64,000 bases of DNA from Robertmurraya sp. FSL R5-0851. GTDB lineage: Bacteria; Bacillota; Bacilli; Bacillales; Cytobacillaceae. A program made the translations under genes and the position numbers. Positions 1-64,000 of this stretch are shown here, one piece after another; position 1 is the stretch's first letter; each line of letters opens with the position of its first letter. Below the pieces are notes generated by a model. It saw only the letters and a program-made list of their open reading frames with translations. It had not been told where the DNA came from and ran no database searches. The DNA is taken from the NCBI RefSeq assembly GCF_038002965.1, contig NZ_JBBOOE010000001.1:4445001-4509000 (forward strand), written 5' to 3'.

Positions 1-127
1 CATTGGCTTTCGCAATCTGTTCTTTTAACTCTTTTAATTTTCCAGCATCAAGTCCTTCTGCCAATAAAGGGGATATCAGCTGAAAACGCTGCACTGCCAA
101 TTCTTCTGATTTCTTATGATTCCTCAT
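1..127 (-). CDS. Transposase N-terminus (IS element, cut by window edge)
   Basis: The reading frame starts at an ATG at 127, behind a GAGGAG ribosome site, and runs off the left edge. Only about 42 residues are present. They begin MRNHKKSEELAVQRFQ and continue into a Lys/Glu-rich helix. This resembles the N-terminal helix-turn-helix start of DDE-type integrase/transposase proteins that are commonly found beside DUF6431 proteins in Bacillus insertion sequences. The assignment rests on that pairing and on this short similarity; the catalytic domain lies outside the window. Confidence 0.6.
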   Translation of the reverse strand, partial: MRNHKKSEELAVQRFQLISPLLAEGLDAGKLKELKEQIAKAN

Positions 128-171
128 GATACACTCTCCTCTCTGTGTCTATCATGAGTGTAAATCAGGGG

Positions 172-630
172 TTATTGGACAATGAATGCAGAACGGGTAT
201 GTATCCAAAAATTAATATTTACAATGGGCCGGACAATTCTTGTCAGCCATCCATTGGCATCTCCTGCCAAGCGCCCTATCCTTTGAAGTGCAGTCCCTGA
301 ACTTTCGGACGAGAAATCCAGAGGGATGTTTCCTTGATTGGTTCTGATCATGATGGATGTTAAACACCCCAACCAATAATCCACAAATTCATGAATCCAG
401 CCATGCCATCTCGAAAGAGTAGAATCATCGGCTGGAACAGTATGGTCGGATGGATTCGAGAGAACGCTTTCAATACATTCAGCTTCATAGCGCTTATAAG
501 GGATTAATATATCCGGCAGTTCATGATGTATCGTACAGCAACAAGTGCACCTTAGTCTTCGGATGTTATAGGTCTTACTCTGCCCTGAATGATCAATAGA
601 TTTACGATTCTTAGATCCTATTACCAACAT
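172..630 (-). CDS. DUF6431-like protein, IS partner
   Basis: 152 residues beginning MLVIGSKNRKSI, followed by the stretch RRLRCTCCCTIHHELPD, a Cys/His-rich region that looks like one half of a zinc ribbon. This pattern (short C-rich domain, then IHHELPD, then a helical tail) fits DUF6431 proteins encoded just upstream of DDE transposases in Firmicute insertion sequences. The open frame extends upstream of the ATG through PSPCCGKD, which would supply the first zinc-binding pair, but I see no canonical start there. The 5' end may be truncated or use a rare start. The transposase fragment follows 45 bp downstream, so the two genes are probably co-transcribed. Function is unknown; a DNA-binding accessory role is an inference. 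Confidence 0.55.
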   Translation of the reverse strand: MLVIGSKNRKSIDHSGQSKTYNIRRLRCTCCCTIHHELPDILIPYKRYEAECIESVLSNPSDHTVPADDSTLSRWHGWIHEFVDYWLGCLTSIMIRTNQGNIPLDFSSESSGTALQRIGRLAGDANGWLTRIVRPIVNINFWIHTRSAFIVQ

Positions 631-745
631 GTCTTTCCCACAACATGGAGAAGGAATCCTCCCCGCACCTCTAACGAAAAACTCCAGTTAGATTGTTTTC
701 AATCAGCTTATAATCTGATACAATAACCATATACTTTTTGGTGGG

Positions 746-793
746 ACGTCTCCCGTATAACTGTTGGCGCAGTTATACATTATGGGAGTCGTC
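746..793. other. Long imperfect hairpin at the IS/zinc-ribbon junction
   Basis: GTATAACTG at 755-763 pairs perfectly with CAGTTATAC at 770-778 around a 6-base loop. An outer stem, GACGTCTCCC (746-755) against GGGAGTCGTC (784-793), pairs with one mismatch and a bulge. A T-rich run follows. It could be a terminator, or a terminal structure of the mobile element to its left. It overlaps the first codons of the long open frame that continues into the zinc-ribbon gene, which suggests those codons are not translated. Confidence 0.5.
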
Positions 794-878
794 TTTTCCT
801 TTCTCCGGAATATATTCATGGACATTATACTCGACCACTTCCGGACAGGCAATACCGTCAACTTTCGGTAATTTAAGA

Positions 879-1538
879 GTGTCAAAAACAGCATACATTG
901 ATGACCCTTCCCAGGCGAACTGTCATATTTGCGGGAAGGAACTCCCGAAAATCGAAACTCCATTTGTGCACCTGCCAAGGCCTGGCATCTTCTATATCTA
1001 TTCCGACTTTCAAGAAGGCCTATTCTATCCATCGTATGATGTAGATGAGAACAAGCGATTACTGTTTTGTCCGGTGTGTAAGAACCATGAGTTCAGTCCA
1101 GACGCAAAGCATTGCAAAATCTGTGGGACACCACTCATTAACCAGTGCCCTTCAGAACAAACCAATCTTAGCGGAGAATTCCGCTACTGTCCTTCTTGTG
1201 GCGATCAGACCGTATTTGAAAGTAGAGGGCTCTATGAATACCTAAAAGAAATAGAGATTCCCGATTTACTAGATTACGAGAATGGTAAATATGAAGATTA
1301 TATCGAGTACGAACATTGGGATTATATCATTGCTTCCGTATATGTTTGGGAACAAAACCAAGAGGCCTATTCATCCCTTTCCGGTACGAAAGCCATCCGG
1401 GATGATGACTCGCTTATCGTTTTTACAGCCGATTCAGCGCAGAAGCAGGAGATAGAAAAGCACGAAGATTTACTGAAAACTTGCATAAAGGAATATGGCT
1501 TTGCAGAAATCAATCAATTGGAGGTTTTAATACTATGA
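879..1538 (+). CDS. Zinc-ribbon protein, possibly 5'-truncated
   Basis: The protein carries three Cys clusters: CHICGKELP near its start, then CPVC with HCKICGTPL, then CPSCG. It continues into an acidic, Tyr-rich helical half with no recognised motif. The open frame extends back to a TTG at 738, but its first ~45 codons cover a long hairpin and have unusual composition. I therefore prefer a GTG at 879 or a gene whose start was lost when the neighbouring mobile element arrived. No clear ribosome site is visible at either position. The stop codon overlaps the next gene's ATG (ATGA), so the two are translationally coupled. The shared Cys pattern with the next gene suggests one small system. Function unknown; zinc binding is inferred from the Cys spacing. 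Confidence 0.55.
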   Translation: MSKTAYIDDPSQANCHICGKELPKIETPFVHLPRPGIFYIYSDFQEGLFYPSYDVDENKRLLFCPVCKNHEFSPDAKHCKICGTPLINQCPSEQTNLSGEFRYCPSCGDQTVFESRGLYEYLKEIEIPDLLDYENGKYEDYIEYEHWDYIIASVYVWEQNQEAYSSLSGTKAIRDDDSLIVFTADSAQKQEIEKHEDLLKTCIKEYGFAEINQLEVLIL

Positions 1539-1933
1539 TCTACGATGATGGAGTACAAGTTGATAAAAATATGCGTGTGGTAGAGTGCCCTCGTTGTGAA
1601 AATGAAGTGTTCAGTACAAACGCCGGCCACTGCAAGATTTGTGGAATATCTTTGTATAATGTTTGTGAAGGTGAACCCGAGTTTGACTCTAACGGATACC
1701 AAATCGATACAATCTATCATCAGAACCCCGGTGACGCTCGCTTTTGTGAATCCTGCGGCCGCCCTACTACCTTTAATAAAACAGGAATTCTCAAGCCGTG
1801 GGATGTTGTAAAAGAACAGGCATCTAGTCATCAGCAGTTTAATTCAAATGTCATTCCTATCGATCCGTTTGCTAACCAGCAGTACCAAACGTCACCTCCG
1901 TTACCTGTGAGTGATGATGACTTGCCATTCTGA
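1535..1933 (+). CDS. Zinc-ribbon protein with SSB-like C-terminal tip
   Basis: 132 residues starting at ATG 1535, ten bases after GGAGG. The N-terminal two thirds repeat the upstream gene's pattern: CPRC, then HCKICGISLYNVC, then FCESCGRP. The C-terminus is striking: DPFAN, a Gln/Pro linker, then SDDDLPF at the very end. From memory of that family, Bacillus SsbA ends with the same DPFAN...SDDDLPF arrangement, and this acidic Phe-ended tip is the docking peptide for RecG, RecQ, PriA, RecO and other repair proteins. The inference is that this protein either competes with SSB for its partners or recruits them to a zinc-ribbon target. It is co-translated with the upstream zinc-ribbon gene and sits beside an IS element, so an acquired defence or mobile role is possible but unproven. 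Confidence 0.7.
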   Translation: MIYDDGVQVDKNMRVVECPRCENEVFSTNAGHCKICGISLYNVCEGEPEFDSNGYQIDTIYHQNPGDARFCESCGRPTTFNKTGILKPWDVVKEQASSHQQFNSNVIPIDPFANQQYQTSPPLPVSDDDLPF

Positions 1934-1977
1934 CAAAATTAAAATTACAATTCTCTATAATGTAAACTTCAAATTAG

Positions 1978-2005
1978 CCCGCCAAGCCCCTCTAGGCCCA
2001 GCGGG
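1978..2005 (-). terminator. Hairpin downstream of galE
   Basis: CCCGC (1978-1982) pairs with GCGGG (2001-2005) with G/C-rich material between. It lies between the convergent zinc-ribbon gene and galE and could end galE transcription, but the T-run is weak. Confidence 0.4.
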
Positions 2006-2034
2006 TGAATACCAAAAACTCTTACTAATATTTC

Positions 2035-3030
2035 CTATTCCTTATAATTCTTCTCGAATCGCCAAGCATCGCGGCACATTGCAATAATATCGCGTTTAGC
2101 GGTCCAGCCTAGTTCCCTCTTTGCTTTTGAAGCATCGGCATAGCATGAAGCGATATCCCCAGGTCTTCGATCCACGATTTCATAAGGGACTTCAATATCA
2201 TTAGCTTCTTCAAAAGCTTTCACTAACTCTAGTACACTAGTACCTTTTCCGGTTCCCAAGTTATAAACATGAACACCTTCAGTTAGATTTTCTAATGCAG
2301 CAACATGACCCTCAGCAAGATCCACTACATGAATATAATCACGAACTCCTGTGCCATCTACCGTAGGGTAATCATTTCCAAACACACGTAATTTCGCAAG
2401 TTTACCTTTTGCTACTTGAGTTACATATGGCATAAGATTATTAGGAATTCCGTTTGGTGCCTCACCTATTTGTCCGCTCTCATGGGCACCTACTGGATTG
2501 AAGTATCGTAGAATTGAAACTGAAAAAGAAGGATTTGCATTTGCTATATCAGTAAGAATTCGCTCACTCATGGCTTTTGTTTCACCATATGGATTTGTAG
2601 TTGGTAGTAGATCCACAGTCTCTACGAAAGGTACTTTATTATCTCCATACACGGTTGCTGATGAACTAAATACAAAACGATTTACACCATATTTCTTACA
2701 AGCTTTTGTAAGAACCATAGTGCTCACGATGTTATTGTAATAATATTCTAGTGGCTTTTCTACTGATTCGCCTACCGCTTTAAGACCAGCAAAATGAATA
2801 ACTCCATCAATCTTATAATTTCTGAAAATAATATCAACAGCTTCTGCATCTGTTACATCAATCTCGTAAAAATTAACTTCTTTATCAACTATATCCATGA
2901 TTTTCATAACAGTTTCACTCTTACTGTTAGAAAGATTATCAGCAATAATGACTGAATGGCCTGCTTCTAGTAGTGCAATACAAGTATGTGAACCTATATA
3001 TCCGGCACCACCTGTTACCAGTATGTTCAT
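2035..3030 (-). CDS. galE: UDP-glucose 4-epimerase (copy 1)
   Basis: 331 residues, the normal length for GalE. It interconverts UDP-glucose and UDP-galactose (or the GlcNAc/GalNAc pair) in the cytoplasm using bound NAD. The N-terminus has the Rossmann signature GGAGYIGSHT, followed by the short-chain dehydrogenase catalytic residues in FSSSATVYG and NPYGETK. The ribosome site is AAGGAG just before the ATG. This is the last gene of the minus-strand polysaccharide locus, after the flippase. It most likely supplies UDP-galactose or a related donor to the glycosyltransferases. A second galE with the same length and very similar protein lies at 25332-26321, in the same orientation. Confidence 0.93.
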   Translation of the reverse strand: MNILVTGGAGYIGSHTCIALLEAGHSVIIADNLSNSKSETVMKIMDIVDKEVNFYEIDVTDAEAVDIIFRNYKIDGVIHFAGLKAVGESVEKPLEYYYNNIVSTMVLTKACKKYGVNRFVFSSSATVYGDNKVPFVETVDLLPTTNPYGETKAMSERILTDIANANPSFSVSILRYFNPVGAHESGQIGEAPNGIPNNLMPYVTQVAKGKLAKLRVFGNDYPTVDGTGVRDYIHVVDLAEGHVAALENLTEGVHVYNLGTGKGTSVLELVKAFEEANDIEVPYEIVDRRPGDIASCYADASKAKRELGWTAKRDIIAMCRDAWRFEKNYKE

Positions 3031-3200
3031 TTTATAATTCTCCTTCTTTTATGGATTTGAAAGAAACGTATAAGAAAACACTATCTTTTACCCAACATTT
3101 TATTATTATATTAATTGGTACAATAATAAGTGTAATGCCACTGAATAAATATCTAATTGATTGCATATTTATCTCTTCGTATTAAAGAAGCCCCTCGATA

Positions 3201-4658
3201 CTATAAGTGTGATGTCTTATTTTTTAACCTTAACCATACTTTTTTTATCTCAGTTAAAATAAGCCCTTCCTTCGAATATGATTCGAAAATAATAACAATT
3301 GTAACATAAATTAAAATACCTATCATTACTTGGATAAAAGTTGTTAGAATTGAACTACCCATTGCCTCTCCAATAAGTCTGAGCATGCTGAACATAACAA
3401 TTCCTGCTATAAGATAATAAGAAGATTTTTTCGCAATTTTTTTAATATCCATTTGATCTCTTGTAAAGATTATTTGTACTAAAACAACAGCAAATTCTGC
3501 ACATAGCGTACCTATCGCTGCTCCAATTGCCCCAAAAGGTCTTATGAGAATAAAATTAATAATTAAATTTACTATAGCTCCCATATACACTGAAATATTA
3601 TATTCTTTCATCTTACCTAACGGGACCAGATATTGTGTTCCGAATACACCACTCCAAGCCATTAAAAAAATAGCTGGACTTAATATTATTAAAACTGAAG
3701 CACTTCTGTTAAACTCCTCTCCTAAAAACCATGGAATGAACTCCTTAGCTGTACCAGCTAATCCAAACATAATCGGAATAGCTATTAGTGTTGAAAAATC
3801 AAGTGATTTAGTGATATAGCTGTTTGCCTTTTCTAAATCACCTTTAGCAAAAACATTTGCCATTCTAGGAAGCATAACGGTACCTAATGAGGTAACAACA
3901 GCCACAGCAATTTTTAATACTTTGTCTGCATAATCATATATTCCAACTTCACTAGTACCTGAAAATATACCTAACATTGTTTTATCTATTGCAAAATAGA
4001 TTTGTATTGCAATCTGAGGCAAGAAATAAATTAAAGTCGGCTTAGTATGATCAATAACTTCTCTAAATTTAACTCTCACAGGGATAACATACTCTTTTAC
4101 AGATATCCACATGACTAGTTGCCCAAAGAAAGTAGAAAGGCCTAATATAACGGTATATAACATTAAGTCATCCGGTCTTTTTACAAAAATAAAGATAGCA
4201 ATTAAACTGGCAATTTTAATGATGATATTTCTTGTAACAATTTTTTTGAACTGTTCTAAACCACTAAAAAACCATGAACAATCAATTACACAAGCTAATA
4301 AAGCTAAAGTTTGTAATAATGCTATAACTTTATATTCATCAAAAAAGAAAATCACAAAAATAAGATAAGCAATTAGTGAAATGCCTGTAAGTAGCAACTG
4401 CAAATAATAGATACTAAAAAAGGTTTTACTTAACTGTATCTTATCATCCCTTACCATTGCTACCATTTTATTACCGTAAATTCCAATCCCTAACATACCA
4501 AACAGTATAAAGTATCGAACTATAGAATCTGTATAGGCGAAAGTTCCTACACCTTCAGGTTTAAGTACCCGTGAAACGTATGGAACAGTTATTAATGGTA
4601 ATATCATTATTAATACTTGAAAAGCCAAATTATATAAATAATTTCTTTTTATATTCAA
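3201..4658 (-). CDS. Wzx-type oligosaccharide flippase
   Basis: 485 residues made almost entirely of hydrophobic segments (about 12-14 membrane helices). It starts NYLYNLAFQVLIMILPLIT and continues PYVSRVLKPEGVGTFAY, the standard N-terminal signature of polysaccharide-repeat flippases of the MOP superfamily. The family moves undecaprenyl-diphosphate-linked repeat units from the inner to the outer face of the membrane. It sits between a GT2 glycosyltransferase and galE in the exopolysaccharide locus, with a Wzy-like polymerase two genes upstream, which fits a Wzx/Wzy-dependent route. The ATG lacks a well-spaced ribosome site; a TTG two codons upstream is an alternative. Confidence 0.9.
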   Translation of the reverse strand: MNIKRNYLYNLAFQVLIMILPLITVPYVSRVLKPEGVGTFAYTDSIVRYFILFGMLGIGIYGNKMVAMVRDDKIQLSKTFFSIYYLQLLLTGISLIAYLIFVIFFFDEYKVIALLQTLALLACVIDCSWFFSGLEQFKKIVTRNIIIKIASLIAIFIFVKRPDDLMLYTVILGLSTFFGQLVMWISVKEYVIPVRVKFREVIDHTKPTLIYFLPQIAIQIYFAIDKTMLGIFSGTSEVGIYDYADKVLKIAVAVVTSLGTVMLPRMANVFAKGDLEKANSYITKSLDFSTLIAIPIMFGLAGTAKEFIPWFLGEEFNRSASVLIILSPAIFLMAWSGVFGTQYLVPLGKMKEYNISVYMGAIVNLIINFILIRPFGAIGAAIGTLCAEFAVVLVQIIFTRDQMDIKKIAKKSSYYLIAGIVMFSMLRLIGEAMGSSILTTFIQVMIGILIYVTIVIIFESYSKEGLILTEIKKVWLRLKNKTSHL

Positions 4659-4820
4659 GAGGTACCACCTTATTGTTTACATCTTTCAAGAAGCTTTATT
4701 TTTTACCTTTTACTTAAGAAGGATTTATAAACATTCCGTAACATTAGTATTTACTAAAAGTAAATACCACTTAATAGACAATTATTCCCTCTATGGGTAC
4801 AGAGAATTAGTTATAGACCA

Positions 4821-5831
4821 TTATTTTTGAAGTAATCTATAAAATAATAATAATAAATAACTTTGTTTAAATTGGATTAATTTATATATACCCTTATCCT
4901 TTAGCGAAGCAAGTTCTGTATCTTCTAATACTTCATAAATGTTCGGATTACTTAAAATCCTATCTAAATATTCTTTTCTATCCCTTTTAGAAAGATTGTT
5001 AGCCCTACTTAATTGACCTATAGTCGTTCTTATTGATTCGAATACCAAAGACCCTATTATTTTGGAAATAACTCTAGGTTCTTGGTTCCAAGCCAAAAGT
5101 AGATTTTCAACAGCTTCTATGCCTTTCTGTTTAATTTCAAAATAATCTTCATAAAATTTAGTACCCAATGTAACTCTAGATCGCTGCATATAGTGAATTA
5201 AAGGTTCATCCAAAAATGCAATTTTCTCACAATGAGAAAGTACTGAAGAATTAAAAACAATATCCTCAACTAGTGAGAGACCTCTTGTAAATTTAAAATT
5301 ATTTTCCTTTAACAAACTCAATTCATACATTTTATTCCAAGCATATCCTAAATTACCGATAAGATTCTTTCCAATTAATATATTCTTATATTCACTTTTT
5401 CTAAAAATCCCTGATTCATGTTTATGAACCACAGATTTTATTAAGGTTTCATTATCATCTACATAATCGGCGAAAAACCCCCATATAACAACATTACTAT
5501 TACTCGACTGTGCTACCTCTATAGACCTTTCAACCATATTCAATTCAACATAATCATCACCATCAATAAATAATAAAAATTTTCCCGTTGCTTTATCGAT
5601 CCCAACATTCCTTGCATCTGATAACCCACCATTTTCTTTATGAATTACCCTTATTCTAGAATCCATTTTTGCATATTCGTCACATATAATGGGGCAATTA
5701 TCCGGTGACCCATCATCCACTAATATAATCTCAATATTTTTATATGTCTGATTACGTAGCGAGTCTACACACCTATGAATATATTTTTCAACATTATAAA
5801 TTGGTACAACAATAGAAACTTTACTTAACAT
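4821..5831 (-). CDS. Family 2 glycosyltransferase
   Basis: 336 residues from the ATG at 5831, which follows GAGGTG by seven bases; the open frame continues 9 codons further upstream without a ribosome site. The GT-A fold is clear: VSIVVPIYNVEKYI at the N-terminus, VDDGSPDNC, GGLSDARNVGID, and LFIDGDDYV, the last carrying the metal-binding DxD-like motif. The C-terminal third is helical. The family transfers a sugar from a nucleotide donor to the growing lipid-linked repeat unit at the inner membrane face. Donor and acceptor cannot be told from sequence. It lies between the Wzy-like and Wzx-like genes. Confidence 0.9.
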   Translation of the reverse strand: MLSKVSIVVPIYNVEKYIHRCVDSLRNQTYKNIEIILVDDGSPDNCPIICDEYAKMDSRIRVIHKENGGLSDARNVGIDKATGKFLLFIDGDDYVELNMVERSIEVAQSSNSNVVIWGFFADYVDDNETLIKSVVHKHESGIFRKSEYKNILIGKNLIGNLGYAWNKMYELSLLKENNFKFTRGLSLVEDIVFNSSVLSHCEKIAFLDEPLIHYMQRSRVTLGTKFYEDYFEIKQKGIEAVENLLLAWNQEPRVISKIIGSLVFESIRTTIGQLSRANNLSKRDRKEYLDRILSNPNIYEVLEDTELASLKDKGIYKLIQFKQSYLLLLFYRLLQK

Positions 5832-5946
5832 AAGAAAACACCTCGTTTTTACAACCATAAATAACCTTATCTAAAACCCCGTACTATGATTTAACGTATA
5901 ATATAGTATGCCACCAAATGTTTTTAACTCTTTTTATCTTAATAAT

Positions 5947-7209
5947 TTACAACATATAACGTTTTTTCCGCCTATAGATGAGTAATAAAAGAATCCAAAG
6001 GAAAAACACTGGCGCAAAAGCTGCTAGTTGCAAAACTAAGAGTAAGGAAGCAATCAGGACGGTCAAAAGGTAGACTAATTCATGATTACTCCCCTCACCT
6101 AAACGACAAATTAAAGATATTATTAACGGACCAATTAACATTCCAATCCAACTAAAATTAGAAATTGTTTCTTCGAGAATACTAGTTGTCATTCCCCAAC
6201 CTATATATTCAGGAGATAATCCAAAAATAGCAGCAGTCATATAGACAGCATACGGTAAAGGTTTATCAGGCCAAAATTCTCTTGGTACATACATGGTTAT
6301 ATCATATAAAAAACTTTGCCCAGGATACTCTAAAATTTTACCCTCTTCAGGATAAAGAGTTGTATAAATAGCAAATTTAGTTACATCATCCCTACCAAAG
6401 TCAACTCTAACATTTTCATATATATCATAGAAGTCAGTAATTCCTTGGCTTTCATATCTGAGATTAGATTGATAAAGGCTAGTGAATAAAGCAAAAATAA
6501 TAACTGCAAAAGTAATGGCGATATAAAACTTTATACCTCTTAAGTATCCTTTCTGCCATAAAATGTAACCTATTGCAACTGCAATAAGTGCAACAATTGA
6601 TCTTTTTCCGTTAATCCAGATACAAAGGAATATTATAGGGCTTAATAATATTATATATCTTCGAATTTTATTTTTTCTGAATATAAGCAACCAGATAACA
6701 GAAAGAATGCTTATGTTAACTGATAGATCAACTATAACATGATAGTTTTCACTTTCATTTACAAGTAACCCTTTTACAGCAGCCCCGTATTCTAGATAAA
6801 CCATAGGATTTGGTGAAAAAAGAACAGCTAGTATCGGAGTAAATAAAAGAAAATAAATAATGGGATAAATCCTTTTGAAGAAATTGTTATTTAAATTAAA
6901 TGACTTCATCTGTTTTTGTTTTCTTTTAATCCTAGTGGTCAATATCCAAATAATAGGAATAATACATAAATATATTGAATATATATATTCTGTCAAAGTA
7001 TCTCTAGATGCAAGCCTAAATCCTGGAAAAGTATAGTAATTAGGCTTACCTATAAGAAAGTCTAAAAGTAAAGGAAAGGCGAAAAAAATGTAATATACTA
7101 TGTACACAAATAATATTACATTTTTGTATCCTTTTGATAATCTATTTATAACGAAGAATAAACATAAACTAAGCCATAAAAACGCTATAAAATTTACGAA
7201 CTCAAGCAT
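5947..7209 (-). CDS. Wzy-like oligosaccharide repeat-unit polymerase
   Basis: 420 residues with about 10-11 hydrophobic helices and a larger polar loop in the middle to C-terminal half (around YESQGITDFYDIYENV to VPREFWPDKPLPYA). The motif REFWPDKP with nearby WGMTTSILEE matches the external loop of O-antigen or capsule polymerases seen in Gram-positive EPS loci. Such enzymes join flipped repeat units at the outer membrane face. Sequence identity in this family is low, so the call rests on topology, that loop and the location next to a flippase and glycosyltransferases. Confidence 0.75.
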   Translation of the reverse strand: MLEFVNFIAFLWLSLCLFFVINRLSKGYKNVILFVYIVYYIFFAFPLLLDFLIGKPNYYTFPGFRLASRDTLTEYIYSIYLCIIPIIWILTTRIKRKQKQMKSFNLNNNFFKRIYPIIYFLLFTPILAVLFSPNPMVYLEYGAAVKGLLVNESENYHVIVDLSVNISILSVIWLLIFRKNKIRRYIILLSPIIFLCIWINGKRSIVALIAVAIGYILWQKGYLRGIKFYIAITFAVIIFALFTSLYQSNLRYESQGITDFYDIYENVRVDFGRDDVTKFAIYTTLYPEEGKILEYPGQSFLYDITMYVPREFWPDKPLPYAVYMTAAIFGLSPEYIGWGMTTSILEETISNFSWIGMLIGPLIISLICRLGEGSNHELVYLLTVLIASLLLVLQLAAFAPVFFLWILLLLIYRRKKRYML

Positions 7210-7753
7210 AATACTTCTCCCAGCTCCTATTTAAAAATCTGATTCTATTTCACGCATGATAATTTTTTGCGTGAATTTGGAAAATCTTTACTTGAGGTAT
7301 AATGATGTTACAGGTGAAAATAGCGTAAATATAAAGACATAGCTTACTATTCTCTAAGTTAATAATTATTAAGTAAACTACTTAGTAGAACACGACCTTC
7401 GTGTTTTACCTAACAAATGAAAATTGAGTATTCAACCATTAGTTCTATATTGTCTTTACCATTGAAGTTTAATATACCTAGCAAAGATAAGTTGTAAGTA
7501 ACAAATCTGTGGGAATAACCTTGGAACTTTAAATATTTGCACAGATCATAATGTCATTAATAAGGTACCTTTTTGTAATCCTTCTAAGAATCCTACTACC
7601 ATTGTTACACTCAAATAACATTAGGATCATTTATACAAAGTCAAACATTGAACTAAATTTCATATCAATTCAGTCACATCAAGTAAAAGCTTGCTTGTTT
7701 TAGTTTTCGAAAGTCGAATAAATTTCTAGAATAAAAAGTCATCAATCCAAGGA
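7210..7753. other. 544 bp gene-free AT-rich gap in the EPS locus
   Basis: No open frame with a ribosome site is visible on either strand. The only clear structure is a small perfect hairpin, AACACGA (7389-7395) with TCGTGTT (7399-7405). The gap splits the glycosyltransferases from the polymerase/flippase block and may mark a deleted or decayed gene, or hold an internal promoter for the downstream genes. Confidence 0.5.
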
Positions 7754-8863
7754 CTACTTGCAACTTAAATAATAATCTTGAAGGTTTTGAGCAACTATTT
7801 CTATATCAAACCCAGCATTAATAATACTCTGACCTTCGTCTCTTCTAGAATGTTTTATTCGTTTCTCCATAATTTCCTCAACCCAAGTTGATATGGGTGT
7901 TGTTAAATCAATATATTGTATATTATTAGTAATTTTAACCTGTTTAGTAATATTGTTAGATACTATACATGGCAAACCAGATGCCTGTGCTTCAACTAAA
8001 GTAACAGGCAATCCTTCGTGTAGTGATGGAAATACAAAAATATCCATAGCTTGAAGTAATTCAGATATATCGGATCGAACACCAGTAAAAATTACTTTCC
8101 CAGTTAACCCAAGAGCATCAACTTTTTTTTCTATTTTGGATCTAAGTTCACCATCACCAACTAACATTAATACACTATCACTATTTTTATCATGAAATTC
8201 TTTAAAAATATCAATCAGAAAGTCATGATTTTTTTGCGAGAAAAACCTCCCCACATGACCAATAACAAAATTATTTTCAACGCCTAATTCTTTACGCTTT
8301 TGGTTTCTAACATTCATATTAAATTTAAACTTATCTGTTTCAATGCCATTATTTATTACCATGAACTCCTTATTCAAAAATAGTTCATTAGGGTACATCC
8401 ACTTTGCCGCCAAGTCAGAGCATGCAAAAAAATCTGTAGCGTAAGATTTAAGCGATAATTGATTAAACCGATGGATATATTTGTGTAAGCTACTTCCACC
8501 TTCTTTTGTATTGTGACTGTGAACAATCCTACGTGAAACTCCATATTTTTTTGCAACTCTTAATGATGAAACATTGGTTAATGAACTTAAATGAGCATGC
8601 ACTATTTTATACTCTGGATGGTTCCTAAAAAACGAATTTAATAATTTTATATTATTTAACACCCCTTGTTTTCTGCTAGGTACTTGATAAATACGTCCTC
8701 CTAAAGAGTAAATTTCATCATCATAGTCACCTGGTGTACTTGTTTCTGAGGTTAAAAAATCGAACTGAACCTTAGTTCGATCAATATTTCGAAAAACATT
8801 CATTAAAAATGTTTCAATACCACCTCTATTCATCTTATTTACAACGTGTAATACTCTTATCAT
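7754..8863 (-). CDS. GT4 glycosyltransferase, EpsF-like
   Basis: 369 residues from the ATG at 8863 (MIRVLHVVNKMNRGG). A GTG five codons upstream is possible but less typical. GT-B fold features are VLHVVNKMNRGGIE at the N-terminus, VIGHVGRFFSQKNHD in the linker, and the C-terminal donor-binding stretch FVFPSLHEGLPVTLVEAQ with the conserved EGLP and E. The family is retaining and uses nucleotide sugars. It is a close paralogue of the protein at 10105-11199; both share IDRT..QFDFL near residue 35. Its start overlaps the end of the preceding glycosyltransferase gene by 29 bp, so translation is probably coupled. Confidence 0.88.
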   Translation of the reverse strand: MIRVLHVVNKMNRGGIETFLMNVFRNIDRTKVQFDFLTSETSTPGDYDDEIYSLGGRIYQVPSRKQGVLNNIKLLNSFFRNHPEYKIVHAHLSSLTNVSSLRVAKKYGVSRRIVHSHNTKEGGSSLHKYIHRFNQLSLKSYATDFFACSDLAAKWMYPNELFLNKEFMVINNGIETDKFKFNMNVRNQKRKELGVENNFVIGHVGRFFSQKNHDFLIDIFKEFHDKNSDSVLMLVGDGELRSKIEKKVDALGLTGKVIFTGVRSDISELLQAMDIFVFPSLHEGLPVTLVEAQASGLPCIVSNNITKQVKITNNIQYIDLTTPISTWVEEIMEKRIKHSRRDEGQSIINAGFDIEIVAQNLQDYYLSCK

Positions 8864-10049
8864 TGCATATCCCAACACTTTCTATAAATTCTTCAAAAAA
8901 GGAAGTTCTTCTTTTATCAAGATAACTATTTTCATATACTTTAGCTTTTTCAAAACTTCGTAATGCTTCTTTTTTTAGAGTCTGCTTATCTATTTTCTTG
9001 AGCAGTTTACAAATTTCGCTGACACTACCGTTATTAAAAGTGAAATCTTCATTAACTAACTCAGGTATACCTCCAACTCGCGACCCAAGCACAGGACAAG
9101 CCCTACTCATCGCTTCTACTAATGCCCGTGGCAAACCTTCAGTTTTACTTGGTTGAATATACACATCTAAATTATCTAAATATTGGAATACATCTTCATG
9201 GGGAAGTGCTCCTAAAAATTTCACTTGATCAAGTACATCATATTTTTCTGCTATAGACTTTAGGTAACTGTTATCACCGCCTCCAGCAATGTGATACTCG
9301 AAGTTATAACCCTTCTTTTTTAACTTTGAAATAGCCTTAATGACATACTCTTGTCCCTTATATTTCACATTAATTGCTCCTAATGTTCCAATTATAATTG
9401 GTTGAAGATCTTTTAAGGTATTAACTTTTAGTATGCGATTTTGTAGCACTCTTTCATCCAATTCAGGCAATGTTACGTCTGAAACACCAATAGTTTTTCC
9501 ATCACACAAATATCTTTGCTGTAGAAATTCATTTGTTACATAGAGAGCATAGGGTGCACTTTTTAATGCTTTTTTCATCGACATATAATTTGAAAATGCT
9601 AATATTTTCCCCTTGTAGCTATGATTCCAAAGAGAGTCCCATGCACATCCTACCACCTCTACTAGGAAGGGTTTATTATATTTTTTTGCCAAATTTATGG
9701 TCATGACACTAATTTTATTAGGCAACCTCACAATTATATAATCACTTGCTTTTACCTCTTGCTCTATTTTTTTATATAAATTCAAACGTGTCTTTTTATT
9801 TAAGTAAGATTTTAATGATGAATGTAAGTCAGGAATTTCAATAAACTTTATCCTATCCTTATCGAGGAGTTCAAAATGATTGTTAGCAAACTCGTATTCA
9901 TATATTTTAGTATCTTTTCGACATATCATACTCATATTATCAAAAGTATTAAGGTATCTATCCCATATTTTCTGACTCCATCCGGTATAATAATTTCCTT
10001 CTTTATCTTCAAAAACCCTTAGAGACTCATACACAAACAGAAGTTTCAT
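8835..10049 (-). CDS. GT4 glycosyltransferase
   Basis: 404 residues. The N-terminal half is divergent (LLFVYESLRVFEDKEGNYY), but the C-terminal half is clearly GT4: IIGTLGAINVKYKGQEYVI, VKFLGALPHEDVFQYL, then IQPSKTEGLPRALVEAMSR, with the EGLPRALVEA donor-binding motif. It is cytoplasmic or membrane-associated and builds the lipid-linked repeat unit. It is encoded between two paralogous EpsF-like enzymes and overlaps the downstream gene. Sugar specificity is not predictable. Confidence 0.87.
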   Translation of the reverse strand: MKLLFVYESLRVFEDKEGNYYTGWSQKIWDRYLNTFDNMSMICRKDTKIYEYEFANNHFELLDKDRIKFIEIPDLHSSLKSYLNKKTRLNLYKKIEQEVKASDYIIVRLPNKISVMTINLAKKYNKPFLVEVVGCAWDSLWNHSYKGKILAFSNYMSMKKALKSAPYALYVTNEFLQQRYLCDGKTIGVSDVTLPELDERVLQNRILKVNTLKDLQPIIIGTLGAINVKYKGQEYVIKAISKLKKKGYNFEYHIAGGGDNSYLKSIAEKYDVLDQVKFLGALPHEDVFQYLDNLDVYIQPSKTEGLPRALVEAMSRACPVLGSRVGGIPELVNEDFTFNNGSVSEICKLLKKIDKQTLKKEALRSFEKAKVYENSYLDKRRTSFFEEFIESVGICNDKSITRCK

Positions 10050-10104
10050 TTTGCCTCCTTATAATAGTATTAATTATACTCCATAATCAAAATGGATCTC
10101 TCAA

Positions 10105-11199
10105 CTAATAGTTTTGTTGTTTTAGATAAAAATCTTCTAGATTTTTAGTCAATTCTTTAATATCATATCCTGAAGTTTTTATTTGTTTATACATATCCTC
10201 TCTATCATAACCAGCGGAATATTTCAGGATCTTATTTGCCCAATACTTTGCTGGTTTTTGCAAGTCTATGAACTCCAATAACTCAGATATTTTAGCTTCA
10301 TTTGATACTTCACTAGATACAAAACATCTTAATCCAGATGCTTGTGCTTCAATTAAAGTAACTGGTAGCCCTTCAAAGTGAGATGGAAACACAAATATAT
10401 CAAAAGCTTGTAATAGTCTATATACATCACTTCGGACACCAGTAAAAATTACGTTATCTTTAAGACCCAACTTAATAACTTTTTCTCTTATTTTCTGTTC
10501 CAATGGACCGCTACCTACTAATACTAAAACCGCCTTATTATTTTGAACATAGATTTCCTTAAATATATCAATAATAAATTCATGATTTTTGGTATATAAA
10601 AACCTACCCACATGTCCAATAACAAACTTTCCCTCTAATTTTAATTCTGTTTGTATCTCTTCACGTACATTTTTATTATATATAAATTTGCTAGTTTCGA
10701 TTGCATTCTTTAATACCTTATACTTTTTATTTTTAAACATCCATTCTCCAGCAATACCGGAACAGGCTAGGTAATTTGTAGCTAGATTTCCAATAAAAAG
10801 TTTATTAATCTCATGTACGATTCTATAAAATTTCCTTCCAGTTTTTGTACTATGGCTATGCATAATCCTACATGGTACTCCTGAATTTTTTGCTATTATT
10901 AAAGCGCTCATGTATATTAATGCATTAGCATGTACATGAATAATTTTATACTCCTTATTATTTACAAAAAATTTTTTTGTTTCAATATAGTTCTTTAATG
11001 CATGTTTTGGGAAAGGTGGCATTCTATAAATTTTACCACCAAGAGCTTTAATTTCATCTAAATACATATTCTCTTCATAACGGAGTAAAAAATCGAACTG
11101 TATCTTTGTTCTATCAATATTTCTATAAATGTTCATTATTAGTGATTCTGCTCCGCCACTCCCCATCCCATGTATTACATGAAGTACACGAATTGTCAT
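10105..11199 (-). CDS. GT4 glycosyltransferase, EpsF-like paralogue
   Basis: 364 residues with MTIRVLHVIHGMGSGGAES at the start, FVIGHVGRFLYTKNHEFII in the middle and FVFPSHFEGLPVTLIEAQA near the C-terminus, the standard GT4 donor site. It aligns along its whole length with the protein at 7754-8863, which points to a tandem duplication followed by insertion or retention of the intervening GT gene. The two may add similar sugars at different positions. It lies 42 bp downstream of the next GT4 gene in the transcript. Confidence 0.88.
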   Translation of the reverse strand: MTIRVLHVIHGMGSGGAESLIMNIYRNIDRTKIQFDFLLRYEENMYLDEIKALGGKIYRMPPFPKHALKNYIETKKFFVNNKEYKIIHVHANALIYMSALIIAKNSGVPCRIMHSHSTKTGRKFYRIVHEINKLFIGNLATNYLACSGIAGEWMFKNKKYKVLKNAIETSKFIYNKNVREEIQTELKLEGKFVIGHVGRFLYTKNHEFIIDIFKEIYVQNNKAVLVLVGSGPLEQKIREKVIKLGLKDNVIFTGVRSDVYRLLQAFDIFVFPSHFEGLPVTLIEAQASGLRCFVSSEVSNEAKISELLEFIDLQKPAKYWANKILKYSAGYDREDMYKQIKTSGYDIKELTKNLEDFYLKQQNY

Positions 11200-11241
11200 C
11201 TTATGAATTTCTCCTTTTAATTAGAATAATTTTTTCAAGTG

Positions 11242-12336
11242 TCACTCCTTATTCATTAATTTATTAATAGTCATCTGAACAACCATTTGTTTATCGAACA
11301 TCTCAGCAACGTATGCTCTAGCTACTTCACCCATTTTCGTCTTCTCTTGATATGACAATTCTATAAATTTTTTTACTTTTAAATACAAATCATTACTATC
11401 TTTTACAGTGAATAAAAATCCACTTTTTTCATTTATAATAGACTCCTTGCAACCATGAATATTACTAGTAATTATTGGTCTCCCCATAGCAGCGCTTTCC
11501 AACAAAGTGTTTGCCATCCCCTCATGGTGAGATGGAAGTACAAAGCAATGAGCATTTCTAATAAATGGTTTTACATCCGACTGAAACCCATAAAAATTAA
11601 TTATCCTTTGTTTCTCTAAATTTTTAATTATATCCTGATAATCTTCTTCTAAAGGACCCACTATATCAAAATACACATTTTTATATTCCCTCTTAATACG
11701 TTTTGTCACTTCTATAAGCTCATCTATACCTTTTTCTTTCATTACCCTACCAATAAATAAAAAACGAATTTCTCCATTTTCTTCTGGATATTCACTAAAC
11801 CTATATTCCTCTAGATTTACTCCTGCTCCATTTAACTTACATGTATTTTCTTCTCTTACAATTTTATTTTCAATAAAGAGTTGTTGATTTTCCTGATTTT
11901 CAAAAAATACAACCTTAGCGTTTTTACAAGATATCTTATATAACAAAGTAATTATTTTTTTTAGAAATCCATGATTTTGAAATGCAGTTCCTAAGCCAGT
12001 AATATTAACGGCATATGGAATTTTATTAATTGTACTTACAATACCCCCATAAATATTGGGTTTAATAGTGTATGTTACAACCATGTCTGGCTTAACCTTT
12101 TTTAATAATTTCAGATAAGATATTAATAGTTTCAAATCTTTTATTGGATTTAGCCCACGCCTATCAACATCGGTATCGACAAATTCACACCCCATATTAA
12201 TCATTGTATCTACCATTTTCCCATTTGGTAATGAAATATATATATTATGTCCTCTATTTATTAAATCTTGAATTAGTTCCTTTCTAAACTTATATAATCC
12301 AAGATCATGATTAGCCAAAATTAATATTTTTGCCAT
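11242..12336 (-). CDS. GT4 glycosyltransferase (PglA/EpsD-like)
   Basis: 364 residues. The N-terminus AKILILANHDLGLYKFRKEL and the following NIYISLPNG, then DRRGLNPIKDLKLL and YTIKPNIYGG, are typical of GT4 enzymes that act directly after bacillosamine or GlcNAc priming (PglA, CapM and EpsD-like). The donor site is FVLPSHHEGMANTLLESAA. Its start codon overlaps the stop of the acetyltransferase gene by one base. Because it directly follows the PglC/PglD pair, it is the best candidate for adding the second sugar to the undecaprenyl-linked primer; this order is an inference. Confidence 0.85.
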   Translation of the reverse strand: MAKILILANHDLGLYKFRKELIQDLINRGHNIYISLPNGKMVDTMINMGCEFVDTDVDRRGLNPIKDLKLLISYLKLLKKVKPDMVVTYTIKPNIYGGIVSTINKIPYAVNITGLGTAFQNHGFLKKIITLLYKISCKNAKVVFFENQENQQLFIENKIVREENTCKLNGAGVNLEEYRFSEYPEENGEIRFLFIGRVMKEKGIDELIEVTKRIKREYKNVYFDIVGPLEEDYQDIIKNLEKQRIINFYGFQSDVKPFIRNAHCFVLPSHHEGMANTLLESAAMGRPIITSNIHGCKESIINEKSGFLFTVKDSNDLYLKVKKFIELSYQEKTKMGEVARAYVAEMFDKQMVVQMTINKLMNKE

Positions 12337-12956
12337 TATCTAACTCTCCTTGCTGGAGTTCCTAAATAAGTTCCAACCTCAGTAATATCCCTAACAACTA
12401 CAGTACCTGCGCCAATTGTGCAACCATAAGTGATGTTCACATTATTACTTACCACAGTACCAATTCCTAGCCATGTTCCTTGACCGACTGATACCTTACC
12501 AGCTAGATGGGCTCCTGGTGATACATGAACAAAATCCCCAATAGTATTATCATGATCTATTGTAGAGCCGGTATTAATAATGCAACTTTTCCCTACTCTA
12601 GAACAACAGTTAACTACTGCTCCTGCCATTACAGCTGTCCCATTCCCTATTTTCACTCGACTTCCGATTACCGCATTCGGGTGAATTAATGCGGGAATAC
12701 TAGCACCAACTGTTTCTAGCATTTCATGAATCTTTTGTCTCGTAACATTATTCCCAATACCAATAAATATTTCGTAATCATCTAAATGCGTAAAAATCTC
12801 TTCCGAAGTTCCAATAACCTCTATACCCATAGATGACTTAATGCTTTTATTATCATCCAAAAAAGCAATACTGTTCCATTTATTCATTTTTATTGCAATG
12901 TCCGCAACAACTTTTCCATGGCCGCTAGCACCAATTATTAAAAGTTTGTTTTTCAT
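12336..12956 (-). CDS. PglD-like sugar O/N-acetyltransferase (EpsM-like)
   Basis: 206 residues, matching PglD/EpsM length. The N-terminal Rossmann-like domain (LLIIGASGHGKVVAD, with AFLDDN) binds the UDP-sugar. The C-terminal two thirds is a left-handed beta helix of hexapeptide repeats, with ATG at 12956 and the catalytic His in STIDHDNTIGD. In characterised relatives it transfers acetyl from acetyl-CoA to the 4-amino group of a UDP-4-amino sugar, giving UDP-diacetylbacillosamine. Its start overlaps the sugar transferase stop by 4 bp (ATGA), and the aminotransferase that would make its substrate is one gene further upstream. Confidence 0.9.
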   Translation of the reverse strand: MKNKLLIIGASGHGKVVADIAIKMNKWNSIAFLDDNKSIKSSMGIEVIGTSEEIFTHLDDYEIFIGIGNNVTRQKIHEMLETVGASIPALIHPNAVIGSRVKIGNGTAVMAGAVVNCCSRVGKSCIINTGSTIDHDNTIGDFVHVSPGAHLAGKVSVGQGTWLGIGTVVSNNVNITYGCTIGAGTVVVRDITEVGTYLGTPARRVR

Positions 12957-13597
12957 ATTTCCATTCTTTCCTTTTTGGTTCCCTTAAAAGGCTCAATCGT
13001 AGCAGCAGTTTCTGAGTTAATGCCCTCTCTAATGAAAACCTTTTTTATAGTTAAAAAAATTATCTTCCAATCTTCAATGAATTTTACATTGTCCACATAC
13101 TCAACATCGAGATTAAATTTATCTTCCCAACTAATCGCATTTCTACCACTAACTTGCGCCAAACCAGATAGCCCTGGTCTGACTTCATGACGTCTTTTTT
13201 GATGATTGTTATACAAGGATAAATACTGCACCAATAACGGTCTAGGGCCAATTATGGACATATCGCCCTTCAAAATATTAAAAAGCTCCGGTAGTTCATC
13301 AAGAGATGTAGAACGTAGTAACCTACCAAACTTCGTCAACCTAACACTGTCAGGTAGTAATTCCCCTTTATCATCTCTTTCATCAGTCATAGTCCTAAAC
13401 TTATACATCAGAAAAATCTCTTCATTAAGCCCTGGTCTCTTTTGCTTGAATAGAACAGGGCTACCTAATTTTGTTCTTACAAGAATTGCAACTACTAGAA
13501 GTATCGGACTAAGGACAATAATAGCTATTAAAGAAAGTGTGAAATCCATCGGTCTTTTTACAAACCTTCTATAAATACCACCTTTGGAATTCTTCAT
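12953..13597 (-). CDS. PglC/EpsL-like undecaprenyl-phosphate sugar phosphotransferase
   Basis: About 214 residues from the ATG at 13597, which overlaps the preceding stop codon by one base (TAATG); a GTG four codons upstream is an alternative. It is the compact, single-domain form of the bacterial sugar transferases: one N-terminal re-entrant membrane helix (DFTLSLIAIIVLSPILLVV), the catalytic Asp-Glu in STSLDELPELFNIL, then SIIGPRPLL and PGLSGLAQVSGRN. The family moves phospho-sugar from a UDP-sugar to undecaprenyl phosphate, the first membrane step of repeat-unit assembly. Its small size favours diacetylbacillosamine-type donors over WbaP-type substrates. Confidence 0.92.
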   Translation of the reverse strand: MKNSKGGIYRRFVKRPMDFTLSLIAIIVLSPILLVVAILVRTKLGSPVLFKQKRPGLNEEIFLMYKFRTMTDERDDKGELLPDSVRLTKFGRLLRSTSLDELPELFNILKGDMSIIGPRPLLVQYLSLYNNHQKRRHEVRPGLSGLAQVSGRNAISWEDKFNLDVEYVDNVKFIEDWKIIFLTIKKVFIREGINSETAATIEPFKGTKKERMEI

Positions 13598-14727
13598 TAT
13601 TCTAACCACAACCCTTTAATAGTCTTAACAACTCTTTTTAAATCCTCATCCGTCATCTTCGTATCAGACGGCAAACATACACCATTCTCAAACAACTTCT
13701 CCGAAACACCTTCTCCAATAAAATCATACCTCTCAAAGAAAGGCTGCATATGCATCGGTTTCCAAACCGGCCTTGACTCAATATTCTCTGCTTCCAATGC
13801 ATTAAATATATCAGTTGGTCGTACCTTACTAGTCAAAGTAATCGAACTTAGCCAGTAATTCGGTTCATCCCATTCATTACTAGGCATGAATTCAACACCT
13901 TCAAGCCCACCAAGCTCTTTCTTATAAAACTCTAAGATATAATTCTTCTTCGCAACTCTCTGATCTAACACCTTAAGTTGCCCTCTACCAATCCCAGCAA
14001 CAACATTACTCATCCGATAATTAAATCCTAATTCACTATGTTGATAATGCCTTGCTTGATCTCTTGATTGAGTTGCCCAAAATCTTACTTTAGCAATTCT
14101 TTCTTCATTATTAGAAACTAGCATTCCACCACCAGAAGTAGTGATGATCTTGTTTCCATTAAAAGAGAAGATGCCATAGTCACCAAAAGTCCCGGTATGC
14201 TTACCTTTATAGTAAGTACCCAATGACTCCGCTGCATCTTCTATAACCGCAACATTATGTTTCTTACAAAGATCCATTATCTTATCCATATCTGCAGATA
14301 AGCCATATAAATGAACAACAATAACTGCTTTCACTTCTGGATATTTTTCAAATGCTTGTTCCAAGGCTTTAGGACTCATGTTCCACGTTTCATAATCACT
14401 ATCTATAAAAACAGGAATTGCATTTTGATAGATGATTGGATTTGCAGTAGCAGAGAAAGTAAGTGTTGGACAGAATACAATATCCCCTTCTCCAACTCCC
14501 GCCGCTTTAAGAGCTAGATGAATAGCAGCTGTTCCTGAAGACAGTGCTGCAGCAGCTTTAGAACCAACCTTCTCAGCAAGCTCTCTTTCAAATCCATTTA
14601 CGTTTTCACCAAGGGGTGCAATCCAGTTTGTATCAAAAGCTTCCTTTATATATTGCATTTCAAAACCTTCATCACTCATATGTGGTGAAGAGAGGAATAT
14701 TCTTTCTTTCACTTTTGTCGACTCCAT
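13597..14727 (-). CDS. PglE/EpsN-like PLP-dependent aminotransferase
   Basis: 376 residues of the DegT/DnrJ/EryC1 family. Visible features are LSSPHMSDEGFEMQYI at the start, the PLP pocket with VIEDAAESLGTYYKG, and the Schiff-base Lys in FSFNGNKIITTSGGGML. The family aminates C4 of the UDP-4-keto-6-deoxy-GlcNAc made by a PglF/EpsC dehydratase. That dehydratase is encoded about 4 kb upstream (18873-20693), separated by an inserted-looking segment. It heads the main minus-strand block of glycosyltransferases and overlaps the sugar transferase start. Confidence 0.92.
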   Translation of the reverse strand: MESTKVKERIFLSSPHMSDEGFEMQYIKEAFDTNWIAPLGENVNGFERELAEKVGSKAAAALSSGTAAIHLALKAAGVGEGDIVFCPTLTFSATANPIIYQNAIPVFIDSDYETWNMSPKALEQAFEKYPEVKAVIVVHLYGLSADMDKIMDLCKKHNVAVIEDAAESLGTYYKGKHTGTFGDYGIFSFNGNKIITTSGGGMLVSNNEERIAKVRFWATQSRDQARHYQHSELGFNYRMSNVVAGIGRGQLKVLDQRVAKKNYILEFYKKELGGLEGVEFMPSNEWDEPNYWLSSITLTSKVRPTDIFNALEAENIESRPVWKPMHMQPFFERYDFIGEGVSEKLFENGVCLPSDTKMTDEDLKRVVKTIKGLWLE

Positions 14728-15641
14728 CTTCTAGACTTCCTTCCCTTGTTAAGTTAATATTTTAGTAGATTAGGACTTACTTGGAATCTATAAGGCAATC
14801 ACTCCAACCAACTTCTAAACCACTAAAATTGTTATCTATAAAGCATAGCCACCTCGTAATATCTATTCAATCTACCAAGCAAATACAAAATAGATATTGA
14901 CTTCAAAATCACTCTTAACCGAGTTTCTTCCTATTATATAAACCATTCAATCAATCTATAAATCTCACTAAAAACGCCTCAGCCCCTTATCCCGCAAGGT
15001 TTCTAGCACTCAATCTAACTACGATACTCAGTTCCCAAGTTTTACTCAATCCTTTTACAGAATATTCAAACTAAAAAAGCCCGTCAAATCAACGTTTTCA
15101 TAATCCATATATTTACAAAAGGCTGTTTTTTATCTAATTTATCTACCCCATAGTGACCCCAAGACCAGTATGCATAATAGATATAATCCATATATTGTAT
15201 ATTTCAAGGGTTTTTCTCTGGAAAATATACTATATGTTGTGGTTATCTAATAACGATAGTGACTTCCCAACGACCATTCAATAATTTACCATTATTTACA
15301 AGCCCCTAAAGCCCGTCAAATCAACGTTTTCAAATTCAATTTCAGCCTTTTATCTTTATCTAATCGTCATACGCTCACCATTCAATACTCTCTCATTTCA
15401 CAAAAAACCATATGTTCCAACAAACCTACATACCCATAGACATTTTAATTACATCAACTTCAGTTAAGCTTTGCTCAGTCAGAAAGGACCCGCTTTTGAC
15501 TATGGACATTTTCGATTGATGAATGCAGGCTAGGTTTATAAAAGTTGTATTTTTTAGAATCTATATTTAGCACAGCCATTTTGATGTAATATTTTATATT
15601 TGATTTTCACTTCTTCATCTTAGTTTGTAACCATGCCCTAC
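14728..15641. repeat. Gene-free segment with AT-rich repeat copies (left cluster)
   Basis: This 914 bp stretch has no convincing gene. From 15073 it contains one full copy (about 15073-15307) and one shortened copy (15308-15405) of a ~225-235 bp AT-rich unit that recurs at 17392-18080. Each unit begins with AAAGCCCGTCAAATCAACG and contains an imperfect inverted repeat around ATATATTGTATA and a GTTATCTAATAAC-type palindrome, then a conserved GACTTCC block. A single short copy of the leading motif also lies at 16057-16083, directly after rhuM. The repeats flank rhuM on both sides. Confidence 0.7.
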
Positions 15642-15956
15642 CTAATTATTTTCAATTGCCGTATATCTTGGATAATCGTAGCCTTCGCTGTTAACCAGAA
15701 CTTTATCATCAGTATCTTTATTAACGACTCTAATGCAGAGGATCTCCCAGTTTTCATTCACCCCACCTGCTACCCCAGTGATCCAAGGCTGGTCCTTAAA
15801 AAAGTCATTCGCAAAACTGTGAAAATCATTGTAATCCAACTCCACTTCTTTCACTATGATATATCTTTGACCGCGCTGCCCCAGTTTCATAGTATTTTCA
15901 GTAATTTCCTTTAACTCCACTAGATTACGAACTTTTCTTCCAAACAAAGATTCCAT
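15642..15956 (-). CDS. Small DUF6329-like protein
   Basis: 104 residues, soluble, no signal peptide or membrane segment. The stretch RYIIVKEVELDYNDFHSFANDFF, followed by GVAGGVNENWEILCIRVVN and EGYDYPRYTAI, resembles small Firmicute proteins grouped as DUF6329, whose function is unknown. It is transcribed in the same direction as rhuM, 140 bp downstream of it, with repeat sequence on both sides. It may be passenger cargo of the same inserted segment. Confidence 0.55.
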   Translation of the reverse strand: MESLFGRKVRNLVELKEITENTMKLGQRGQRYIIVKEVELDYNDFHSFANDFFKDQPWITGVAGGVNENWEILCIRVVNKDTDDKVLVNSEGYDYPRYTAIENN

Positions 15957-16096
15957 TTAATCATCACTCCCTCAAATCGCGATCTATCTCATAAATACTA
16001 AACTTCCCCCTCTTCTTCTGTATCTGGATTCAATCCGTTTTTAAAATATCCTTACTCAAAAAGCCATCAAATCAGCGTTTTTAGAACCTACCGTTT

Positions 16097-17107
16097 TTAT
16101 CTCCCACTATTTTTACCTTTTCCTTGTTCAAGCTGCTTCTGTGCAGTCTTCATATGGTCAATAAAATCTCTCTCAACTTGCGTTAATTGAGCTTTGCTTC
16201 GTTCTTTATATTTTTGATACTCCAATTCTGCTTTATATTTTGCCTTTTCGTGGCTAATTTTTCCGGCATGATTTAGCAATTCGCTTCCACTCATTTTTAT
16301 AAAGTCATCTAGTTTCCCTATCCAATCCTTCATATACATAGGTCTTTGTCTAATTGCCTGTAGCTCGGCAAATTCTAAATAAGCAGTAACTAATCTATTC
16401 AAAATCTTTATCTCATCTTCACTTAAATAATTCTTGGCAATTGAGGCATCCGCTTTTCTTAAACTCTTACCATCAAAAGATGTCATTCCCATCAAGTCTT
16501 TGTCTGCATTAGCACGCAAATAAACAATTTCTGCAGCTGTATAACCATGAGCTGCATAGTGCATTTTATTTTGTACTATTTTAAAAAACTCCATTGATTC
16601 CGATGCCTTGGGATCATAATCAATACTTGTTGCATAAATATCAAGTATTTGTCGATAAAAGACTTTCTCACTTGAACGAATATCTCTAATGCGTTCTAGA
16701 AGTTCCTGAAAATAATTACCCCCACCCGCGTTCTTAAGAAGGTCATCGTTCATAGCAAAACCTTTTTTCAAATACTCTTTTAAGATACTGCTTGCCCAGA
16801 TACGAAATTGTGTGCCACGAAGCGACTTTACCCGATAACCGACTGAAATTATAACATCGAGGTTATAGTAGTCAACATGATAGGTTTTGCCATCCGTCGC
16901 AGTTGTTGCATAATTTGCAACAACTGAATCACGTTCAAGCTCGCCTTCAGTAAAAATATTTTTTATATGTCGCGAGATTGTAGATTTATCCCTCTGAAAT
17001 AACTCTGCCATTTGATCTATTGAAAGCCATACAGTGTCACCATCAAAATTTGTTTCTATTTTAGTTAATCCGTCTTCAGTCTGATACATGATTATTTTCG
17101 AATCCAT
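16097..17107 (-). CDS. rhuM: RhuM family protein
   Basis: 336 residues, the usual RhuM length. The N-terminal half carries TVWLSIDQMAELFQRDKSTI, a winged-helix-like DNA-binding region, followed by VDYYNLDVIISVGYRVKS and FRIWASSILKEYLKKGF. All are strongly conserved in RhuM/Bro-like proteins. The C-terminal third is charged and coiled-coil-like. The name comes from a Salmonella pathogenicity-island protein; the biochemical role is unknown, but genes of this family are often found within restriction-modification and other mobile defence loci. Here it interrupts the polysaccharide locus and is bracketed by copies of an AT-rich repeat. Confidence 0.88.
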   Translation of the reverse strand: MDSKIIMYQTEDGLTKIETNFDGDTVWLSIDQMAELFQRDKSTISRHIKNIFTEGELERDSVVANYATTATDGKTYHVDYYNLDVIISVGYRVKSLRGTQFRIWASSILKEYLKKGFAMNDDLLKNAGGGNYFQELLERIRDIRSSEKVFYRQILDIYATSIDYDPKASESMEFFKIVQNKMHYAAHGYTAAEIVYLRANADKDLMGMTSFDGKSLRKADASIAKNYLSEDEIKILNRLVTAYLEFAELQAIRQRPMYMKDWIGKLDDFIKMSGSELLNHAGKISHEKAKYKAELEYQKYKERSKAQLTQVERDFIDHMKTAQKQLEQGKGKNSGR

Positions 17108-17329
17108 TAGATCACCCCGTTTATTTAGATTGATTAGCTAATATTTTACCTGCCTGCCATACATACTCATGTATTAATCCCCAATCAATCATCACCATTC
17201 AATATACATTTATTATCACAACAATTTGTGTTAATTGTGATTGAACGGTAATACATAAAACCTTTTTAAACACTTAGTTACTGTTTAGAAAATGGCTTAA
17301 ACCTTGGTGTATCTAGCATTCTATAACGT

Positions 17330-18080
17330 TATCTGACCATCATTCTGACTTCCCAATGTTTATTCAATCATTTTTCCATTTTCAGGAATTTAAAAAGCCC
17401 GTCAATTCAACGTTTTCAATTTCTAGACTTCCAAAAATTAGGTGAAAAATGACCTTTTTATCTTTTTATACTAACAAAATGGTAATATGTTGATTAGATA
17501 AAATCCATATATTGTATATTTGATGGAATTTTCGTTAAAAACATACTATATATTGTGGTTATCTAATAACAATAGTGACTTCCTTAACTCCATTCAATAT
17601 TTTTCATTATTTTTGGTTACCAAAAAGCCCGTCAATTCAACGTTTTCCAAATTCAAAACACCTGATTTTAGCCATTTTATCTTTATATACTAACAAAATG
17701 GTACTATGTTATATAGATAAATCCCATATATTGTATAATTTCGTGACTTTTCACTGATTTTAATACTATATGTTGCGTTTATCTCTTGACCATTCTGACT
17801 TCCCTAAACTCCATTCAATATTTTTCCATATTTTTGGTTACTAAAAAGCCCGTCAATTCAACGTTTTCCAAAATCAAAACACCCAATTTTAACCATTTTA
17901 TCTTTATAAACTAACAAAATAGTACTATGTCATTTAGATAAACCCATATATTGTATATTTTCATGATTTTTCAATGTTTTTAACACAATATGTCGTGGTT
18001 ATCTCTTGACCATTCTGACTTCCACTTCTCCATTCAATCTTTTCCCCAATATTTCAGGTCTCCAAAAACCCCGACACTCT
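17330..18080. repeat. Three tandem copies of a ~225 bp AT-rich repeat (right cluster)
   Basis: Units start at 17392, 17622 and 17843 (spacing 230 and 221 bp); a degenerate copy precedes them from about 17330 and another start is recognisable near 18062. Each unit runs: AAAAAGCCCGTCAATTCAACG, an A/T-rich stretch with ACTAACAAAATGGTA, an inverted repeat built on ATATATTGTATA and its partner ending GGTTATCT (for example 17496-17520 with 17545-17564), then GACTTCC and CCATTCAATATTTTT. Similarity covers the whole unit, so this is not a CRISPR layout. No long open frame is conserved between copies. The whole gene-free stretch between rhuM and the prepilin is 17108-18269. Confidence 0.8.
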
Positions 18081-18269
18081 CAATCTTTTTCAGAACCCAT
18101 ATCTTTAAAAACAACCATATGATCTATTTCAAAGTAACCCCATAACCTCAAAAATTGTGCATACTATAGCTAATGCAGATCTAACCACCTACCCAATTCC
18201 CTCAAATCAAGCAAACAATCATAAACAAAACAAAGATAATCCTCTAACCTCATCAAAGAATAATAATTT

Positions 18270-18638
18270 CTATAAAAACGGAACATCCTCATTCTCTTCA
18301 CCAGATTCAGAATGAATGCTACACAATACCTCACCATCTTTATAGATAACCACTCCATGTTCAGGACATATCTCATCACCATAATTATTAAAATATTCAT
18401 TAAACACAACCAACGAGTCTTGAATCCCCTCAAGCTGAATATATGTTAAATAATTATTTCTCAACTCTAACCGATTGGCTAAACAAACCTCTACTTTAGC
18501 CTTCTCTAGCAACTCAACTACACTTGGAACGGCAATCATTGCAATAATTCCTAATATTACCATGGTGACCAGCAATTCAATCAATGTGAATCCTTTCTCT
18601 TTCAACAAACGCATAGTTGTCTTCTTCTTAGAGGTCAT
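18270..18638 (-). CDS. Lone type IV prepilin-like protein
   Basis: 122 residues from the ATG at 18638, placed by a GGAGGTG ribosome site eight bases upstream; the longer open frame before it is not supported. The N-terminus has a short charged leader and then GFTLIELLVTMVILGIIAMI, the class III prepilin signal with Gly before the cleavage site, Phe+1 and Glu+5, followed by the hydrophobic assembly helix. The mature part is short and acidic with two Cys (CPEHG and LCSIHS) that could form a disulfide. It resembles ComGC-type competence pseudopilins, but no prepilin peptidase, ATPase or other pilin gene lies nearby. It could add to an existing ComG/pilus machine. Confidence 0.85.
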   Translation of the reverse strand: MTSKKKTTMRLLKEKGFTLIELLVTMVILGIIAMIAVPSVVELLEKAKVEVCLANRLELRNNYLTYIQLEGIQDSLVVFNEYFNNYGDEICPEHGVVIYKDGEVLCSIHSESGEENEDVPFL

Positions 18639-18708
18639 ATAAAAACACCTCCATGTACTATTAAAATTAGGTTTTTCAAAATAAATAATTAGGGCATCTA
18701 ACCCCACC

Positions 18709-18815
18709 TCACACCATACCCATGACAACCAACGTGTCTAAGGCGTTTCCACCCACAGCATAGCCGAGTGCCCCCATTGATAACGGTAAGGAGACATCAC
18801 CAAACTTCTTATGAC
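18709..18815 (-). other. Unexplained leader-like segment before the prepilin gene
   Basis: Between the terminator after epsC and the prepilin gene lies a G/C-richer stretch. On the minus strand it can form a hairpin with a GAAA tetraloop (GGTG-GAAA-CGCC, 18742-18753). It also carries an open frame reading KKFGDVSLPLSMGALGYAVG and ending at 18709, without a start codon or ribosome site. It could be a structured RNA leader of the prepilin mRNA or a gene remnant. I could not match it to a known riboswitch. Confidence 0.3.
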
Positions 18816-18859
18816 AAAAAACCTTCTAGATACACGAATCCACGTCTGTATATCTAGAA
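18816..18859 (-). terminator. Terminator after epsC
   Basis: On the minus strand, TTCTAGATA (18859-18851) pairs with TATCTAGAA (18832-18824), followed by GGTTTTTT (18823-18816). It would end the ywqC-ywqD-ywqE-epsC transcript, so the downstream aminotransferase block probably has its own promoter. Confidence 0.7.
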
Positions 18860-18872
18860 TAAAAGCACCACT

Positions 18873-20693
18873 TTAACTTACAAATTCATTTTCTTGTACA
18901 CTTTTCTTATTCGCTAATCCCAGAACATACTCCTGAATTTCCATAGAAGTCATCTGAACAAACTCATGGATTAAATACTCCACTTCCTCATATCCACCCA
19001 AAACAGCCTTCCCGATAAAAATCTTCGGAAACACCGCTTCTCTATGCACTTCATTATCCCCAAGAAGCTCTTCATACATCTTCTCTCCGGGGCGAATTCC
19101 CGAGTATTGAATCCCGATTTCTTCTATTGTATATCCAGAAAGTTTAATAAGGTTCTTCGCTAGATCCACAATCTTAACCGGTTCTCCCATATCAAGAACA
19201 AAGATTTCTCCTCCACGAGCTAGAGCACCTGCTTGAATCACCAATCTAGAAGCTTCCGGAATCGTCATAAAGTATCGAGTCATATCCGGATGTGTTACCG
19301 TTACTGGGCCACCAGCTTGAATCTGCTTTTTAAATAAAGGAATTACACTTCCACGACTACCGAGTACATTCCCAAATCGAACAGCCACAAACTTCGTCTT
19401 GCTATGTTGTGCCAAATGCTGAATGACCATCTCAGCAATCCGCTTCGTGGATCCCATCACATTCGTTGGGTTTACTGCTTTGTCTGAAGAAACAAGCACG
19501 AACGTTCCAATCGAGAACGTATCTGCTGCTTCTGCTACATTTTTTGTTCCAATTACATTGTTCTTTACAGATTCCTTTGGATTGTACTCCATTAACGGTA
19601 CATGCTTATGCGCCGCTGCGTGATAAACCACATCTGGTCGATGTAGTTCCATCACCTCGAAGATACGATGACGATCTTGAATATCTGCGATAATCGGAAT
19701 GATTTCAAAATCATTTTTGTATTTGTTTCTAATCTCCATATCAATCTGATAAATGGAGTTTTCGCCATGTCCTAATAACAAAAGCTTTTTCGGCTGAAAT
19801 TTACTTACTTGTCGGCAAATCTCTGAACCGATTGATCCACCAGCTCCAGTTACAAGAATCGTATTACCAGTAATCTTTTTCGAAATACTATCCATATCAA
19901 GCTCGACTGGATCACGACCAAGTAAGTCTTCCACTTCAACATCGCGGAATTGTTTTACAGAAACTCGTCCGATCATCACATCTTCCACTTTTGGCATAAT
20001 CACTGTTTTCGCCTTGGTTTTTGCGCATTCCTGAAAAATGCTATTCATTTCTTTTTTACTAAGTGATGGAATGGCAATGATTACTTTATCAATATTCCAC
20101 TCTTCTACTGCTTCTTGAATACTCACTGATGTCCCAACAACAGGTATTCCATGTATATCAAGCTTTAGTAAGTGTGTATTATCATCGATAAAAGCAACTG
20201 GGACAATTCCCGCATCTTGATTATTTAATAATTGGCGCGCAAGTAGAGTTCCTGCTGCTCCTGCTCCAACGATAAGTGCTCTTTCTTGTTCACTTTTCGG
20301 CTTAATATAACGATCTCGGTATACTCTCCATGAAAACCTTGAGCCACCGATCAATAACACATGCATCATCCATGCAAGAGATAACGCCCTTACATAGATG
20401 TCCTGAAATAGAACTAATTGAACAACTGCTGCTGACATAACCGCAAAGCTCACGGCTTTCACAATGGCTACTAGTTCTCCGACACTCGCATACTGCCAGG
20501 CCTTCTGATATAAACGATAATATGATGCAAAGATATGATGGCTAACCAGTAAGGTAACGGAACTAATCAATAGGGTCTTGTATGTAAAGACCTGGACTGT
20601 CGGATGGAGTATGATATAGCTTATATAGATGGCTGTTAAAACGATAAGTGAGTCTAACACGGTTAAAAATGTTAACCTTTTTTGAAAAGACAA
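18873..20693 (-). CDS. epsC: UDP-GlcNAc 4,6-dehydratase (EpsC/PglF/CapD family)
   Basis: 606 residues from a TTG at 20693, which sits behind an excellent AAGGGGAGGG ribosome site and gives the family-standard start MSFQKRLTFLTVLDSLIVL. The open frame extends another 30 codons upstream to an ATG with no good ribosome site. Four N-terminal membrane helices (about 1-120) are followed by a CoA-binding-like Rossmann domain (RALIVGAGAAGTLLA) and the dehydratase domain with VTGAGGSIGSEICRQ, FVLVSSDKAVNPTNVMG and SMTK-type residues. It makes UDP-4-keto-6-deoxy-GlcNAc, the first step toward bacillosamine. It follows the phosphatase gene in the ywqC-D-E unit. Its biosynthetic partner, the aminotransferase, lies beyond the rhuM segment. 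Confidence 0.92.
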   Translation of the reverse strand: MSFQKRLTFLTVLDSLIVLTAIYISYIILHPTVQVFTYKTLLISSVTLLVSHHIFASYYRLYQKAWQYASVGELVAIVKAVSFAVMSAAVVQLVLFQDIYVRALSLAWMMHVLLIGGSRFSWRVYRDRYIKPKSEQERALIVGAGAAGTLLARQLLNNQDAGIVPVAFIDDNTHLLKLDIHGIPVVGTSVSIQEAVEEWNIDKVIIAIPSLSKKEMNSIFQECAKTKAKTVIMPKVEDVMIGRVSVKQFRDVEVEDLLGRDPVELDMDSISKKITGNTILVTGAGGSIGSEICRQVSKFQPKKLLLLGHGENSIYQIDMEIRNKYKNDFEIIPIIADIQDRHRIFEVMELHRPDVVYHAAAHKHVPLMEYNPKESVKNNVIGTKNVAEAADTFSIGTFVLVSSDKAVNPTNVMGSTKRIAEMVIQHLAQHSKTKFVAVRFGNVLGSRGSVIPLFKKQIQAGGPVTVTHPDMTRYFMTIPEASRLVIQAGALARGGEIFVLDMGEPVKIVDLAKNLIKLSGYTIEEIGIQYSGIRPGEKMYEELLGDNEVHREAVFPKIFIGKAVLGGYEEVEYLIHEFVQMTSMEIQEYVLGLANKKSVQENEFVS

Positions 20694-20811
20694 TCGTACC
20701 CTCCCCTTTCTAAATATTTGCTCGTAGTAACGCTTTAAAGCGTTATGAGCATAAAAATATCTAAGAAAAGACATATAATTCATATATTTTTTCTTAGATA
20801 TTGACTTCCAA

Positions 20812-21585
20812 TTAAAAGATTCCTAGAAACTTCTTTACTTTCACTTTTTCTGGAATCTCTTTCATCACGTTCTTTCCTTCAATTAGTAGTTCTGCATTTT
20901 CTGTATAGAAGTAGACCATGTCATTTCCGAACTTAGACTCCACGATATCTAGCGCATCCATCATCAAAAATGTTCGATTATTCACATTATGTGCATCAGA
21001 TGCTAGAAAATGAGTAAGATTTGCCTCGATCAGCTGTGTGGAAAACTTCTGGATTTTCTTCCCGAAATATCCTGCTACACTTGAAGCTGTTAGTTGAGTA
21101 AGAGCCCCTTTCTTGACGAGGTTGTATAAAATATCCGGATTCGTGATTATTTCTGTGTTTCGTTCTGGGTGAACGATAATCGGTGTTAATCCTTTTAGCT
21201 GAATATCAAATAGTAATCGATCGGTATATCTAGGTACATGACCTGAAGGGAGCTCCACGAATACATATTGAGTTTGATTTAATGGAAGGATATGAATAAG
21301 CTCTTCTTCTTCAAGAAATTCACCAAAGATTCTCGTTTCCTGACCTGGGAGAATCTTCAAGGGGATTTGTCCCTTCTGAAGTACCTCATTCAACTTGGTT
21401 ACCTCTTCAATAATCGTTTGCTTATTGTTGTCATAACGCCCGTTTTTATGATGGGGAGTAGCGATAATTGTATCAATGCCTTCCTTTACCGCTTCTCTTG
21501 CCATTGCAACGGACTCACTTATATCCTTCGCTCCATCATCAAGAGATGGGAGGATATGACAATGGATATCAATCATATCATTCAC
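20812..21585 (-). CDS. ywqE: PHP-type protein tyrosine phosphatase (YwqE/CpsB)
   Basis: 257 residues. The PHP metal-binding motifs are visible: IDIHCHILPSLDDGAKD at the start, ATPHHKNG, PIIVHPERN, and LASDAHNVNNR, supplying the His/Asp ligands of a trinuclear Mn site. The family removes phosphate from the Tyr-rich tail of the partner kinase and from its substrates such as UDP-sugar dehydrogenases, tuning exopolysaccharide output. The ATG at 21585 follows GGAGAG by six bases. The gene lies directly after the kinase and before epsC. Confidence 0.92.
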   Translation of the reverse strand: MNDMIDIHCHILPSLDDGAKDISESVAMAREAVKEGIDTIIATPHHKNGRYDNNKQTIIEEVTKLNEVLQKGQIPLKILPGQETRIFGEFLEEEELIHILPLNQTQYVFVELPSGHVPRYTDRLLFDIQLKGLTPIIVHPERNTEIITNPDILYNLVKKGALTQLTASSVAGYFGKKIQKFSTQLIEANLTHFLASDAHNVNNRTFLMMDALDIVESKFGNDMVYFYTENAELLIEGKNVMKEIPEKVKVKKFLGIF

Positions 21586-21666
21586 TACTCTCCAAATATT
21601 TTAATCTGAGATTATTCAATACCGATACATATCATACCATTTGCCTATTAAACTGGCAATTAACTC

Positions 21667-22371
21667 CTATTTGCCACCATAATAGTAATAGTATTGAGAT
21701 TGGTCTTGCTTCTTATTGTTTAAAATAACCCCTAATAACTTGGCTTTTGATGTGGTTAGCTGTTCTTTCGCTTTTACCGCATTTTCTTTTTCTGTGAAAC
21801 CTGATGAAACAACTAGCACCGTTCCATCACACTTATTCGCTAGTAGCTGAGCATCTGTCACCACTAACACAGGAGGAGTGTCAAATATTACCAGATCATA
21901 CACTTTTAAAGCTGTCTCCAAAAACTCATCCATAGAACGTGAGCTAAGTAGTTCGGATGGATTCGGGGGAATTGGCCCACAAGGTAATACATATAAATTT
22001 GATGTATCAATTTGTGTTACGGCATCATCTAAGTCGGATTGCTTGGTTAGTACAGTTGTTAGCCCGAATGTATTCGTAATGCTAAAAGTATAGTGAACGG
22101 TTGGTTTTCTCATATCCGCGTCGACCAGCAGGACTTTATTTCCCTGTTGAGCGAACACAGTTGCTAAATTGGCTACAGTCGTAGATTTCCCTTCTCCAGG
22201 TCCGGATGAAGTAACCATTAACGTACGGATTTCATTATCTATTTGTGAAAATTGAATATTGGTACGGATCGTACGATATTGCTCTGATACAGGAGATTTA
22301 GGATCGTTCTTTACTACGAGCTTACGCTTAAAGTCCGACACCTTTGATTTTTTTTCTTTTTTAAACGCCAA
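21667..22371 (-). CDS. ywqD: Bacterial tyrosine kinase (YwqD/CpsD/EpsB)
   Basis: 234 residues from a TTG at 22371, preceded by GAGGTGAGAG; this start gives the usual length, whereas the longer open frame begins inside the modulator gene. Walker A is in SSGPGEGKSTTVANLA, Walker A' in LLVDADMRKP, and Walker B in VIFDTPPVL. The C-terminus ends in a Tyr cluster (QYYYYYGGK), the autophosphorylation site that controls oligomer state. It needs the membrane-bound modulator encoded just upstream (11 bp overlap) for activation. Its role is regulation of polysaccharide polymerisation and export. Confidence 0.93.
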   Translation of the reverse strand: MAFKKEKKSKVSDFKRKLVVKNDPKSPVSEQYRTIRTNIQFSQIDNEIRTLMVTSSGPGEGKSTTVANLATVFAQQGNKVLLVDADMRKPTVHYTFSITNTFGLTTVLTKQSDLDDAVTQIDTSNLYVLPCGPIPPNPSELLSSRSMDEFLETALKVYDLVIFDTPPVLVVTDAQLLANKCDGTVLVVSSGFTEKENAVKAKEQLTTSKAKLLGVILNNKKQDQSQYYYYYGGK

Positions 22372-23098
22372 CTCTCTCACCTCTTGTACGTGTTTTGCTT
22401 GAACGGCTTGTTTCTGGCACGGTTTCTTGAATGGTTGGGATAGCACCTAGTACAGGTAGTCCTAATGTTTGCTCTATATCCTGTTCTGTCTTGATTGTGT
22501 TATCAAGGTACTCCATTAGAAACGCTAACCCAACACCGATCATCAACCCTACGATAAGGGCAATGGCGATATTCATTAATGGCTGCGGCTTAATTGGAGA
22601 TTGATTGTCTAAAACTACTGCTTTAGCTAAGATGCTAACATTGTCTACATTCATAATGTCTTTGATTTCTGCTTGGAAAATGGAAGCCGTCTCATTCGCT
22701 ATATCAGCTGCTAAATTTGGATCTGCGTCTTGAACAGAAATGGTCACTACCTGAGAGTTTTGCTCACTTTGAACGGTAATTTTTCCATTTAGCTGGCCCG
22801 TTGTCATATTTAGATCAAGTTCTTTAATGACTAAATCTAGGATAGCTGGGCTTTTAATAATGACGTTGTACGTGTTGATTAATTGAAGGTTGGTCTGAAC
22901 TTCACCAGCACTGTAAGTGTTTTGTTCATTTTTTGATTGGTTTACAAGGATTTGCGTTGATGCTTGATAAATCGGAGTAAGGTAAAAATAACTAATCAAA
23001 CCACTAATTGTTGCAAATAGAATCGTAATTAAAGCTATTAAACTAAGACGTTTTTTTAACGTTAGAAATAGTTCTTTTAAACTTATTGTCTCTTCCAT
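22361..23098 (-). CDS. ywqC: Wzz-type modulator of the tyrosine kinase (YwqC/CpsC/EpsA)
   Basis: About 245 residues. Two membrane helices bracket an extracellular domain: LIALITILFATISGLISYFY near the N-terminus and IALIVGLMIGVGLAFLMEYL near residues 180-205. The Wzz signature continues as DNTIKTEQDIEQTLGLPVLG. A Pro-rich segment precedes the second helix (SPIKPQPLMN). Two adjacent ATGs follow AGGAGG; the second (23098) is better spaced. It activates the YwqD kinase through its cytoplasmic tail and influences chain length. It is the first gene of the minus-strand operon. Confidence 0.92.
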   Translation of the reverse strand: MEETISLKELFLTLKKRLSLIALITILFATISGLISYFYLTPIYQASTQILVNQSKNEQNTYSAGEVQTNLQLINTYNVIIKSPAILDLVIKELDLNMTTGQLNGKITVQSEQNSQVVTISVQDADPNLAADIANETASIFQAEIKDIMNVDNVSILAKAVVLDNQSPIKPQPLMNIAIALIVGLMIGVGLAFLMEYLDNTIKTEQDIEQTLGLPVLGAIPTIQETVPETSRSSKTRTRGERVGV

Positions 23099-23128
23099 CA
23101 TATCCTCCTAAAATGAAAAACTCATAGT

Positions 23129-23137
23129 ATTATATCA
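23129..23137 (-). promoter_or_regulatory. Extended -10 promoter of the ywqC operon
   Basis: On the minus strand the sequence reads TGATATAAT, an extended -10 element about 30 bases before the ywqC start. No good -35 hexamer is seen at 16-18 bp. It is a candidate only, in the divergent region between ywqC and the SGNH hydrolase gene. Confidence 0.45.
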
Positions 23138-23290
23138 TATAATGTTGTAAAATCTGGTGGTTTTTGTCATACTTTATATGATTTTGTAGAATCATTTTTT
23201 CGTCTTTCTTAATAATAACTGTTTTTTTATAAAATCCTACTACTCTTTTTAAATTTACAGCAATTAACAAATCAATAGGAGTGATCAATT

Positions 23291-24070
23291 TTGCGAGCCT
23301 TTTTTACCACTATGATTGGACTTTTATGTTTGATTCTACTTATTCTCGGGAACTTACATTGGCAAAAGAAAACCGAAGTAACAGGAAGTGGTTCAAGTCA
23401 ACAAGCTACTGTTTCGGAGGAAGGTTCGGAAGCATTTGCGCAAGTGGAGCCAGTCCTAAATTACACAACCAATTGGTCTGAGCAAGAAAAAATGCATTTC
23501 CAAACTGCTCTATCTGAAAATCGTCCCTATCATATTCTTATTGTTGGATCAGAACAACTAGGTGAAGGTGAATCTTCTTGGCCTATTTTATTTCAGAATG
23601 AAGTGGTAGCTACATATGGAGAAAATGTTATTTCTATTGAATCAAGGACCTACACAGAAACTACATCAGAGTTTGTTGAATCTGGAAAGCAAGCAGAATT
23701 CATTGCGAATCAAGCAGACCTGATTATCTGGGAGCCTTTTATCTTAAGTGATAATGCGGTTGTTCCGATTGAAGCTACCCTAGAGAATATCTCATCTGTG
23801 ATTAATGAGGTAAAAGAATCGAATCCGAATACAACATTTATTCTCCAGCCTCCAAATCCCTTGTACCAACCAAAGCTTTATAAAACACAAGTAGAAGAGT
23901 TAAAAGCATTCGCTGAGGCACAAGGAATACCCTATCTCGATCACTGGACAAGTTGGCCTGACCCTATGTCTGAGCAAATACGCGAATATTTAAATGAATA
24001 CAATCAACCGAATGAAAAAGGACATCGCGTTTGGGCAGATTACTTAGTTCAACGGTTTATAAGCCAATAA
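23291..24070 (+). CDS. Membrane-anchored SGNH/GDSL-type hydrolase
   Basis: 259 residues from a TTG behind TAGGAG. A single N-terminal membrane helix (MIGLLCLILLILGNL) is followed by a Ser/Gln-rich linker and an SGNH-like domain on the outside. Visible blocks are ILIVGSEQLGEGESSW (block I region, with Ser in GSE rather than the usual GDS), DLIIWEPFILSDN (block III region) and NEKGHRVWADYL, supplying the C-terminal catalytic His near residue 245. Such proteins often remove or add O-acetyl groups on cell-surface polysaccharides. It is divergently transcribed from ywqC, so a role in EPS modification is a reasonable inference. The altered GDS motif leaves activity open. Confidence 0.7.
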   Translation: MRAFFTTMIGLLCLILLILGNLHWQKKTEVTGSGSSQQATVSEEGSEAFAQVEPVLNYTTNWSEQEKMHFQTALSENRPYHILIVGSEQLGEGESSWPILFQNEVVATYGENVISIESRTYTETTSEFVESGKQAEFIANQADLIIWEPFILSDNAVVPIEATLENISSVINEVKESNPNTTFILQPPNPLYQPKLYKTQVEELKAFAEAQGIPYLDHWTSWPDPMSEQIREYLNEYNQPNEKGHRVWADYLVQRFISQ

Positions 24071-24072
24071 AT

Positions 24073-24108
24073 GAAAGACAGTAGATATTGTTATCTGCTG
24101 TCTTTTTT
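24073..24108 (+). terminator. Terminator after SGNH hydrolase gene
   Basis: AAAGACAGTAGATA (24073-24086) pairs with TATCTGCTGTCTTT (24091-24104) with one mismatch, followed by a run of seven T. Confidence 0.85.
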
Positions 24109-24228
24109 TGTACACTTTAAAATTTCTAGAACATTTATCCTGTTTATCCAACAAAATCCTCTATTTTCTCTTATATATGGTAAGATAGAAGTAGTTATTT
24201 TTCATAGATTAGGAGGATTTGTCAAAAA

Positions 24229-25284
24229 ATGAAGAAAAAAGTCGTATCTCTTACGTCCGCTGTTCTACTAACTTCTACCTTTGCCACTCAAGCACTTGCT
24301 AGCACCTATACTGTACAAAAAGGAGATACCTTGACTCGTATTGCAGTGAAACACAACACCACTGTCTCGTCATTAAAATCCTTAAATCAGTTATCTACTG
24401 ATATGATTTATATTAACCAGGTTTTAAAGGTGGTCGAAGCTTCATCTCCTACTCAAACCGTACAGACTCCAGTTGTTACACCAACCACAACTGAAGTAAA
24501 AACCCATACTGTTGTAGCTGGAGATAGTTTAAGCAAGATTGCTCGAATCTATAATATTTCTTTAAATGATCTCAGAAAATGGAATAACCTAACAAATGAT
24601 TTAATTTATCCTGGACAGAAGTTTGTGGTATCAGCCCCTTCTAGTACAGTAAGTTCACCTGTTACTGCACCTGTTGTTTCTACACCAGCGCCAGTTACAC
24701 CAGTTGTTACGACCCCAACAACTACTCCATCTGTAAGCGAATATATTGTAAGAAGCGGTGACTATTTAGGGAAAATTGCTCCACAGTTCGGGCTAACGGT
24801 CCAAGAATTAAAAACACTTAATGGACTAACTTCTGATCGGATTTATGTTGGTCAAAAATTACTAGTAAGTAAGGCGGGTGCTTCAACCCCACCTACAGAA
24901 GCGGTAACAACTCCAACACCTACGGCTACACCAGTGGTTGATTTTGCAAAAACTCTGATGGGAGTTCCTTATGTTTGGGGAGGAAGCACTCCTTCTGGCT
25001 TTGACTGCAGCGGCTTTATTCATTATGTATTCAATCAGACTGGAACGAAGATTGGACGCTATTCTACCGATGGTTACTATAGTCGTTCCTATTATGTGGA
25101 CCAACCTCAGGTTGGGGACCTAGTATTCTTTGAAAATACATACAAAGCTGGTATCTCTCATATGGGAATTTATCTCGGAAACAATGAATTTATTCACGCA
25201 GATGGAACCAAGGGTGTTATGATTACTAGCCTTGACAACTCGTATTATAAGCAACGATTTGATGGGTTTAAGAGATTTTATTAG
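24229..25284 (+). CDS. Secreted LysM-NlpC/P60 endopeptidase
   Basis: 351 residues with a clear Sec signal peptide (cut after QALA, residue 24-25). Three LysM domains follow at about 26-69, 92-134 and 171-213, each with the YTVQKGDTL-like start, separated by Thr/Pro/Val-rich linkers. The NlpC/P60 domain fills 235-351 with the catalytic Cys260 in GFDCSGFIHYVF, His311 in SHMGIYLG and His323 in FIHADG. The family cleaves peptidoglycan stem peptides (gamma-D-Glu to diamino-acid bond), similar to Bacillus LytE/LytF/CwlS. AGGAGG sits before the ATG. A strong terminator shared with galE2 follows. Confidence 0.93.
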   Translation: MKKKVVSLTSAVLLTSTFATQALASTYTVQKGDTLTRIAVKHNTTVSSLKSLNQLSTDMIYINQVLKVVEASSPTQTVQTPVVTPTTTEVKTHTVVAGDSLSKIARIYNISLNDLRKWNNLTNDLIYPGQKFVVSAPSSTVSSPVTAPVVSTPAPVTPVVTTPTTTPSVSEYIVRSGDYLGKIAPQFGLTVQELKTLNGLTSDRIYVGQKLLVSKAGASTPPTEAVTTPTPTATPVVDFAKTLMGVPYVWGGSTPSGFDCSGFIHYVFNQTGTKIGRYSTDGYYSRSYYVDQPQVGDLVFFENTYKAGISHMGIYLGNNEFIHADGTKGVMITSLDNSYYKQRFDGFKRFY

Positions 25285-25292
25285 ACAGCAAC

Positions 25293-25329
25293 AAAAGCCA
25301 CGAATATCCCGAAGGTATTCGTGGCTTTT
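25293..25329. terminator. Bidirectional terminator between LysM-P60 gene and galE2
   Basis: AAAAGCCACGAATA (25293-25306) pairs perfectly with TATTCGTGGCTTTT (25316-25329). With A and T runs on both sides it can end both converging genes. Confidence 0.9.
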
Positions 25330-25331
25330 CA

Positions 25332-26321
25332 TCATTGATTTCTTTCAAAGTGCCAAGCATCCTTGCACATATCAATTACATCAAGCTTTGCTTTCCAACC
25401 TAGTTCTTTCTCAGCTTTTTGGGTATCTGCATAAAAAGAAGCAATGTCACCAGCTCTTCGATCAACAATTTCATACGGAACTTTGATCTCGTTTGCTTTT
25501 TCAAAAGCATGAATGAGCTCTAGTACGCTTGTACCTTTACCAGTCCCTAGATTGAATACTTTAACCCCTGTAGTTAAATCGTTTAGCGCTGCCACATGTC
25601 CTTCAGCTAAGTCCACTACATGAATATAATCCCGAACCCCTGTACCATCTGGAGTAGGGTAATCGTTCCCAAACACCCTTAATTTATCTAGTTTCCCTTT
25701 AGCTACTTGAGTTACATAAGGCATGAGGTTATTAGGGATACCATTTGGAGCCTCACCAATTAGACCACTTTTATGAGCACCCACTGGATTAAAGTATCTA
25801 AGTAATGCAACCGAGAAGGATGGATTTGCTTTTACAATATCCGTTAGAATTCTTTCACTCATAGCTTTTGTTTCCCCATACGGGTTAGTTGTTGGTAAAA
25901 GATCCATTGTTTCAACGAATGGTACTTTATTGTCGCCGTAAACGGTTGCTGAGGAACTAAAGACAAAGCGCTGTACTCCATACTTCAAACAAGCATTACT
26001 TAAAACTAATGTACTTACAACATTGTTGTAGTAATAGGAAATTGGCTTCTCGACCGACTCTCCAACTGCTTTGTAACCTGCAAAGTGAATAACCCCATCG
26101 ATTTTATGATTGTTAAAAATCGATTCAACCTCTGATTCATTTGTTACGTCCACTTGGTAAAAAACTACTTCTTTATTAGTAATTTGCTTAATCTTATCTA
26201 ACGCCTCTATTTTACTATTACTTAAATTATCTGCTACGATAACTTCATGTCCTGCCTCTAGTAATGCCACACATGTATGGGAACCGATATAACCAGCTCC
26301 ACCAGTCACTAAAATTTTCAT
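25332..26321 (-). CDS. galE: UDP-glucose 4-epimerase (copy 2)
   Basis: 329 residues with GGAGYIGSHTC at the N-terminus, FSSSATVYGDNKVPF and the catalytic Tyr/Lys in NPYGETKA. It is very similar to the copy at 2035-3030 through nearly the whole protein, with occasional differences such as DASKAKRE against DTQKAEKE, and DNA identity by eye is roughly three quarters. It is isolated here, between the cell-wall hydrolase and the HD-GYP gene. It may be the housekeeping copy, while the other belongs to the EPS locus. The start is ATG at 26321. Confidence 0.93.
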   Translation of the reverse strand: MKILVTGGAGYIGSHTCVALLEAGHEVIVADNLSNSKIEALDKIKQITNKEVVFYQVDVTNESEVESIFNNHKIDGVIHFAGYKAVGESVEKPISYYYNNVVSTLVLSNACLKYGVQRFVFSSSATVYGDNKVPFVETMDLLPTTNPYGETKAMSERILTDIVKANPSFSVALLRYFNPVGAHKSGLIGEAPNGIPNNLMPYVTQVAKGKLDKLRVFGNDYPTPDGTGVRDYIHVVDLAEGHVAALNDLTTGVKVFNLGTGKGTSVLELIHAFEKANEIKVPYEIVDRRAGDIASFYADTQKAEKELGWKAKLDVIDMCKDAWHFERNQ

Positions 26322-26627
26322 TTCACCACAACTCCTAAAATTTCCAATTTATGATAAAATACCTAACGACATATTACACTCTATTTCTAGTTGAAGCAAC
26401 CTACACCCCTTTAGGGATTACTACTCTTTTTGTGAATATTCACAAACTTCTTGGATATATTTCTTATTTCTCGCTTTTAATAAAGATGCATTTTCTATAT
26501 AATGGATTTATGATTGTTTTTTCCTAGTAGATTGGAAGTTTTTTAAAGTTATACTATTAAAAAATAGGAATCTTCTCCGATGTAATATAGTAAGTAGTAA
26601 GATTTTTACTAGAAATGAGGATTCTCA
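26322..26627. other. Divergent promoter region, galE2 / HD-GYP gene
   Basis: A 306 bp AT-rich gap with no open frame. It must hold promoters for both divergent genes, but I cannot place them confidently. Its one distinct feature is the palindrome at 26429-26446. Confidence 0.5.
26429..26446. promoter_or_regulatory. Perfect 18 bp palindrome
   Basis: TTTGTGAATATTCACAAA is fully self-complementary. Its half-site TTGTGAA/TTCACAA resembles Rex-type operators, and TGTGA/TCACA resembles Crp/Fnr sites, but the spacing (2 or 4 bases) is shorter than the standard for either. It lies about 110 bp upstream of galE2 and 180 bp upstream of the HD-GYP gene. Confidence 0.5.
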
Positions 26628-27545
26628 ATGATTAATATAAATGAAAAAGATTTTATTGAGACTGTTCAAGTAAAGGGTTTGCAAGTATCCTTACTTGCCT
26701 CAAGCAGTTCAACCGAGATCATTCATCATAAACTGGATAATGGCGCAAATTGGGCATTGGAGCCTGAGGAGGGTTGGGAAGCTCTAGAATATCTTCTTGT
26801 CTTAAGTGGAGAACTAAAAACCTTCCCTTATAATGAAAAGGTTCCTAACCTAAAAGCTGGAGATTCTTTCCTTAAACATCCTGTAAAAGAGGTTTATACT
26901 TTCCAAGCCGTTGGGACTACTGAGTTCCTTTATGTTACTTCTCAGCCAATTTTCCATCGCTACAGTAAAATTGTGAATGAGATGATAGAGTTAGTAAAGT
27001 CCATTGAAGCTAAAGATGGATATACTCTTAATCATTGCACAAGAATTACTCGTCTTTCTATGATAATTGGTGAGGCAATGGGAATGGATTCTGAGCAAAT
27101 ACTCAAGCTAAATTTAGCTTCCTTTTTTCATGATGTTGGAAAGGTTGAAATCCCTGAAAATATATTAAAAAAACCTGGGAAGTTAACAGATGAAGAATGG
27201 ATTACCATGCGAAAACACCCTACTATTGGAAGAAATTTATTAGAAGGTTCAAATATCCCTGTGCTTGCATCAGTTGCAAAAATTGTAGAACAGCATCATG
27301 AGCGATTTGACGGAAAGGGCTATCCGAAAGGGTTAACTGGAGATGAAATTTCTATGGAAGCTGCTATTATTTCTGTCGTTGATTCCTTCGATGCGATGAC
27401 AACCGATCGTGTCTACCAAGAAAGAAGATCCCCAGAATATGCATTTAATGAATTATTACAATGTCGTGGAACTATGTATCATCCCGAAGTTGTTGATAAG
27501 TTTATAGAATTAAAAGATAGTATACTAGGAGTGAGTGAAAAGTGA
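26628..27545 (+). CDS. Cupin-HD-GYP cyclic-di-GMP phosphodiesterase
   Basis: 305 residues in two parts. Residues 1-110 look like a cupin/AraC-N-type beta barrel (LEYLLVLSGELKTFPYN, then LKAGDSFLKHPVKEVYTF), a likely ligand sensor. Residues 115-300 are an HD-GYP domain: HD at 168-169 in FFHDVGKVEIPENIL, HH at 223-224 in EQHHERFDGKGYPKG with the GYP triplet at 231-233, and the metal ligand Asp252 in VDSFDAMTTDR. The family hydrolyses cyclic-di-GMP. All key residues are present, so it should be active. A neighbouring EPS locus and galE suggest a link to matrix production, by inference. The next gene overlaps its stop. Confidence 0.92.
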   Translation: MININEKDFIETVQVKGLQVSLLASSSSTEIIHHKLDNGANWALEPEEGWEALEYLLVLSGELKTFPYNEKVPNLKAGDSFLKHPVKEVYTFQAVGTTEFLYVTSQPIFHRYSKIVNEMIELVKSIEAKDGYTLNHCTRITRLSMIIGEAMGMDSEQILKLNLASFFHDVGKVEIPENILKKPGKLTDEEWITMRKHPTIGRNLLEGSNIPVLASVAKIVEQHHERFDGKGYPKGLTGDEISMEAAIISVVDSFDAMTTDRVYQERRSPEYAFNELLQCRGTMYHPEVVDKFIELKDSILGVSEK

Positions 27546-27865
27546 AAAAAGTATTATTTTCTTTTGTAGCATTATTAATTTTTACTATCAGCATTGCAGT
27601 TTCACCTGCCAAAGCAGCTTATTTACCAGAAAACGATAAGTATGTAGAAGTTTCTTATGAAGAAGCACGTGCCATTGCTGATTTATTAGGATTAAAGGGT
27701 GTTCCACTTGGTGAAGAGACAGCTAGAATTTCATTTGAAGTCCAAGAAGCTATGATTGCTAAGATTGAAACAATTATTAATAAAGAAATAGACCACTATT
27801 ATATCTGGCTAACAGTTAACGGACAACCAGTTTTAGGAATTGATCCTCCTGTAGTTTTAATTTAA
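27542..27865 (+). CDS. Small secreted protein coupled to the HD-GYP gene
   Basis: 107 residues from a GTG that overlaps the HD-GYP stop (GTGA), so translation is coupled. A signal peptide (KKVLFSFVALLIFTISIAV, cut after AKA) leaves a mature protein of about 83 residues: an acidic helical middle (SYEEARAIADLLGLKG, then QEAMIAKIETIINKE) and a beta-like end with YYIWLTVNGQPVLGID. I do not recognise the family. Its location suggests it is an extracellular or wall-side partner of the signalling enzyme's pathway, but that is only context. Confidence 0.75.
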   Translation: MKKVLFSFVALLIFTISIAVSPAKAAYLPENDKYVEVSYEEARAIADLLGLKGVPLGEETARISFEVQEAMIAKIETIINKEIDHYYIWLTVNGQPVLGIDPPVVLI

Positions 27866-27873
27866 TTAAAAGT

Positions 27874-27910
27874 AAGTAAAACCTCGGTAAAAAATACCGA
27901 GGTTTTACTT
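27874..27910. terminator. Bidirectional terminator, 16 bp perfect stem
   Basis: AAGTAAAACCTCGGTA (27874-27889) pairs perfectly with 27895-27910 around five A. It overlaps the stop codon of the glyoxalase-like gene and serves both convergent genes. Confidence 0.9.
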
Positions 27911-28291
27911 TTCATATAATTCAATAGGCAATCCATCAGGATCCGCAAAAAACGTAAATTTTTTCTCTGTAAATTCATCCACTCTAATCGTCTCTACCTC
28001 AATTCTCTTCTTGACTAACTCTTCTACTGCTTCTTCAATATTCTCTACTTCAAATGCCAAATGTCTTAGCCCTGCCGCTTCAGGAAAGCTCGGTCTATCT
28101 GGAGGATTTGGAAACGAAAAGAGTTCGATTTGGTATTGGCCGTTCACCTCTAGGTCAAGCTTGTAGGAGTCTCTCTGTTGCCGATAGACTTCGTTTTTTG
28201 GTGTTAGTCCGAGGATTTCAGTATAAAATTCCTTTGATTTCTCATAGTTGCCGCAAATGATGGCAATGTGATGAATTTTGTTTAGTTTCAT
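27905..28291 (-). CDS. VOC/glyoxalase-like protein
   Basis: 128 residues from the ATG at 28291 (AGGGAC six bases upstream); the open frame runs 7 codons further without support. One vicinal-oxygen-chelate domain: KIHHIAIICGNYEKSKEFY, GLRHLAFEVENIEEAVEEL and FFADPDGLPIELYEK. The metal ligands expected in the family are the His of HHIAI, the Glu of QIELF, the His of RHLAF and the Glu of IELYE, all present. It belongs to the YaeR/SMU1112c-like group, often annotated as glyoxalase I homologues; the substrate is unknown. Confidence 0.85.
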   Translation of the reverse strand: MKLNKIHHIAIICGNYEKSKEFYTEILGLTPKNEVYRQQRDSYKLDLEVNGQYQIELFSFPNPPDRPSFPEAAGLRHLAFEVENIEEAVEELVKKRIEVETIRVDEFTEKKFTFFADPDGLPIELYEK

Positions 28292-28318
28292 ATCTTGTCC
28301 CTGCCTTTTCAAAATTTC

Positions 28319-28344
28319 GGCCCCTCCATTTTTACTGAGGGGCC
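28319..28344 (-). terminator. Terminator after pbpC
   Basis: GGCCCCTC (28319-28326) pairs with GAGGGGCC (28337-28344); on the minus strand an A/T-rich tail with TTTT follows. Confidence 0.8.
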
Positions 28345-28351
28345 ATTTTAG

Positions 28352-30355
28352 TTATTCTGTTTGAAACACTCGTTTTACCTTTTCAACGACTACCTTTGAA
28401 CCGCCTCTACCTTCCACATTTTCAATCATCATTGCAACAAGTAGAGTTGGGTTGTCAGTGTTATAGGCTACGAACCAGCCATTTTCTTTGCCAGCTTCGT
28501 TTTGTTTTTCTTTAAATTCTGCTGTTCCTGTTTTCCCTGCTAGCGGGTAACCATCTATCTTGGCAGCATTTGCTGTTCCTCTTGGATTCTCAACTACTTG
28601 CTTTAGTGCTTCATTTAATTTTGTTACATTTTCTTGGTCAAGAAGATTTGACTTCCATACCTGACTATCTTCGTCATCTAGTAAAAGAGTTGGCTTGATC
28701 ATATTTCCGTTGTTTACTAGCATGGTGTATGTGCTAGCTAGATGAAGGACACTCATTTCGACTTGTCCTTGTCCATAGCCTGAGTCCGCTAGTGTCACTT
28801 CGGAGCCCATGTCTCCATAGGTGGATGTTTCTAATGGGAATAGGAATTCCGATTCTTCTTCAAATCCAAATGCTTTTAATCCTTGTTCAAATTGATCTTT
28901 CCCTAGGTCTAGTGAGGTTTGAGCAAAGTACACATTATCCGAGTAAAGAAGCGCTTCAGCTAAATTGACTGGTGCATTCGGATCGGTCACTCTTGTGACA
29001 TAATAACTTCCCCATGAGGAATCCTTTTGCCACTGCTTCCCACTCAATTGCATGGTTTTTTCCCAATCTGTTGTTCCTGCTTGAAGGGCAATGGCTGCTG
29101 TAATTGGCTTTATGACAGATCCAGGCGCATAATTTGCTTTAAAACGATTGAGCAATGGCTGTTTTGGATCTTCCTCTAGTGCTTTCCAATCAGCTGCTGT
29201 TCCTCCAAGGGATAGTTTGTTAGGGTCAAAGCTCGGACTACTCACAAGTGCGAGTGTTTCTCCTGTTGTTGGATGAATGGCCGAACCCATTCCCGCCTCT
29301 CCTTGGAGTTCGATATACATATCCTTTTGAACGGCCCCATCAATCGTTAGCTTTATATTTTCGCCTTCTTTGACAGGCTTTTCAGCTAGAACCGTTTCTG
29401 TTCCATCTTCTTTTTGAATCAAAATCTGTACTCCTGATTCCCCTTTAAGACGTTTTTCCAGAACCTGTTCCAGTCCTCTTTTACCGATTACATCATTCGC
29501 TGAGTATTTGCCTGGATCTTGTTTTTCCAATTCTTCAGCTGTGATCGATCCAACATAGCCAATCAGGTGGGCAGCTGCTTCACCGAATGGATACACGCGA
29601 GCTTCGACAGTTTTTCTCTGAACACCGGGTATTTGGCCAAGCTGCGCTCTGAGCTCCGTATCATTTTCAGAGATCGTTTTTAGCGGTACAAAATAATCTG
29701 GTTGAACCCAGCTTGCATTCAAAGCTTTTTCTATGCTTTCTGTCGTCATACCGAGAACTACTGCAAGTTGTTCAATAACTGCTGCTTCCTGTCCTTCAAT
29801 GTCTTTTGGAACTACTCCCATCTCAAGTGCTGTCCCTGTTGTTGCTAACTCAAGTCCGTTTCTATCTAGAATGTCTCCTCGCTTGGGTGCCGTTGTGTTA
29901 ATCCCAACCTTATCACCTTCTGTTAGATCAGGAAATATATATGTAGTATCCCAGTTAAGGTACCAGTTTGTATTATCTTCTCGCTCTTCCTTTGTTAACC
30001 GAGCATCTTGTTCAAAGGAGATCTCACCGGCTATGCTAACCATACTAACCGAAAAAGGAAGACTTGCTTCTGTGACCTTTTTGTCACGTTCCTTTTCTTC
30101 GGTTGGCTTTTCATAAGAAACTTTTAAGTTGGTGATGCCGAGGTCATTGTATATTTTTTGATACCTCTCAACAAACTCATTCTTCTTAATGCTCTCCTTC
30201 GCTTCAGCCGAAAGATAGCTGTACATCTCCTCAAACTTTTGATCATTCCAAAGCTTTACATACGTTACAAAACGATCCTCTGGCTGTGGCTCTTTATTAC
30301 AGCTCGTCAGGACAAATAGTACTATTATGGCTATGAGCCATATTGACTTCTTCAT
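28352..30355 (-). CDS. pbpC: Class B penicillin-binding lipoprotein (PBP3/MecA-like)
   Basis: 667 residues, matching Bacillus PbpC. A lipobox (LTSC, Cys19) anchors it outside the membrane. Residues 25-145 are a MecA-type NTF2-like domain, 150-315 a PBP dimerisation domain (RGDILDRNGLELA), and 340-665 the transpeptidase with Ser413-x-x-Lys416 in PGSVIKP, SDN at 472-474 and KTG at 608-610. It cross-links peptidoglycan and, as a MecA relative, may have low beta-lactam affinity. It stands alone between a glyoxalase-like gene and a divergent amidase gene. Confidence 0.9.
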   Translation of the reverse strand: MKKSIWLIAIIVLFVLTSCNKEPQPEDRFVTYVKLWNDQKFEEMYSYLSAEAKESIKKNEFVERYQKIYNDLGITNLKVSYEKPTEEKERDKKVTEASLPFSVSMVSIAGEISFEQDARLTKEEREDNTNWYLNWDTTYIFPDLTEGDKVGINTTAPKRGDILDRNGLELATTGTALEMGVVPKDIEGQEAAVIEQLAVVLGMTTESIEKALNASWVQPDYFVPLKTISENDTELRAQLGQIPGVQRKTVEARVYPFGEAAAHLIGYVGSITAEELEKQDPGKYSANDVIGKRGLEQVLEKRLKGESGVQILIQKEDGTETVLAEKPVKEGENIKLTIDGAVQKDMYIELQGEAGMGSAIHPTTGETLALVSSPSFDPNKLSLGGTAADWKALEEDPKQPLLNRFKANYAPGSVIKPITAAIALQAGTTDWEKTMQLSGKQWQKDSSWGSYYVTRVTDPNAPVNLAEALLYSDNVYFAQTSLDLGKDQFEQGLKAFGFEEESEFLFPLETSTYGDMGSEVTLADSGYGQGQVEMSVLHLASTYTMLVNNGNMIKPTLLLDDEDSQVWKSNLLDQENVTKLNEALKQVVENPRGTANAAKIDGYPLAGKTGTAEFKEKQNEAGKENGWFVAYNTDNPTLLVAMMIENVEGRGGSKVVVEKVKRVFQTE

Positions 30356-30490
30356 GATTCTCCTCCTTTAAACCTCATTGTTCTATTTTACCATATTCCT
30401 GTAAATTTCACTTATAAATCCGCGCTTGTCTAGTTTGTGAACACCCTTTGAAAGGGAAAAGAACACTATAAAAAAGAAGAGGTGAAATGA

Positions 30491-31336
30491 ATGGTCAAAA
30501 TATTTATTGATCCTGGACATGGTGGGTCTGATTCTGGAGCTGTTGGTAATGGAATTCAAGAAAAGAATGTAACGCTGCAAATCGGTCTAAGAATGAGAGA
30601 CATTCTTGAAAGAGAGTATTCAAATGTGTCGGTAAGAATGAGTCGTACGGGAGATACAACTGTATCATTGAATCAAAGATCAAATGCTGCTAATTCATGG
30701 GGTGCAGACTTTCTCTATTCGGTTCATGTGAACTCAGGTGGAGGAATGGGCTACGAAGATTATATTTACAGTCGCTTATCTAGCAGTTCTCGTACTGCTC
30801 AAATGCAACGGACCATACACTCGGAAATTATAGCTAGAAACAATATGAATGACCGAGGCATGAAAAAAGCTGATTTCCATATGCTTCGTGAAACCAATAT
30901 GGATGCTGTACTAACAGAGAACGGGTTCATTGATAATGCCGGTGATGCGGCAAAAATGAAGGATCCAGCTTGGATTGAGCAAGTAGCTAGAGGTCATGTG
31001 GTTGGCTTGGAAAGAATCTATAATCTGACAAGAAACGGGAATGCTCCAGCAGCCTCTACTCCTGCTGCGGCACCAGCACCCTCACCAGCCCCTTCTACTT
31101 CAACTGGCAGAACAATAAATCTACCAGCATCAGCAAATACTTGGAGAATCTATCGAGTAAATGATGCACCTGTTAGGACAAATGCCATCGGTCAACTGAG
31201 ACCATCTAAGTTTGGTGGACTGTCGTATCAAATTGTGGCCAACGGAAATGAACCGGACACCTATATCATTGATACCGCTGACTTTGGAAGAGTGAAAATT
31301 TATGGACATCCTAGCACGGGTGCCGTTATTAGATAG
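30491..31336 (+). CDS. N-acetylmuramoyl-L-alanine amidase (Amidase_3), copy A
   Basis: 281 residues with no signal peptide, as in CwlC-type mother-cell amidases. The catalytic domain (1-178) shows the zinc ligands in IDPGHGGSDSGAVG, then Glu in GIQEKNVTLQI, His in YSVHVNSGGG and the catalytic Glu in LTENGFIDN. A Pro/Ala linker is followed by a ~70-residue C-terminal domain (TWRIYRVNDAPVRTNAIG) that may bind the wall. The ATG follows GAGGTG. It cleaves the bond between muramic acid and the stem peptide. Its catalytic domain is nearly the same as that encoded at 35799-36626, but the C-terminal domain differs. Confidence 0.92.
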   Translation: MVKIFIDPGHGGSDSGAVGNGIQEKNVTLQIGLRMRDILEREYSNVSVRMSRTGDTTVSLNQRSNAANSWGADFLYSVHVNSGGGMGYEDYIYSRLSSSSRTAQMQRTIHSEIIARNNMNDRGMKKADFHMLRETNMDAVLTENGFIDNAGDAAKMKDPAWIEQVARGHVVGLERIYNLTRNGNAPAASTPAAAPAPSPAPSTSTGRTINLPASANTWRIYRVNDAPVRTNAIGQLRPSKFGGLSYQIVANGNEPDTYIIDTADFGRVKIYGHPSTGAVIR

Positions 31337-31344
31337 TCTGAGTT

Positions 31345-31370
31345 GCCTCGAATGGTTCGGGGCTATTTTT
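31345..31370 (+). terminator. Terminator after amidase A
   Basis: GCCTCGAA (31345-31352) pairs with TTCGGGGC (31356-31363) and is followed by TATTTTTTT. Confidence 0.8.
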
Positions 31371-31372
31371 TT

Positions 31373-31393
31373 GGGGAAAGCTTAGCTTTCCCC
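31373..31393. terminator. Perfect 10 bp hairpin between convergent genes
   Basis: GGGGAAAGCT (31373-31382) pairs with AGCTTTCCCC (31384-31393). It lies next to the stop of the HlyD-like gene and may end or stabilise that transcript; a T-run is lacking on the minus strand. Confidence 0.5.
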
Positions 31394-31398
31394 TTCAT

Positions 31399-32598
31399 TT
31401 AACTAACAAATCCCTTTAATGCTGTTTTCAATGCCTTCCTCTTACCCATTTCCTTGAAATCTTTTTTCTTTAGTTTCTTTGGCTGAAGTGAGGTATAGAA
31501 CTTTGTTTTGTTTATAAGCGTGTTCGCATTGAGAACCACTTTTTCCCCCTCTTCAGCATTTGCTTTGACTTCTTTTACATGGTTGAGTTGTAGTCCCGTT
31601 TCAATCTGGCGTCTTTCAATCGTACCGTTTGCCATCATCACATACATGTATGATTTTGCTTGTTTTTCTTTGATAGCATTTGTTGTTACAGTAAGGGCAT
31701 CTGTAACTTCATTTGTGATTATTTTCAGGTCAACGTTTGAACCAAGGGGAATCTGTGGTTGCTCGTTCAGTTGAATCTGGTATTTGTACTCTGTTTCTTT
31801 CCCTTCCTTTGGCTCGTTCTTTGGAAGAGTTGATATGCTTGCGATTATTCCTTCTATTTTGTCTTTTTGTAGTTTAGAAGTTACAAACACCTTCATTCCC
31901 TCATCAATAGTAGCAACTTCTTTTTCCTGCAGTGTCGCTTCTACCAGTATGTCATTAGATGTGATCGTAACAAGTGGATTATTTAAATCATGACGAATTT
32001 CCTTGACAGTACCAGAAATTTTGCTGTTTATGGTAAGACTCGATAAGTTTCCATCAAAACTCGCTAGTGTTGTTTCTTGCTTGTTAAGTTCCGCCTCCAG
32101 CCTACTTAACTGTAGTTCCTTTTCATAAATTTCAATTTCTAATGAGTTCGCCATAATCTTGTTAGAGGATTGATTCTCCTCGGTCGTTGAACTCTCTATG
32201 TCACTTAATAAATTATCTAAACTGTCAATATTGTCTTCTAGTGCTGTAATTTCATCCTCTAGCTTTGATATTTCTAACTCTTTTTGAGAAATTGCCGCAT
32301 CAATATTGACAGATGAAAGCTCTAAAATAGGTGTATTCTCTTCAACTTGTTCCCCCTCTTTTACTAGAAAGGCTTCAAAATCACCTGTGTTCTCTTCGTA
32401 ATAAATATATTCCTCTTCAACTGGTTTCGTTAAACCTTTGTCTGTTTTTGATTCTACTAAGTTCTGCTCCTTGATGGTTGTCCATGAATCCACGTAGCTA
32501 AGCCTCTTGATGTCACTATCCTTTTTGTATATTAGATAGAAATTGCCGATCATGAATAGAGCGCCAACTAGGATGACTGTCCACTTTTTCCAGTTCAT
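31399..32598 (-). CDS. HlyD/RND-type membrane fusion protein
   Basis: 399 residues from the ATG at 32598 (AAGGAG upstream); the longer frame overlaps the preceding gene. One N-terminal membrane helix (WTVILVGALFMIGNFYLIYK) is followed by a split lipoyl half (VKEGEQVEENTPILEL), a long coiled coil at about 115-190 (ISQKELEISKLEDEITALED), the second lipoyl half (INSKISGTVKEIRHDLNNP) and beta-barrel domains. This is the adaptor fold of efflux/secretion systems, as in YknX. No ABC or RND transporter is encoded beside it; its only partner here is the YIP1-like membrane protein upstream. Confidence 0.82.
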   Translation of the reverse strand: MNWKKWTVILVGALFMIGNFYLIYKKDSDIKRLSYVDSWTTIKEQNLVESKTDKGLTKPVEEEYIYYEENTGDFEAFLVKEGEQVEENTPILELSSVNIDAAISQKELEISKLEDEITALEDNIDSLDNLLSDIESSTTEENQSSNKIMANSLEIEIYEKELQLSRLEAELNKQETTLASFDGNLSSLTINSKISGTVKEIRHDLNNPLVTITSNDILVEATLQEKEVATIDEGMKVFVTSKLQKDKIEGIIASISTLPKNEPKEGKETEYKYQIQLNEQPQIPLGSNVDLKIITNEVTDALTVTTNAIKEKQAKSYMYVMMANGTIERRQIETGLQLNHVKEVKANAEEGEKVVLNANTLINKTKFYTSLQPKKLKKKDFKEMGKRKALKTALKGFVS

Positions 32599-32614
32599 AA
32601 ATCTAGCAACTCCT

Positions 32615-33277
32615 TTATAGTATTTTTTCAAAGTCAATGTAGGCAAATAGCGCAAGTGCTAGCCAGATAAAGACATTTGTTGCGATGACAATTGCTAGTA
32701 CGATTCGGTTGTTTAGCTCAATTATGTTTTTCACGTATGTATACTGAAGAAAAATGACCCATATTTGAAAGAAAGTTATTTGGGCTAAAAACAGGATTAT
32801 ATATTGATAATCTGTTATATATTGAGCAATGATTCCTAAAGAGTAGGGAAGTGAAACCGCATCAAGACCGAGATAGAAATGAAACGGTATACTGATCGCT
32901 TTCTCAAGTAAAATGATGGTCGTGACGATCAGCTGGATATTCACTAGTTTGATATAGTAGCTGTCTGAACAGAGCCAGAAGACAAGTGCAGGGATAAAGA
33001 TAAAGAGAAGGGTACCGAGAACCCCTATAAGTACTTGGCCAGCAGCAAAGAGAAGCTTTGTTGCTTCGTACTCTGAACTGGTTAGCTGATAGATTTGTTT
33101 TGATAAGCCCTCGCTCCCTATACCTAGGTATGCACTAATTGAATAGAGTAGGAAACTAGCAAAGGTAAGGATGATCGTATACTTCCATGTTCCTTCCATC
33201 TTTTCTGCTTTTGTTAACTGGTGTCCGATGATGTATGGGTCTTTTAATCCACGGAACAACTGTACACGATAGATCAT
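32615..33277 (-). CDS. YIP1-family-like membrane protein
   Basis: 220 residues from the ATG at 33277, placed by TGGAGGG seven bases upstream. It begins with a short basic/aromatic cytosolic part (MIYRVQLFRGLKDP) and then has five to six membrane helices, the arrangement of bacterial YIP1-domain proteins. The downstream adaptor gene starts 17 bp after it, so the two form an operon. Function is unknown; a joint role in export or envelope homeostasis is inferred from the pairing. Confidence 0.72.
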   Translation of the reverse strand: MIYRVQLFRGLKDPYIIGHQLTKAEKMEGTWKYTIILTFASFLLYSISAYLGIGSEGLSKQIYQLTSSEYEATKLLFAAGQVLIGVLGTLLFIFIPALVFWLCSDSYYIKLVNIQLIVTTIILLEKAISIPFHFYLGLDAVSLPYSLGIIAQYITDYQYIILFLAQITFFQIWVIFLQYTYVKNIIELNNRIVLAIVIATNVFIWLALALFAYIDFEKIL

Positions 33278-33418
33278 GTTTTCCCTCCAATATTTGCCAT
33301 ATACTTTGATAATCTTACAATTTATTTTACTTGATTTGATATATTTTGGAAACGGAATCGACAAAAAAAGACCACTTCCGACTTGGAGGTGGCAAATCCC
33401 CTGTTAAGGTAATATTCC

Positions 33419-33517
33419 GTGTCCATTCCACACGTACAAAATGTGGTAATTTGTCCACGAAGGGTGCCAGACACCCTTCGTGGACAGTTGTTTTCTTTTT
33501 TGGTGGTGTCGGTCACC
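33419..33517. repeat. REP-like palindromic element, copy A
   Basis: Contains a perfect 15 bp inverted repeat, TGTCCACGAAGGGTG (33452-33466) with CACCCTTCGTGGACA (33472-33486). A GTGTCC...CACACGTACAAA block lies on one side and GGTGTCGGTCACC on the other. It starts 3 bp after the yaaN stop and could act as its terminator. Confidence 0.85.
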
Positions 33518-33520
33518 CCA

Positions 33521-34720
33521 TTATCTTGGGTTGGTACCCCAATCTAGTAGCTTTTGTTTGAGTTCGTCTTCCATTTGTGCGAGTTCGTGTTCGGCTTGAC
33601 GGCGCTTGACGCGACCTTCTTGTTGAATGCGTATGGTTTCCTCAAGCGTTTGAATGAGGTTTTCTTGTGTTTTCTTAAGTGTCTCAATATCGACTAAGCC
33701 ACGTTCATTTTCTTTTGCTGTTTCGATTGTATTTGTTTTTAGCATTTCTGCGTTTTTGAGAAGGAGTTCATTTGTTGTTTTCGAGACTTGCTTTTGAGCT
33801 TCAACCGCATTTCGTTGACGGATTAGTGTCAGTGCAATCGCTACTTGGTTTTTCCATAGTGGGATTGCTGTCATAATGGATGATTGAATTTTTTCAATCA
33901 GTGCTTGGTTGGTGTTTTGGATCAAGCGAATTTGTGGTGCACTTTGTACGGTTATTTCACGGCTTAGCTTCAGGTCGTAAATACGCTTGTCTAGACGGTC
34001 CGCAAACTGCATCATGTCGTTGACTTCCTGGAATGCCATTTGATCTTGAGTCTGTTCAGCTTTTTGCTTAAGCTTTGGAATGGTTGCTTGATTGAGTTCA
34101 TCAAGTTTTAATTCCCCGGCTGCAATATACACGTTTAGTGCGTGGAAATACTCCTTGTTGTGCTCGTATAGCTTTTCGAGAAACACCACATCGCTCATTA
34201 ATGTGTTTTTCGAGCGCTCTAGCTTTACACTGATTCGATCAATCTGCGCACCTGTTTTTTGGTATTTCGAGAGCACCTCTTGTAGCGAGTTTTGGATTTT
34301 CCCAAACATCCTTGAGAACATCGAGCGTTTCTCCGGCTTTAGTTCGTCTGGGTTTACCTCATTAAATTTCTTCATCAGGTCAGAGAGAATCTCCCCTACT
34401 TCCCCAATGTCTTCTTTTTTAACATGCTCGATCATCGAGTTCGAGAAAGTCATTAGCTTAGACTGTGCTTGTGTTCCGTACGTGATGATTGCTTGATGAT
34501 TTTTCGGGTCAATTTGTTGCGCCAGCTGGAATGCCTTTTCCCTGTTCTCCGGTGGGATCACATCAATTAGCTTTAACGGCTTATCCGATTGTTGTGTAGC
34601 TAGGATTGGTTGGTCCTGTGCTGAAATCGGATCAGCAAATGGGTTTCCGAGCAAATCGTCTAACATATTGCTGCTAGATGCTGCTCGCTGCAATTGCGGC
34701 TCTGTGTTACGATCTGTCAT
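33521..34720 (-). CDS. yaaN: Toxic anion resistance protein TelA/YaaN
   Basis: 399 residues, soluble and strongly helical, with the TelA-family core [43 protein letters not shown] and the conserved [19 protein letters not shown] followed by [11 protein letters not shown]. The family is linked to tellurite and antimicrobial tolerance, but its biochemical role is unknown. Its ATG overlaps the xpaC stop by 4 bp (ATGA), matching the xpaC-yaaN pair of Bacillus subtilis. The N-terminal 50 residues are variable. Confidence 0.92.
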
Positions 34721-35373
34721 TTAATTCTCCTACTTTCTTCATTCGGGTCTAGATTCTTCGGTTTGAGGGTAATCTTCTTTACCACATCAAGCTCAAAGTT
34801 GAGTTTATCTATATCATTCGATAGCACTTGGTTTAAATCCTCTTCAATTACGTTTGAAAGGTCACGTAGAGCAATTTTTGTATCTTGAAGAGAAATAAGT
34901 AATTCCGAGTTCTTTTTTGGTTGGCTAGATAGAAAGGCATATTTTTCTGCAAGCTCCACCATTGAATCTAAGTGTGAATAATAGAATGGCTCTGCTTGAT
35001 AAAAGCGCTTTGGTTCTTTTTTAGTAATGGAGTAGATCTTATTTGCTACTCGAAGTGTATCAAGCTGTTGCTTAAAAGCAGCGACGTCTCTTACTTGGAA
35101 GAATGCTTTTCTCAAACGTTGGAGCTTTGGCTTTGCTTCTTTTAGGTTCTTTCTAATGTATACATACTCTTTACGTGAGATGTTATATTTCTTGAATGTT
35201 TTTGCCTTTACGATTCCATTAGCAATTATATAAGTAAGGATACCAGCTACAACTGAGATTCCTGATGCTGCAAGAAAGCCATTGTTCAAAGCGAAAAAGC
35301 TAATTAGCCATGTCAAAATGGAAGCTGGAATGGAAACAAAGGTAAAAATAAGCAATGCAATTAAGAAGTTCAC
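34717..35373 (-). CDS. xpaC: XpaC-like membrane protein
   Basis: 218 residues with two N-terminal hydrophobic segments ([20 protein letters not shown] and [19 protein letters not shown]), then a long helical cytosolic part ([20 protein letters not shown]). This is the XpaC layout; the family name comes from hydrolysis of an indolyl phosphate in Bacillus, though the true role is unclear. It is immediately upstream of, and overlapping, yaaN, so the two are a conserved envelope-stress pair. Confidence 0.88.
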
Positions 35374-35572
35374 TGTAATCGACTCCTGACCTCTCGAAAT
35401 TTCTATGTTAAGTAATACGAACCAATTGTAAAAAAAGTTTCAAGTTTGCGTGAATCTAGTTTTTGACCAATTAAATTTCTCTATAACCAATATAACCGAA
35501 ATTGACCATATTCAAAATGGACTTCCTTTGTATTTACATCTAGGTCTCAAGACTGAGAACCTGGAGAAACCG

Positions 35573-35675
35573 GGTGACAGACACCCTCCGTGGACACTTT
35601 TGGGTGTTTTGTCTTTTTAGGGTGTCTGTCACCGCTCGTGGACACTTCCCCATATTTGTCCGTGTGGAATGGACA
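35573..35675. repeat. REP-like palindromic element, copy B
   Basis: Two inverted GGTGACAGACACC / GGTGTCTGTCACC blocks (35573-35585 and near 35620-35632) are each followed by CCGTGGACA- or CTCGTGGACA-type sequence and a final GTCCGTGTGGAATGGACA. It lies between the xpaC promoter side and the end of amidase B. Confidence 0.85.
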
Positions 35676-35711
35676 GCTAGTTCTCTATACTTTACTTTCT
35701 TAAATACAAAA

Positions 35712-35743
35712 AAGCCCTTCAAATAAATTAAATAGAAGGGCTT
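35712..35743 (-). terminator. Terminator after amidase B
   Basis: AAGCCCTTC (35712-35720) pairs with GAAGGGCTT (35735-35743); on the minus strand TTTTTT follows. Confidence 0.85.
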
Positions 35744-35798
35744 CTTACATTTATTATGAATCTCTTGCAATTTTACTCTTGTACCAGACTGTTTGAAA

Positions 35799-36626
35799 TC
35801 ATCTAAAGTTAGCGGCCTCTTCTCTTGTTAATAATTTGTTATAGTGGCCAGCTTTATCAAGGAAGTATTTACATTCTCTATAGTTTTGTTGCGAAGTATC
35901 AAAGGGACCAATTAAAAAGACAATTGAGCCGTCTGCACCCCTTTTACAATCAAAGTTATGACCTGTTGTAAATAGGTAAGTGTGTACATCCTGTAAGGGT
36001 TGATGAGCAAAGCCTCCGGTATATATATATCTAATTACTCCAGGTGTTGCTGTTGTTTGGGGTAGAGATTGAACTCGAGATTTCTTAGAGAGTTTATAAA
36101 CTTTTTCTAATCCAACTGCATGCCCTCTGGCTACAGACTCGATCCATGCAGTACTCTTCATTTTTGCAGCATCACTCGGATTATCAATAAAGCCATTTTC
36201 AGTAAGTACTGCATCCATATTGGTTTCACGAAGCATATGGAAATCGGCTTTCTTCATGCCTCTGTCGTTCATATTGTTTCTTGCGATAATTTCCGAGTGA
36301 ATTGTCCGTTGCATTTGAGCAGTACGAGAACTACTAGATAGGCCTCTGTATATATAGTCCTCATAACCTGTGCCACCACCAGAGTTAATATGGATTGAGT
36401 AAAGAAAATCTGCTCCCCATTGGTTGGCCATGTTCGTTCTTTGATTTAAGGTAAGAGTTTCATCTCCAGACCTACTCATCCTAACAGATACACCATCATA
36501 TTCATTTATTAGAATCTCTCTTAATTTATTGGAGATTTGTAGAGTAATATTTTTTTCTTGAATACCATTTCCTACCGCACCCGGATCTGTTCCACCATGA
36601 CCTGGATCAATAAAAATCTTCACCAT
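35799..36626 (-). CDS. N-acetylmuramoyl-L-alanine amidase (Amidase_3), copy B
   Basis: 275 residues from the ATG at 36626; the open frame start three codons upstream lies inside the GAGGTG ribosome site. Catalytic residues are as in copy A: IDPGHGGTDPGAVG, GIQEKNITLQI, YSIHINSGGG and LTENGFIDN. The two copies share a stretch of about 50 residues almost unchanged (around HSEIIARNNMNDRGMKKADF). The C-terminal 80 residues differ and look like a SPOR-type domain (IRYIYTGGFAHQPLQDVHTY). It probably acts on the same bond with different wall targeting. Confidence 0.9.
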   Translation of the reverse strand: MVKIFIDPGHGGTDPGAVGNGIQEKNITLQISNKLREILINEYDGVSVRMSRSGDETLTLNQRTNMANQWGADFLYSIHINSGGGTGYEDYIYRGLSSSSRTAQMQRTIHSEIIARNNMNDRGMKKADFHMLRETNMDAVLTENGFIDNPSDAAKMKSTAWIESVARGHAVGLEKVYKLSKKSRVQSLPQTTATPGVIRYIYTGGFAHQPLQDVHTYLFTTGHNFDCKRGADGSIVFLIGPFDTSQQNYRECKYFLDKAGHYNKLLTREEAANFR

Positions 36627-36852
36627 ATATATCACCTCAACAGTTTATTGTTTACTTTTCCCTTGCTTGGTGTGAAAGTAAACTAGGCAAATGCGGATTA
36701 TATTACCTTTAAATATATACGGTATTTTGGCGATAACTTGTCCTATTTGTCTGACTTTGTAGAAGTATTGTTTGTTTAATTACAAATGATAGGTGGTAAA
36801 TAAAGAGTACTTGATACCTAGGTTGAAGTGACAAATACAAAGGAGTGGTCTT

Positions 36853-36966
36853 ATGAAGATTAAGGTCAAAAGCTGGAAAATGCTTACTGCTCAAGACAAG
36901 ATCTTTATTTTAAAAGCCATTAGCTTTCGGTCACAGGCAATGACTTCAAGTAATACCTCAGCTTAA
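36853..36966 (+). CDS. Possible 37-residue small protein
   Basis: An ATG at 36853 follows AAGGAG by eight bases. The frame encodes MKIKVKSWKMLTAQDKIFIL and a Ser/Thr-rich end, stopping at 36964-36966. It is basic and amphipathic with no signal peptide. The good ribosome site supports translation, but there is no family evidence. Confidence 0.4.
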   Translation: MKIKVKSWKMLTAQDKIFILKAISFRSQAMTSSNTSA

Positions 36967-37106
36967 TTAACCAGCTATTTTCCTTATGACATTTACTCAC
37001 TATGCTAGTTAGCCTGTAAATATTCCACCTTTTCAGCAATATTTTGTGAACTTTATTAACATGTGTCCCACTACATGAATATACATACTATTGAAAGGAG
37101 GGATTT

Positions 37107-37301
37107 ATGTTGAATAGTTATCCTTTATTATTCTTAGCTGCTATGCTTGCTGGTTTTGGATTGTTACGCGTTCCTGTAAGCGGTTTCTTGGCGCCTCTTG
37201 ATCCACTAATCGATGGCATTGGAGTTTTAACTGTCCTTATTTTTGCTTTAGCTCTTATCTATCATGGATTGATGTTTTTAGCAGGAAAGAAAAAATTTTA
37301 A
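37107..37301 (+). CDS. Small two-helix membrane protein
   Basis: 64 residues from an ATG seven bases after GGAGGG. Two hydrophobic stretches (YPLLFLAAMLAGFGLL and GVLTVLIFALALIYHGLMFL) are joined by a short Pro/Asp turn, ending in a basic tail. No family is recognised. A terminator directly follows. Confidence 0.7.
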   Translation: MLNSYPLLFLAAMLAGFGLLRVPVSGFLAPLDPLIDGIGVLTVLIFALALIYHGLMFLAGKKKF

Positions 37302-37311
37302 TAATATTTCT

Positions 37312-37345
37312 AACCAGACTCAATTCAAATTGGGTCTGGTTTTTA
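37312..37345 (+). terminator. Terminator after small membrane protein gene
   Basis: AACCAGACTCAATT (37312-37325) pairs with AATTGGGTCTGGTT (37328-37341) with one G-T pair, followed by TTTTT. Confidence 0.85.
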
Positions 37346-37428
37346 GTTTTCACATGGAAAAAGTATTCATAATTCCTCCATTTGGAATTAAAATGGAATA
37401 GTACATAATTTACAGGAGGATGATGGGG

Positions 37429-38043
37429 TTGTTCAAAAAAATAGCTGCTGATGCATTAGGTTTATCGGATATTGGAAAAATTATTGAACCAAAGGATTTT
37501 GACAAGACAGATGCTGACGATTACGTCATGCATGAGGACAATGAAAGAATTTACTTCTTGATCAAGACAAAGGCGGATGAATATTGCTTTACGAATTTGG
37601 CATTAATTCATGTGGATGGTCAAAGTGCTGCTTCCTCTAAGCGCACATTGTATCGTTACCCCTATTCTCAACACAAGATCTCGAACGTAACATTAGAAAC
37701 TGCCGGAAAGCTTGATATGGATGTGGAGATTAAGTTCCGATTAGGCGATGTTCAATTTGATATTGATGTTCAAAAGGATCAAATTGAAAAGCTTAAGGAT
37801 TTGTATAAGGCTTTACTACGAATCTCTGAGACTACTTATGAGAATTCGGTTGTAACTAACTTAGCAAACGAGAGTCTAGAGAAGGCTGTTGCAATTCTAC
37901 AAAACTCTCGTACAGAGGAACTAAAGCTTTCCGAACAGTACAAAGAGTTAACTGAGTTTGGCTTTAATTGGCTAACTTCGATTCGTGAGCAGTATCATGA
38001 GAAAGACTTTGGTGATGTGTTTGAGAAGTATATTAATAACTAA
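37429..38043 (+). CDS. PH-domain protein, YvbH-like
   Basis: 204 residues from a TTG at 37429, nine bases after AGGAGG; two ATGs three and two codons upstream lie inside or against the ribosome site. It has an N-terminal helix (FKKIAADALGLSDIGKII), a bacterial PH domain (about 30-125, with RIYFLIKTKADEYCFTNLAL) and a C-terminal helical part resembling the YvbH oligomerisation region. It is cytosolic; function is unknown. It stands alone, ending at a shared bidirectional terminator. Confidence 0.8.
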   Translation: MFKKIAADALGLSDIGKIIEPKDFDKTDADDYVMHEDNERIYFLIKTKADEYCFTNLALIHVDGQSAASSKRTLYRYPYSQHKISNVTLETAGKLDMDVEIKFRLGDVQFDIDVQKDQIEKLKDLYKALLRISETTYENSVVTNLANESLEKAVAILQNSRTEELKLSEQYKELTEFGFNWLTSIREQYHEKDFGDVFEKYINN

Positions 38044-38052
38044 ATTTCACAA

Positions 38053-38087
38053 AAGAAAGAGGAGACTCATTGAGCCTCCTCTTTCTT
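38053..38087. terminator. Bidirectional terminator
   Basis: AAGAAAGAGGAG (38053-38064) pairs perfectly with CTCCTCTTTCTT (38076-38087), between the convergent YvbH-like and CWB2 genes. Confidence 0.85.
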
Positions 38088-38089
38088 CC

Positions 38090-40321
38090 TTATTTCAATA
38101 GTGATTGAACCACAGCATCTGATACAGCTTGGTTTCCACCAAGAATCGTTAATCTTTGAATATTATATTGATCCATTAAAGTTTGTGTAGCGGTAGGTAC
38201 TTTGTTTTTTTCAACCAAAAGCAAATTGGCATTTTTCTTTGCCGCCAACACAGATCCTGTGAGTGCATCAGGATATGCCCAACCATCAGTCATAAATATT
38301 TCTGTTGGTTGCAAATTAAACTCTTTAATTAGACTCACTGCTGTTTCATACCTAGTTTCTCCACCAATTCGTTTTGAGGCAGGCACACCATTTGATACAT
38401 TGTCCGATATTACGCTTTTCCCACCTATGACATACGTTTTTGTTATACCATTTAGAGCTTGTCTCGTATCGCCTGGTAAAGTATTTGTATCGGTTAAAAG
38501 AATAGGATAACCATTTTTCGCAGCTATCGTAGCTGCTGATAAAGCATCTGGAAAGTTATAACCGTATACAATCATGGCTGTTTTAGACGGATTACTTATT
38601 TTCTCTGCGATTTTGCGAGCTGTCTCATATCGTGTGCTACCAGCAATTCTCTCAACCTTAAGGCCCATTTTAATCAGTTGATCCTCTACTGCCTTTCCAA
38701 CGGCTTCGATCCCACCTAATATGACTACTTTTTCAGCTTTTAGTCGTTGAATCTCCCTTTTGGTGGCATCGGAAAGCTGGCTCTTTTGAGTCAGTAAGAT
38801 CGGTGAGTTGCTCTGATAAGCCAAAGGTGAACCTGCTAATGCATCTGGAAATGCATCTCCGCGAGCAAGATACACAGTTTTTGCCACTAACCAACCTTCC
38901 TTTGAGATTCTTTCAGCTGTTTCATAGCGAGTAGCACCACCTAATCTTGTATAGCTAGGAAGAAATGCCTCGTTAGTCTCAGTAAACTTACCTGAATGAG
39001 CCACCCATTTCGCCATCCATGCCCAAGCTGCATGGTGAGCAATCCACTCTTCTTTCCCTTGATAGTTGTCCTCGCTGTTATTGCTATACGTGTGTCCATC
39101 TGAATGGCGACTTTGCATTTCTAATACTTTTTGTGCATGTAGAGGCTCCCAATAGTCTCCACCTTTGTTTAACGAATCATCATAACCAAATACATTGGCG
39201 AAAATATCCAATGTAGCAAAGTTCATTCTGCGTCCAGTACCCCAATCATTACCTTGAGGGAAATAGATATCGGAAGAACCTTCTCTATAAATGGTTCCTC
39301 CTAGTATTTCATAGGGCGGACTCGAGAAATTCTTTTCTACAAGACCTTTATATACTAAATCAGAGTTAAAAAAAGCAGCTTCAGGTGTAGGCATATTAGC
39401 TAATGTATATTGTAAAGCTGAAGTATTATTAAAAGCGATAAACTCCATATAATCAGGATGTATAAATCCATGATTTATCACGGTACCATCTTCATTTATA
39501 TTGCTTCCTTTTACCCAGTCTTTCACGGCCTTTCCATTTATGACCGTGTTATTATTGCTATCTAACGGTGTAGAAGCTGAAGTAACCATCAACTCGATAT
39601 TTTTATTCATCCAGATATTCCAGTTGGGATGATTGGGCATCATAGCTGTGGCCAATTGCAAAATTTGGGCATTCCACGCATTTTCTTCCGCTTTCGTATC
39701 CCCTGGAGATAAGATTATTCCATCGATTGTATTCATATAAGGAACCACATAGTCATTAAAACGATTCGCCTCATATTCAACCATTTTCCGAACATATTCA
39801 CGGTCAGTACCTGATAGGTTATCCCAAATGAGCCATGCAGAAAAACCTGAAAAATAAGCCCAGTGTGCCGACTGCCACTCGTCACCCCAACCGCCAGTTG
39901 TATTTGCTTTATGACGATAGGCAAGGGATGATACTAATTTTACAGTTTTCCCTTGTGCTTCTGTTTCAGAAATATTGGTAACCCCTGAATCATAAAGATC
40001 GAATGCTAATGAAGTTGCTAATCCAAGTGACATAGCAGCTGGGTGCCGAATCTCATTCTCTGATTTGCCTCCAAAGTTTAAATAAGACCCTGTTTGCTCG
40101 TCAAAATTCTTAGAGGTGCTCCACCAGGTGGTTAATCCATACTGGTTGGTATTTAATAAGATTTGTTGGATTCGTTGAGAATTTTCATCAGCAGGATTGC
40201 CATTAGTAAAAGAACTCCAATTGATGGGAATAACACCTGTATTACTAGATGCCTCTGTTTTATTTATTGGAAAAAGTGAGATCAAAATAGTTAAGGAAAT
40301 TAAGACACGTAAAAAATTCAA
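38090..40321 (-). CDS. Cell-surface protein: unknown N-terminal domain plus three CWB2 repeats
   Basis: 743 residues with a signal peptide (FLRVLISLTILISLFPIN, cut near TEA). The C-terminal 285 residues are three CWB2 (cell wall binding repeat 2) modules, starting at about 459, 556 and 651, each with an RxGGxTRYET-like opening and GDAFPDALAGSPLA-like core. They attach proteins to secondary wall polymers. Residues 30-450 are Trp/Asn/His-rich and helical (WGDEWQSAHWAYFSGFSAWL, ENAWNAQILQLATAM, NDWGTGRRMNF). This composition suggests an alpha/alpha-toroid polysaccharide lyase or glycoside hydrolase, but I cannot name a family. It neighbours a small lipoprotein and the sortase. Confidence 0.8.
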   Translation of the reverse strand: MNFLRVLISLTILISLFPINKTEASSNTGVIPINWSSFTNGNPADENSQRIQQILLNTNQYGLTTWWSTSKNFDEQTGSYLNFGGKSENEIRHPAAMSLGLATSLAFDLYDSGVTNISETEAQGKTVKLVSSLAYRHKANTTGGWGDEWQSAHWAYFSGFSAWLIWDNLSGTDREYVRKMVEYEANRFNDYVVPYMNTIDGIILSPGDTKAEENAWNAQILQLATAMMPNHPNWNIWMNKNIELMVTSASTPLDSNNNTVINGKAVKDWVKGSNINEDGTVINHGFIHPDYMEFIAFNNTSALQYTLANMPTPEAAFFNSDLVYKGLVEKNFSSPPYEILGGTIYREGSSDIYFPQGNDWGTGRRMNFATLDIFANVFGYDDSLNKGGDYWEPLHAQKVLEMQSRHSDGHTYSNNSEDNYQGKEEWIAHHAAWAWMAKWVAHSGKFTETNEAFLPSYTRLGGATRYETAERISKEGWLVAKTVYLARGDAFPDALAGSPLAYQSNSPILLTQKSQLSDATKREIQRLKAEKVVILGGIEAVGKAVEDQLIKMGLKVERIAGSTRYETARKIAEKISNPSKTAMIVYGYNFPDALSAATIAAKNGYPILLTDTNTLPGDTRQALNGITKTYVIGGKSVISDNVSNGVPASKRIGGETRYETAVSLIKEFNLQPTEIFMTDGWAYPDALTGSVLAAKKNANLLLVEKNKVPTATQTLMDQYNIQRLTILGGNQAVSDAVVQSLLK

Positions 40322-40472
40322 TGGATTTACACTCTCTTTCTTATTTATTCACTGTGTATTATTGTAATTGAATTCAAGAATCATTAAAAGAGAGAAGGTA
40401 TACCAGTTGACATGTTCAACAATGGAAAGAAGCCGTGCACCATTGTAGCGGGCTACTTATCGTCTATAAAAC

Positions 40473-40772
40473 TCATTCATCAAAACTAATGGTTTCTAAA
40501 GTGATTGCCTCTGTTTCCGGAGGATTTGACCACCAATTAATTCCATTGCATTTTACCAATATATTTTCTCCCTTATCTACATGGGACAACATATCGCTAT
40601 TGTTTACCTTTACAGTAATGTTTTTTGAATTGTGGCTGGTTGCCCCGACAAGTTCAACATCTACGCTTTTTTTTCCTCGATCAGTAACGTACCCCTCCAA
40701 GTATACTTCCTCTGGACTTGAACAAGCAGTTAAACTTAAGCAAAATAATATGAAGACTATAAATCTCATCAT
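40473..40772 (-). CDS. Small lipoprotein
   Basis: 99 residues (or 98 from the second ATG), with a GAGGTG ribosome site. A lipobox LTAC follows the hydrophobic signal (FIVFILFCLSLTAC), so the mature protein is anchored outside the membrane. The rest is a short beta-rich domain (VYLEGYVTDRGKKSVDVELV, then ENILVKCNGINWW), similar in style to DUF3221-like small lipoproteins. Function unknown. Confidence 0.75.
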   Translation of the reverse strand: MMRFIVFILFCLSLTACSSPEEVYLEGYVTDRGKKSVDVELVGATSHNSKNITVKVNNSDMLSHVDKGENILVKCNGINWWSNPPETEAITLETISFDE

Positions 40773-40894
40773 TTCGACACCTCATAATATTAGACGAAAT
40801 AGTTATTATTTGGTTTCTATTATCAAGTCTAAATATTATGGTTTTTCCTGATTTTTGTAAATATTTTTTAAATAAATAATTTACATAAATAAAA

Positions 40895-40919
40895 ACGGAG
40901 AGTTAGATATCCTCCGTTC
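40895..40919 (-). terminator. Terminator of the sortase gene
   Basis: AACGGAG (40895-40901) pairs with CTCCGTT (40913-40919); on the minus strand TTTTTATTT follows. It overlaps the sortase stop codon. Confidence 0.8.
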
Positions 40920-41515
40920 ATTTCTTTTTGGCATAAATTATATACCGTTCAGGAGCATCCCCAATATACCCAAACGGATAACAAGTGGTAAGGATAAGCT
41001 CCTCTTCCTTTTCCTGTAACGTAATAATGCTTGTGTCGTCAGCATCAACGATTTTTGTATTCACAATCTCATAGGCTAGATTTCCATACGGCATTTTCAT
41101 GACGAGCTCATCACCAAGCTCGAGCTCCCCTGCACGTTTGAAGACCGTATCACGGTGACCTGATAAAACAATTTGTCCTCCTTGCCCTGGAAAAAATGAG
41201 CCTTTATAGTGACCTACACCTTTTTCGAGCTCGTCCGGTTCTGTGCCTTCAACAATCGCTAACTCTGATTCTATTTTTGGAAGCGAGAGTAACCCTACTA
41301 CTTCCCCAGTAATAGGGTTGAAGTTTTCATCGTCAATTTTTTCTGATGAAGCTTTTTCCACTATTCCTTTAGCTTCTTCCAGCGATTTGTCTGCTTGTAT
41401 ATTTGAATGCCAAATCTGATAACCTGCATATCCAGTGATCCCTAGTCCTAAGAGAATGAAAAGATAAATGATATACTTAATTCTGCCAAACCCCCTTAAT
41501 GAATTTCAACTTCAT
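40918..41515 (-). CDS. Class D sortase, N-terminus apparently out of frame
   Basis: The catalytic part is clear: LSGHRDTVFKR (His), LTTCYPFGYIG (Cys) and APERYIIY (Arg), with the class D-type TLTTC-like motif. The first canonical start in this frame is a GTG at 41361, which would lack a membrane anchor. The same frame stays open upstream to 41505 and encodes a typical anchor (IKYIIYLFILLGLGITGYAG), but has no start codon. An ATG at 41515 encodes MKLKFIKG in another frame; removing one G from the five-G run at 41491-41495 would join it perfectly. So the gene carries a one-base frameshift, a sequencing error, or a rare start. Class D sortases cleave LPNTA-type signals; the amylopullulanase encoded nearby ends in one. 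Confidence 0.85.
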
Positions 41516-41529
41516 TATAGCAACCTATT

Positions 41530-41565
41530 GAAAAAAAAGGGAAATCTCTCAATTAGAGATTACCC
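41530..41565 (-). terminator. Strong terminator between ROK kinase and sortase genes
   Basis: On the minus strand GGG and AATCTCT pair with AGAGATT and CCC (stem within 41539-41565), followed by eight T. The sortase gene must therefore have its own promoter or rely on read-through. Confidence 0.88.
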
Positions 41566-41583
41566 AGCTTGTAGAGAAGTTTC

Positions 41584-42438
41584 TTAAAACGCCTTATGTG
41601 CCAGCATAAGTGCTCCAACAATCCCTGCATCATCCCCGAGACCTGGCCGAACAATGTAGCTTGTAAGGTCCGGTAATGAAACATAACCATTTATAAGCTC
41701 TGGTAAATATTTATAGATGGAAGTGTATACTTGTTCTTGATGACTTACGCCTCCTCCAAGGATAATTTTCTTCGGAGAAAGAATCAAAATGTATTGCATA
41801 ATCGATTGGGCCAGATAATACCCTTCCAAATCCCATACTTCAATCCGATCAACCAATTCGGCACCTTTTGCCCCCCATCGCTCCTCTATTGCCGGACCAG
41901 ATGCTAGACCCTCTAAACAATCTTGGTGGTACGGACACTTCCCCTGATACGGGTCATTCGGATGGCGTCGCACCAGAATATGACCCATTTCAGGATGAGA
42001 AATCCCCTGAAGCAGTTGCCCCTGAACAATCGCTCCAGCCCCAATGCCTGTCCCGACCGTTATATACAAACAGCTATCCAGCCCTTTTGCCGCACCAAAG
42101 GTCGCCTCCCCTAATGCAGCAGCATTGACATCGGTATTAAATCCAACAGGAACATGGAACGCATCCTTCAAGGCTTGGACAAACGGGTAATTCTTCCAAC
42201 CCGATTTAGGTGTGGATGTGATATAACCATAAGTTGGGCTGTCCTGGTTGACATCAATCGGACCGAACGAGCCAATTCCGATTGCATCCACCTGAAATTT
42301 CCGGAAAAACTCAATAACCTTAGGAATGGTTTCCTCTGGAACAGTGGTAGGAATCTGAATTCTCTCGATAATATTCCCTTTCTCATCTCCTACAGCACAA
42401 ACAAACTTAGTTCCACCGGCTTCGATAGCAGCTAACAT
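41584..42438 (-). CDS. ROK-family sugar kinase (fructokinase-like)
   Basis: 284 residues. The ATP site is AIEAGGTKFVCAVGDEKG; the sugar site lies around GIGSFGPIDV and FNTDVNAAALGEATFG; the ROK zinc site is GISHPEMGHILVRRHPND followed by CPYHQDCLEG. It resembles GmuE/YdhR-type fructokinases, which phosphorylate fructose or mannose, though glucose is possible. It lies downstream of the amylopullulanase gene, separated by a terminator, with a palindromic element before its start. Phosphorylating sugars from surface starch breakdown fits the setting. Confidence 0.88.
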   Translation of the reverse strand: MLAAIEAGGTKFVCAVGDEKGNIIERIQIPTTVPEETIPKVIEFFRKFQVDAIGIGSFGPIDVNQDSPTYGYITSTPKSGWKNYPFVQALKDAFHVPVGFNTDVNAAALGEATFGAAKGLDSCLYITVGTGIGAGAIVQGQLLQGISHPEMGHILVRRHPNDPYQGKCPYHQDCLEGLASGPAIEERWGAKGAELVDRIEVWDLEGYYLAQSIMQYILILSPKKIILGGGVSHQEQVYTSIYKYLPELINGYVSLPDLTSYIVRPGLGDDAGIVGALMLAHKAF

Positions 42439-42474
42439 ACTATTCCTCCCAATTTCGTTTTTTAACCTATAGCT

Positions 42475-42499
42475 CTTATGTGAAAGCGTATCACATAAG
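42475..42499. promoter_or_regulatory. Inverted repeat upstream of ROK kinase (operator/cre-like)
   Basis: CTTATGTGA (42475-42483) pairs perfectly with TCACATAAG (42491-42499) around AAGCGTA. The core TGTGAAAGCG resembles a catabolite-responsive element with mismatches. It lies 37 bp upstream of the kinase start. Confidence 0.5.
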
Positions 42500-42607
42500 C
42501 ATTAACATTTGCTAAAAATTCTGATGTTGAATTAACAAAGCAACAAGGTACTCAATTTTTTTCTTCACCAAGCCAAAGTATCCTCAAGCTTCCCACTTAA
42601 GTGAAAA

Positions 42608-42634
42608 GGGAATCCCTCAAATCGAGGGACCCCC
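42608..42634 (-). terminator. Terminator after amylopullulanase
   Basis: On the minus strand CCCTC pairs with GAGGG and outer GGG with CCC, followed by TTTTC. It separates the pullulanase and ROK transcripts. Confidence 0.75.
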
Positions 42635-42647
42635 TTACTCTTAAAAT

Positions 42648-45600
42648 CTAGTTTCTTTTCAATCTACCTCTTTTGCTAACTCCCAACAGGGTCACCCCCA
42701 TAAAGAGTAGAGCCACTCCTAGCAACAATACGTTAAATAGATTAGTTGCTGTATTCGGCAATGCCTTTCCTGTTTTCGTCGCTGACGCTACCTTAGTTAC
42801 ATCTTTATTAAAAACCGCAAACTTACTAAAGTGGGTTGTTGGTACACTTACCTGCCCGTTTTTGTACTCGGAACCCGGAACAAGCTCCCATCTATCCGCC
42901 TCTTCATTATAATAGTAGACTTCTAGACCTTCTGGGTTAGACTGTTTTCCTACATTAAAGGTGATCGTGATTGGTGAACTGAACTTCGTGTACTTTTTGC
43001 CCTTTTCATCGTAAATGTTAAAATCGTACACTTCACTTACTGCACCATCGACCTTTTTCATTTGCTTCATTTCGATCTTTACTGCACCGTTTGGAAGAAT
43101 GGAAGCTGGGATGGTTAGCAAGGCTTCCCCATTCGCAAACACGATCTTTGCCCCTTTTTCCTTGAGCGCTTTAATTTGTTCAGCAGTAAAGCTTACTGTT
43201 GCATTCTTTTCTTTCACTTCAACAGTAATTGTACCGTTTTGAACTACCTGTGTAACTTCAGCGTCTGTAACCGTTGCAACTCCGTTTTTCACTGTTGGCT
43301 TTGTTACTAGGTTGTTTTGGCCTGGGTTGTTTGGCTTTCCAGGGTTGCCAGGAACATTTGGGTTTCCTGGGTTATTCGGATTGCCTGGATTGTTTCCACT
43401 TTTACCTGGGTTACCCGGTGTTCCTGGATTATTTCCTCCATTACCTGGATTGCCCGGTATTCCCGGATTATTGCCTCCATTTCCAGGGTTTCCTGGATTA
43501 TTTCCACCATCACCCGGATTCTCACCATCATCAGGATCTCCTGGATCTTCCCCGTCGCCATCCCCCGGCTCCCCAGTAGATGCAGCCTCAGCTAAAATAA
43601 ACGTTCCACCCGCATCACGAGCTGCAAGATTCACTGCAACATCCTTCGCATCAGAAACCGTATAGCTCACTCCACTATACTCATCCACAAGCACCGTGCC
43701 TGGCTCAAAGTCCACTGCAAAAGTGACCTTCGTGGCTTCCGTTGCTGTGTTCAATCCAACATATACTTTCTTTCCAAGGTACTCACGCTTCGTGATGGAG
43801 TACTTCTCCTCGTTTCCACCAGCAACCATCATTCGGGTCCCTTTCGAGAAGATTTTCGAGTAGTCACCACGAATATTTAGTAGCTTGGCATAATGGTCAT
43901 GCAGCTTAACCGCTGTTTCGTCTCCACTTTCAAGCTTTTCCCATGGCATTCCGTCACGGTTTTGTGCAAATGCTGATACGACGCCATTGCTAGATTCCCA
44001 GCTTGATTTGCCGGAGTTGCCAAGCTCTTCTCCGTAGTAAATCACTGGTTGACCTTTAGATGTAATTTGCAGGGCTGCTGCGACCATTAGCTTGCCAACA
44101 TCGCCACCCACATACTCGGACAAGAAGCCGTCCTGGTCATGCGAGCTTAAGAATTGTCCAAGTGTTGACGTGTTGTCGATATGAGCATCGCGCTCGGTTA
44201 AATATGACTCAACCCCGCTAATGTCTCCATTCACAAAGTTCTTTGCTTTTTCTTTAAAATCAAAGTCCAACAACGAGTCCATTTGTCCAGAGCGTAGGTA
44301 GCCACCGTCATTCGTGACGCTTGCTCCCCAATATTCGCCGATCATTTTGAAGCTCGGTCTGATTTCGGTTAGCGCGTTTTTAAACGCCATCCAAGTAGTT
44401 TCTTCGACGTGCTTCACGGTGTCGACACGGAAGTAGTCAATCGTTTCTCCGCTATCTGTTCTTGCTTTTTCCAACCAAGCGGTTTGCCATTCAATGATTT
44501 TGGCACGAACGGCTGGGTCTTCGGTTCTGAAGTCAGGAAGTCCGTCTAGTTCTCCGCGAACGGTTGGGTCCTCCATTTCAGTACGAAGCATATCCTTTAA
44601 CACTGCTTGCTCTTCAGCCGTTGGTAGACCTGCTTCTCCCTGCCAGTTCGGTTCGATGGAATCCATTCCGTAACCAGCGTGGTTTAACACGACGTCCACC
44701 ATAATTTTGATGCCTTTGTCGTGCGCTTTTTCAATTAGCTTTTTGAATGTTTCCATGTCACCGAGGCTTTCATCTAGAGATGTAAAGTCCTTTGCCCAGT
44801 AGCCATGGTAAGCGTATTGCTTTGCATCTAAGCCTTCGGTTGTTGTAAAATCGACACCCTTATTAAAGTCGATATTATCAACGATTGGTGAAATCCAGAT
44901 GGTGTTGATGCCTAAGTCATCTAAGTAATCCAAGTTATCAATGATACCTTGGAAGTCCCCGCCATGGTACGCCTCACTATGTTCTGGGTCGTAACCAACC
45001 GGGTTATTGCTTGAATCTCCATCCTTGAAACGGTCGGTGAGCATAAAGTAAATTCGTGCTTCATCCCAATCAAAGTCAAGATCTCCTTGGTATGTGCGTG
45101 GTGCAACTTCCACCGCTACCGTTTGATTGTGACGGTTTCCGAATTCGTCCACCGCGGTTACGGTCAGATTCTTGATTCCTGCAGCAACCGAATCCTTCAC
45201 TCCGATGGTGACTGCTTGAAGCTGCGGGTCAATCATGAGCTTGGATTTTCCACCCAATGGCGCCAAATCCACGTACATTTCTTTAAAAGTAACCTCTTCT
45301 TCCGTTGTCACGTTGATTTTTAAAACGGCATTTTCGTTATGCTGTATTTTCACTGGTGAGACTTGACCTTCTATGGTCACCTTTGGCACGGTATACACAA
45401 TGACCGACTTGCCATCAACCGTGTTTTTCGGATCGGTCACTTCAGTTGTTTCGCCGTCCTTTGTCACAAGGAAGCTGTACTCGTAGGTGCCTGGGTCGAG
45501 GTTTTTCAACGTATAGTAGAAGTACTCATTCTTCTCGTCATACGTCATCACATATTCCTGCGCTCCGACTTTCACCTTCACTCCTTCAATCGTGTGCAAC

Positions 45601-48600
45601 ATGTCGTTTTGGTACAGCTCTTCATCACGATAGTAGAACGTTACATTTCCATCTTCTAAAATGGGTCCTTTGACTGCTGGTACAACGGTTTGACCTGCGA
45701 CACCTGTGACCACCGTTACCTTTGTAATCACTTCATCACGGTCGATTTTCACCACATGGTCGTCACTGTCCGGTGAAATTTTCGCAGTTGCCCAGTCCGT
45801 TCCTTTTCGGATGAGGAAGCCGATGGACTCCGTTGTTGGTGCGATTTCAATATTGGCAATCGCTGTGTCCCCGTTGATTTCCGTAAAGTCGATTTGATCG
45901 TTCTTCACGCCTGTATTCCATACCCAGATATTCCAGTCCGTGAAGTCCTTGTCTGGTCTTACGTATTTTACGCGCACATAACGTTTCACGTTTTTCTTTA
46001 CCGTTAATGCAAGGGTTGCTTCTGCGTCGCCTGCTTTTGCTTTGATCGTTGCGGTTCCTGGCTTTAGGCCTGATACCTTGCCCGTTCCATCCACGATGGC
46101 TATTGCTTCATCAGACGATGTCCATGTAACCTTTGCCCCAAGCATTTCTTGGTTGAACTGGTCACGAACGAGCGCGGATAGCTGAGCCGTGTAGGTTTCA
46201 TAGACGGATTTATCACCTGAGATTGTGATCGTCTTCGGTGCGAGTGTGGCCACCGTGACTTCAATTTCCGCCTTCACCTCACCCACTGCGGCAACAATCG
46301 TTGCTGTCCCATTTTTCACAGAGGAGACTTTCCCGCCATCCACCTTTGCTACTTCTGGATTGGAAGATGTCCATGTGATGTTTTGGTCGAGCATGATGCG
46401 GCCCTTTTGGTCTTTCACATAAGCCGTAATTGTTTTCGTTGTGCCTGGGTTGATCGCAAAGCTGGTTGTGCTCGTTTCAATGCTTGTGACCGTTGGTGTG
46501 TATTCACCTTCCGCCTCATCGTACAGCACCATCATCGATAATGGAGCGACGGTTGCTGTTGCACCATTAATCGTGCGAAGTGTTTCGACACCGGCTGCTT
46601 GGTCGTCGACTACCACATTCCAGGACGTGCTGGATGGAAGGCTAACTTCCTTCGCTGCGTTGTTTGCATTGTAAATGACGACGATGTTTTTCCAAGAATC
46701 GTTGTTCGCATAGTTTTTCAACTGGAATGCGACGATATTGTCGTCAGTTTTGTACACTTGCAGATTTTGCTCAATTGCTGCTTTTGTGTTCATTTTAAAC
46801 GCTGGATGCGCTTTACGTAGCTCAATCAAGCCTTGGTAATAATCGAACACTGGCTTGTATTGGTCCTTCAGCTCCCAACGAATTTGGTTGATGCTGTCTG
46901 GACTCTTATAGCTATTGTGGTTACCGTATTTACTTCTCAGCATTTCTTCCCCTGCATGGAGGAATGGAATCCCTTGTGATGTAAGCACGATGCCATTCGC
47001 TAGTAGGCTGCGTTTGACCCATTCGTTTTGCAGTGCGTTGTCTTCCGTGATGATCGCGTGAGGATCGGTCGTGATATCTTGATTTGCGACCTTCATCATT
47101 TTATCCCATAGGTTCAAATTGTCATGCGCGGTCACGTAGTTAATGCTTTCGGATGGACGGTTCGTAAAGTCGGTGATCGAACCGATGACACCCTTTGCAA
47201 CGTCGGCTTCCTTCCCGGTTGCGCCTGTCGCGAAACCTGTGGATGCATCATCGCTTCCGCCTTTAATGGCGCCACGGATATTGTCGTTAAATACCGCGTA
47301 ACCTTGGTCTTTCTGCGTTCCTTTGAAGTTTTGTAAGGAAGCATCTAAGCTTGTCGATCCTCCTGTCCATGGTTCGCCATAAATCAGAATGCTTGGATCA
47401 ACCTCTTCCTTCAGCTCCTTCGTTAATTCGCTCATTGTTTGACGGTCGATTAAGCCCATCAAGTCAAAGCGGAAGCCGTCAACTCCATATTCGGATGCCC
47501 AATATTTCACGGAGTCTTTGATGTACTTACGAACCATCGGACGTTCGGAAGCGACTTCATTTCCTGTGCCCGAACCGTTCGTAATTTTCCCCGCATCGTC
47601 CGTACGGTAGTAGTAGCCTGGTACGATTTTGTCAAACGGTGAACCGCCAGAAAGCTGGGTCGATTCAGGGATATAGGTGTGATTGTACACGACGTCCATC
47701 ACGACGCGAATGCCTTTGTCGTGCATGGCTTGAACCATTTCCTTGAACTCCGTCACGCGTGACGTTGGGTCCGCCGGGTCGGTGGCGTACGATCCTTCTG
47801 GTACGTTGAAGTGGATCGGGTCATAGCCCCAGTTGAACTTCGGGTCAGTGGAGTTCGGGTCATCGACGGTTCGCTCGTTCACGGAACCGAAGTCATAGAC
47901 TGGCAGCAAGTGAACGTGAGTCACTCCCAATTCTTTTAGTGAGTCTAAGCCGGTTTTAACGCCATTTGGCCCCGTCGTGCTCGACTCGGTAAATGCCTTG
48001 TACTTCCCTTTATTAGTCATGCCTGAATTTTCATCTATGGAAAAATCGCGCACGTGCAGCTCGTATAAAATTGCATCGGTTGGCGACACAAACGCTGGTT
48101 TGACTTCCGGATTAAACCCGGTTGGGTCCGTATCATCCAAGTTGATGATCGCGGTCCGTTGGCCGTTTGGCGAAATGGAGCGGGCATACGGGTCAACCGC
48201 ATAGTTGGTTGTTCCGTCTGCGAACTCGACTTTGTACATATAGTATTTTCCGTTTTGATCACCGTTTAGGGTGAGTGACCACACGCCGTTGGAGGCACGA
48301 GTCATGGCGGTTTCGTTGCCGTTTGTATGGTCAGTGACGAACGCCCCTTCGTAAGTGCCTTGGTCGCTATAGATGGCGACGCTTACTTTTTGAGCAGTTG
48401 GAGCCCATAGCTTGAACGTGGTTTCTGATGGTGAGTACGTGTACCCTAGATCTTTTCCATCATAGTAAAATTGGTCATCGTTTAAAACGTTTCGCATCGT
48501 TACCTTTGTAGGTTGGTAACCGGTTGCGTTGACTTGGTATTGCTTTCTTACGTCGATTTGTGAAGGGTCTGTGATTGTTAGCTTCACTTTTGTATCGCTA

Positions 48601-49958
48601 AGCTTCGTTGTGGTTGTTGCGATTTCTTGGTTCGCTTCGACATCTGTTAGTGTGAACGTAGTGTCATCTGACAGCTTTTTGTTTACGGACACGGTGATGC
48701 TGTTTTTAGCATCCATTAATGCCGCTTGAACAGCTGCGGTTAAGTCTGGCTTGGTGTAGCTCACTTCGGTTTGGTCTTGAGTGAGCCAAACTTCAACAGA
48801 GTCACCTTCTTTGATCTCGATTTTTCTTTGAACATCTTGTGTTGTCCAGTCCCCTGTTCTTGTGATGATGTTAATGGAGCTGGATGAGAATTCGTATGTT
48901 GCTTGGGCAAATCCGTCTTTTGTTGTGGTGAATGGATAAGCCGCTCCTTCTTTTCCGTCTTCCCAAATCCACATATCCCAATTGTTTTGGGCACCGTCAA
49001 ATCGGTAGTAGTTGATGGTATAAGAATAAGTAGTGCTAAGAATTTGAATCGTTTTTTCTGCCGTTTTTCCGTCGAGTGACGCTTGGACGGTGATGCTGTC
49101 GTTCGGTTGAACGGAGTACGTGTCAGCAATCGTTAAACTGTTGTTGGATAACGTAATCCCGTCTCTACCATCCTTCAGGCTCCATTGAGGAGTCACGTCA
49201 GACTGTTCTCCCTTTTCGTTAAGTACTTTCGCAGTGAGAGTGACCGTTTGGCCCTTTTTCGTTGTGGCTGGTGCGTTGATGATTAGACCCGGTGCATGGA
49301 CGACGGAGTTTCCGTTCGCTTGGTTCGGGTTGCTGGGGTCGGTGATCCAGTTGCTTTCCCCAATAATAAATTTGTACTCGTATGTTCCTGGCGCAAGCTC
49401 TGTGGTGAGCTGCCACACACCTTCCGCGTTTTTGGTCATTTCTTTTGCGTTGTCTGCCCAGCTCGTAAAGCTGCCTGCGACACGCACGCGGTCTGCCTCA
49501 CCTAAGTACTGGAACGTGACCGTGCCATCGTCGTTGATGACCGGGCTTGAGGCTGTCACTGGTGGCGGTCCAATAAGGAAAGTGGAGTTATCCCCCGCTT
49601 TCGGGTTCGTATTTAATGGGTCTGCCGTGCTTTGATCCCAGCTTTTGTTGTTTAGTAGAAACTTATATTCATAGTTTCCTTCCGCTAGGGTTGGTAATGT
49701 TGCGGTAAACACACCGTTTTCTAAGGTCATTGGGGTCGCTGTCTCAAGCGTCCAGTTATTATGGGTACCAATGACATACGCGGCCGTTTCCCCTGTGCTT
49801 ACATAGTTAAATGTAACGCTGTTGTCTTCATGGATGATCGGGCTCGCTGGAGTGCTTTCAGCATTTGCTCTCGTATACAATCCACTTCCTGAAACTAGCT
49901 GAAGTAGAAGAGCAAAAACCATCACTATCGAAAATGCCCTCATGTTCTTCCTACTCAA
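42648..49958 (-). CDS. Cell-wall-anchored amylopullulanase with two GH13 domains
   Basis: 2436 residues from a TTG behind AGGAGGAG. Order: signal peptide (1-33); two starch-binding CBM48/20-like modules (about 45-130 and 140-225); a CBM41 (about 312-402); pullulanase N-terminal domain (500-610); GH13 pullulanase domain with the signature NWGYDP (709-714), nucleophile Asp832, acid Glu862 and Asp946; two Big_2-like Ig domains (1155-1320); a second CBM41 (1325-1420); a CBM-like module; a second GH13, alpha-amylase type, with DVVLNH, Asp1846, Glu1875 and Asp1941; a Gly/Pro/Asn-rich linker (2128-2215); a wall-side domain; and LPNTA (2400-2404), membrane helix and RKR-like tail. It should cut both alpha-1,6 and alpha-1,4 bonds of pullulan and starch at the cell surface. 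All catalytic residues are present. Confidence 0.93.
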   Translation of the reverse strand: MSRKNMRAFSIVMVFALLLQLVSGSGLYTRANAESTPASPIIHEDNSVTFNYVSTGETAAYVIGTHNNWTLETATPMTLENGVFTATLPTLAEGNYEYKFLLNNKSWDQSTADPLNTNPKAGDNSTFLIGPPPVTASSPVINDDGTVTFQYLGEADRVRVAGSFTSWADNAKEMTKNAEGVWQLTTELAPGTYEYKFIIGESNWITDPSNPNQANGNSVVHAPGLIINAPATTKKGQTVTLTAKVLNEKGEQSDVTPQWSLKDGRDGITLSNNSLTIADTYSVQPNDSITVQASLDGKTAEKTIQILSTTYSYTINYYRFDGAQNNWDMWIWEDGKEGAAYPFTTTKDGFAQATYEFSSSSINIITRTGDWTTQDVQRKIEIKEGDSVEVWLTQDQTEVSYTKPDLTAAVQAALMDAKNSITVSVNKKLSDDTTFTLTDVEANQEIATTTTKLSDTKVKLTITDPSQIDVRKQYQVNATGYQPTKVTMRNVLNDDQFYYDGKDLGYTYSPSETTFKLWAPTAQKVSVAIYSDQGTYEGAFVTDHTNGNETAMTRASNGVWSLTLNGDQNGKYYMYKVEFADGTTNYAVDPYARSISPNGQRTAIINLDDTDPTGFNPEVKPAFVSPTDAILYELHVRDFSIDENSGMTNKGKYKAFTESSTTGPNGVKTGLDSLKELGVTHVHLLPVYDFGSVNERTVDDPNSTDPKFNWGYDPIHFNVPEGSYATDPADPTSRVTEFKEMVQAMHDKGIRVVMDVVYNHTYIPESTQLSGGSPFDKIVPGYYYRTDDAGKITNGSGTGNEVASERPMVRKYIKDSVKYWASEYGVDGFRFDLMGLIDRQTMSELTKELKEEVDPSILIYGEPWTGGSTSLDASLQNFKGTQKDQGYAVFNDNIRGAIKGGSDDASTGFATGATGKEADVAKGVIGSITDFTNRPSESINYVTAHDNLNLWDKMMKVANQDITTDPHAIITEDNALQNEWVKRSLLANGIVLTSQGIPFLHAGEEMLRSKYGNHNSYKSPDSINQIRWELKDQYKPVFDYYQGLIELRKAHPAFKMNTKAAIEQNLQVYKTDDNIVAFQLKNYANNDSWKNIVVIYNANNAAKEVSLPSSTSWNVVVDDQAAGVETLRTINGATATVAPLSMMVLYDEAEGEYTPTVTSIETSTTSFAINPGTTKTITAYVKDQKGRIMLDQNITWTSSNPEVAKVDGGKVSSVKNGTATIVAAVGEVKAEIEVTVATLAPKTITISGDKSVYETYTAQLSALVRDQFNQEMLGAKVTWTSSDEAIAIVDGTGKVSGLKPGTATIKAKAGDAEATLALTVKKNVKRYVRVKYVRPDKDFTDWNIWVWNTGVKNDQIDFTEINGDTAIANIEIAPTTESIGFLIRKGTDWATAKISPDSDDHVVKIDRDEVITKVTVVTGVAGQTVVPAVKGPILEDGNVTFYYRDEELYQNDMLHTIEGVKVKVGAQEYVMTYDEKNEYFYYTLKNLDPGTYEYSFLVTKDGETTEVTDPKNTVDGKSVIVYTVPKVTIEGQVSPVKIQHNENAVLKINVTTEEEVTFKEMYVDLAPLGGKSKLMIDPQLQAVTIGVKDSVAAGIKNLTVTAVDEFGNRHNQTVAVEVAPRTYQGDLDFDWDEARIYFMLTDRFKDGDSSNNPVGYDPEHSEAYHGGDFQGIIDNLDYLDDLGINTIWISPIVDNIDFNKGVDFTTTEGLDAKQYAYHGYWAKDFTSLDESLGDMETFKKLIEKAHDKGIKIMVDVVLNHAGYGMDSIEPNWQGEAGLPTAEEQAVLKDMLRTEMEDPTVRGELDGLPDFRTEDPAVRAKIIEWQTAWLEKARTDSGETIDYFRVDTVKHVEETTWMAFKNALTEIRPSFKMIGEYWGASVTNDGGYLRSGQMDSLLDFDFKEKAKNFVNGDISGVESYLTERDAHIDNTSTLGQFLSSHDQDGFLSEYVGGDVGKLMVAAALQITSKGQPVIYYGEELGNSGKSSWESSNGVVSAFAQNRDGMPWEKLESGDETAVKLHDHYAKLLNIRGDYSKIFSKGTRMMVAGGNEEKYSITKREYLGKKVYVGLNTATEATKVTFAVDFEPGTVLVDEYSGVSYTVSDAKDVAVNLAARDAGGTFILAEAASTGEPGDGDGEDPGDPDDGENPGDGGNNPGNPGNGGNNPGIPGNPGNGGNNPGTPGNPGKSGNNPGNPNNPGNPNVPGNPGKPNNPGQNNLVTKPTVKNGVATVTDAEVTQVVQNGTITVEVKEKNATVSFTAEQIKALKEKGAKIVFANGEALLTIPASILPNGAVKIEMKQMKKVDGAVSEVYDFNIYDEKGKKYTKFSSPITITFNVGKQSNPEGLEVYYYNEEADRWELVPGSEYKNGQVSVPTTHFSKFAVFNKDVTKVASATKTGKALPNTATNLFNVLLLGVALLFMGVTLLGVSKRGRLKRN

Positions 49959-50074
49959 TCGCTTCTCCTCCTATTCTGTTTTACGGGTGGTGCTGACTAG
50001 CTGTGAACCTTGGTGATGTTTGTTGAATGTGATACTTTATGTAGCTTCATGTTGCAATGGGGGGGTGTAGGTTT

Positions 50075-50094
50075 TTGCGCAATCGATTGCACAA
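50075..50094. promoter_or_regulatory. LacI-type operator 1 upstream of amylopullulanase
   Basis: TTGCGCAATCGATTGCACAA is palindromic except for one pair, with the CG centre typical of LacI/GalR-family sites (MalR or CcpA types). It lies about 117 bp upstream of the start codon. Confidence 0.65.
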
Positions 50095-50141
50095 ATGATG
50101 AAAAAAGAGAAAATAGTTCAGTTGCCGCTCTGTGCAACAAG

Positions 50142-50161
50142 TTGCGCAAGCGCTTTCACAA
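50142..50161. promoter_or_regulatory. LacI-type operator 2 / cre-like site
   Basis: TTGCGCAAGCGCTTTCACAA shares the same TTGCGCAANCGNTTNCACAA pattern as operator 1. Its right half CGCTTTCA also fits half of a CcpA cre site. The 67 bp centre-to-centre spacing could allow looping or promoter occlusion. Confidence 0.65.
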
Positions 50162-50191
50162 ACTACTAACCTAATAATATCACCCCCCTAT

Positions 50192-50296
50192 GGTGTCTGT
50201 CACCACAAAAAGACAAAATCGTACAATTTGTCCACGAGCGGTGTCTGTCACCCTTCGTGGACAGATCCTACACTTTTGTCCGCCTGAGATGGACAC
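50192..50296. repeat. REP-like palindromic element, copy C
   Basis: Begins GGTGTCTGTCACC (50192), then AAAAAGACA, TTTGTCCACGAGC, a second GGTGTCTGTCACC, CTTCGTGGACA and a final GTCCGCCTGAGATGGACA. It ends 21 bp beyond the vbhA-like stop codon. Confidence 0.85.
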
Positions 50297-50317
50297 TCCA
50301 CTCCATTACATTACTAC

Positions 50318-50506
50318 TTATTCTTGGTTGGATTCCTTTGCTAGTTCTAACGCCTTTTTCAGAAATTCCTCTTCACTTATTTCTCCGTTTATTCTTAACC
50401 GAACTAGCTTCTCATGTTTCTCTTTCACGTTGAATCCTGAGATTTCTAGGGATGCTTTCGCATTTCGTAATGCCTTTTCAATTGGCTCTTCATTTGACTT
50501 TGTCAT
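50318..50506 (-). CDS. VbhA-like antitoxin, orphan
   Basis: 62 residues with a strong AGGAGGG ribosome site. The pattern NAKASLEISGFNVKEKHEKL then NGEISEEEFLKKAL matches the three-helix VbhA antitoxin fold, in which the (S/T)xxxE(G/N) inhibitory helix blocks Fic-domain AMP-transferases; here ASLEISGF lies at the position of that helix, with Glu before Ile-Ser-Gly. No Fic gene is next to it. It could neutralise a Fic protein encoded elsewhere or be a remnant of a toxin-antitoxin pair. Confidence 0.65.
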   Translation of the reverse strand: MTKSNEEPIEKALRNAKASLEISGFNVKEKHEKLVRLRINGEISEEEFLKKALELAKESNQE

Positions 50507-50673
50507 TGATATCCCTCCTAAATATGACTTTCTTCTGATCTTTCGCCTAATATCACCATTCTAATAGTATACAAGAGGAGAGTTGGACCTTATAGTATAG
50601 GACCTATTACATATTTACTAAATTTCATGTAAAATACAATCATTACCACTTACATATAATAGGAGCTATCACC

Positions 50674-51399
50674 ATGAAACATACGATGAACTATACATTA
50701 TCAGAGCGCTTTGAGGTTGCTTTTAATCAAATCCATGAAATGTTAAAAAATAAAGTGAAAATAAATGATGATAGATTTGTAGTGTTGCTGGATAGAGGGG
50801 CGAAAAGACATCAGTTGATAGCAAACTATCAAAAAGATTTAAAACAATATGCTAAGCTAAGAAATGCAATTGTCCATGATAAGCGCGAGTTAGGCTTCTA
50901 TATCGCCGAACCCCATAGGGAGATCGTCGAACATATTGAAATGATTGCAAAAGTGTTCAGCAGGCCAAATTATGCACTATCTATTGCGACTAAAGATGTG
51001 ATTTGTTTTGATCGCGAAGACAGTTTACAAGAGGTCTTTAAGGTTATAAAAGAATATGGATACGCTCAATATCCCATCTATAAAAATAAAGTATGTATAG
51101 GCTTATTATCTACTGATGATATTGTGAGATGGATGTCTGAGAATCTGATCAATACGATTGTAGACATAACTGACATTCGTGTATTTGATATTATTTCAAC
51201 CGTAGAAAGCCACCCGATAGAGTTTGTTTCAAAAACAATGGACATCTTTTCAGTAGAAGAAATTTATGAGGAAAAACATAAAAATACGTTGGATTTAGAA
51301 GCGATTATTATTACTGAAAATGGAAGCAATTCTGAAAGACCACTAGGAATCATTACTGCTTGGGATCTAATAGAGTTGGACTACCAGGATGAAAATTGA
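50674..51399 (+). CDS. CBS-domain protein with helical N-terminus
   Basis: 241 residues. The N-terminal 95 residues are helical with LKQYAKLRNAIVHDKRELG, a LRNxxxH pattern like that of HEPN or DUF4145-type domains. Two CBS motifs follow (about 100-165 and 168-235): VICFDREDSLQEVFKVIKE and IGLLSTDDIVRWM, then RPLGIITAWDLIELD. CBS pairs usually bind adenosyl ligands. The combination may be a ligand-controlled regulator. GGAGCT precedes the ATG. It stands alone, divergent from the vbhA-like gene. Confidence 0.75.
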   Translation: MKHTMNYTLSERFEVAFNQIHEMLKNKVKINDDRFVVLLDRGAKRHQLIANYQKDLKQYAKLRNAIVHDKRELGFYIAEPHREIVEHIEMIAKVFSRPNYALSIATKDVICFDREDSLQEVFKVIKEYGYAQYPIYKNKVCIGLLSTDDIVRWMSENLINTIVDITDIRVFDIISTVESHPIEFVSKTMDIFSVEEIYEEKHKNTLDLEAIIITENGSNSERPLGIITAWDLIELDYQDEN

Positions 51400-51473
51400 A
51401 TACGCTCGTCGTAAAGCCACTTGCAGCGATGCAGGTGTCTTTTACGTATTAAGCACTACTGCGGTGTTAATAA

Positions 51474-51530
51474 GGTGTCTGTCACCCTTCGTGGACATTT
51501 TTGGTGTTTTTGTACGCGTGGAGTGGACAG
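51474..51530. repeat. REP-like palindromic element, copy D (short)
   Basis: GGTGTCTGTCACC, CTTCGTGGACA, a T-rich spacer, then TGTACGCGTGGAGTGGACA. It lacks the first half seen in copies B, C and E. Confidence 0.82.
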
Positions 51531-51659
51531 TCTTTTACTTAACTTATTCTAAGTTGTTTATTTAGTATACCTAAAGGAATACATAGTGTTTCATTGAAGG
51601 AATAAATTACAACGGATGGCAAAAATCCCTAGATATACTTTGTTTATTTACCGTCACTC

Positions 51660-51673
51660 TGTAAGCGATTACA
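51660..51673. promoter_or_regulatory. Perfect cre (CcpA) site
   Basis: TGTAAGCGATTACA matches every fixed position of the cre consensus TGWAANCGNTNWCA. It lies 206 bp upstream of the PTS gene and implies carbon catabolite repression. Confidence 0.7.
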
Positions 51674-51878
51674 ATATTGCTTACAAGTACTTGTCAGATA
51701 TCACCAATACCTACATACCTAAGTATCTGAACTTTCAGTTATTTGGTTATCCGGGGACATACGAACATATAAGGTATTTATTTTTCACATCCAGAAAAAC
51801 AGAAGAGTTTTCACCTATTAACTATTTTTTAGATCGATCTTAGAACGTGAGTTAAAGACGAACATAGGGGGAAAAAGG

Positions 51879-53222
51879 ATGAGTAAATTTAATAGCTTCT
51901 TAGAAACAAAAGTAATGCCTGTGGCAGGTAGATTGGCTGCCCAGCGACATCTTGGTGCACTACGAGACGGTATTATCCTAGCCATGCCGCTAATTATTAT
52001 TGGCTCTCTTTTCTTAATTATTGCTAACTTCCCAATTACTGCATGGACTAACTATCTAGCAGAACACCCAACAATTAAAACTAGTCTCTTATATCCATAC
52101 CGCGGGACCTTCGAGATCATGGGGCTCGTCGCTACATTTGGGGTCGCATATCGCTTAGCTGAAAGTTATAAGCTCGATGCACTGGCTAGCGCGGCTATTT
52201 CACTTGCTGCCTACTTTGTTGTATCACCTTTTACTAGCTATGTAATTGGACAAGATCCAAATACTGGTGCAGATATTTTGGAAAATGCTTATAATACCGG
52301 ACTTTTTACAAGTAAAGGCTTATTCGTTGGAATGGTTATTGCCATTCTATCAACTGAAATTTATCGTAAAATTACCGAAATGAATATTGTCATTAAGTTA
52401 CCTGATGGTGTACCTCCTGCTGTTTCAAGATCCTTCTCTGCCTTAATACCAGCGTTTGTAGCTGTTGTTGTAGCATGGGGATTACGCTTGCTTGTAGAAA
52501 ACATCGGTGACTTCGGCAGCATACACAATGTTGTATCCGTCCTCTTGCAGCAGCCACTAACCAGCCTTGGCACAAGTTTGGTTGGAACGATTATTGTCTT
52601 TATACTTATTCAAATGTTATGGTGCTTAGGTTTACACGGAGCAAACATCGTTAACGCAGTTATCTTACCGGTTTGGTTAACATTGACACAAGAAAATGCG
52701 ATGTCATTTGAAGCTGGCGAACCTGTAAAAAATATTGTAACAAACGAGTTTAATGATATTGTCTTTATCGGTGGATCCGGTACAACTCTCTCTTTAGTAC
52801 TCGCTATGGTATTTTTCGCAAGAAGCCAACAGATGAAGCAGTTAGGACGCCTTGGTATTGGCCCTGGAATCTTTAATATTAATGAACCTGTTACCTTTGG
52901 TATGCCAATCGTTCTAAATCCAATTATGATGATTCCATTTATCTTAGCACCAGTTGCTGCGGTTATAATGACGTTTGTTTCTATGGATTTAGGATTGGTA
53001 GCAAAACCAATCGGAGTCGTAACTCCATTTACTATGCCTCCTATCCTAAACGGTTATATCATCACTGGCAGTATCTCAGGTGCCATTCTTCAATTGGCCA
53101 TCATGGTAGTATCATTCTTCATCTACTTCCCATTCTTTAAAATGTGGGATACGCAGAAGCTTGCCGAGGAGAAAGGTGCCGCTACGAATACTTCATCTAC
53201 AGAAAACACTGTTAATATGTAG
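51879..53222 (+). CDS. PTS EIIC permease, cellobiose/lichenan (CelB/LicC) type
   Basis: 447 residues with about ten membrane helices. The N-terminus SKFNSFLETKVMPVAGRLA and the conserved FNINEPVTFGMPIVLNP loop identify the lactose/cellobiose EIIC family, which carries beta-glucosides or chito-oligosaccharides across the membrane with phosphorylation by EIIB. No EIIA, EIIB or glycosidase gene is adjacent, so it must use components encoded elsewhere. An AGGGGGAAAAAGG ribosome site precedes the ATG. The 14 bp cre upstream suggests CcpA control. Confidence 0.9.
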   Translation: MSKFNSFLETKVMPVAGRLAAQRHLGALRDGIILAMPLIIIGSLFLIIANFPITAWTNYLAEHPTIKTSLLYPYRGTFEIMGLVATFGVAYRLAESYKLDALASAAISLAAYFVVSPFTSYVIGQDPNTGADILENAYNTGLFTSKGLFVGMVIAILSTEIYRKITEMNIVIKLPDGVPPAVSRSFSALIPAFVAVVVAWGLRLLVENIGDFGSIHNVVSVLLQQPLTSLGTSLVGTIIVFILIQMLWCLGLHGANIVNAVILPVWLTLTQENAMSFEAGEPVKNIVTNEFNDIVFIGGSGTTLSLVLAMVFFARSQQMKQLGRLGIGPGIFNINEPVTFGMPIVLNPIMMIPFILAPVAAVIMTFVSMDLGLVAKPIGVVTPFTMPPILNGYIITGSISGAILQLAIMVVSFFIYFPFFKMWDTQKLAEEKGAATNTSSTENTVNM

Positions 53223-53226
53223 TTGT

Positions 53227-53331
53227 GGTGACAGACACCCTAAAAAGACAGATTGGCTTGTTTTGTCCACGGATGGTGTCTGTCACCCTTCGTGGACAGA
53301 TCCACTCATTTTGTACGCGTGGAGTGGACAC
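53227..53331. repeat. REP-like palindromic element, copy E
   Basis: GGTGACAGACACC (53227), CTAAAAAGACAGATTGGC, TTTGTCCACGGAT, GGTGTCTGTCACC, CTTCGTGGACAGATCC and TGTACGCGTGGAGTGGACA. It starts 4 bp after the PTS stop codon and is followed directly by a shared terminator. Confidence 0.87.
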
Positions 53332-53340
53332 TGTCATTAA

Positions 53341-53373
53341 AAAAGGATTGGCTCGTATGGAGCCAATCCTTTT
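53341..53373. terminator. Bidirectional terminator, 14 bp perfect stem
   Basis: AAAAGGATTGGCTC (53341-53354) pairs perfectly with 53360-53373; T runs lie on both sides. It serves the PTS gene and the dprA-like gene. Confidence 0.9.
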
Positions 53374-53376
53374 TCT

Positions 53377-54429
53377 TTATGTTCTAACTACTAAATCTCC
53401 CCGTATTATAAGCTTCCCTTCCAATTCTAATGAAAATAGTTGCTCTTCTAGATCACCATATTCCGATCCTAATATCTGCTTTAATTTACTGATTGAGACA
53501 GACTGAGGAATTTTCTCCAATAAAACTGAATTTGCATCCGGTTTAATAGCTGATTTAGGATCCACACTCGTATTTTCTTGAAACACTGACTCCACACCAA
53601 TATAAGGTCTCTTTCCTTTTACCAATAATTGATTACATCCTTGGCCTTCTAATGAATAAATAGGATGTGGGACTGCATATACCTCCCGTTTCTGCCTTTC
53701 AGCAAACTTAGCGGTCCAGAGTGCCCCACTTTTGACACCAGCTTCAACAATAATGACTTCGTTAGACCAAGCACTAATTAAAGCATTTCTTTCGACAAAA
53801 TGCTGCTGTTTAACTGGTGTTCCAGGTGGATATTTAGATAAAAATACGCTTCCTGATTCAATCAGTTCATCATAAAGCTTTCGCTGTTCAGTGGGATAAC
53901 ATATGTCTACCCCACTTCCTAAGAACGATATCGTTTTACCGCCCGCCTTCATACATGCAGCTTGTGAATACGAATCGATACCTTTCGCAAAGCCACTTAC
54001 TAAGACTATGTCCCTTTTAGCAAGTTCTTTTCCTATATCCCTGGCTACTTTTTTCCCATACTCAGTACAACGTCTTGCACCAACGACTCCAATTGAACGT
54101 TCAAACTTCTGTAGCCTGCCCTTAAAATAAAGTAGGATTGGCGACTCACCACATGTCTTTGCGATTTCAGGATACCTATCATCTGTAATGGGTAACAAAT
54201 CTATCCCCTTTTTCTCAATGATTCTACTAATTGAGTCAACTTTTTCAAAACTCTTGTTATCCATTATTTGTTGGATCATTCGTGTAGTGATACCAGGGAC
54301 TCCTTTCAAATCCTCTTGTGTTGAAAGGTATATCCTCTTCAGATCCCCATTAAAATATGCATAGAGATTCTTCTGCATAACTGGACCAATATATTTTAAA
54401 GTTGCTAGCCAAATCCAATACTTATCCAT
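53377..54429 (-). CDS. dprA: DprA/Smf-like DNA-processing protein
   Basis: 350 residues from the ATG at 54429, whose ribosome site GGAGGAGG lies inside the end of the ComM-like gene (8 bp overlap). The Rossmann core is GARRCTEYGKKVARDIG, VSGFAKGIDSYSQAACM, LGSGVDICYPTEQRKL, SKYPPGTPVKQQHFVERN and VIIVEAGVKSGALWTA. DprA binds single-stranded DNA and loads RecA in transformation and recombination. The usual RNRIIAGLS block reads RNALISAWS here, so it is a divergent member and may be a second copy beside a canonical dprA elsewhere. A winged-helix-like C-terminus is present (SISKLKQILGSEYGDLEEQL). Confidence 0.88.
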   Translation of the reverse strand: MDKYWIWLATLKYIGPVMQKNLYAYFNGDLKRIYLSTQEDLKGVPGITTRMIQQIMDNKSFEKVDSISRIIEKKGIDLLPITDDRYPEIAKTCGESPILLYFKGRLQKFERSIGVVGARRCTEYGKKVARDIGKELAKRDIVLVSGFAKGIDSYSQAACMKAGGKTISFLGSGVDICYPTEQRKLYDELIESGSVFLSKYPPGTPVKQQHFVERNALISAWSNEVIIVEAGVKSGALWTAKFAERQKREVYAVPHPIYSLEGQGCNQLLVKGKRPYIGVESVFQENTSVDPKSAIKPDANSVLLEKIPQSVSISKLKQILGSEYGDLEEQLFSLELEGKLIIRGDLVVRT

Positions 54430-55960
54430 GGCCTCCTCCAAACAAATGAAATGCGTCTTTATCCAAGTCTCTACTTTGTAAACTAAGTCTCATATGATTT
54501 ACATTTATTTTATTTTCGCCTTCTAGATCAGCAATAGTCCTTGCCACTTTAATAAATTTGTGAAGACTTCTGCCACTATACTTAAAACGATCATATGCCT
54601 TTTGAAGCAATGAAGTGGTTTCAGAATCTAACGGACAAAACTGCGCGATTAAGGATGCCGTTAGTTGAGCATTTGAGCTTATTCCTGATATATTTTTGTA
54701 CCGTTTTTCCTGAATCTTTCTTGCATAGTCCACCCGCGCTTTTAATTCAGCCGAACTTTTAGATGGTAGGACATTTGAAAAGAAATTTACGTTATTAACG
54801 TATTTCTGAATATCCATTCGATCAATGATCGGACCTGATAATCTTTGCCGATATTTAATAATTTCGTAGTCTGTGCATCTACATTTTTCATTCCCAAAAT
54901 AACCACAGGGACAAGGATTCATCGCACCAACTAGCATAAAATTAGCAGGATAGGAGTTTGAACCCCACACCCTAGTGATTGTCACCATCTGATCCTCAAG
55001 AGGCTGTCTTAGAGCATCAAGAGTTTTCCTACTGAATTCAGCGATCTCATCAAGAAAAAGAACCCCATTATGTGCAAAAGAAATCTCTCCTGGTTTCGCA
55101 AATGGACCACCTCCAATGAGTGAGTTTGTTGAAGCATTATGATGGGGTGCACGAAACGGTCTCTGTGTAATTAAAGTTCCTTTTTCATGTAACATACTTG
55201 CTATGCTATAAATCTTGGTTACTTCTAATGACTCCTTTTCACTCATCTCAGGAAGGATCGTAGGAATTCTTTTAGCAATCATTGATTTGCCACAACCGGG
55301 TGGACCAATCATAAGGAGATTATGTCCTCCAGCTGCCGCTATTACCATATAATTAAGGATGGTTTCCTGTCCCTTAACATCAATAAAATCCAATTTGGTT
55401 TGTTGTTCTGGAATACCTTTTTCATTTAGTAATAATTCGTCTGGAACCTTCCCTCCCAAAATTTCAACAGCCTCTCTTAAATCTCTACATCCAAAGATTT
55501 CTACTCCTTTTACTAATTTCGCTTCCTGTACATTTTCTATTGGAAGGAGAATTTTCTTAATTCCAACCTCTTGCGCTTTTAAAACCATGGGAAGGATTCC
55601 ACTGCTTCCACGAATGTTAGCGTTCAATGAAAGTTCTCCAATAAATGCGGTTTGATTCAAATCTCTTGGTTCTGGTATTTGATTGCTTCTTAAAAGTAAC
55701 CCTATTGCCATAGCTAAGTCGTAATGAGTTCCCGTTTTCTTCATATCAGAAGGGGCAAGGTTAAAAACCACTTTGAATACAGGAAAAACAAAGCCTGATG
55801 ATAACATTGCTGCTTCGAGTCTTTCTCGTGCCTCTTTCACTGCCTTATCACCTAACCCAACAATGGATACAGAACTCAGCCCCACCATTGTATCTGTTTC
55901 CACTTCAACCACCTGCCCATCAATCCCCAGCAAAGCAAAACTATAAACACTCGAGGCCAT
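54422..55960 (-). CDS. comM: ComM/YifB AAA+ ATPase (Mg-chelatase-like)
   Basis: 512 residues from the ATG at 55960 (GGAG seven bases upstream). The N-terminal Lon-protease-like domain (about 10-170) carries VEVETDTMVGLSSVSIVGLG and AFIGELSLNANIRG. The AAA+ core has Walker A GPPGCGKS, FRAPHHNAS, Walker B GVLFLDEIAEF, a Cys cluster NPCPCGYFGNEKCRC and the arginine finger region RLSGPIIDRMDI. In Gram-negatives ComM is a hexameric helicase that promotes branch migration during transformation. The gene overlaps both the RAYT gene upstream (20 bp) and dprA downstream (8 bp), so the three are translated as one unit. Confidence 0.92.
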   Translation of the reverse strand: MASSVYSFALLGIDGQVVEVETDTMVGLSSVSIVGLGDKAVKEARERLEAAMLSSGFVFPVFKVVFNLAPSDMKKTGTHYDLAMAIGLLLRSNQIPEPRDLNQTAFIGELSLNANIRGSSGILPMVLKAQEVGIKKILLPIENVQEAKLVKGVEIFGCRDLREAVEILGGKVPDELLLNEKGIPEQQTKLDFIDVKGQETILNYMVIAAAGGHNLLMIGPPGCGKSMIAKRIPTILPEMSEKESLEVTKIYSIASMLHEKGTLITQRPFRAPHHNASTNSLIGGGPFAKPGEISFAHNGVLFLDEIAEFSRKTLDALRQPLEDQMVTITRVWGSNSYPANFMLVGAMNPCPCGYFGNEKCRCTDYEIIKYRQRLSGPIIDRMDIQKYVNNVNFFSNVLPSKSSAELKARVDYARKIQEKRYKNISGISSNAQLTASLIAQFCPLDSETTSLLQKAYDRFKYSGRSLHKFIKVARTIADLEGENKINVNHMRLSLQSRDLDKDAFHLFGGGHG

Positions 55961-56525
55961 ACAACCGCTCCATTTCCTTTGATCCATAATTCTCTTTTTG
56001 CATCAAAAACTCTAGATAGTGTTCTCGCATTGGTTCGGGAAAATAGGAAAGGATTTGTTCTTTTGTTACAAGGGGATTATGTTCGTTGAGCATGTAGGCA
56101 CGGTAACTACTCCAAGGATAAGTTTCTAAAGATTCAACCATACCAGCAGATAAGGGGTTTCTGTGAATATAACGGCTTAGGTCCAGTTCATGTTCGGGGG
56201 AATCAATTATATCGTGGAAATATCTCTTTTCGAATACATGTCCGGAGAAGTCATATTTGAGGTTAAAATATCTGGCGTATTTGCTGTGAAGGTATTTGAT
56301 GATAGGACCAGGAGGGATTTTCGTGGTTTCTAGCTGAAGATGAATATGATTGGACATAAGGCAGTAGGCGTGGATATTGAAACTGTATCTTTCCTTAGTT
56401 TCTAATAACATACCTAAGTATTTTCTTCGATCCGGATCATCGTAAAACAAGGGTTGCTTCCTGATTCCTCTACTTGTGATATGATACTTCGCACCCGGAA
56501 ACCAAGTACGTGCACGTCTTGCCAT
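55941..56525 (-). CDS. REP-associated tyrosine transposase (RAYT, Y1 HUH family)
   Basis: 194 residues. The ATG follows AAAAGGAGG. The HUH motif is His60-Ile-His62 in CLMSNHIHLQLE. The probable catalytic Tyr119 is in DLSRYIHRNPLSAGMV, the typical RAYT context. MARRARTWFPGAKYHITSRG is the standard start. RAYTs nick and join single-stranded DNA at REP palindromes and are single-copy, not classic insertion sequences. Here it is the first gene of an overlapping unit with comM and dprA. REP-like elements lie at both ends of that unit (53227-53331 and 56712-56815). Confidence 0.9.
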   Translation of the reverse strand: MARRARTWFPGAKYHITSRGIRKQPLFYDDPDRRKYLGMLLETKERYSFNIHAYCLMSNHIHLQLETTKIPPGPIIKYLHSKYARYFNLKYDFSGHVFEKRYFHDIIDSPEHELDLSRYIHRNPLSAGMVESLETYPWSSYRAYMLNEHNPLVTKEQILSYFPEPMREHYLEFLMQKENYGSKEMERLYGLECL

Positions 56526-56711
56526 GCGTGAGCCTCCTTTTAATTTTATTTAATGAAGTGTCGAGTTTGTTGAAAGAGATTTGTAGGTTTCGCAAAGTGG
56601 GAGAAGTGGGGTTTCTAATATTATACTACTCTCTCACCCACCAATAAATAGAGTCAACAGTTTACCTCATATAAATCATAATAAATATGACAACCTTCCT
56701 CTCCTCCCCAC

Positions 56712-56815
56712 TGTCCACCTCAGAAAGACAAAAAGACCAAATCTGTCCACGAAGGGTGACAGACACCCTAAAAAGACAGATTGGCCCTATTTGTCCACGA
56801 ACGGTGTCTGTCACC
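56712..56815. repeat. REP-like palindromic element, copy F
   Basis: TGTCCACCTCAG, then AAAAAGACC, TCTGTCCACGAAGGGTGACAG, ACACCCTAAAAAGACA, TTTGTCCACGAAC and GGTGTCTGTCACC. Its last motif (56803-56815) contains the stop codon of the alpha-glucosidase gene at 56811-56813. Confidence 0.87.
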
Positions 56816-58502
56816 GTAAGTAGACTCTTGTTTCATATGGTTGGAGGGTGGATTCTTTGTGGAGCTTCCTTTCAGCCCCTTCATAGTTTGCCAACACTAG
56901 TTCAAAGTCTCCTAGTTTTCCTCCAGCGCTAACTACAGAATTTCCCGGCACTCTGAATCTTGTCACTTCTTCACTGAAGTTATTCACCACAAGCGCCATC
57001 TTTTTCCCCCATTTGCGTGTATACGCAAACAGCTTCGGATGATTCGCTAGCAATAACTCATACGTACCGTACACGAACACAGGCTGATCCTTTCTTAACC
57101 GGATCAACTGCTTATAAAAGCTCAAGATCGAATCCGGATCCCCGACCTGCGTCTCCACATTGATATCCACATAATTCGGGTTCACCCCGAGCCATGTAGA
57201 ATCTCCGCTCGTGAATCCTGCCGTCTCTGATGAAGCATTCCACTGCATCGGCGTTCGCGAGTTGTCTCGGCATTGCTTCCAGATGAGCTGCATGAGCTCC
57301 TCATGCGAGTGACCTTTCCCGCGTTCCACCCGGTAGTAATTCACCATTCCCACATCGTTGTAATCCTCGATCCTCGGGAACTGCACGTTTGTCATTCCAA
57401 TTTCTTGACCTTGGTAAATGAACGGAGTTCCTTTCATCAGGAAGTACAGCGCAGCTAGCATTTTGGCGCTTTCCTTCCAGTATTCCTTGTCATTTCCCCA
57501 GCTCGACACACGGCGCGGCTGGTCGTGATTTTCGATGAAGAGCGCATTCCAGCCTCTTCCTTCCAATCCCGTCTGCCACTTGGTAAGCGCCTTTTTCAAC
57601 GCTCGAACATCGACACGACTGTCATCCGAGTTCTTATCCCAAAGGTCCAAAAACTCAAATTGAAAAATCATATTAAAATAGCCGTTCTCTTCTCCAACCC
57701 AACGATCCGCGTCAGCAATCTTAACCCCATTTGCTTCCCCGACCGTCATCACATCGTACTTTTTAAAGGTCCTCTGTGAAAAGTCAGCCAGCCACTCATC
57801 GATTCCCTCTACATTCATCATGTAAGGAAAGCAAGGCACCACATCTAGCCCTTCAGGATTTGGCATATCCGGGAAACCTGGCTTCTTTTTAATATGAGAA
57901 ATCGCATCCACACGGTATCCATCAATGCCCTTATCAAGCCACCAGTTTACCATGTTCTCCAACGACTCACGCACCTCTGGATTTTCCCAGTTTAGATCCG
58001 GCTGACGCGTCGAGAAGATATGCATGAAATATTGGTCGGTCGCCTCGTCGTACTTCCAAGCCGGACCACTAAAAATCGACTCCCAGTTATTCGGCTCCTT
58101 GCCATCCTTCCCGTCGGCCCAAATATACCAATCGCGCTTCGGATTATCCTTGCTCGACCGTGACTCAATGAACCACGGATGCTCATCGCTCGTATGATTG
58201 ATCACCAAATCTAAAATGATTCTCATTCCACGCTCATGAACCCCTGACAACAGTTCATCAAAATCCTCCATCGTGCCAAACTCATCCATAATGTCATGAT
58301 AATCGGAAATATCATAGCCGTTATCGTCGTTTGGCGATTTGTACATCGGTGAAAGCCAAATCACATCAACGCCCAAATCCTTTAAATAATCTAGCTTCGA
58401 GGTTAACCCCTTTAAGTCGCCAATCCCGTCTCCATTGCTATCCATGAAGCTTCTTGGATACACCTGATAGGCAACACTTTCCTTCCACCACTTCTTGTTC
58501 AC
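56811..58502 (-). CDS. GH13 alpha-glucosidase / oligo-1,6-glucosidase
   Basis: 563 residues from a GTG at 58502, five bases after GAGGTG; the open frame extends 11 codons into the upstream gene's end. GH13 subfamily 31 features: WWKESVAYQVYPRSFMDSNG, LVINHTSDEHPWF, GYRVDAISHI (nucleophile Asp), MTVGEANGV (acid Glu) and FIENHDQPR. The residue after the nucleophile region is AIS, and VINHTS supports alpha-1,6 preference, as in oligo-1,6-glucosidase. It is cytosolic and hydrolyses isomaltose-type oligosaccharides. It ends the minus-strand sugar operon. Its TGA stop lies inside REP-like element F. Confidence 0.9.
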   Translation of the reverse strand: MNKKWWKESVAYQVYPRSFMDSNGDGIGDLKGLTSKLDYLKDLGVDVIWLSPMYKSPNDDNGYDISDYHDIMDEFGTMEDFDELLSGVHERGMRIILDLVINHTSDEHPWFIESRSSKDNPKRDWYIWADGKDGKEPNNWESIFSGPAWKYDEATDQYFMHIFSTRQPDLNWENPEVRESLENMVNWWLDKGIDGYRVDAISHIKKKPGFPDMPNPEGLDVVPCFPYMMNVEGIDEWLADFSQRTFKKYDVMTVGEANGVKIADADRWVGEENGYFNMIFQFEFLDLWDKNSDDSRVDVRALKKALTKWQTGLEGRGWNALFIENHDQPRRVSSWGNDKEYWKESAKMLAALYFLMKGTPFIYQGQEIGMTNVQFPRIEDYNDVGMVNYYRVERGKGHSHEELMQLIWKQCRDNSRTPMQWNASSETAGFTSGDSTWLGVNPNYVDINVETQVGDPDSILSFYKQLIRLRKDQPVFVYGTYELLLANHPKLFAYTRKWGKKMALVVNNFSEEVTRFRVPGNSVVSAGGKLGDFELVLANYEGAERKLHKESTLQPYETRVYLR

Positions 58503-58522
58503 GTTCGCACCTCTATTTCTAC

Positions 58523-59491
58523 TTACACCCACCACATTTGTGAAACAGGCTCTTCAATTAACACCGACTTTAAATTCACAACCGCGCGAGTGAAGCCTTC
58601 TTCAATCGACATAATTGGATCTTCATGCTCGATGCTTACCACATAGTCATAGCCGTATGTGCGTAATGCACTCATCATATCCGACCACTCTTTCAAGCTG
58701 TGTCCACAGCCAACTGAACGGAAGTTCCACGCACGAGTTCTAATCTCCCCATACGGCTGCATATCGGTTAACCCATACATATTGACATTATCTTGGTCAA
58801 TATACGTATCCTTCGCATGGAAATGATGAATCGCATTTTCTTTTCCTAAAATTTTAATCGCAGCAACCGGGTCAATTCCCTGCCACCATAAGTGACTTGG
58901 ATCTAGGTTCGCCCCAATCGCGTCACAAGTTTCCTCGCGTAACTTTAACAAAGTATATGGCGTGTGAACCAAAAATCCGCCATGTAACTCTAGACCAATT
59001 TTCACATGATGATCTTTCGCGTATTGTCCAACTTCACGCCAGTAAGGAATCAATTTCTCTTCCCACTGCCATTTCAACACATCGCCATACTCATTCGGCC
59101 AAGGTGCCACCGGCCAGTTCGGCTGTTTCGCATCCTCGGAATCACCAGCTGTACCAGAGAAACAGTTCACGACTGGTACGTTTAAAAGTGACGCCAACTT
59201 GATCGTCTTCAACAACGTATCATTGGACTGCTCCGCAAATGCCTTATCCGGCGAAATCGGATTGCCGTGACAACTGAACGCACTAATGATCAGGCCACGC
59301 TCTTCCACTTTACGAAGATACTCTACTCTTGCTTCTTCGCTTTCCAAAAGACCGTCTAGGTCGCAATGGTTATTCCCTGGATAGCACCCCGTACCTATTT
59401 CAACGGCATGTAAGCCTGCATTTTTCACCGTATCAAGCATTTCCTCAAATGATTTCTCTGCAAAAAGTACTGTAAATACTCCTAGTTTCAT
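58523..59491 (-). CDS. TIM-barrel sugar phosphate isomerase/epimerase-like protein
   Basis: 322 residues of the AP-endonuclease-2 (IolE/YcjR) superfamily. Metal ligands are visible in IGLELHGGFLVHT, GANLDPSHLWWQGID, IHHFHAKDT and SIEHEDPIMS. In characterised relatives such as YcjR these enzymes epimerise 3-keto sugars. Its ATG overlaps the stop of the preceding oxidoreductase gene by 4 bp. With the two Gfo/Idh/MocA enzymes and ThuA it fits a pathway that oxidises glycosides at C3 before breakdown; that is inference. Confidence 0.85.
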   Translation of the reverse strand: MKLGVFTVLFAEKSFEEMLDTVKNAGLHAVEIGTGCYPGNNHCDLDGLLESEEARVEYLRKVEERGLIISAFSCHGNPISPDKAFAEQSNDTLLKTIKLASLLNVPVVNCFSGTAGDSEDAKQPNWPVAPWPNEYGDVLKWQWEEKLIPYWREVGQYAKDHHVKIGLELHGGFLVHTPYTLLKLREETCDAIGANLDPSHLWWQGIDPVAAIKILGKENAIHHFHAKDTYIDQDNVNMYGLTDMQPYGEIRTRAWNFRSVGCGHSLKEWSDMMSALRTYGYDYVVSIEHEDPIMSIEEGFTRAVVNLKSVLIEEPVSQMWWV

Positions 59492-60516
59492 CGTGAACCT
59501 TCCTCCCTTTCACTGCTTTCATAAATCTTGTCTATAATTTGTGACACTTGCAGCGCTTGCTCTGGTTTTACCACAAGCTCCGCCTCACCCAAACAAGCGG
59601 CGACAAAATTCCTTGCCTGTGGTACATCTGGTTCCTCTTCCCCCGGCACCCAGTCTGCTTGCGTGTTAAAAAGCATGCCATTTTTCGTGGTGTATAGTTC
59701 AAATGGGAATACATTTATTCCGCCTTCCACACCAGAAATGCTGACATTCGCCACATCTTCCTTGATGTTGGCTGCCCAAGATGTTTCAAACAGCATCGAT
59801 GCTCCATTTTCAAACGTCATGTAAGCCGTTACATGATCATCCACTTCAAACGTCTGATGGTCAAACTCTCCCCATTGGTTCACTTGACCTGGAATTTTAC
59901 TCAACGTATTGTACGTACGACCCGTAACGCTTGTTTGCTTCGGATTGCCCATCAACCAAAGGGCCAAATCAAGTAAGTGGCAGCCAAAATCGATTAAGCT
60001 TCCGCCACCTTGAAGGTCTTTGTTTGTAAAAACACCCCAGCCAGGAACCTTACGGCGTCTGAGCGCTTGAACTCGAACAACCAATACCTCCCCAACGTCT
60101 TCCATCAATTTTTTCGCCGCGATCGCTTCCTTCATAAATCGGTAGTGATATGCGATCGCCAGTACCTTGTTTGCCTTTTTTGAAGCTTCAATCATCGCCT
60201 CACACTCAGTCGCACTTAACGCCATCGGTTTTTCACAAAGTACGTGGACTCCCGCTTCAAACGCGGCAATCGTAATTTCTGCGTGAAACTTATTCGGAGT
60301 ACAAATACAAACCGCATCTACCTCTTGAAAAAGCTCCTTATAGTCCTGAAACACATGTGGGATGTTAAACTTTTCTGCCGCCTCGCGAGCTCGTTCACCA
60401 TTCACGTCACTAACGGCTGTAATCGTGCATTTATCGCCTAAAGCAAGAAAAGCCGGGATATGGCGGGCCTGTGCAATCCCGCCAACCCCGATAATCCCGA
60501 TTCGTAGCTTTTCCAT
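59488..60516 (-). CDS. Gfo/Idh/MocA oxidoreductase, copy 1
   Basis: 342 residues. The N-terminal Rossmann fold opens with LRIGIIGVGGIAQARHIPAF; the conserved EKP motif is in HVLCEKPMALS. The C-terminal half has GGGSLIDFGCHLLDLALWLM with the catalytic His. The family oxidises sugar hydroxyls with NAD(P). Its start overlaps the stop of copy 2 by one base (TAATG). Confidence 0.9.
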   Translation of the reverse strand: MEKLRIGIIGVGGIAQARHIPAFLALGDKCTITAVSDVNGERAREAAEKFNIPHVFQDYKELFQEVDAVCICTPNKFHAEITIAAFEAGVHVLCEKPMALSATECEAMIEASKKANKVLAIAYHYRFMKEAIAAKKLMEDVGEVLVVRVQALRRRKVPGWGVFTNKDLQGGGSLIDFGCHLLDLALWLMGNPKQTSVTGRTYNTLSKIPGQVNQWGEFDHQTFEVDDHVTAYMTFENGASMLFETSWAANIKEDVANVSISGVEGGINVFPFELYTTKNGMLFNTQADWVPGEEEPDVPQARNFVAACLGEAELVVKPEQALQVSQIIDKIYESSEREEGSR

Positions 60517-61547
60517 TATTCCTTTATTCTCACAATCTGCTTGGTTTCATTAGATTCAAGAGCTGCCAAGATCACTCCAAGAGATTTCATTCCCTCTTCC
60601 CCGCTCACAGGCACTTCCTTATCATTCAGCACAGCATCCACAAATTGATCAATCACATGCGAGCTCGATTGGCCACCCTCGTCATTGGACTGAATTTTTC
60701 CAAGCTGATAATTCACAACATCACCGTTTTTGTATTGAACAACTAACGAGTTGTTTGGATCGTCCTCTAAACGAAGAATCGCATTCTCTCCATAAATAAT
60801 CGTTGAATTGTCTTCCTTGCTCACATACGACCAGCTTGCCGCAAGCGTCCCAATGGTACCGCTTTCTGTTTTCAATACACAAACCGCTGTGTCATCGACC
60901 GTAGCAAATTCCTTCGCGCTCGTCTCAACAAATGCACCCACTTCAACGATTTCTTCTCCTAATACGTAACGAAGAAGGTCTGTTTTATGAACGCCTAAAT
61001 CGCCCATCGCCCCAACAAACGCTTTATCTTTTTGGAAAAACCAGCCTTCCTTGCCTTCCACGCTCCAGCCCTCTGGTCCTCCGTGTCCAAAAGCCGTACG
61101 GAAGCTATAAATCTTCCCAACTTCTCCGCTTTCAATCAATTGACGAGCTTTTTGGTGAGAGGCCACAAAACGTTGGTTGTGCGCGATCATCAGCTTTTTG
61201 CCGCTATTTTTTGCCGTCTCGATCATTGATTTTGCTTCCTCTTCTGATGTCGCCATTGGCTTTTCACAAAGAACATGAACACCTGCAAGCAGCGCAGCAT
61301 TAGAGATTGGTGCATGAAGATAGTTCGGTGTACACACGCTTACCGCATCTACTTCCGCGTTTCTTAAAAGTTCCACAAAGCTCGTGTACGATGGAACTCC
61401 GTACTTTTCACCAATTTCAAGTGCTCTTTCTGCGTTATTATCGCAAACTGCCACAAGCTCTACATTCGGATTTGCTGCATATTCAGGTAAATGGCGATGG
61501 CGTGCAATACTTCCGCAGCCAATCACACCTACTCGTAATTTTTTCAT
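60516..61547 (-). CDS. Gfo/Idh/MocA oxidoreductase, copy 2
   Basis: 343 residues with LRVGVIGCGSIARHRHLPEY, HVLCEKPMATS and GAMGDLGVHKTDLLRYVLGE. It is about as distant from copy 1 as typical family members, so the two likely act at different steps or positions (for example 3-keto formation and reduction). It starts one base after the ThuA stop, with the ribosome site GGGGG inside the thuA end. Confidence 0.9.
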   Translation of the reverse strand: MKKLRVGVIGCGSIARHRHLPEYAANPNVELVAVCDNNAERALEIGEKYGVPSYTSFVELLRNAEVDAVSVCTPNYLHAPISNAALLAGVHVLCEKPMATSEEEAKSMIETAKNSGKKLMIAHNQRFVASHQKARQLIESGEVGKIYSFRTAFGHGGPEGWSVEGKEGWFFQKDKAFVGAMGDLGVHKTDLLRYVLGEEIVEVGAFVETSAKEFATVDDTAVCVLKTESGTIGTLAASWSYVSKEDNSTIIYGENAILRLEDDPNNSLVVQYKNGDVVNYQLGKIQSNDEGGQSSSHVIDQFVDAVLNDKEVPVSGEEGMKSLGVILAALESNETKQIVRIKE

Positions 61548-61548
61548 G

Positions 61549-62274
61549 TTAGTTTCCCCCTTTGATCGTTTCTAACGGTTTTGCATTTCCGTATACTGGA
61601 CGCTCTCTCTTTACTGGCTGTGCCCAATTGACAGCGTTTGTGATGACCTTTTGAATTTTTTCATTATGGTAAGTCGGGTACGTTTCATGTCCTGGACGGA
61701 AGTAGAACACCTTCCCGTTTCCGCGCGTATATGTACAACCGCTTCGGAACACTTCTCCGCCTTCAAACCAGCTGGTAAAAACAAGCTCGTCTGGCTGTGG
61801 AATATCAAAATGCTCGCCGTACATTTCTTCCTGTGGTAACTCGATATATTCACCAATTCCTTCTGCGATCGGGTGACTCGGGCTCACAACCCATAGGCGC
61901 TCTTTCTCATCCGCTTCACGCCACTTCAAATCACAGCTCGTTCCCATTAATGTTTTAAAGATTTTCGAAAAATGGCCAGAATGAAGCACAATTAAGCCCA
62001 TTCCATCAAGAACGCGCTGCTGCACCTTTTGTACGACCGTGTCTGACACTTCGTTATGCGCAAGATGCCCCCACCAAACAAGTACATCTGTATTCGCTAA
62101 CACTTCATCCGTTAATCCATGCTCCGGCTCATCAAGAGTCGCTGTCTTCGCTTCGTAACCTGCTGAAGTTAAAAACGACGCAATCGCCCCGTGAATACCC
62201 TCCGGATAAATATCCCTTACCACTGGATTCTTCTGCTCATGTCGATTCTCATTCCATACTGTTACCTTCACCAC
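61549..62274 (-). CDS. thuA: ThuA-like trehalose-utilisation protein
   Basis: 241 residues with a glutamine-amidotransferase-like fold: [47 protein letters not shown] and [18 protein letters not shown]. ThuA in rhizobia works with the ThuB oxidoreductase on trehalose and related disaccharides through 3-keto forms. Start is one of two adjacent GTGs behind AAAGGAG. It is the first gene of the five-gene operon ending at the alpha-glucosidase. Confidence 0.88.
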
Positions 62275-62657
62275 GTCAAACCACTCCTTTTACAATATCT
62301 TACTCCCTATTTTAGAGATTCATAGATTTTATGAAACTGCTTACATTGACTAGTAGGGTGGAAAATATTGACCTGACCAGGTGTAGAAGAAATTAGATTA
62401 CTATCAAATATATATATTCTGCTTCATGGGGACTTAGAAACTCTTTTGGTTACCGCTAGACTAGTTTCCCTGCTTCCACGGGAACTCAACTACCCTTTCA
62501 CTTACCGTTAACCCCTTTTTCCTCCCTCCATGGGCACTCAACTACACTTTCAGTGACCATCAAACCCTATTTTCCTCATAAACAGGCACTGACACCCCCG
62601 CCAACTCGGCCTCTTCTATTTAAAAAAGAGACCACCAAAGGTAGTCTCCCAACAACT
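62275..62657. other. Gap with degenerate 51-52 bp tandem repeats
   Basis: From about 62415 to 62595, four diverged units of 51-52 bp recur (landmarks CATGGGGACT, CACGGGAACTCAACTAC, CATGGGCACTCAACTAC and ACAGGCACTGAC at about 62427, 62478, 62530 and 62582). The remaining bases upstream of thuA should hold its promoter, which I cannot place. Confidence 0.55.
62628..62648 (-). terminator. Terminator of the response-regulator gene
   Basis: GAGACCACC (62628-62636) pairs with GGTAGTCTC (62640-62648) with one G-T pair; on the minus strand six T follow. Confidence 0.82.
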
Positions 62658-64000
62658 CTATTTCTTCACATCCAAACTACCCCGATACTCATTCGGCGTA
62701 ATCCCCACAACCTTCTTAAACACCTTACGAAAATACTTATCATCCTGATAGCCAATCATATTCGCAATTTCATAAATTTTCAGCTGGCTATTTTTCAACA
62801 ATGATTTTGCCTTTTTCATTCGAATGTTCACAATGTAATCAGAGATATTCACGTTAAATTCCTGCTTGAACTTTCTTGAAATATACTCCCGGCTAATGTA
62901 AAAATGCTCAGAGATCTCTTGTAGCTTCACGTCGCGATCGAAGTTTGCCTGCAAATATGCTTCGATATCTTCAATAATATTGCTTGTCTTTCTACTAGCC
63001 TGTTTCTTCAGCTTCCTCAAAAACAAACTGATCTCGCGCCTTTTCGCAGCCACATACTCATCCAGCATGAAGTTCCCATCTTCATCAAAGAACGAATCCA
63101 CTCGCCCTTCGACATCTTCAGACACCTTCACCTCAAGCTTTTTGGCCTTATACGAGCGATTGCTCAACAGCAAGTACTCATTTTCAAACTGCAATACTTG
63201 TCTAACCGATAAGTAATCATTTTCAGTAAAATCGGCCCGCACCTGCTCAATAACCTCATCGAATGCTTCAATTTCTCCTGCTTGCATCGCTAGGTCTATG
63301 CTTGAGGTGTAGTCCATGAGGCTCTTCAACGGTTTGTCCGGCATCATATATTCCACATACACTTTGCATGCTTTCGGCTCCAATAGATTTCTGCCCACGA
63401 GTACTTTCCTCGCTTCTCGGTACGATTCCATTAGCTGTGCGCTTTCACCGACCATTTTTCCTAACGCCATCGGACAAGCGATATTCATGGCCGCTTGCAG
63501 AGATTCATAAATGCCAGCAAGAATGTCCCCGACCTCATCAAACCGGTCCCAAAAGATGATCACAACCTCACCTTTGTTGGATAAATATCGAAACCCGATT
63601 CCGCATTCTTTTTCTAGTAAAATCTCGTTCACCACATTTAGTACTGTAAAATAGGCTAAATCACGATCTCCACTAAAGGCTTCAATCGTACTTCGGTTCA
63701 CCCGAATGATCCCCACCGTGTAGCTTCGAGATGACTGAAACCCTAATTCCTCAAACAGACCCTCGTCTACACCTTCATCACTATTCATGAGCTGCGTCAA
63801 CTTTCGGTCGCGGTAGACAGGCTTCATCATGTTCATCAACTGTCCGCTAGTCTCTTCTTTTTTCCGCTCCTCTTCTTCCTCTTTCCATTCGTTCACAGCC
63901 GTTTCTAGCGTTTGATTCAATATCTCCGGATCAACCGGCTTCAGCAAATAATCCGTGCTTCCGAAGTGAATAGCTTTTCTCATATAATGATAGTCATCGT
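62658..64000 (-). CDS. Response regulator with AraC-type DNA-binding domain (YesN-like, partial)
   Basis: The frame continues past the right edge (DDYHYMRKAIHFGSTDYLLKPV), so the ATG at 63983 is internal. What is visible is the end of the receiver domain, with the conserved Lys-Pro of LLKPVD; a long helical middle; and a C-terminal AraC domain with two helix-turn-helices (LQEISEHFYISREYISRKFK and IYEIANMIGYQDDKYFRKVF). YesN-type regulators pair with YesM-type histidine kinases and usually switch on a nearby sugar operon. The ThuA operon lies directly downstream in the same orientation and is a likely target. The kinase is not in the window. Confidence 0.9.
   Translation of the reverse strand, partial: DDYHYMRKAIHFGSTDYLLKPVDPEILNQTLETAVNEWKEEEEERKKEETSGQLMNMMKPVYRDRKLTQLMNSDEGVDEGLFEELGFQSSRSYTVGIIRVNRSTIEAFSGDRDLAYFTVLNVVNEILLEKECGIGFRYLSNKGEVVIIFWDRFDEVGDILAGIYESLQAAMNIACPMALGKMVGESAQLMESYREARKVLVGRNLLEPKACKVYVEYMMPDKPLKSLMDYTSSIDLAMQAGEIEAFDEVIEQVRADFTENDYLSVRQVLQFENEYLLLSNRSYKAKKLEVKVSEDVEGRVDSFFDEDGNFMLDEYVAAKRREISLFLRKLKKQASRKTSNIIEDIEAYLQANFDRDVKLQEISEHFYISREYISRKFKQEFNVNISDYIVNIRMKKAKSLLKNSQLKIYEIANMIGYQDDKYFRKVFKKVVGITPNEYRGSLDVKK

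Follow-up and report, generated by a model that had tools for sequence, protein, structure and literature searches.

The closest described counterparts of the locus reported herein are ImmA of ICEBs1 and the phage ImmA/MpaR antirepressors, in which an M78 metallopeptidase likewise lies beside a cI-like repressor within a mobile element. The accessible text on MpaR presents it as a related antirepressor (PMC6872733), and DNA-damage-linked induction is known for proteins of this kind (accessible portions of PMC6872733 and PMC12637031). The latter source, in the part available, describes RecA-dependent, RecA-repressed and DprA-linked damage responses for ImmA-type prophages, treats the sensor as unsettled, and carries the suggestion that what activates the proteases is either ssDNA on its own or some other protein bound to it (PMC12637031). 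The nearest solved structures to the ImmA-zinc-ribbon proteins considered below, in both sequence and fold searches, are those of PprI/IrrE from Deinococcus and of CapP, which acts with CapH in CBASS regulation. Both PprI and CapP are reported to be activated by ssDNA and then to cleave repressors, and the accessible text makes no mention of an SSB tail on either (PMC10904395). A third point of reference is the C-terminus of SSB, which in Bacillus subtilis is described as a hub on which no fewer than 12 proteins converge and which efficient SOS induction requires; an ssb allele lacking the last 35 residues induces the SOS response poorly, and removal of the last 6 is already sufficient to abolish DnaE foci (PMC3000357).

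The locus examined herein departs from each of these. Relative to the ICEBs1 and phage ImmA/MpaR kind it has additional zinc ribbons and an SSB-type tail, supplied in cis or in trans; unlike in PprI and CapP, a link to ssDNA would run at least partly through a mimic of the SSB tail; and it shares with the SSB C-terminus the terminal acidic-hydrophobic-Pro-Phe arrangement, whereas the OB fold is missing and the carrier is a set of zinc ribbons or a protease. Amongst phage protein families, phrog_19315, to which no function is assigned, spans a fused protease-ribbon protein, of which the protein described here represents a standalone subunit. A first-pass annotation of this DNA knew of no described system with such a layout, and none was found in the literature searched, which took in few subscription journals; an SSB-type tail on ImmA proteins was likewise not found described there, an absence that is weak evidence.

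The window, a stretch of 64,000 nt from Robertmurraya sp. FSL R5-0851, harbours at positions 1535..1933 (+) a gene for a 132 aa protein, hereafter the tip protein. It comprises an N-terminal double zinc ribbon with CPRC, HCKICG and FCESCG clusters, a short helix, a low-confidence linker and an SSB-type C-terminal tip, and its C-terminus reads DPFANQQYQTSPPLPVSDDDLPF, with TGA following Phe132 at once. The reading frame, cysteine clusters, DPFAN...SDDDLPF ending and stop directly after Phe are all as first annotated. Acidic residues leading into a hydrophobic-Pro-Phe end (SDDDLPF plus stop) constitute a tip of the SSB type; the DDDLPF element occupies 1913..1930 (+), with the stop codon adjoining Phe, and a DPFAN motif at 1862..1876 (+) is common to the tip protein and the tail of host SsbA (DPFANDGGQIDISDDDLPF). 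The host encodes three SSB-domain proteins, of which the SsbA-like one ends EDPFANDGGQIDISDDDLPF, and by comparison of the predicted tails the likeness of the tip protein to host SsbA spans both the DPFAN motif and the tip. The remainder of the protein is of a different nature. Pfam returned sub-threshold matches, mostly to zinc ribbons, amongst which the OB-fold domain PF00436 was absent up to an E-value of 1; the predicted product is not an SSB. There was no NCBIfam match above a cut-off, no defence family was matched in PADLOC, and Foldseek gave no significant fold match for the model. The tip protein does match positions 244-337 of phrog_19315 (348 aa; 1.3e-18), this being the ribbon part only.

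A Shine-Dalgarno-like GGAGG lies at 1520..1524 (+), and the tip gene starts with the ATG at 1535, which runs into the stop codon of the preceding ORF (ATGA), such that translational coupling of the tip gene to this ORF is plausible. The coupled neighbour, described at first annotation as another zinc-ribbon protein, is the C-terminal half of an ImmA protein split by an IS. The upstream ORF (738-1538) begins within the IS, and from codon 891 onwards it can be aligned to ImmA/IrrE-type proteins over their C-terminal half, the comparison using the intact ImmA of two loci (L025 and L077) and a 5′-incomplete one from a third (L026). This half (891..1538, +) harbours zinc ribbons and a further C-terminal domain, with no peptidase motif. 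The right part of the IS occupies 1..890 of the window (unstranded) and the whole element, of 3,255 bp, runs from -2364 to 890 in window coordinates, splitting immA. A 6-bp target duplication, GCATAC, has its right copy at 891..896 (+) and its left copy just before the IS (genome C1 4442630-4442635), and, as read from the coordinates, the frame of immA is the same on either side. The IS encodes a TniB-like AAA ATPase, an rve/Mu-transpos_C transposase and a DUF6431 protein (172..630, -; PF20020, E 3.4e-28); five identical copies, that in the window included, and five diverged ones are present in the genome. The idea that the module is anti-phage cargo of the IS was rejected on the position of the element inside immA, the duplication, the retained frame and the four identical copies elsewhere. 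By its placement the IS is an insertion in the partner gene, and interrupts the putative immunity module instead of carrying it.

To the left of the IS lies the N-terminal half of immA, which contains HEIGH, matches PF06114 (Peptidase_M78; 35.8 bits, cut-off 22), and matches positions 7-186 of phrog_19315 at 5.8e-29. Directly upstream, and overlapping immA, is the repressor gene, encoding a 135-aa HTH_31/HTH_3 protein. Amongst the defence families of PADLOC, the protease half is matched best by capP (3.6e-13), and the repressor by HTH_VI (5.1e-11) with capH (7.5e-11) close behind. These two partners of the tip protein thus resemble CapP/CapH, regulators of defence operons. The wider region contains the M78 protease, the HTH repressor, phage replication genes and recombinases, with the tip gene at the right end of the prophage. 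A Peptidase_M78 domain with HExxH, an adjacent cI/Xre-type repressor and location in a mobile element are therefore all present, and to judge from gene content and order the tip gene encodes, as a subunit of its own, the zinc ribbons and tip of an immunity module that a prophage builds from repressor and ImmA. It is, on the same reading, the last gene of the predicted immunity operon, whose protease partner is broken here; as immA is split by the IS, the module is broken in this genome. The first-pass annotation had expected a mobile anti-phage or regulatory module. A mobile regulatory module it appears to be, but a direct anti-phage role is unsupported: since the setting is the prophage's own immunity region, a part in prophage induction is more likely than direct action against phages.

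Divergent from the immunity genes, on their left, are genes for DUF2800, an Enc34-type ssDNA-binding protein and a family A DNA polymerase, with structural-looking genes and large recombinases (named by eye) further left. The phage's own Enc34-type protein (L022 7842-8387, -) ends DDDEDILG and has no SSB tip. This lack, together with the tips borne by DUF669 proteins of other phages, would fit a tip that serves phage replication after induction by recruiting host primosome or repair proteins, the zinc ribbons then having an SSB-like role. Such a function is rather improbable, as the gene sits in the repressor operon and diverges from the replication genes, so that expression in the lysogen would be expected.

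Homologues of the tip protein numbered 10 in a one-sequence search and 80 in a profile search, whose profile (A1) contained tips. A PF end was found in 61 of the 80, with at least two D/E amongst the preceding six residues in 60 of these; shuffled tails reached an acidic PF end in 0.4 % of cases. When the window protein and all 80 homologues were aligned with every row kept, P131 and F132 were conserved at 83 and 88 %, respectively, the zinc cysteines at 94-99 %, and linker columns 98-124 at ≤19 %. A further alignment (A5) holds 54 of the 80 homologues and just 3 of the 19 lacking PF, so that the tip appears better conserved in it (98 and 100 %) than it is. The 19 sequences without a PF end include some that look truncated or frameshifted, two in which LPF is followed by a further residue, and genuine non-bearers. 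An acidic Phe-ended tip is kept by the majority of homologues, against the absence that the first-pass annotation had named as a ground for refutation, and the paired zinc-ribbon neighbour recurs amongst homologous loci. Between the window copy and its near relatives L004 and L005, dN/dS is about 0.07 and 0.21, respectively, on few changes. Other standalone zinc-ribbon proteins with tips include one ending ISDEDLPF that adjoins an integrase-like gene (L156 380-739) and one with the tip YIDEIPF (L064 1474-1767), for which no ImmA was seen within 3.2 kb.

Many relatives have this ribbon and tip, by predicted domain order, as the C-terminus of the ImmA protease proper. In phages and phage-like plasmids the ribbon module closes ImmA/IrrE proteins at their C-terminus, and several of these are encoded between a repressor and an integrase. 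Tips terminate the proteins of a B. glycinifermentans plasmid (...LTLSDELPF), Latilactobacillus phage TMW 1.706 P1 (...ETEALPF) and Bacillus phage SDFMU_Pfc (...EDPDFPF); a C. spongiae plasmid has PF with little acid (...QFMNSPF), and the full tip is missing from Streptococcus phages Javan249 (...FDEMTF) and Javan235 (...EKLS). Scanning of viral contigs with a ribbon-only pattern, confirmed by tblastn with a tip-bearing first row, yielded 70 loci; in 65 of them the ribbon ORF also encoded HExxH, and each of these ORFs had three or more CxxC. Amongst these 65 ImmA-zinc-ribbon proteins, 43 have a PF end and 36 the clearly acidic form; at 50 % identity the tip is represented in 17 of 31 clusters, and 13 of the 31 have no PF member. 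About six of the 22 proteins without PF carry near-tips (EEEIQF, EEEGLPFI, EYEGLPL, KDNDLMF, EMEELLF and IANDTF), and an adjoining tip gene accounts for the missing end in just one of the 22. With 22 of 65 proteins lacking PF and just one of these adjoined by a tip gene, some modules do without the tip, which is thus not essential in all of them.

Within bacterial genomes, 15 of 19 complete ImmA-zinc-ribbon ORFs end in PF, a count that includes three near-copies from one genus (L073-L075), two proteins from another single genus (L051 and L052) and one without nearby acid (L058). As for the other four, a tip gene adjoins ImmA in L018 and L080, none lies downstream in L077, and the fourth is L081. 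The 19 leave out the split copy of the window, standalone genes, short non-ImmA ribbon proteins, stop-bearing copies and copies interrupted by a contig end. The ImmA upstream of a separate tip gene is intact in the split loci L018, L023, L025 and L155, the tip protein of L025 ending in the weakly acidic FLNNPPF; the related locus L026 is cut by a contig end. A search with phrog_19315, covering 12 of 398 genomes that overlap those already searched, recovered seven complete ribbon-bearing ImmA, five with the tip in cis, one in trans and one with none, and three ImmA without ribbons (one with a stop), none of which has a tip; the remaining two are the split copy of the window and one cut by a contig end. 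A close ImmA relative was present in just 4 of 50,697 phage records (E 1e-10). At one locus (L031, L216) two tip bearers occur in succession: the ImmA has the terminus SEWDIPF, and the zinc-ribbon protein after it, of 184 aa, has GDDDIPF. The tip gene of Cytobacillus sp. NCCP-133 (L004) had no ImmA beside it; what adjoins it, at about 9850-10000, is the apparent start of a 16S rRNA with the end of an IS, probably an assembly join. Its status as an ImmA-free orphan is doubtful, as this upstream rRNA/IS junction may be such a join.

The tip is not shared by ImmA proteins at large. Plain Peptidase_M78 proteins were drawn from the best 70 of 105 Peptidase_M78 matches listed, of which 65 gave an HExxH-like ORF (5 of 40 loci in one batch gave none and were dropped), and neither a PF end nor ribbons occurred in any of the 65. 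This control leans towards strong M78 matches, ribbon-bearing ImmA matching the Pfam model more weakly, and the N-terminal half from this genome stands at row 83, outside the 70. A tip common to all ImmA proteins is rejected on these figures. Of the other ORFs in phage loci, 948 reached 80 aa, and ten of these had an acidic PF end, one being a missed family member. The remaining nine comprise three SSB and three DUF669 proteins by eye, one DUF669 by annotation, and one DUF669 and one RecT by Pfam, so that all nine are apparently ssDNA-binding or annealing proteins. The rarity of acidic PF in these background ORFs, with the 61 of 80 homologues set against 0.4 % of shuffled tails and with the conservation of P131 and F132, leads to rejection of a chance origin for the tip. 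Phage DUF669-type proteins with an SSB-type tip (e.g. ISDDDVPF) are encoded at L044 2828-3265 and in L179, L180, L182 and L183, and the RecT of L042 has the C-terminus DTPPF.

In a tree of the 65 viral ImmA, built with the last 25 residues removed, the PF end requires 14 changes, at least 12 of which are forced by starred branches, and proteins that have it fall to either side of the midpoint root. The end would therefore be old and often lost, or else regained. So frequent a turnover, together with its absence from 19 of 80 and 22 of 65 relatives, is what a relic would show, or a sequence with a purpose unrelated to SSB, such as a degron or another form of C-terminal binding. The probability of this is nonetheless low, as the tip persists on both sides of the midpoint-rooted tree and, in the same loci, is otherwise restricted to the apparent ssDNA-binding and annealing proteins.

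An AlphaFold model of a fused ImmA (from a 40-row alignment) has a mean pLDDT of 88, with the blocks of the last 21 residues at 44-50. HExxH and most zinc cysteines are invariant in the 40 rows, and E131 and E133 exceed 90 %; 34 rows of this alignment (A4) are tip-bearing by choice, and A3 was built from tip-bearing proteins only. The tail of SSB is thought to fold back on its own OB fold and to be displaced from there by ssDNA. A comparable autoinhibitory lid may be envisaged here, wherein the acidic tail folds onto the ribbons or the peptidase at a basic face that binds ssDNA, and is released when ssDNA takes its place; no host partner would be involved. An acidic tail on relatives of ssDNA-activated proteases would suit such a lid (accessible text of PMC10904395), as would the pLDDT of the last blocks of the tip-protein model, somewhat higher (67-72) than that of its linker (50-53). 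A lid would, however, need acid and not a terminal Pro-Phe, yet P and F are the most conserved residues of the tail and the acidic columns are more variable; moreover, the tail of the ImmA model is of low confidence throughout, and a tail in a separate subunit (the window, L018, L023 and L155) fits less well. We consider the lid unlikely.

Resemblance to the host SSB extends, in a few cases, beyond the tip. In genome G264 the SSB tail contains DGKPIDISDDDLPF and that of ImmA DGKPIEISKDEMPF (more fully, DDPFADDGKPIDISDDDLPF and DPMEENDGKPIEISKDEMPF); in G344 the pair is DGKPIDISDDDLPF and DGKPIDIDYDDLPF (more fully, DPFADDGKPIDISDDDLPF and RERDGKPIDIDYDDLPF); and in G478 the host SSB has DDPFAQEGNTIDISDDDLPF and ImmA DDPFTPSNVVNIGDDDLPF. 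The two tails agree in the last residues only in G302, G759 and G894, and the comparison of host SSB with fused ImmA leaves out G404 and G700. The ImmA proteins with the most SSB-like tails, those of G264 and G378 (L051 and L052), are above the M78 cut-off and keep the ribbons, with no match to HExxH. A [DN]PF motif occurs in the tails of 11 of 80 standalone proteins, 7 of 65 fused ones and 4 of 935 background ORFs, and the GKPIxI-type motif is rare throughout (1/65 fused, 0/80 standalone and 1/935 background). As judged by these alignments, the tail is a copy of the SSB C-terminal tip, accompanied in few cases by the DPFA or DGKPIDIS that precedes it in the host SSB.

SSB is abundant in the cell. 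A tip protein acting as a decoy, competing with SSB for its partners and so blocking RecA loading and SOS, or recombination directed against the phage, would thus need high expression; this is the capture or block of partners that the first-pass annotation had put forward. Low expression is expected of the commoner form, in which the tail is fused to a repressor-type protease in a lysogeny operon, and a decoy is an improbable reading on that ground. It does draw on the mimicry of SSB tails from the same genome, and on the standalone gene, which is intact beside a broken ImmA in the window and has no ImmA beside it in NCCP-133, with dN/dS about 0.07 between these two copies; the upstream context of the latter copy, however, is the junction that resembles an assembly join.

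The preferred explanation is that host SSB partners serve as docking sites to which the tail brings the protease, so that cleavage of the repressor becomes coupled to ssDNA or fork damage, a proposal that we regard as evenly poised. The flexible tail would enter the SSB-tip pocket of at least one host SSB partner, candidates in B. subtilis being RecO, RecG, PriA, RecQ, RecJ, DnaE and others; SSB itself is not an expected partner, because the tail copies SSB. The protease would then ride with these partners to stalled forks and exposed ssDNA, where activation of the M78 domain, for which ssDNA may be the trigger just as for PprI and CapP, would lead to cleavage of the repressor, upon which the prophage would leave. 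A tip that is supplied now by the protease, now by a neighbouring subunit, points to joint action of protease and tip subunit. In favour of docking stand the PF ends of standalone and fused relatives and their absence from plain M78 proteins, the apparent ssDNA-binding or annealing nature of the nine other tip bearers, the matches to host SSB tails, the invariant HExxH, the low-confidence tail of the ImmA model, the kinship with CapP and PprI, and the effects of ssb truncation in B. subtilis. Points against docking are the 22 of 65 proteins without PF, the 13 of 31 clusters that have no PF member, the approximately 14 gains or losses of the PF end and the HExxH-less proteins of G264 and G378. 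ICEBs1 ImmA, which is small and damage-responsive and is not known to bear such a tail, also counts against it. As a broader and more tentative suggestion, one that falls somewhat short of probable, a large class of Bacillota prophages may wire the lysogeny switch into the host SSB interactome via a tail mimic on the protease or its subunit, docking being the step at which ImmA-type systems read fork damage. The SSB-tail mimic is in this respect a concrete candidate for the unsettled damage sensing by ImmA-type proteases, and, if true, would be an unusual mimicry of the host SSB tail, borne by a regulator instead of a DNA-binding protein.

Beyond the tip gene, the host flank begins with a galE-like gene for an NAD-dependent epimerase (2035..3030, -), and a like flank adjoins the tip gene in L023. 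No attachment-site repeat of at least 13 bp was found between 1881-2140 and the left side. A second, related prophage lies directly to the left (G000 C1 4371602-4402590), and large recombinase-like genes, identified by eye, stand beside both. Further into the window an epsC-type RNA is located at 18691-18802 (-), the sole Rfam match therein (RF01735, 100.5 bits), and genes 2-9 kb from this element look, by eye, like those of polysaccharide synthesis.
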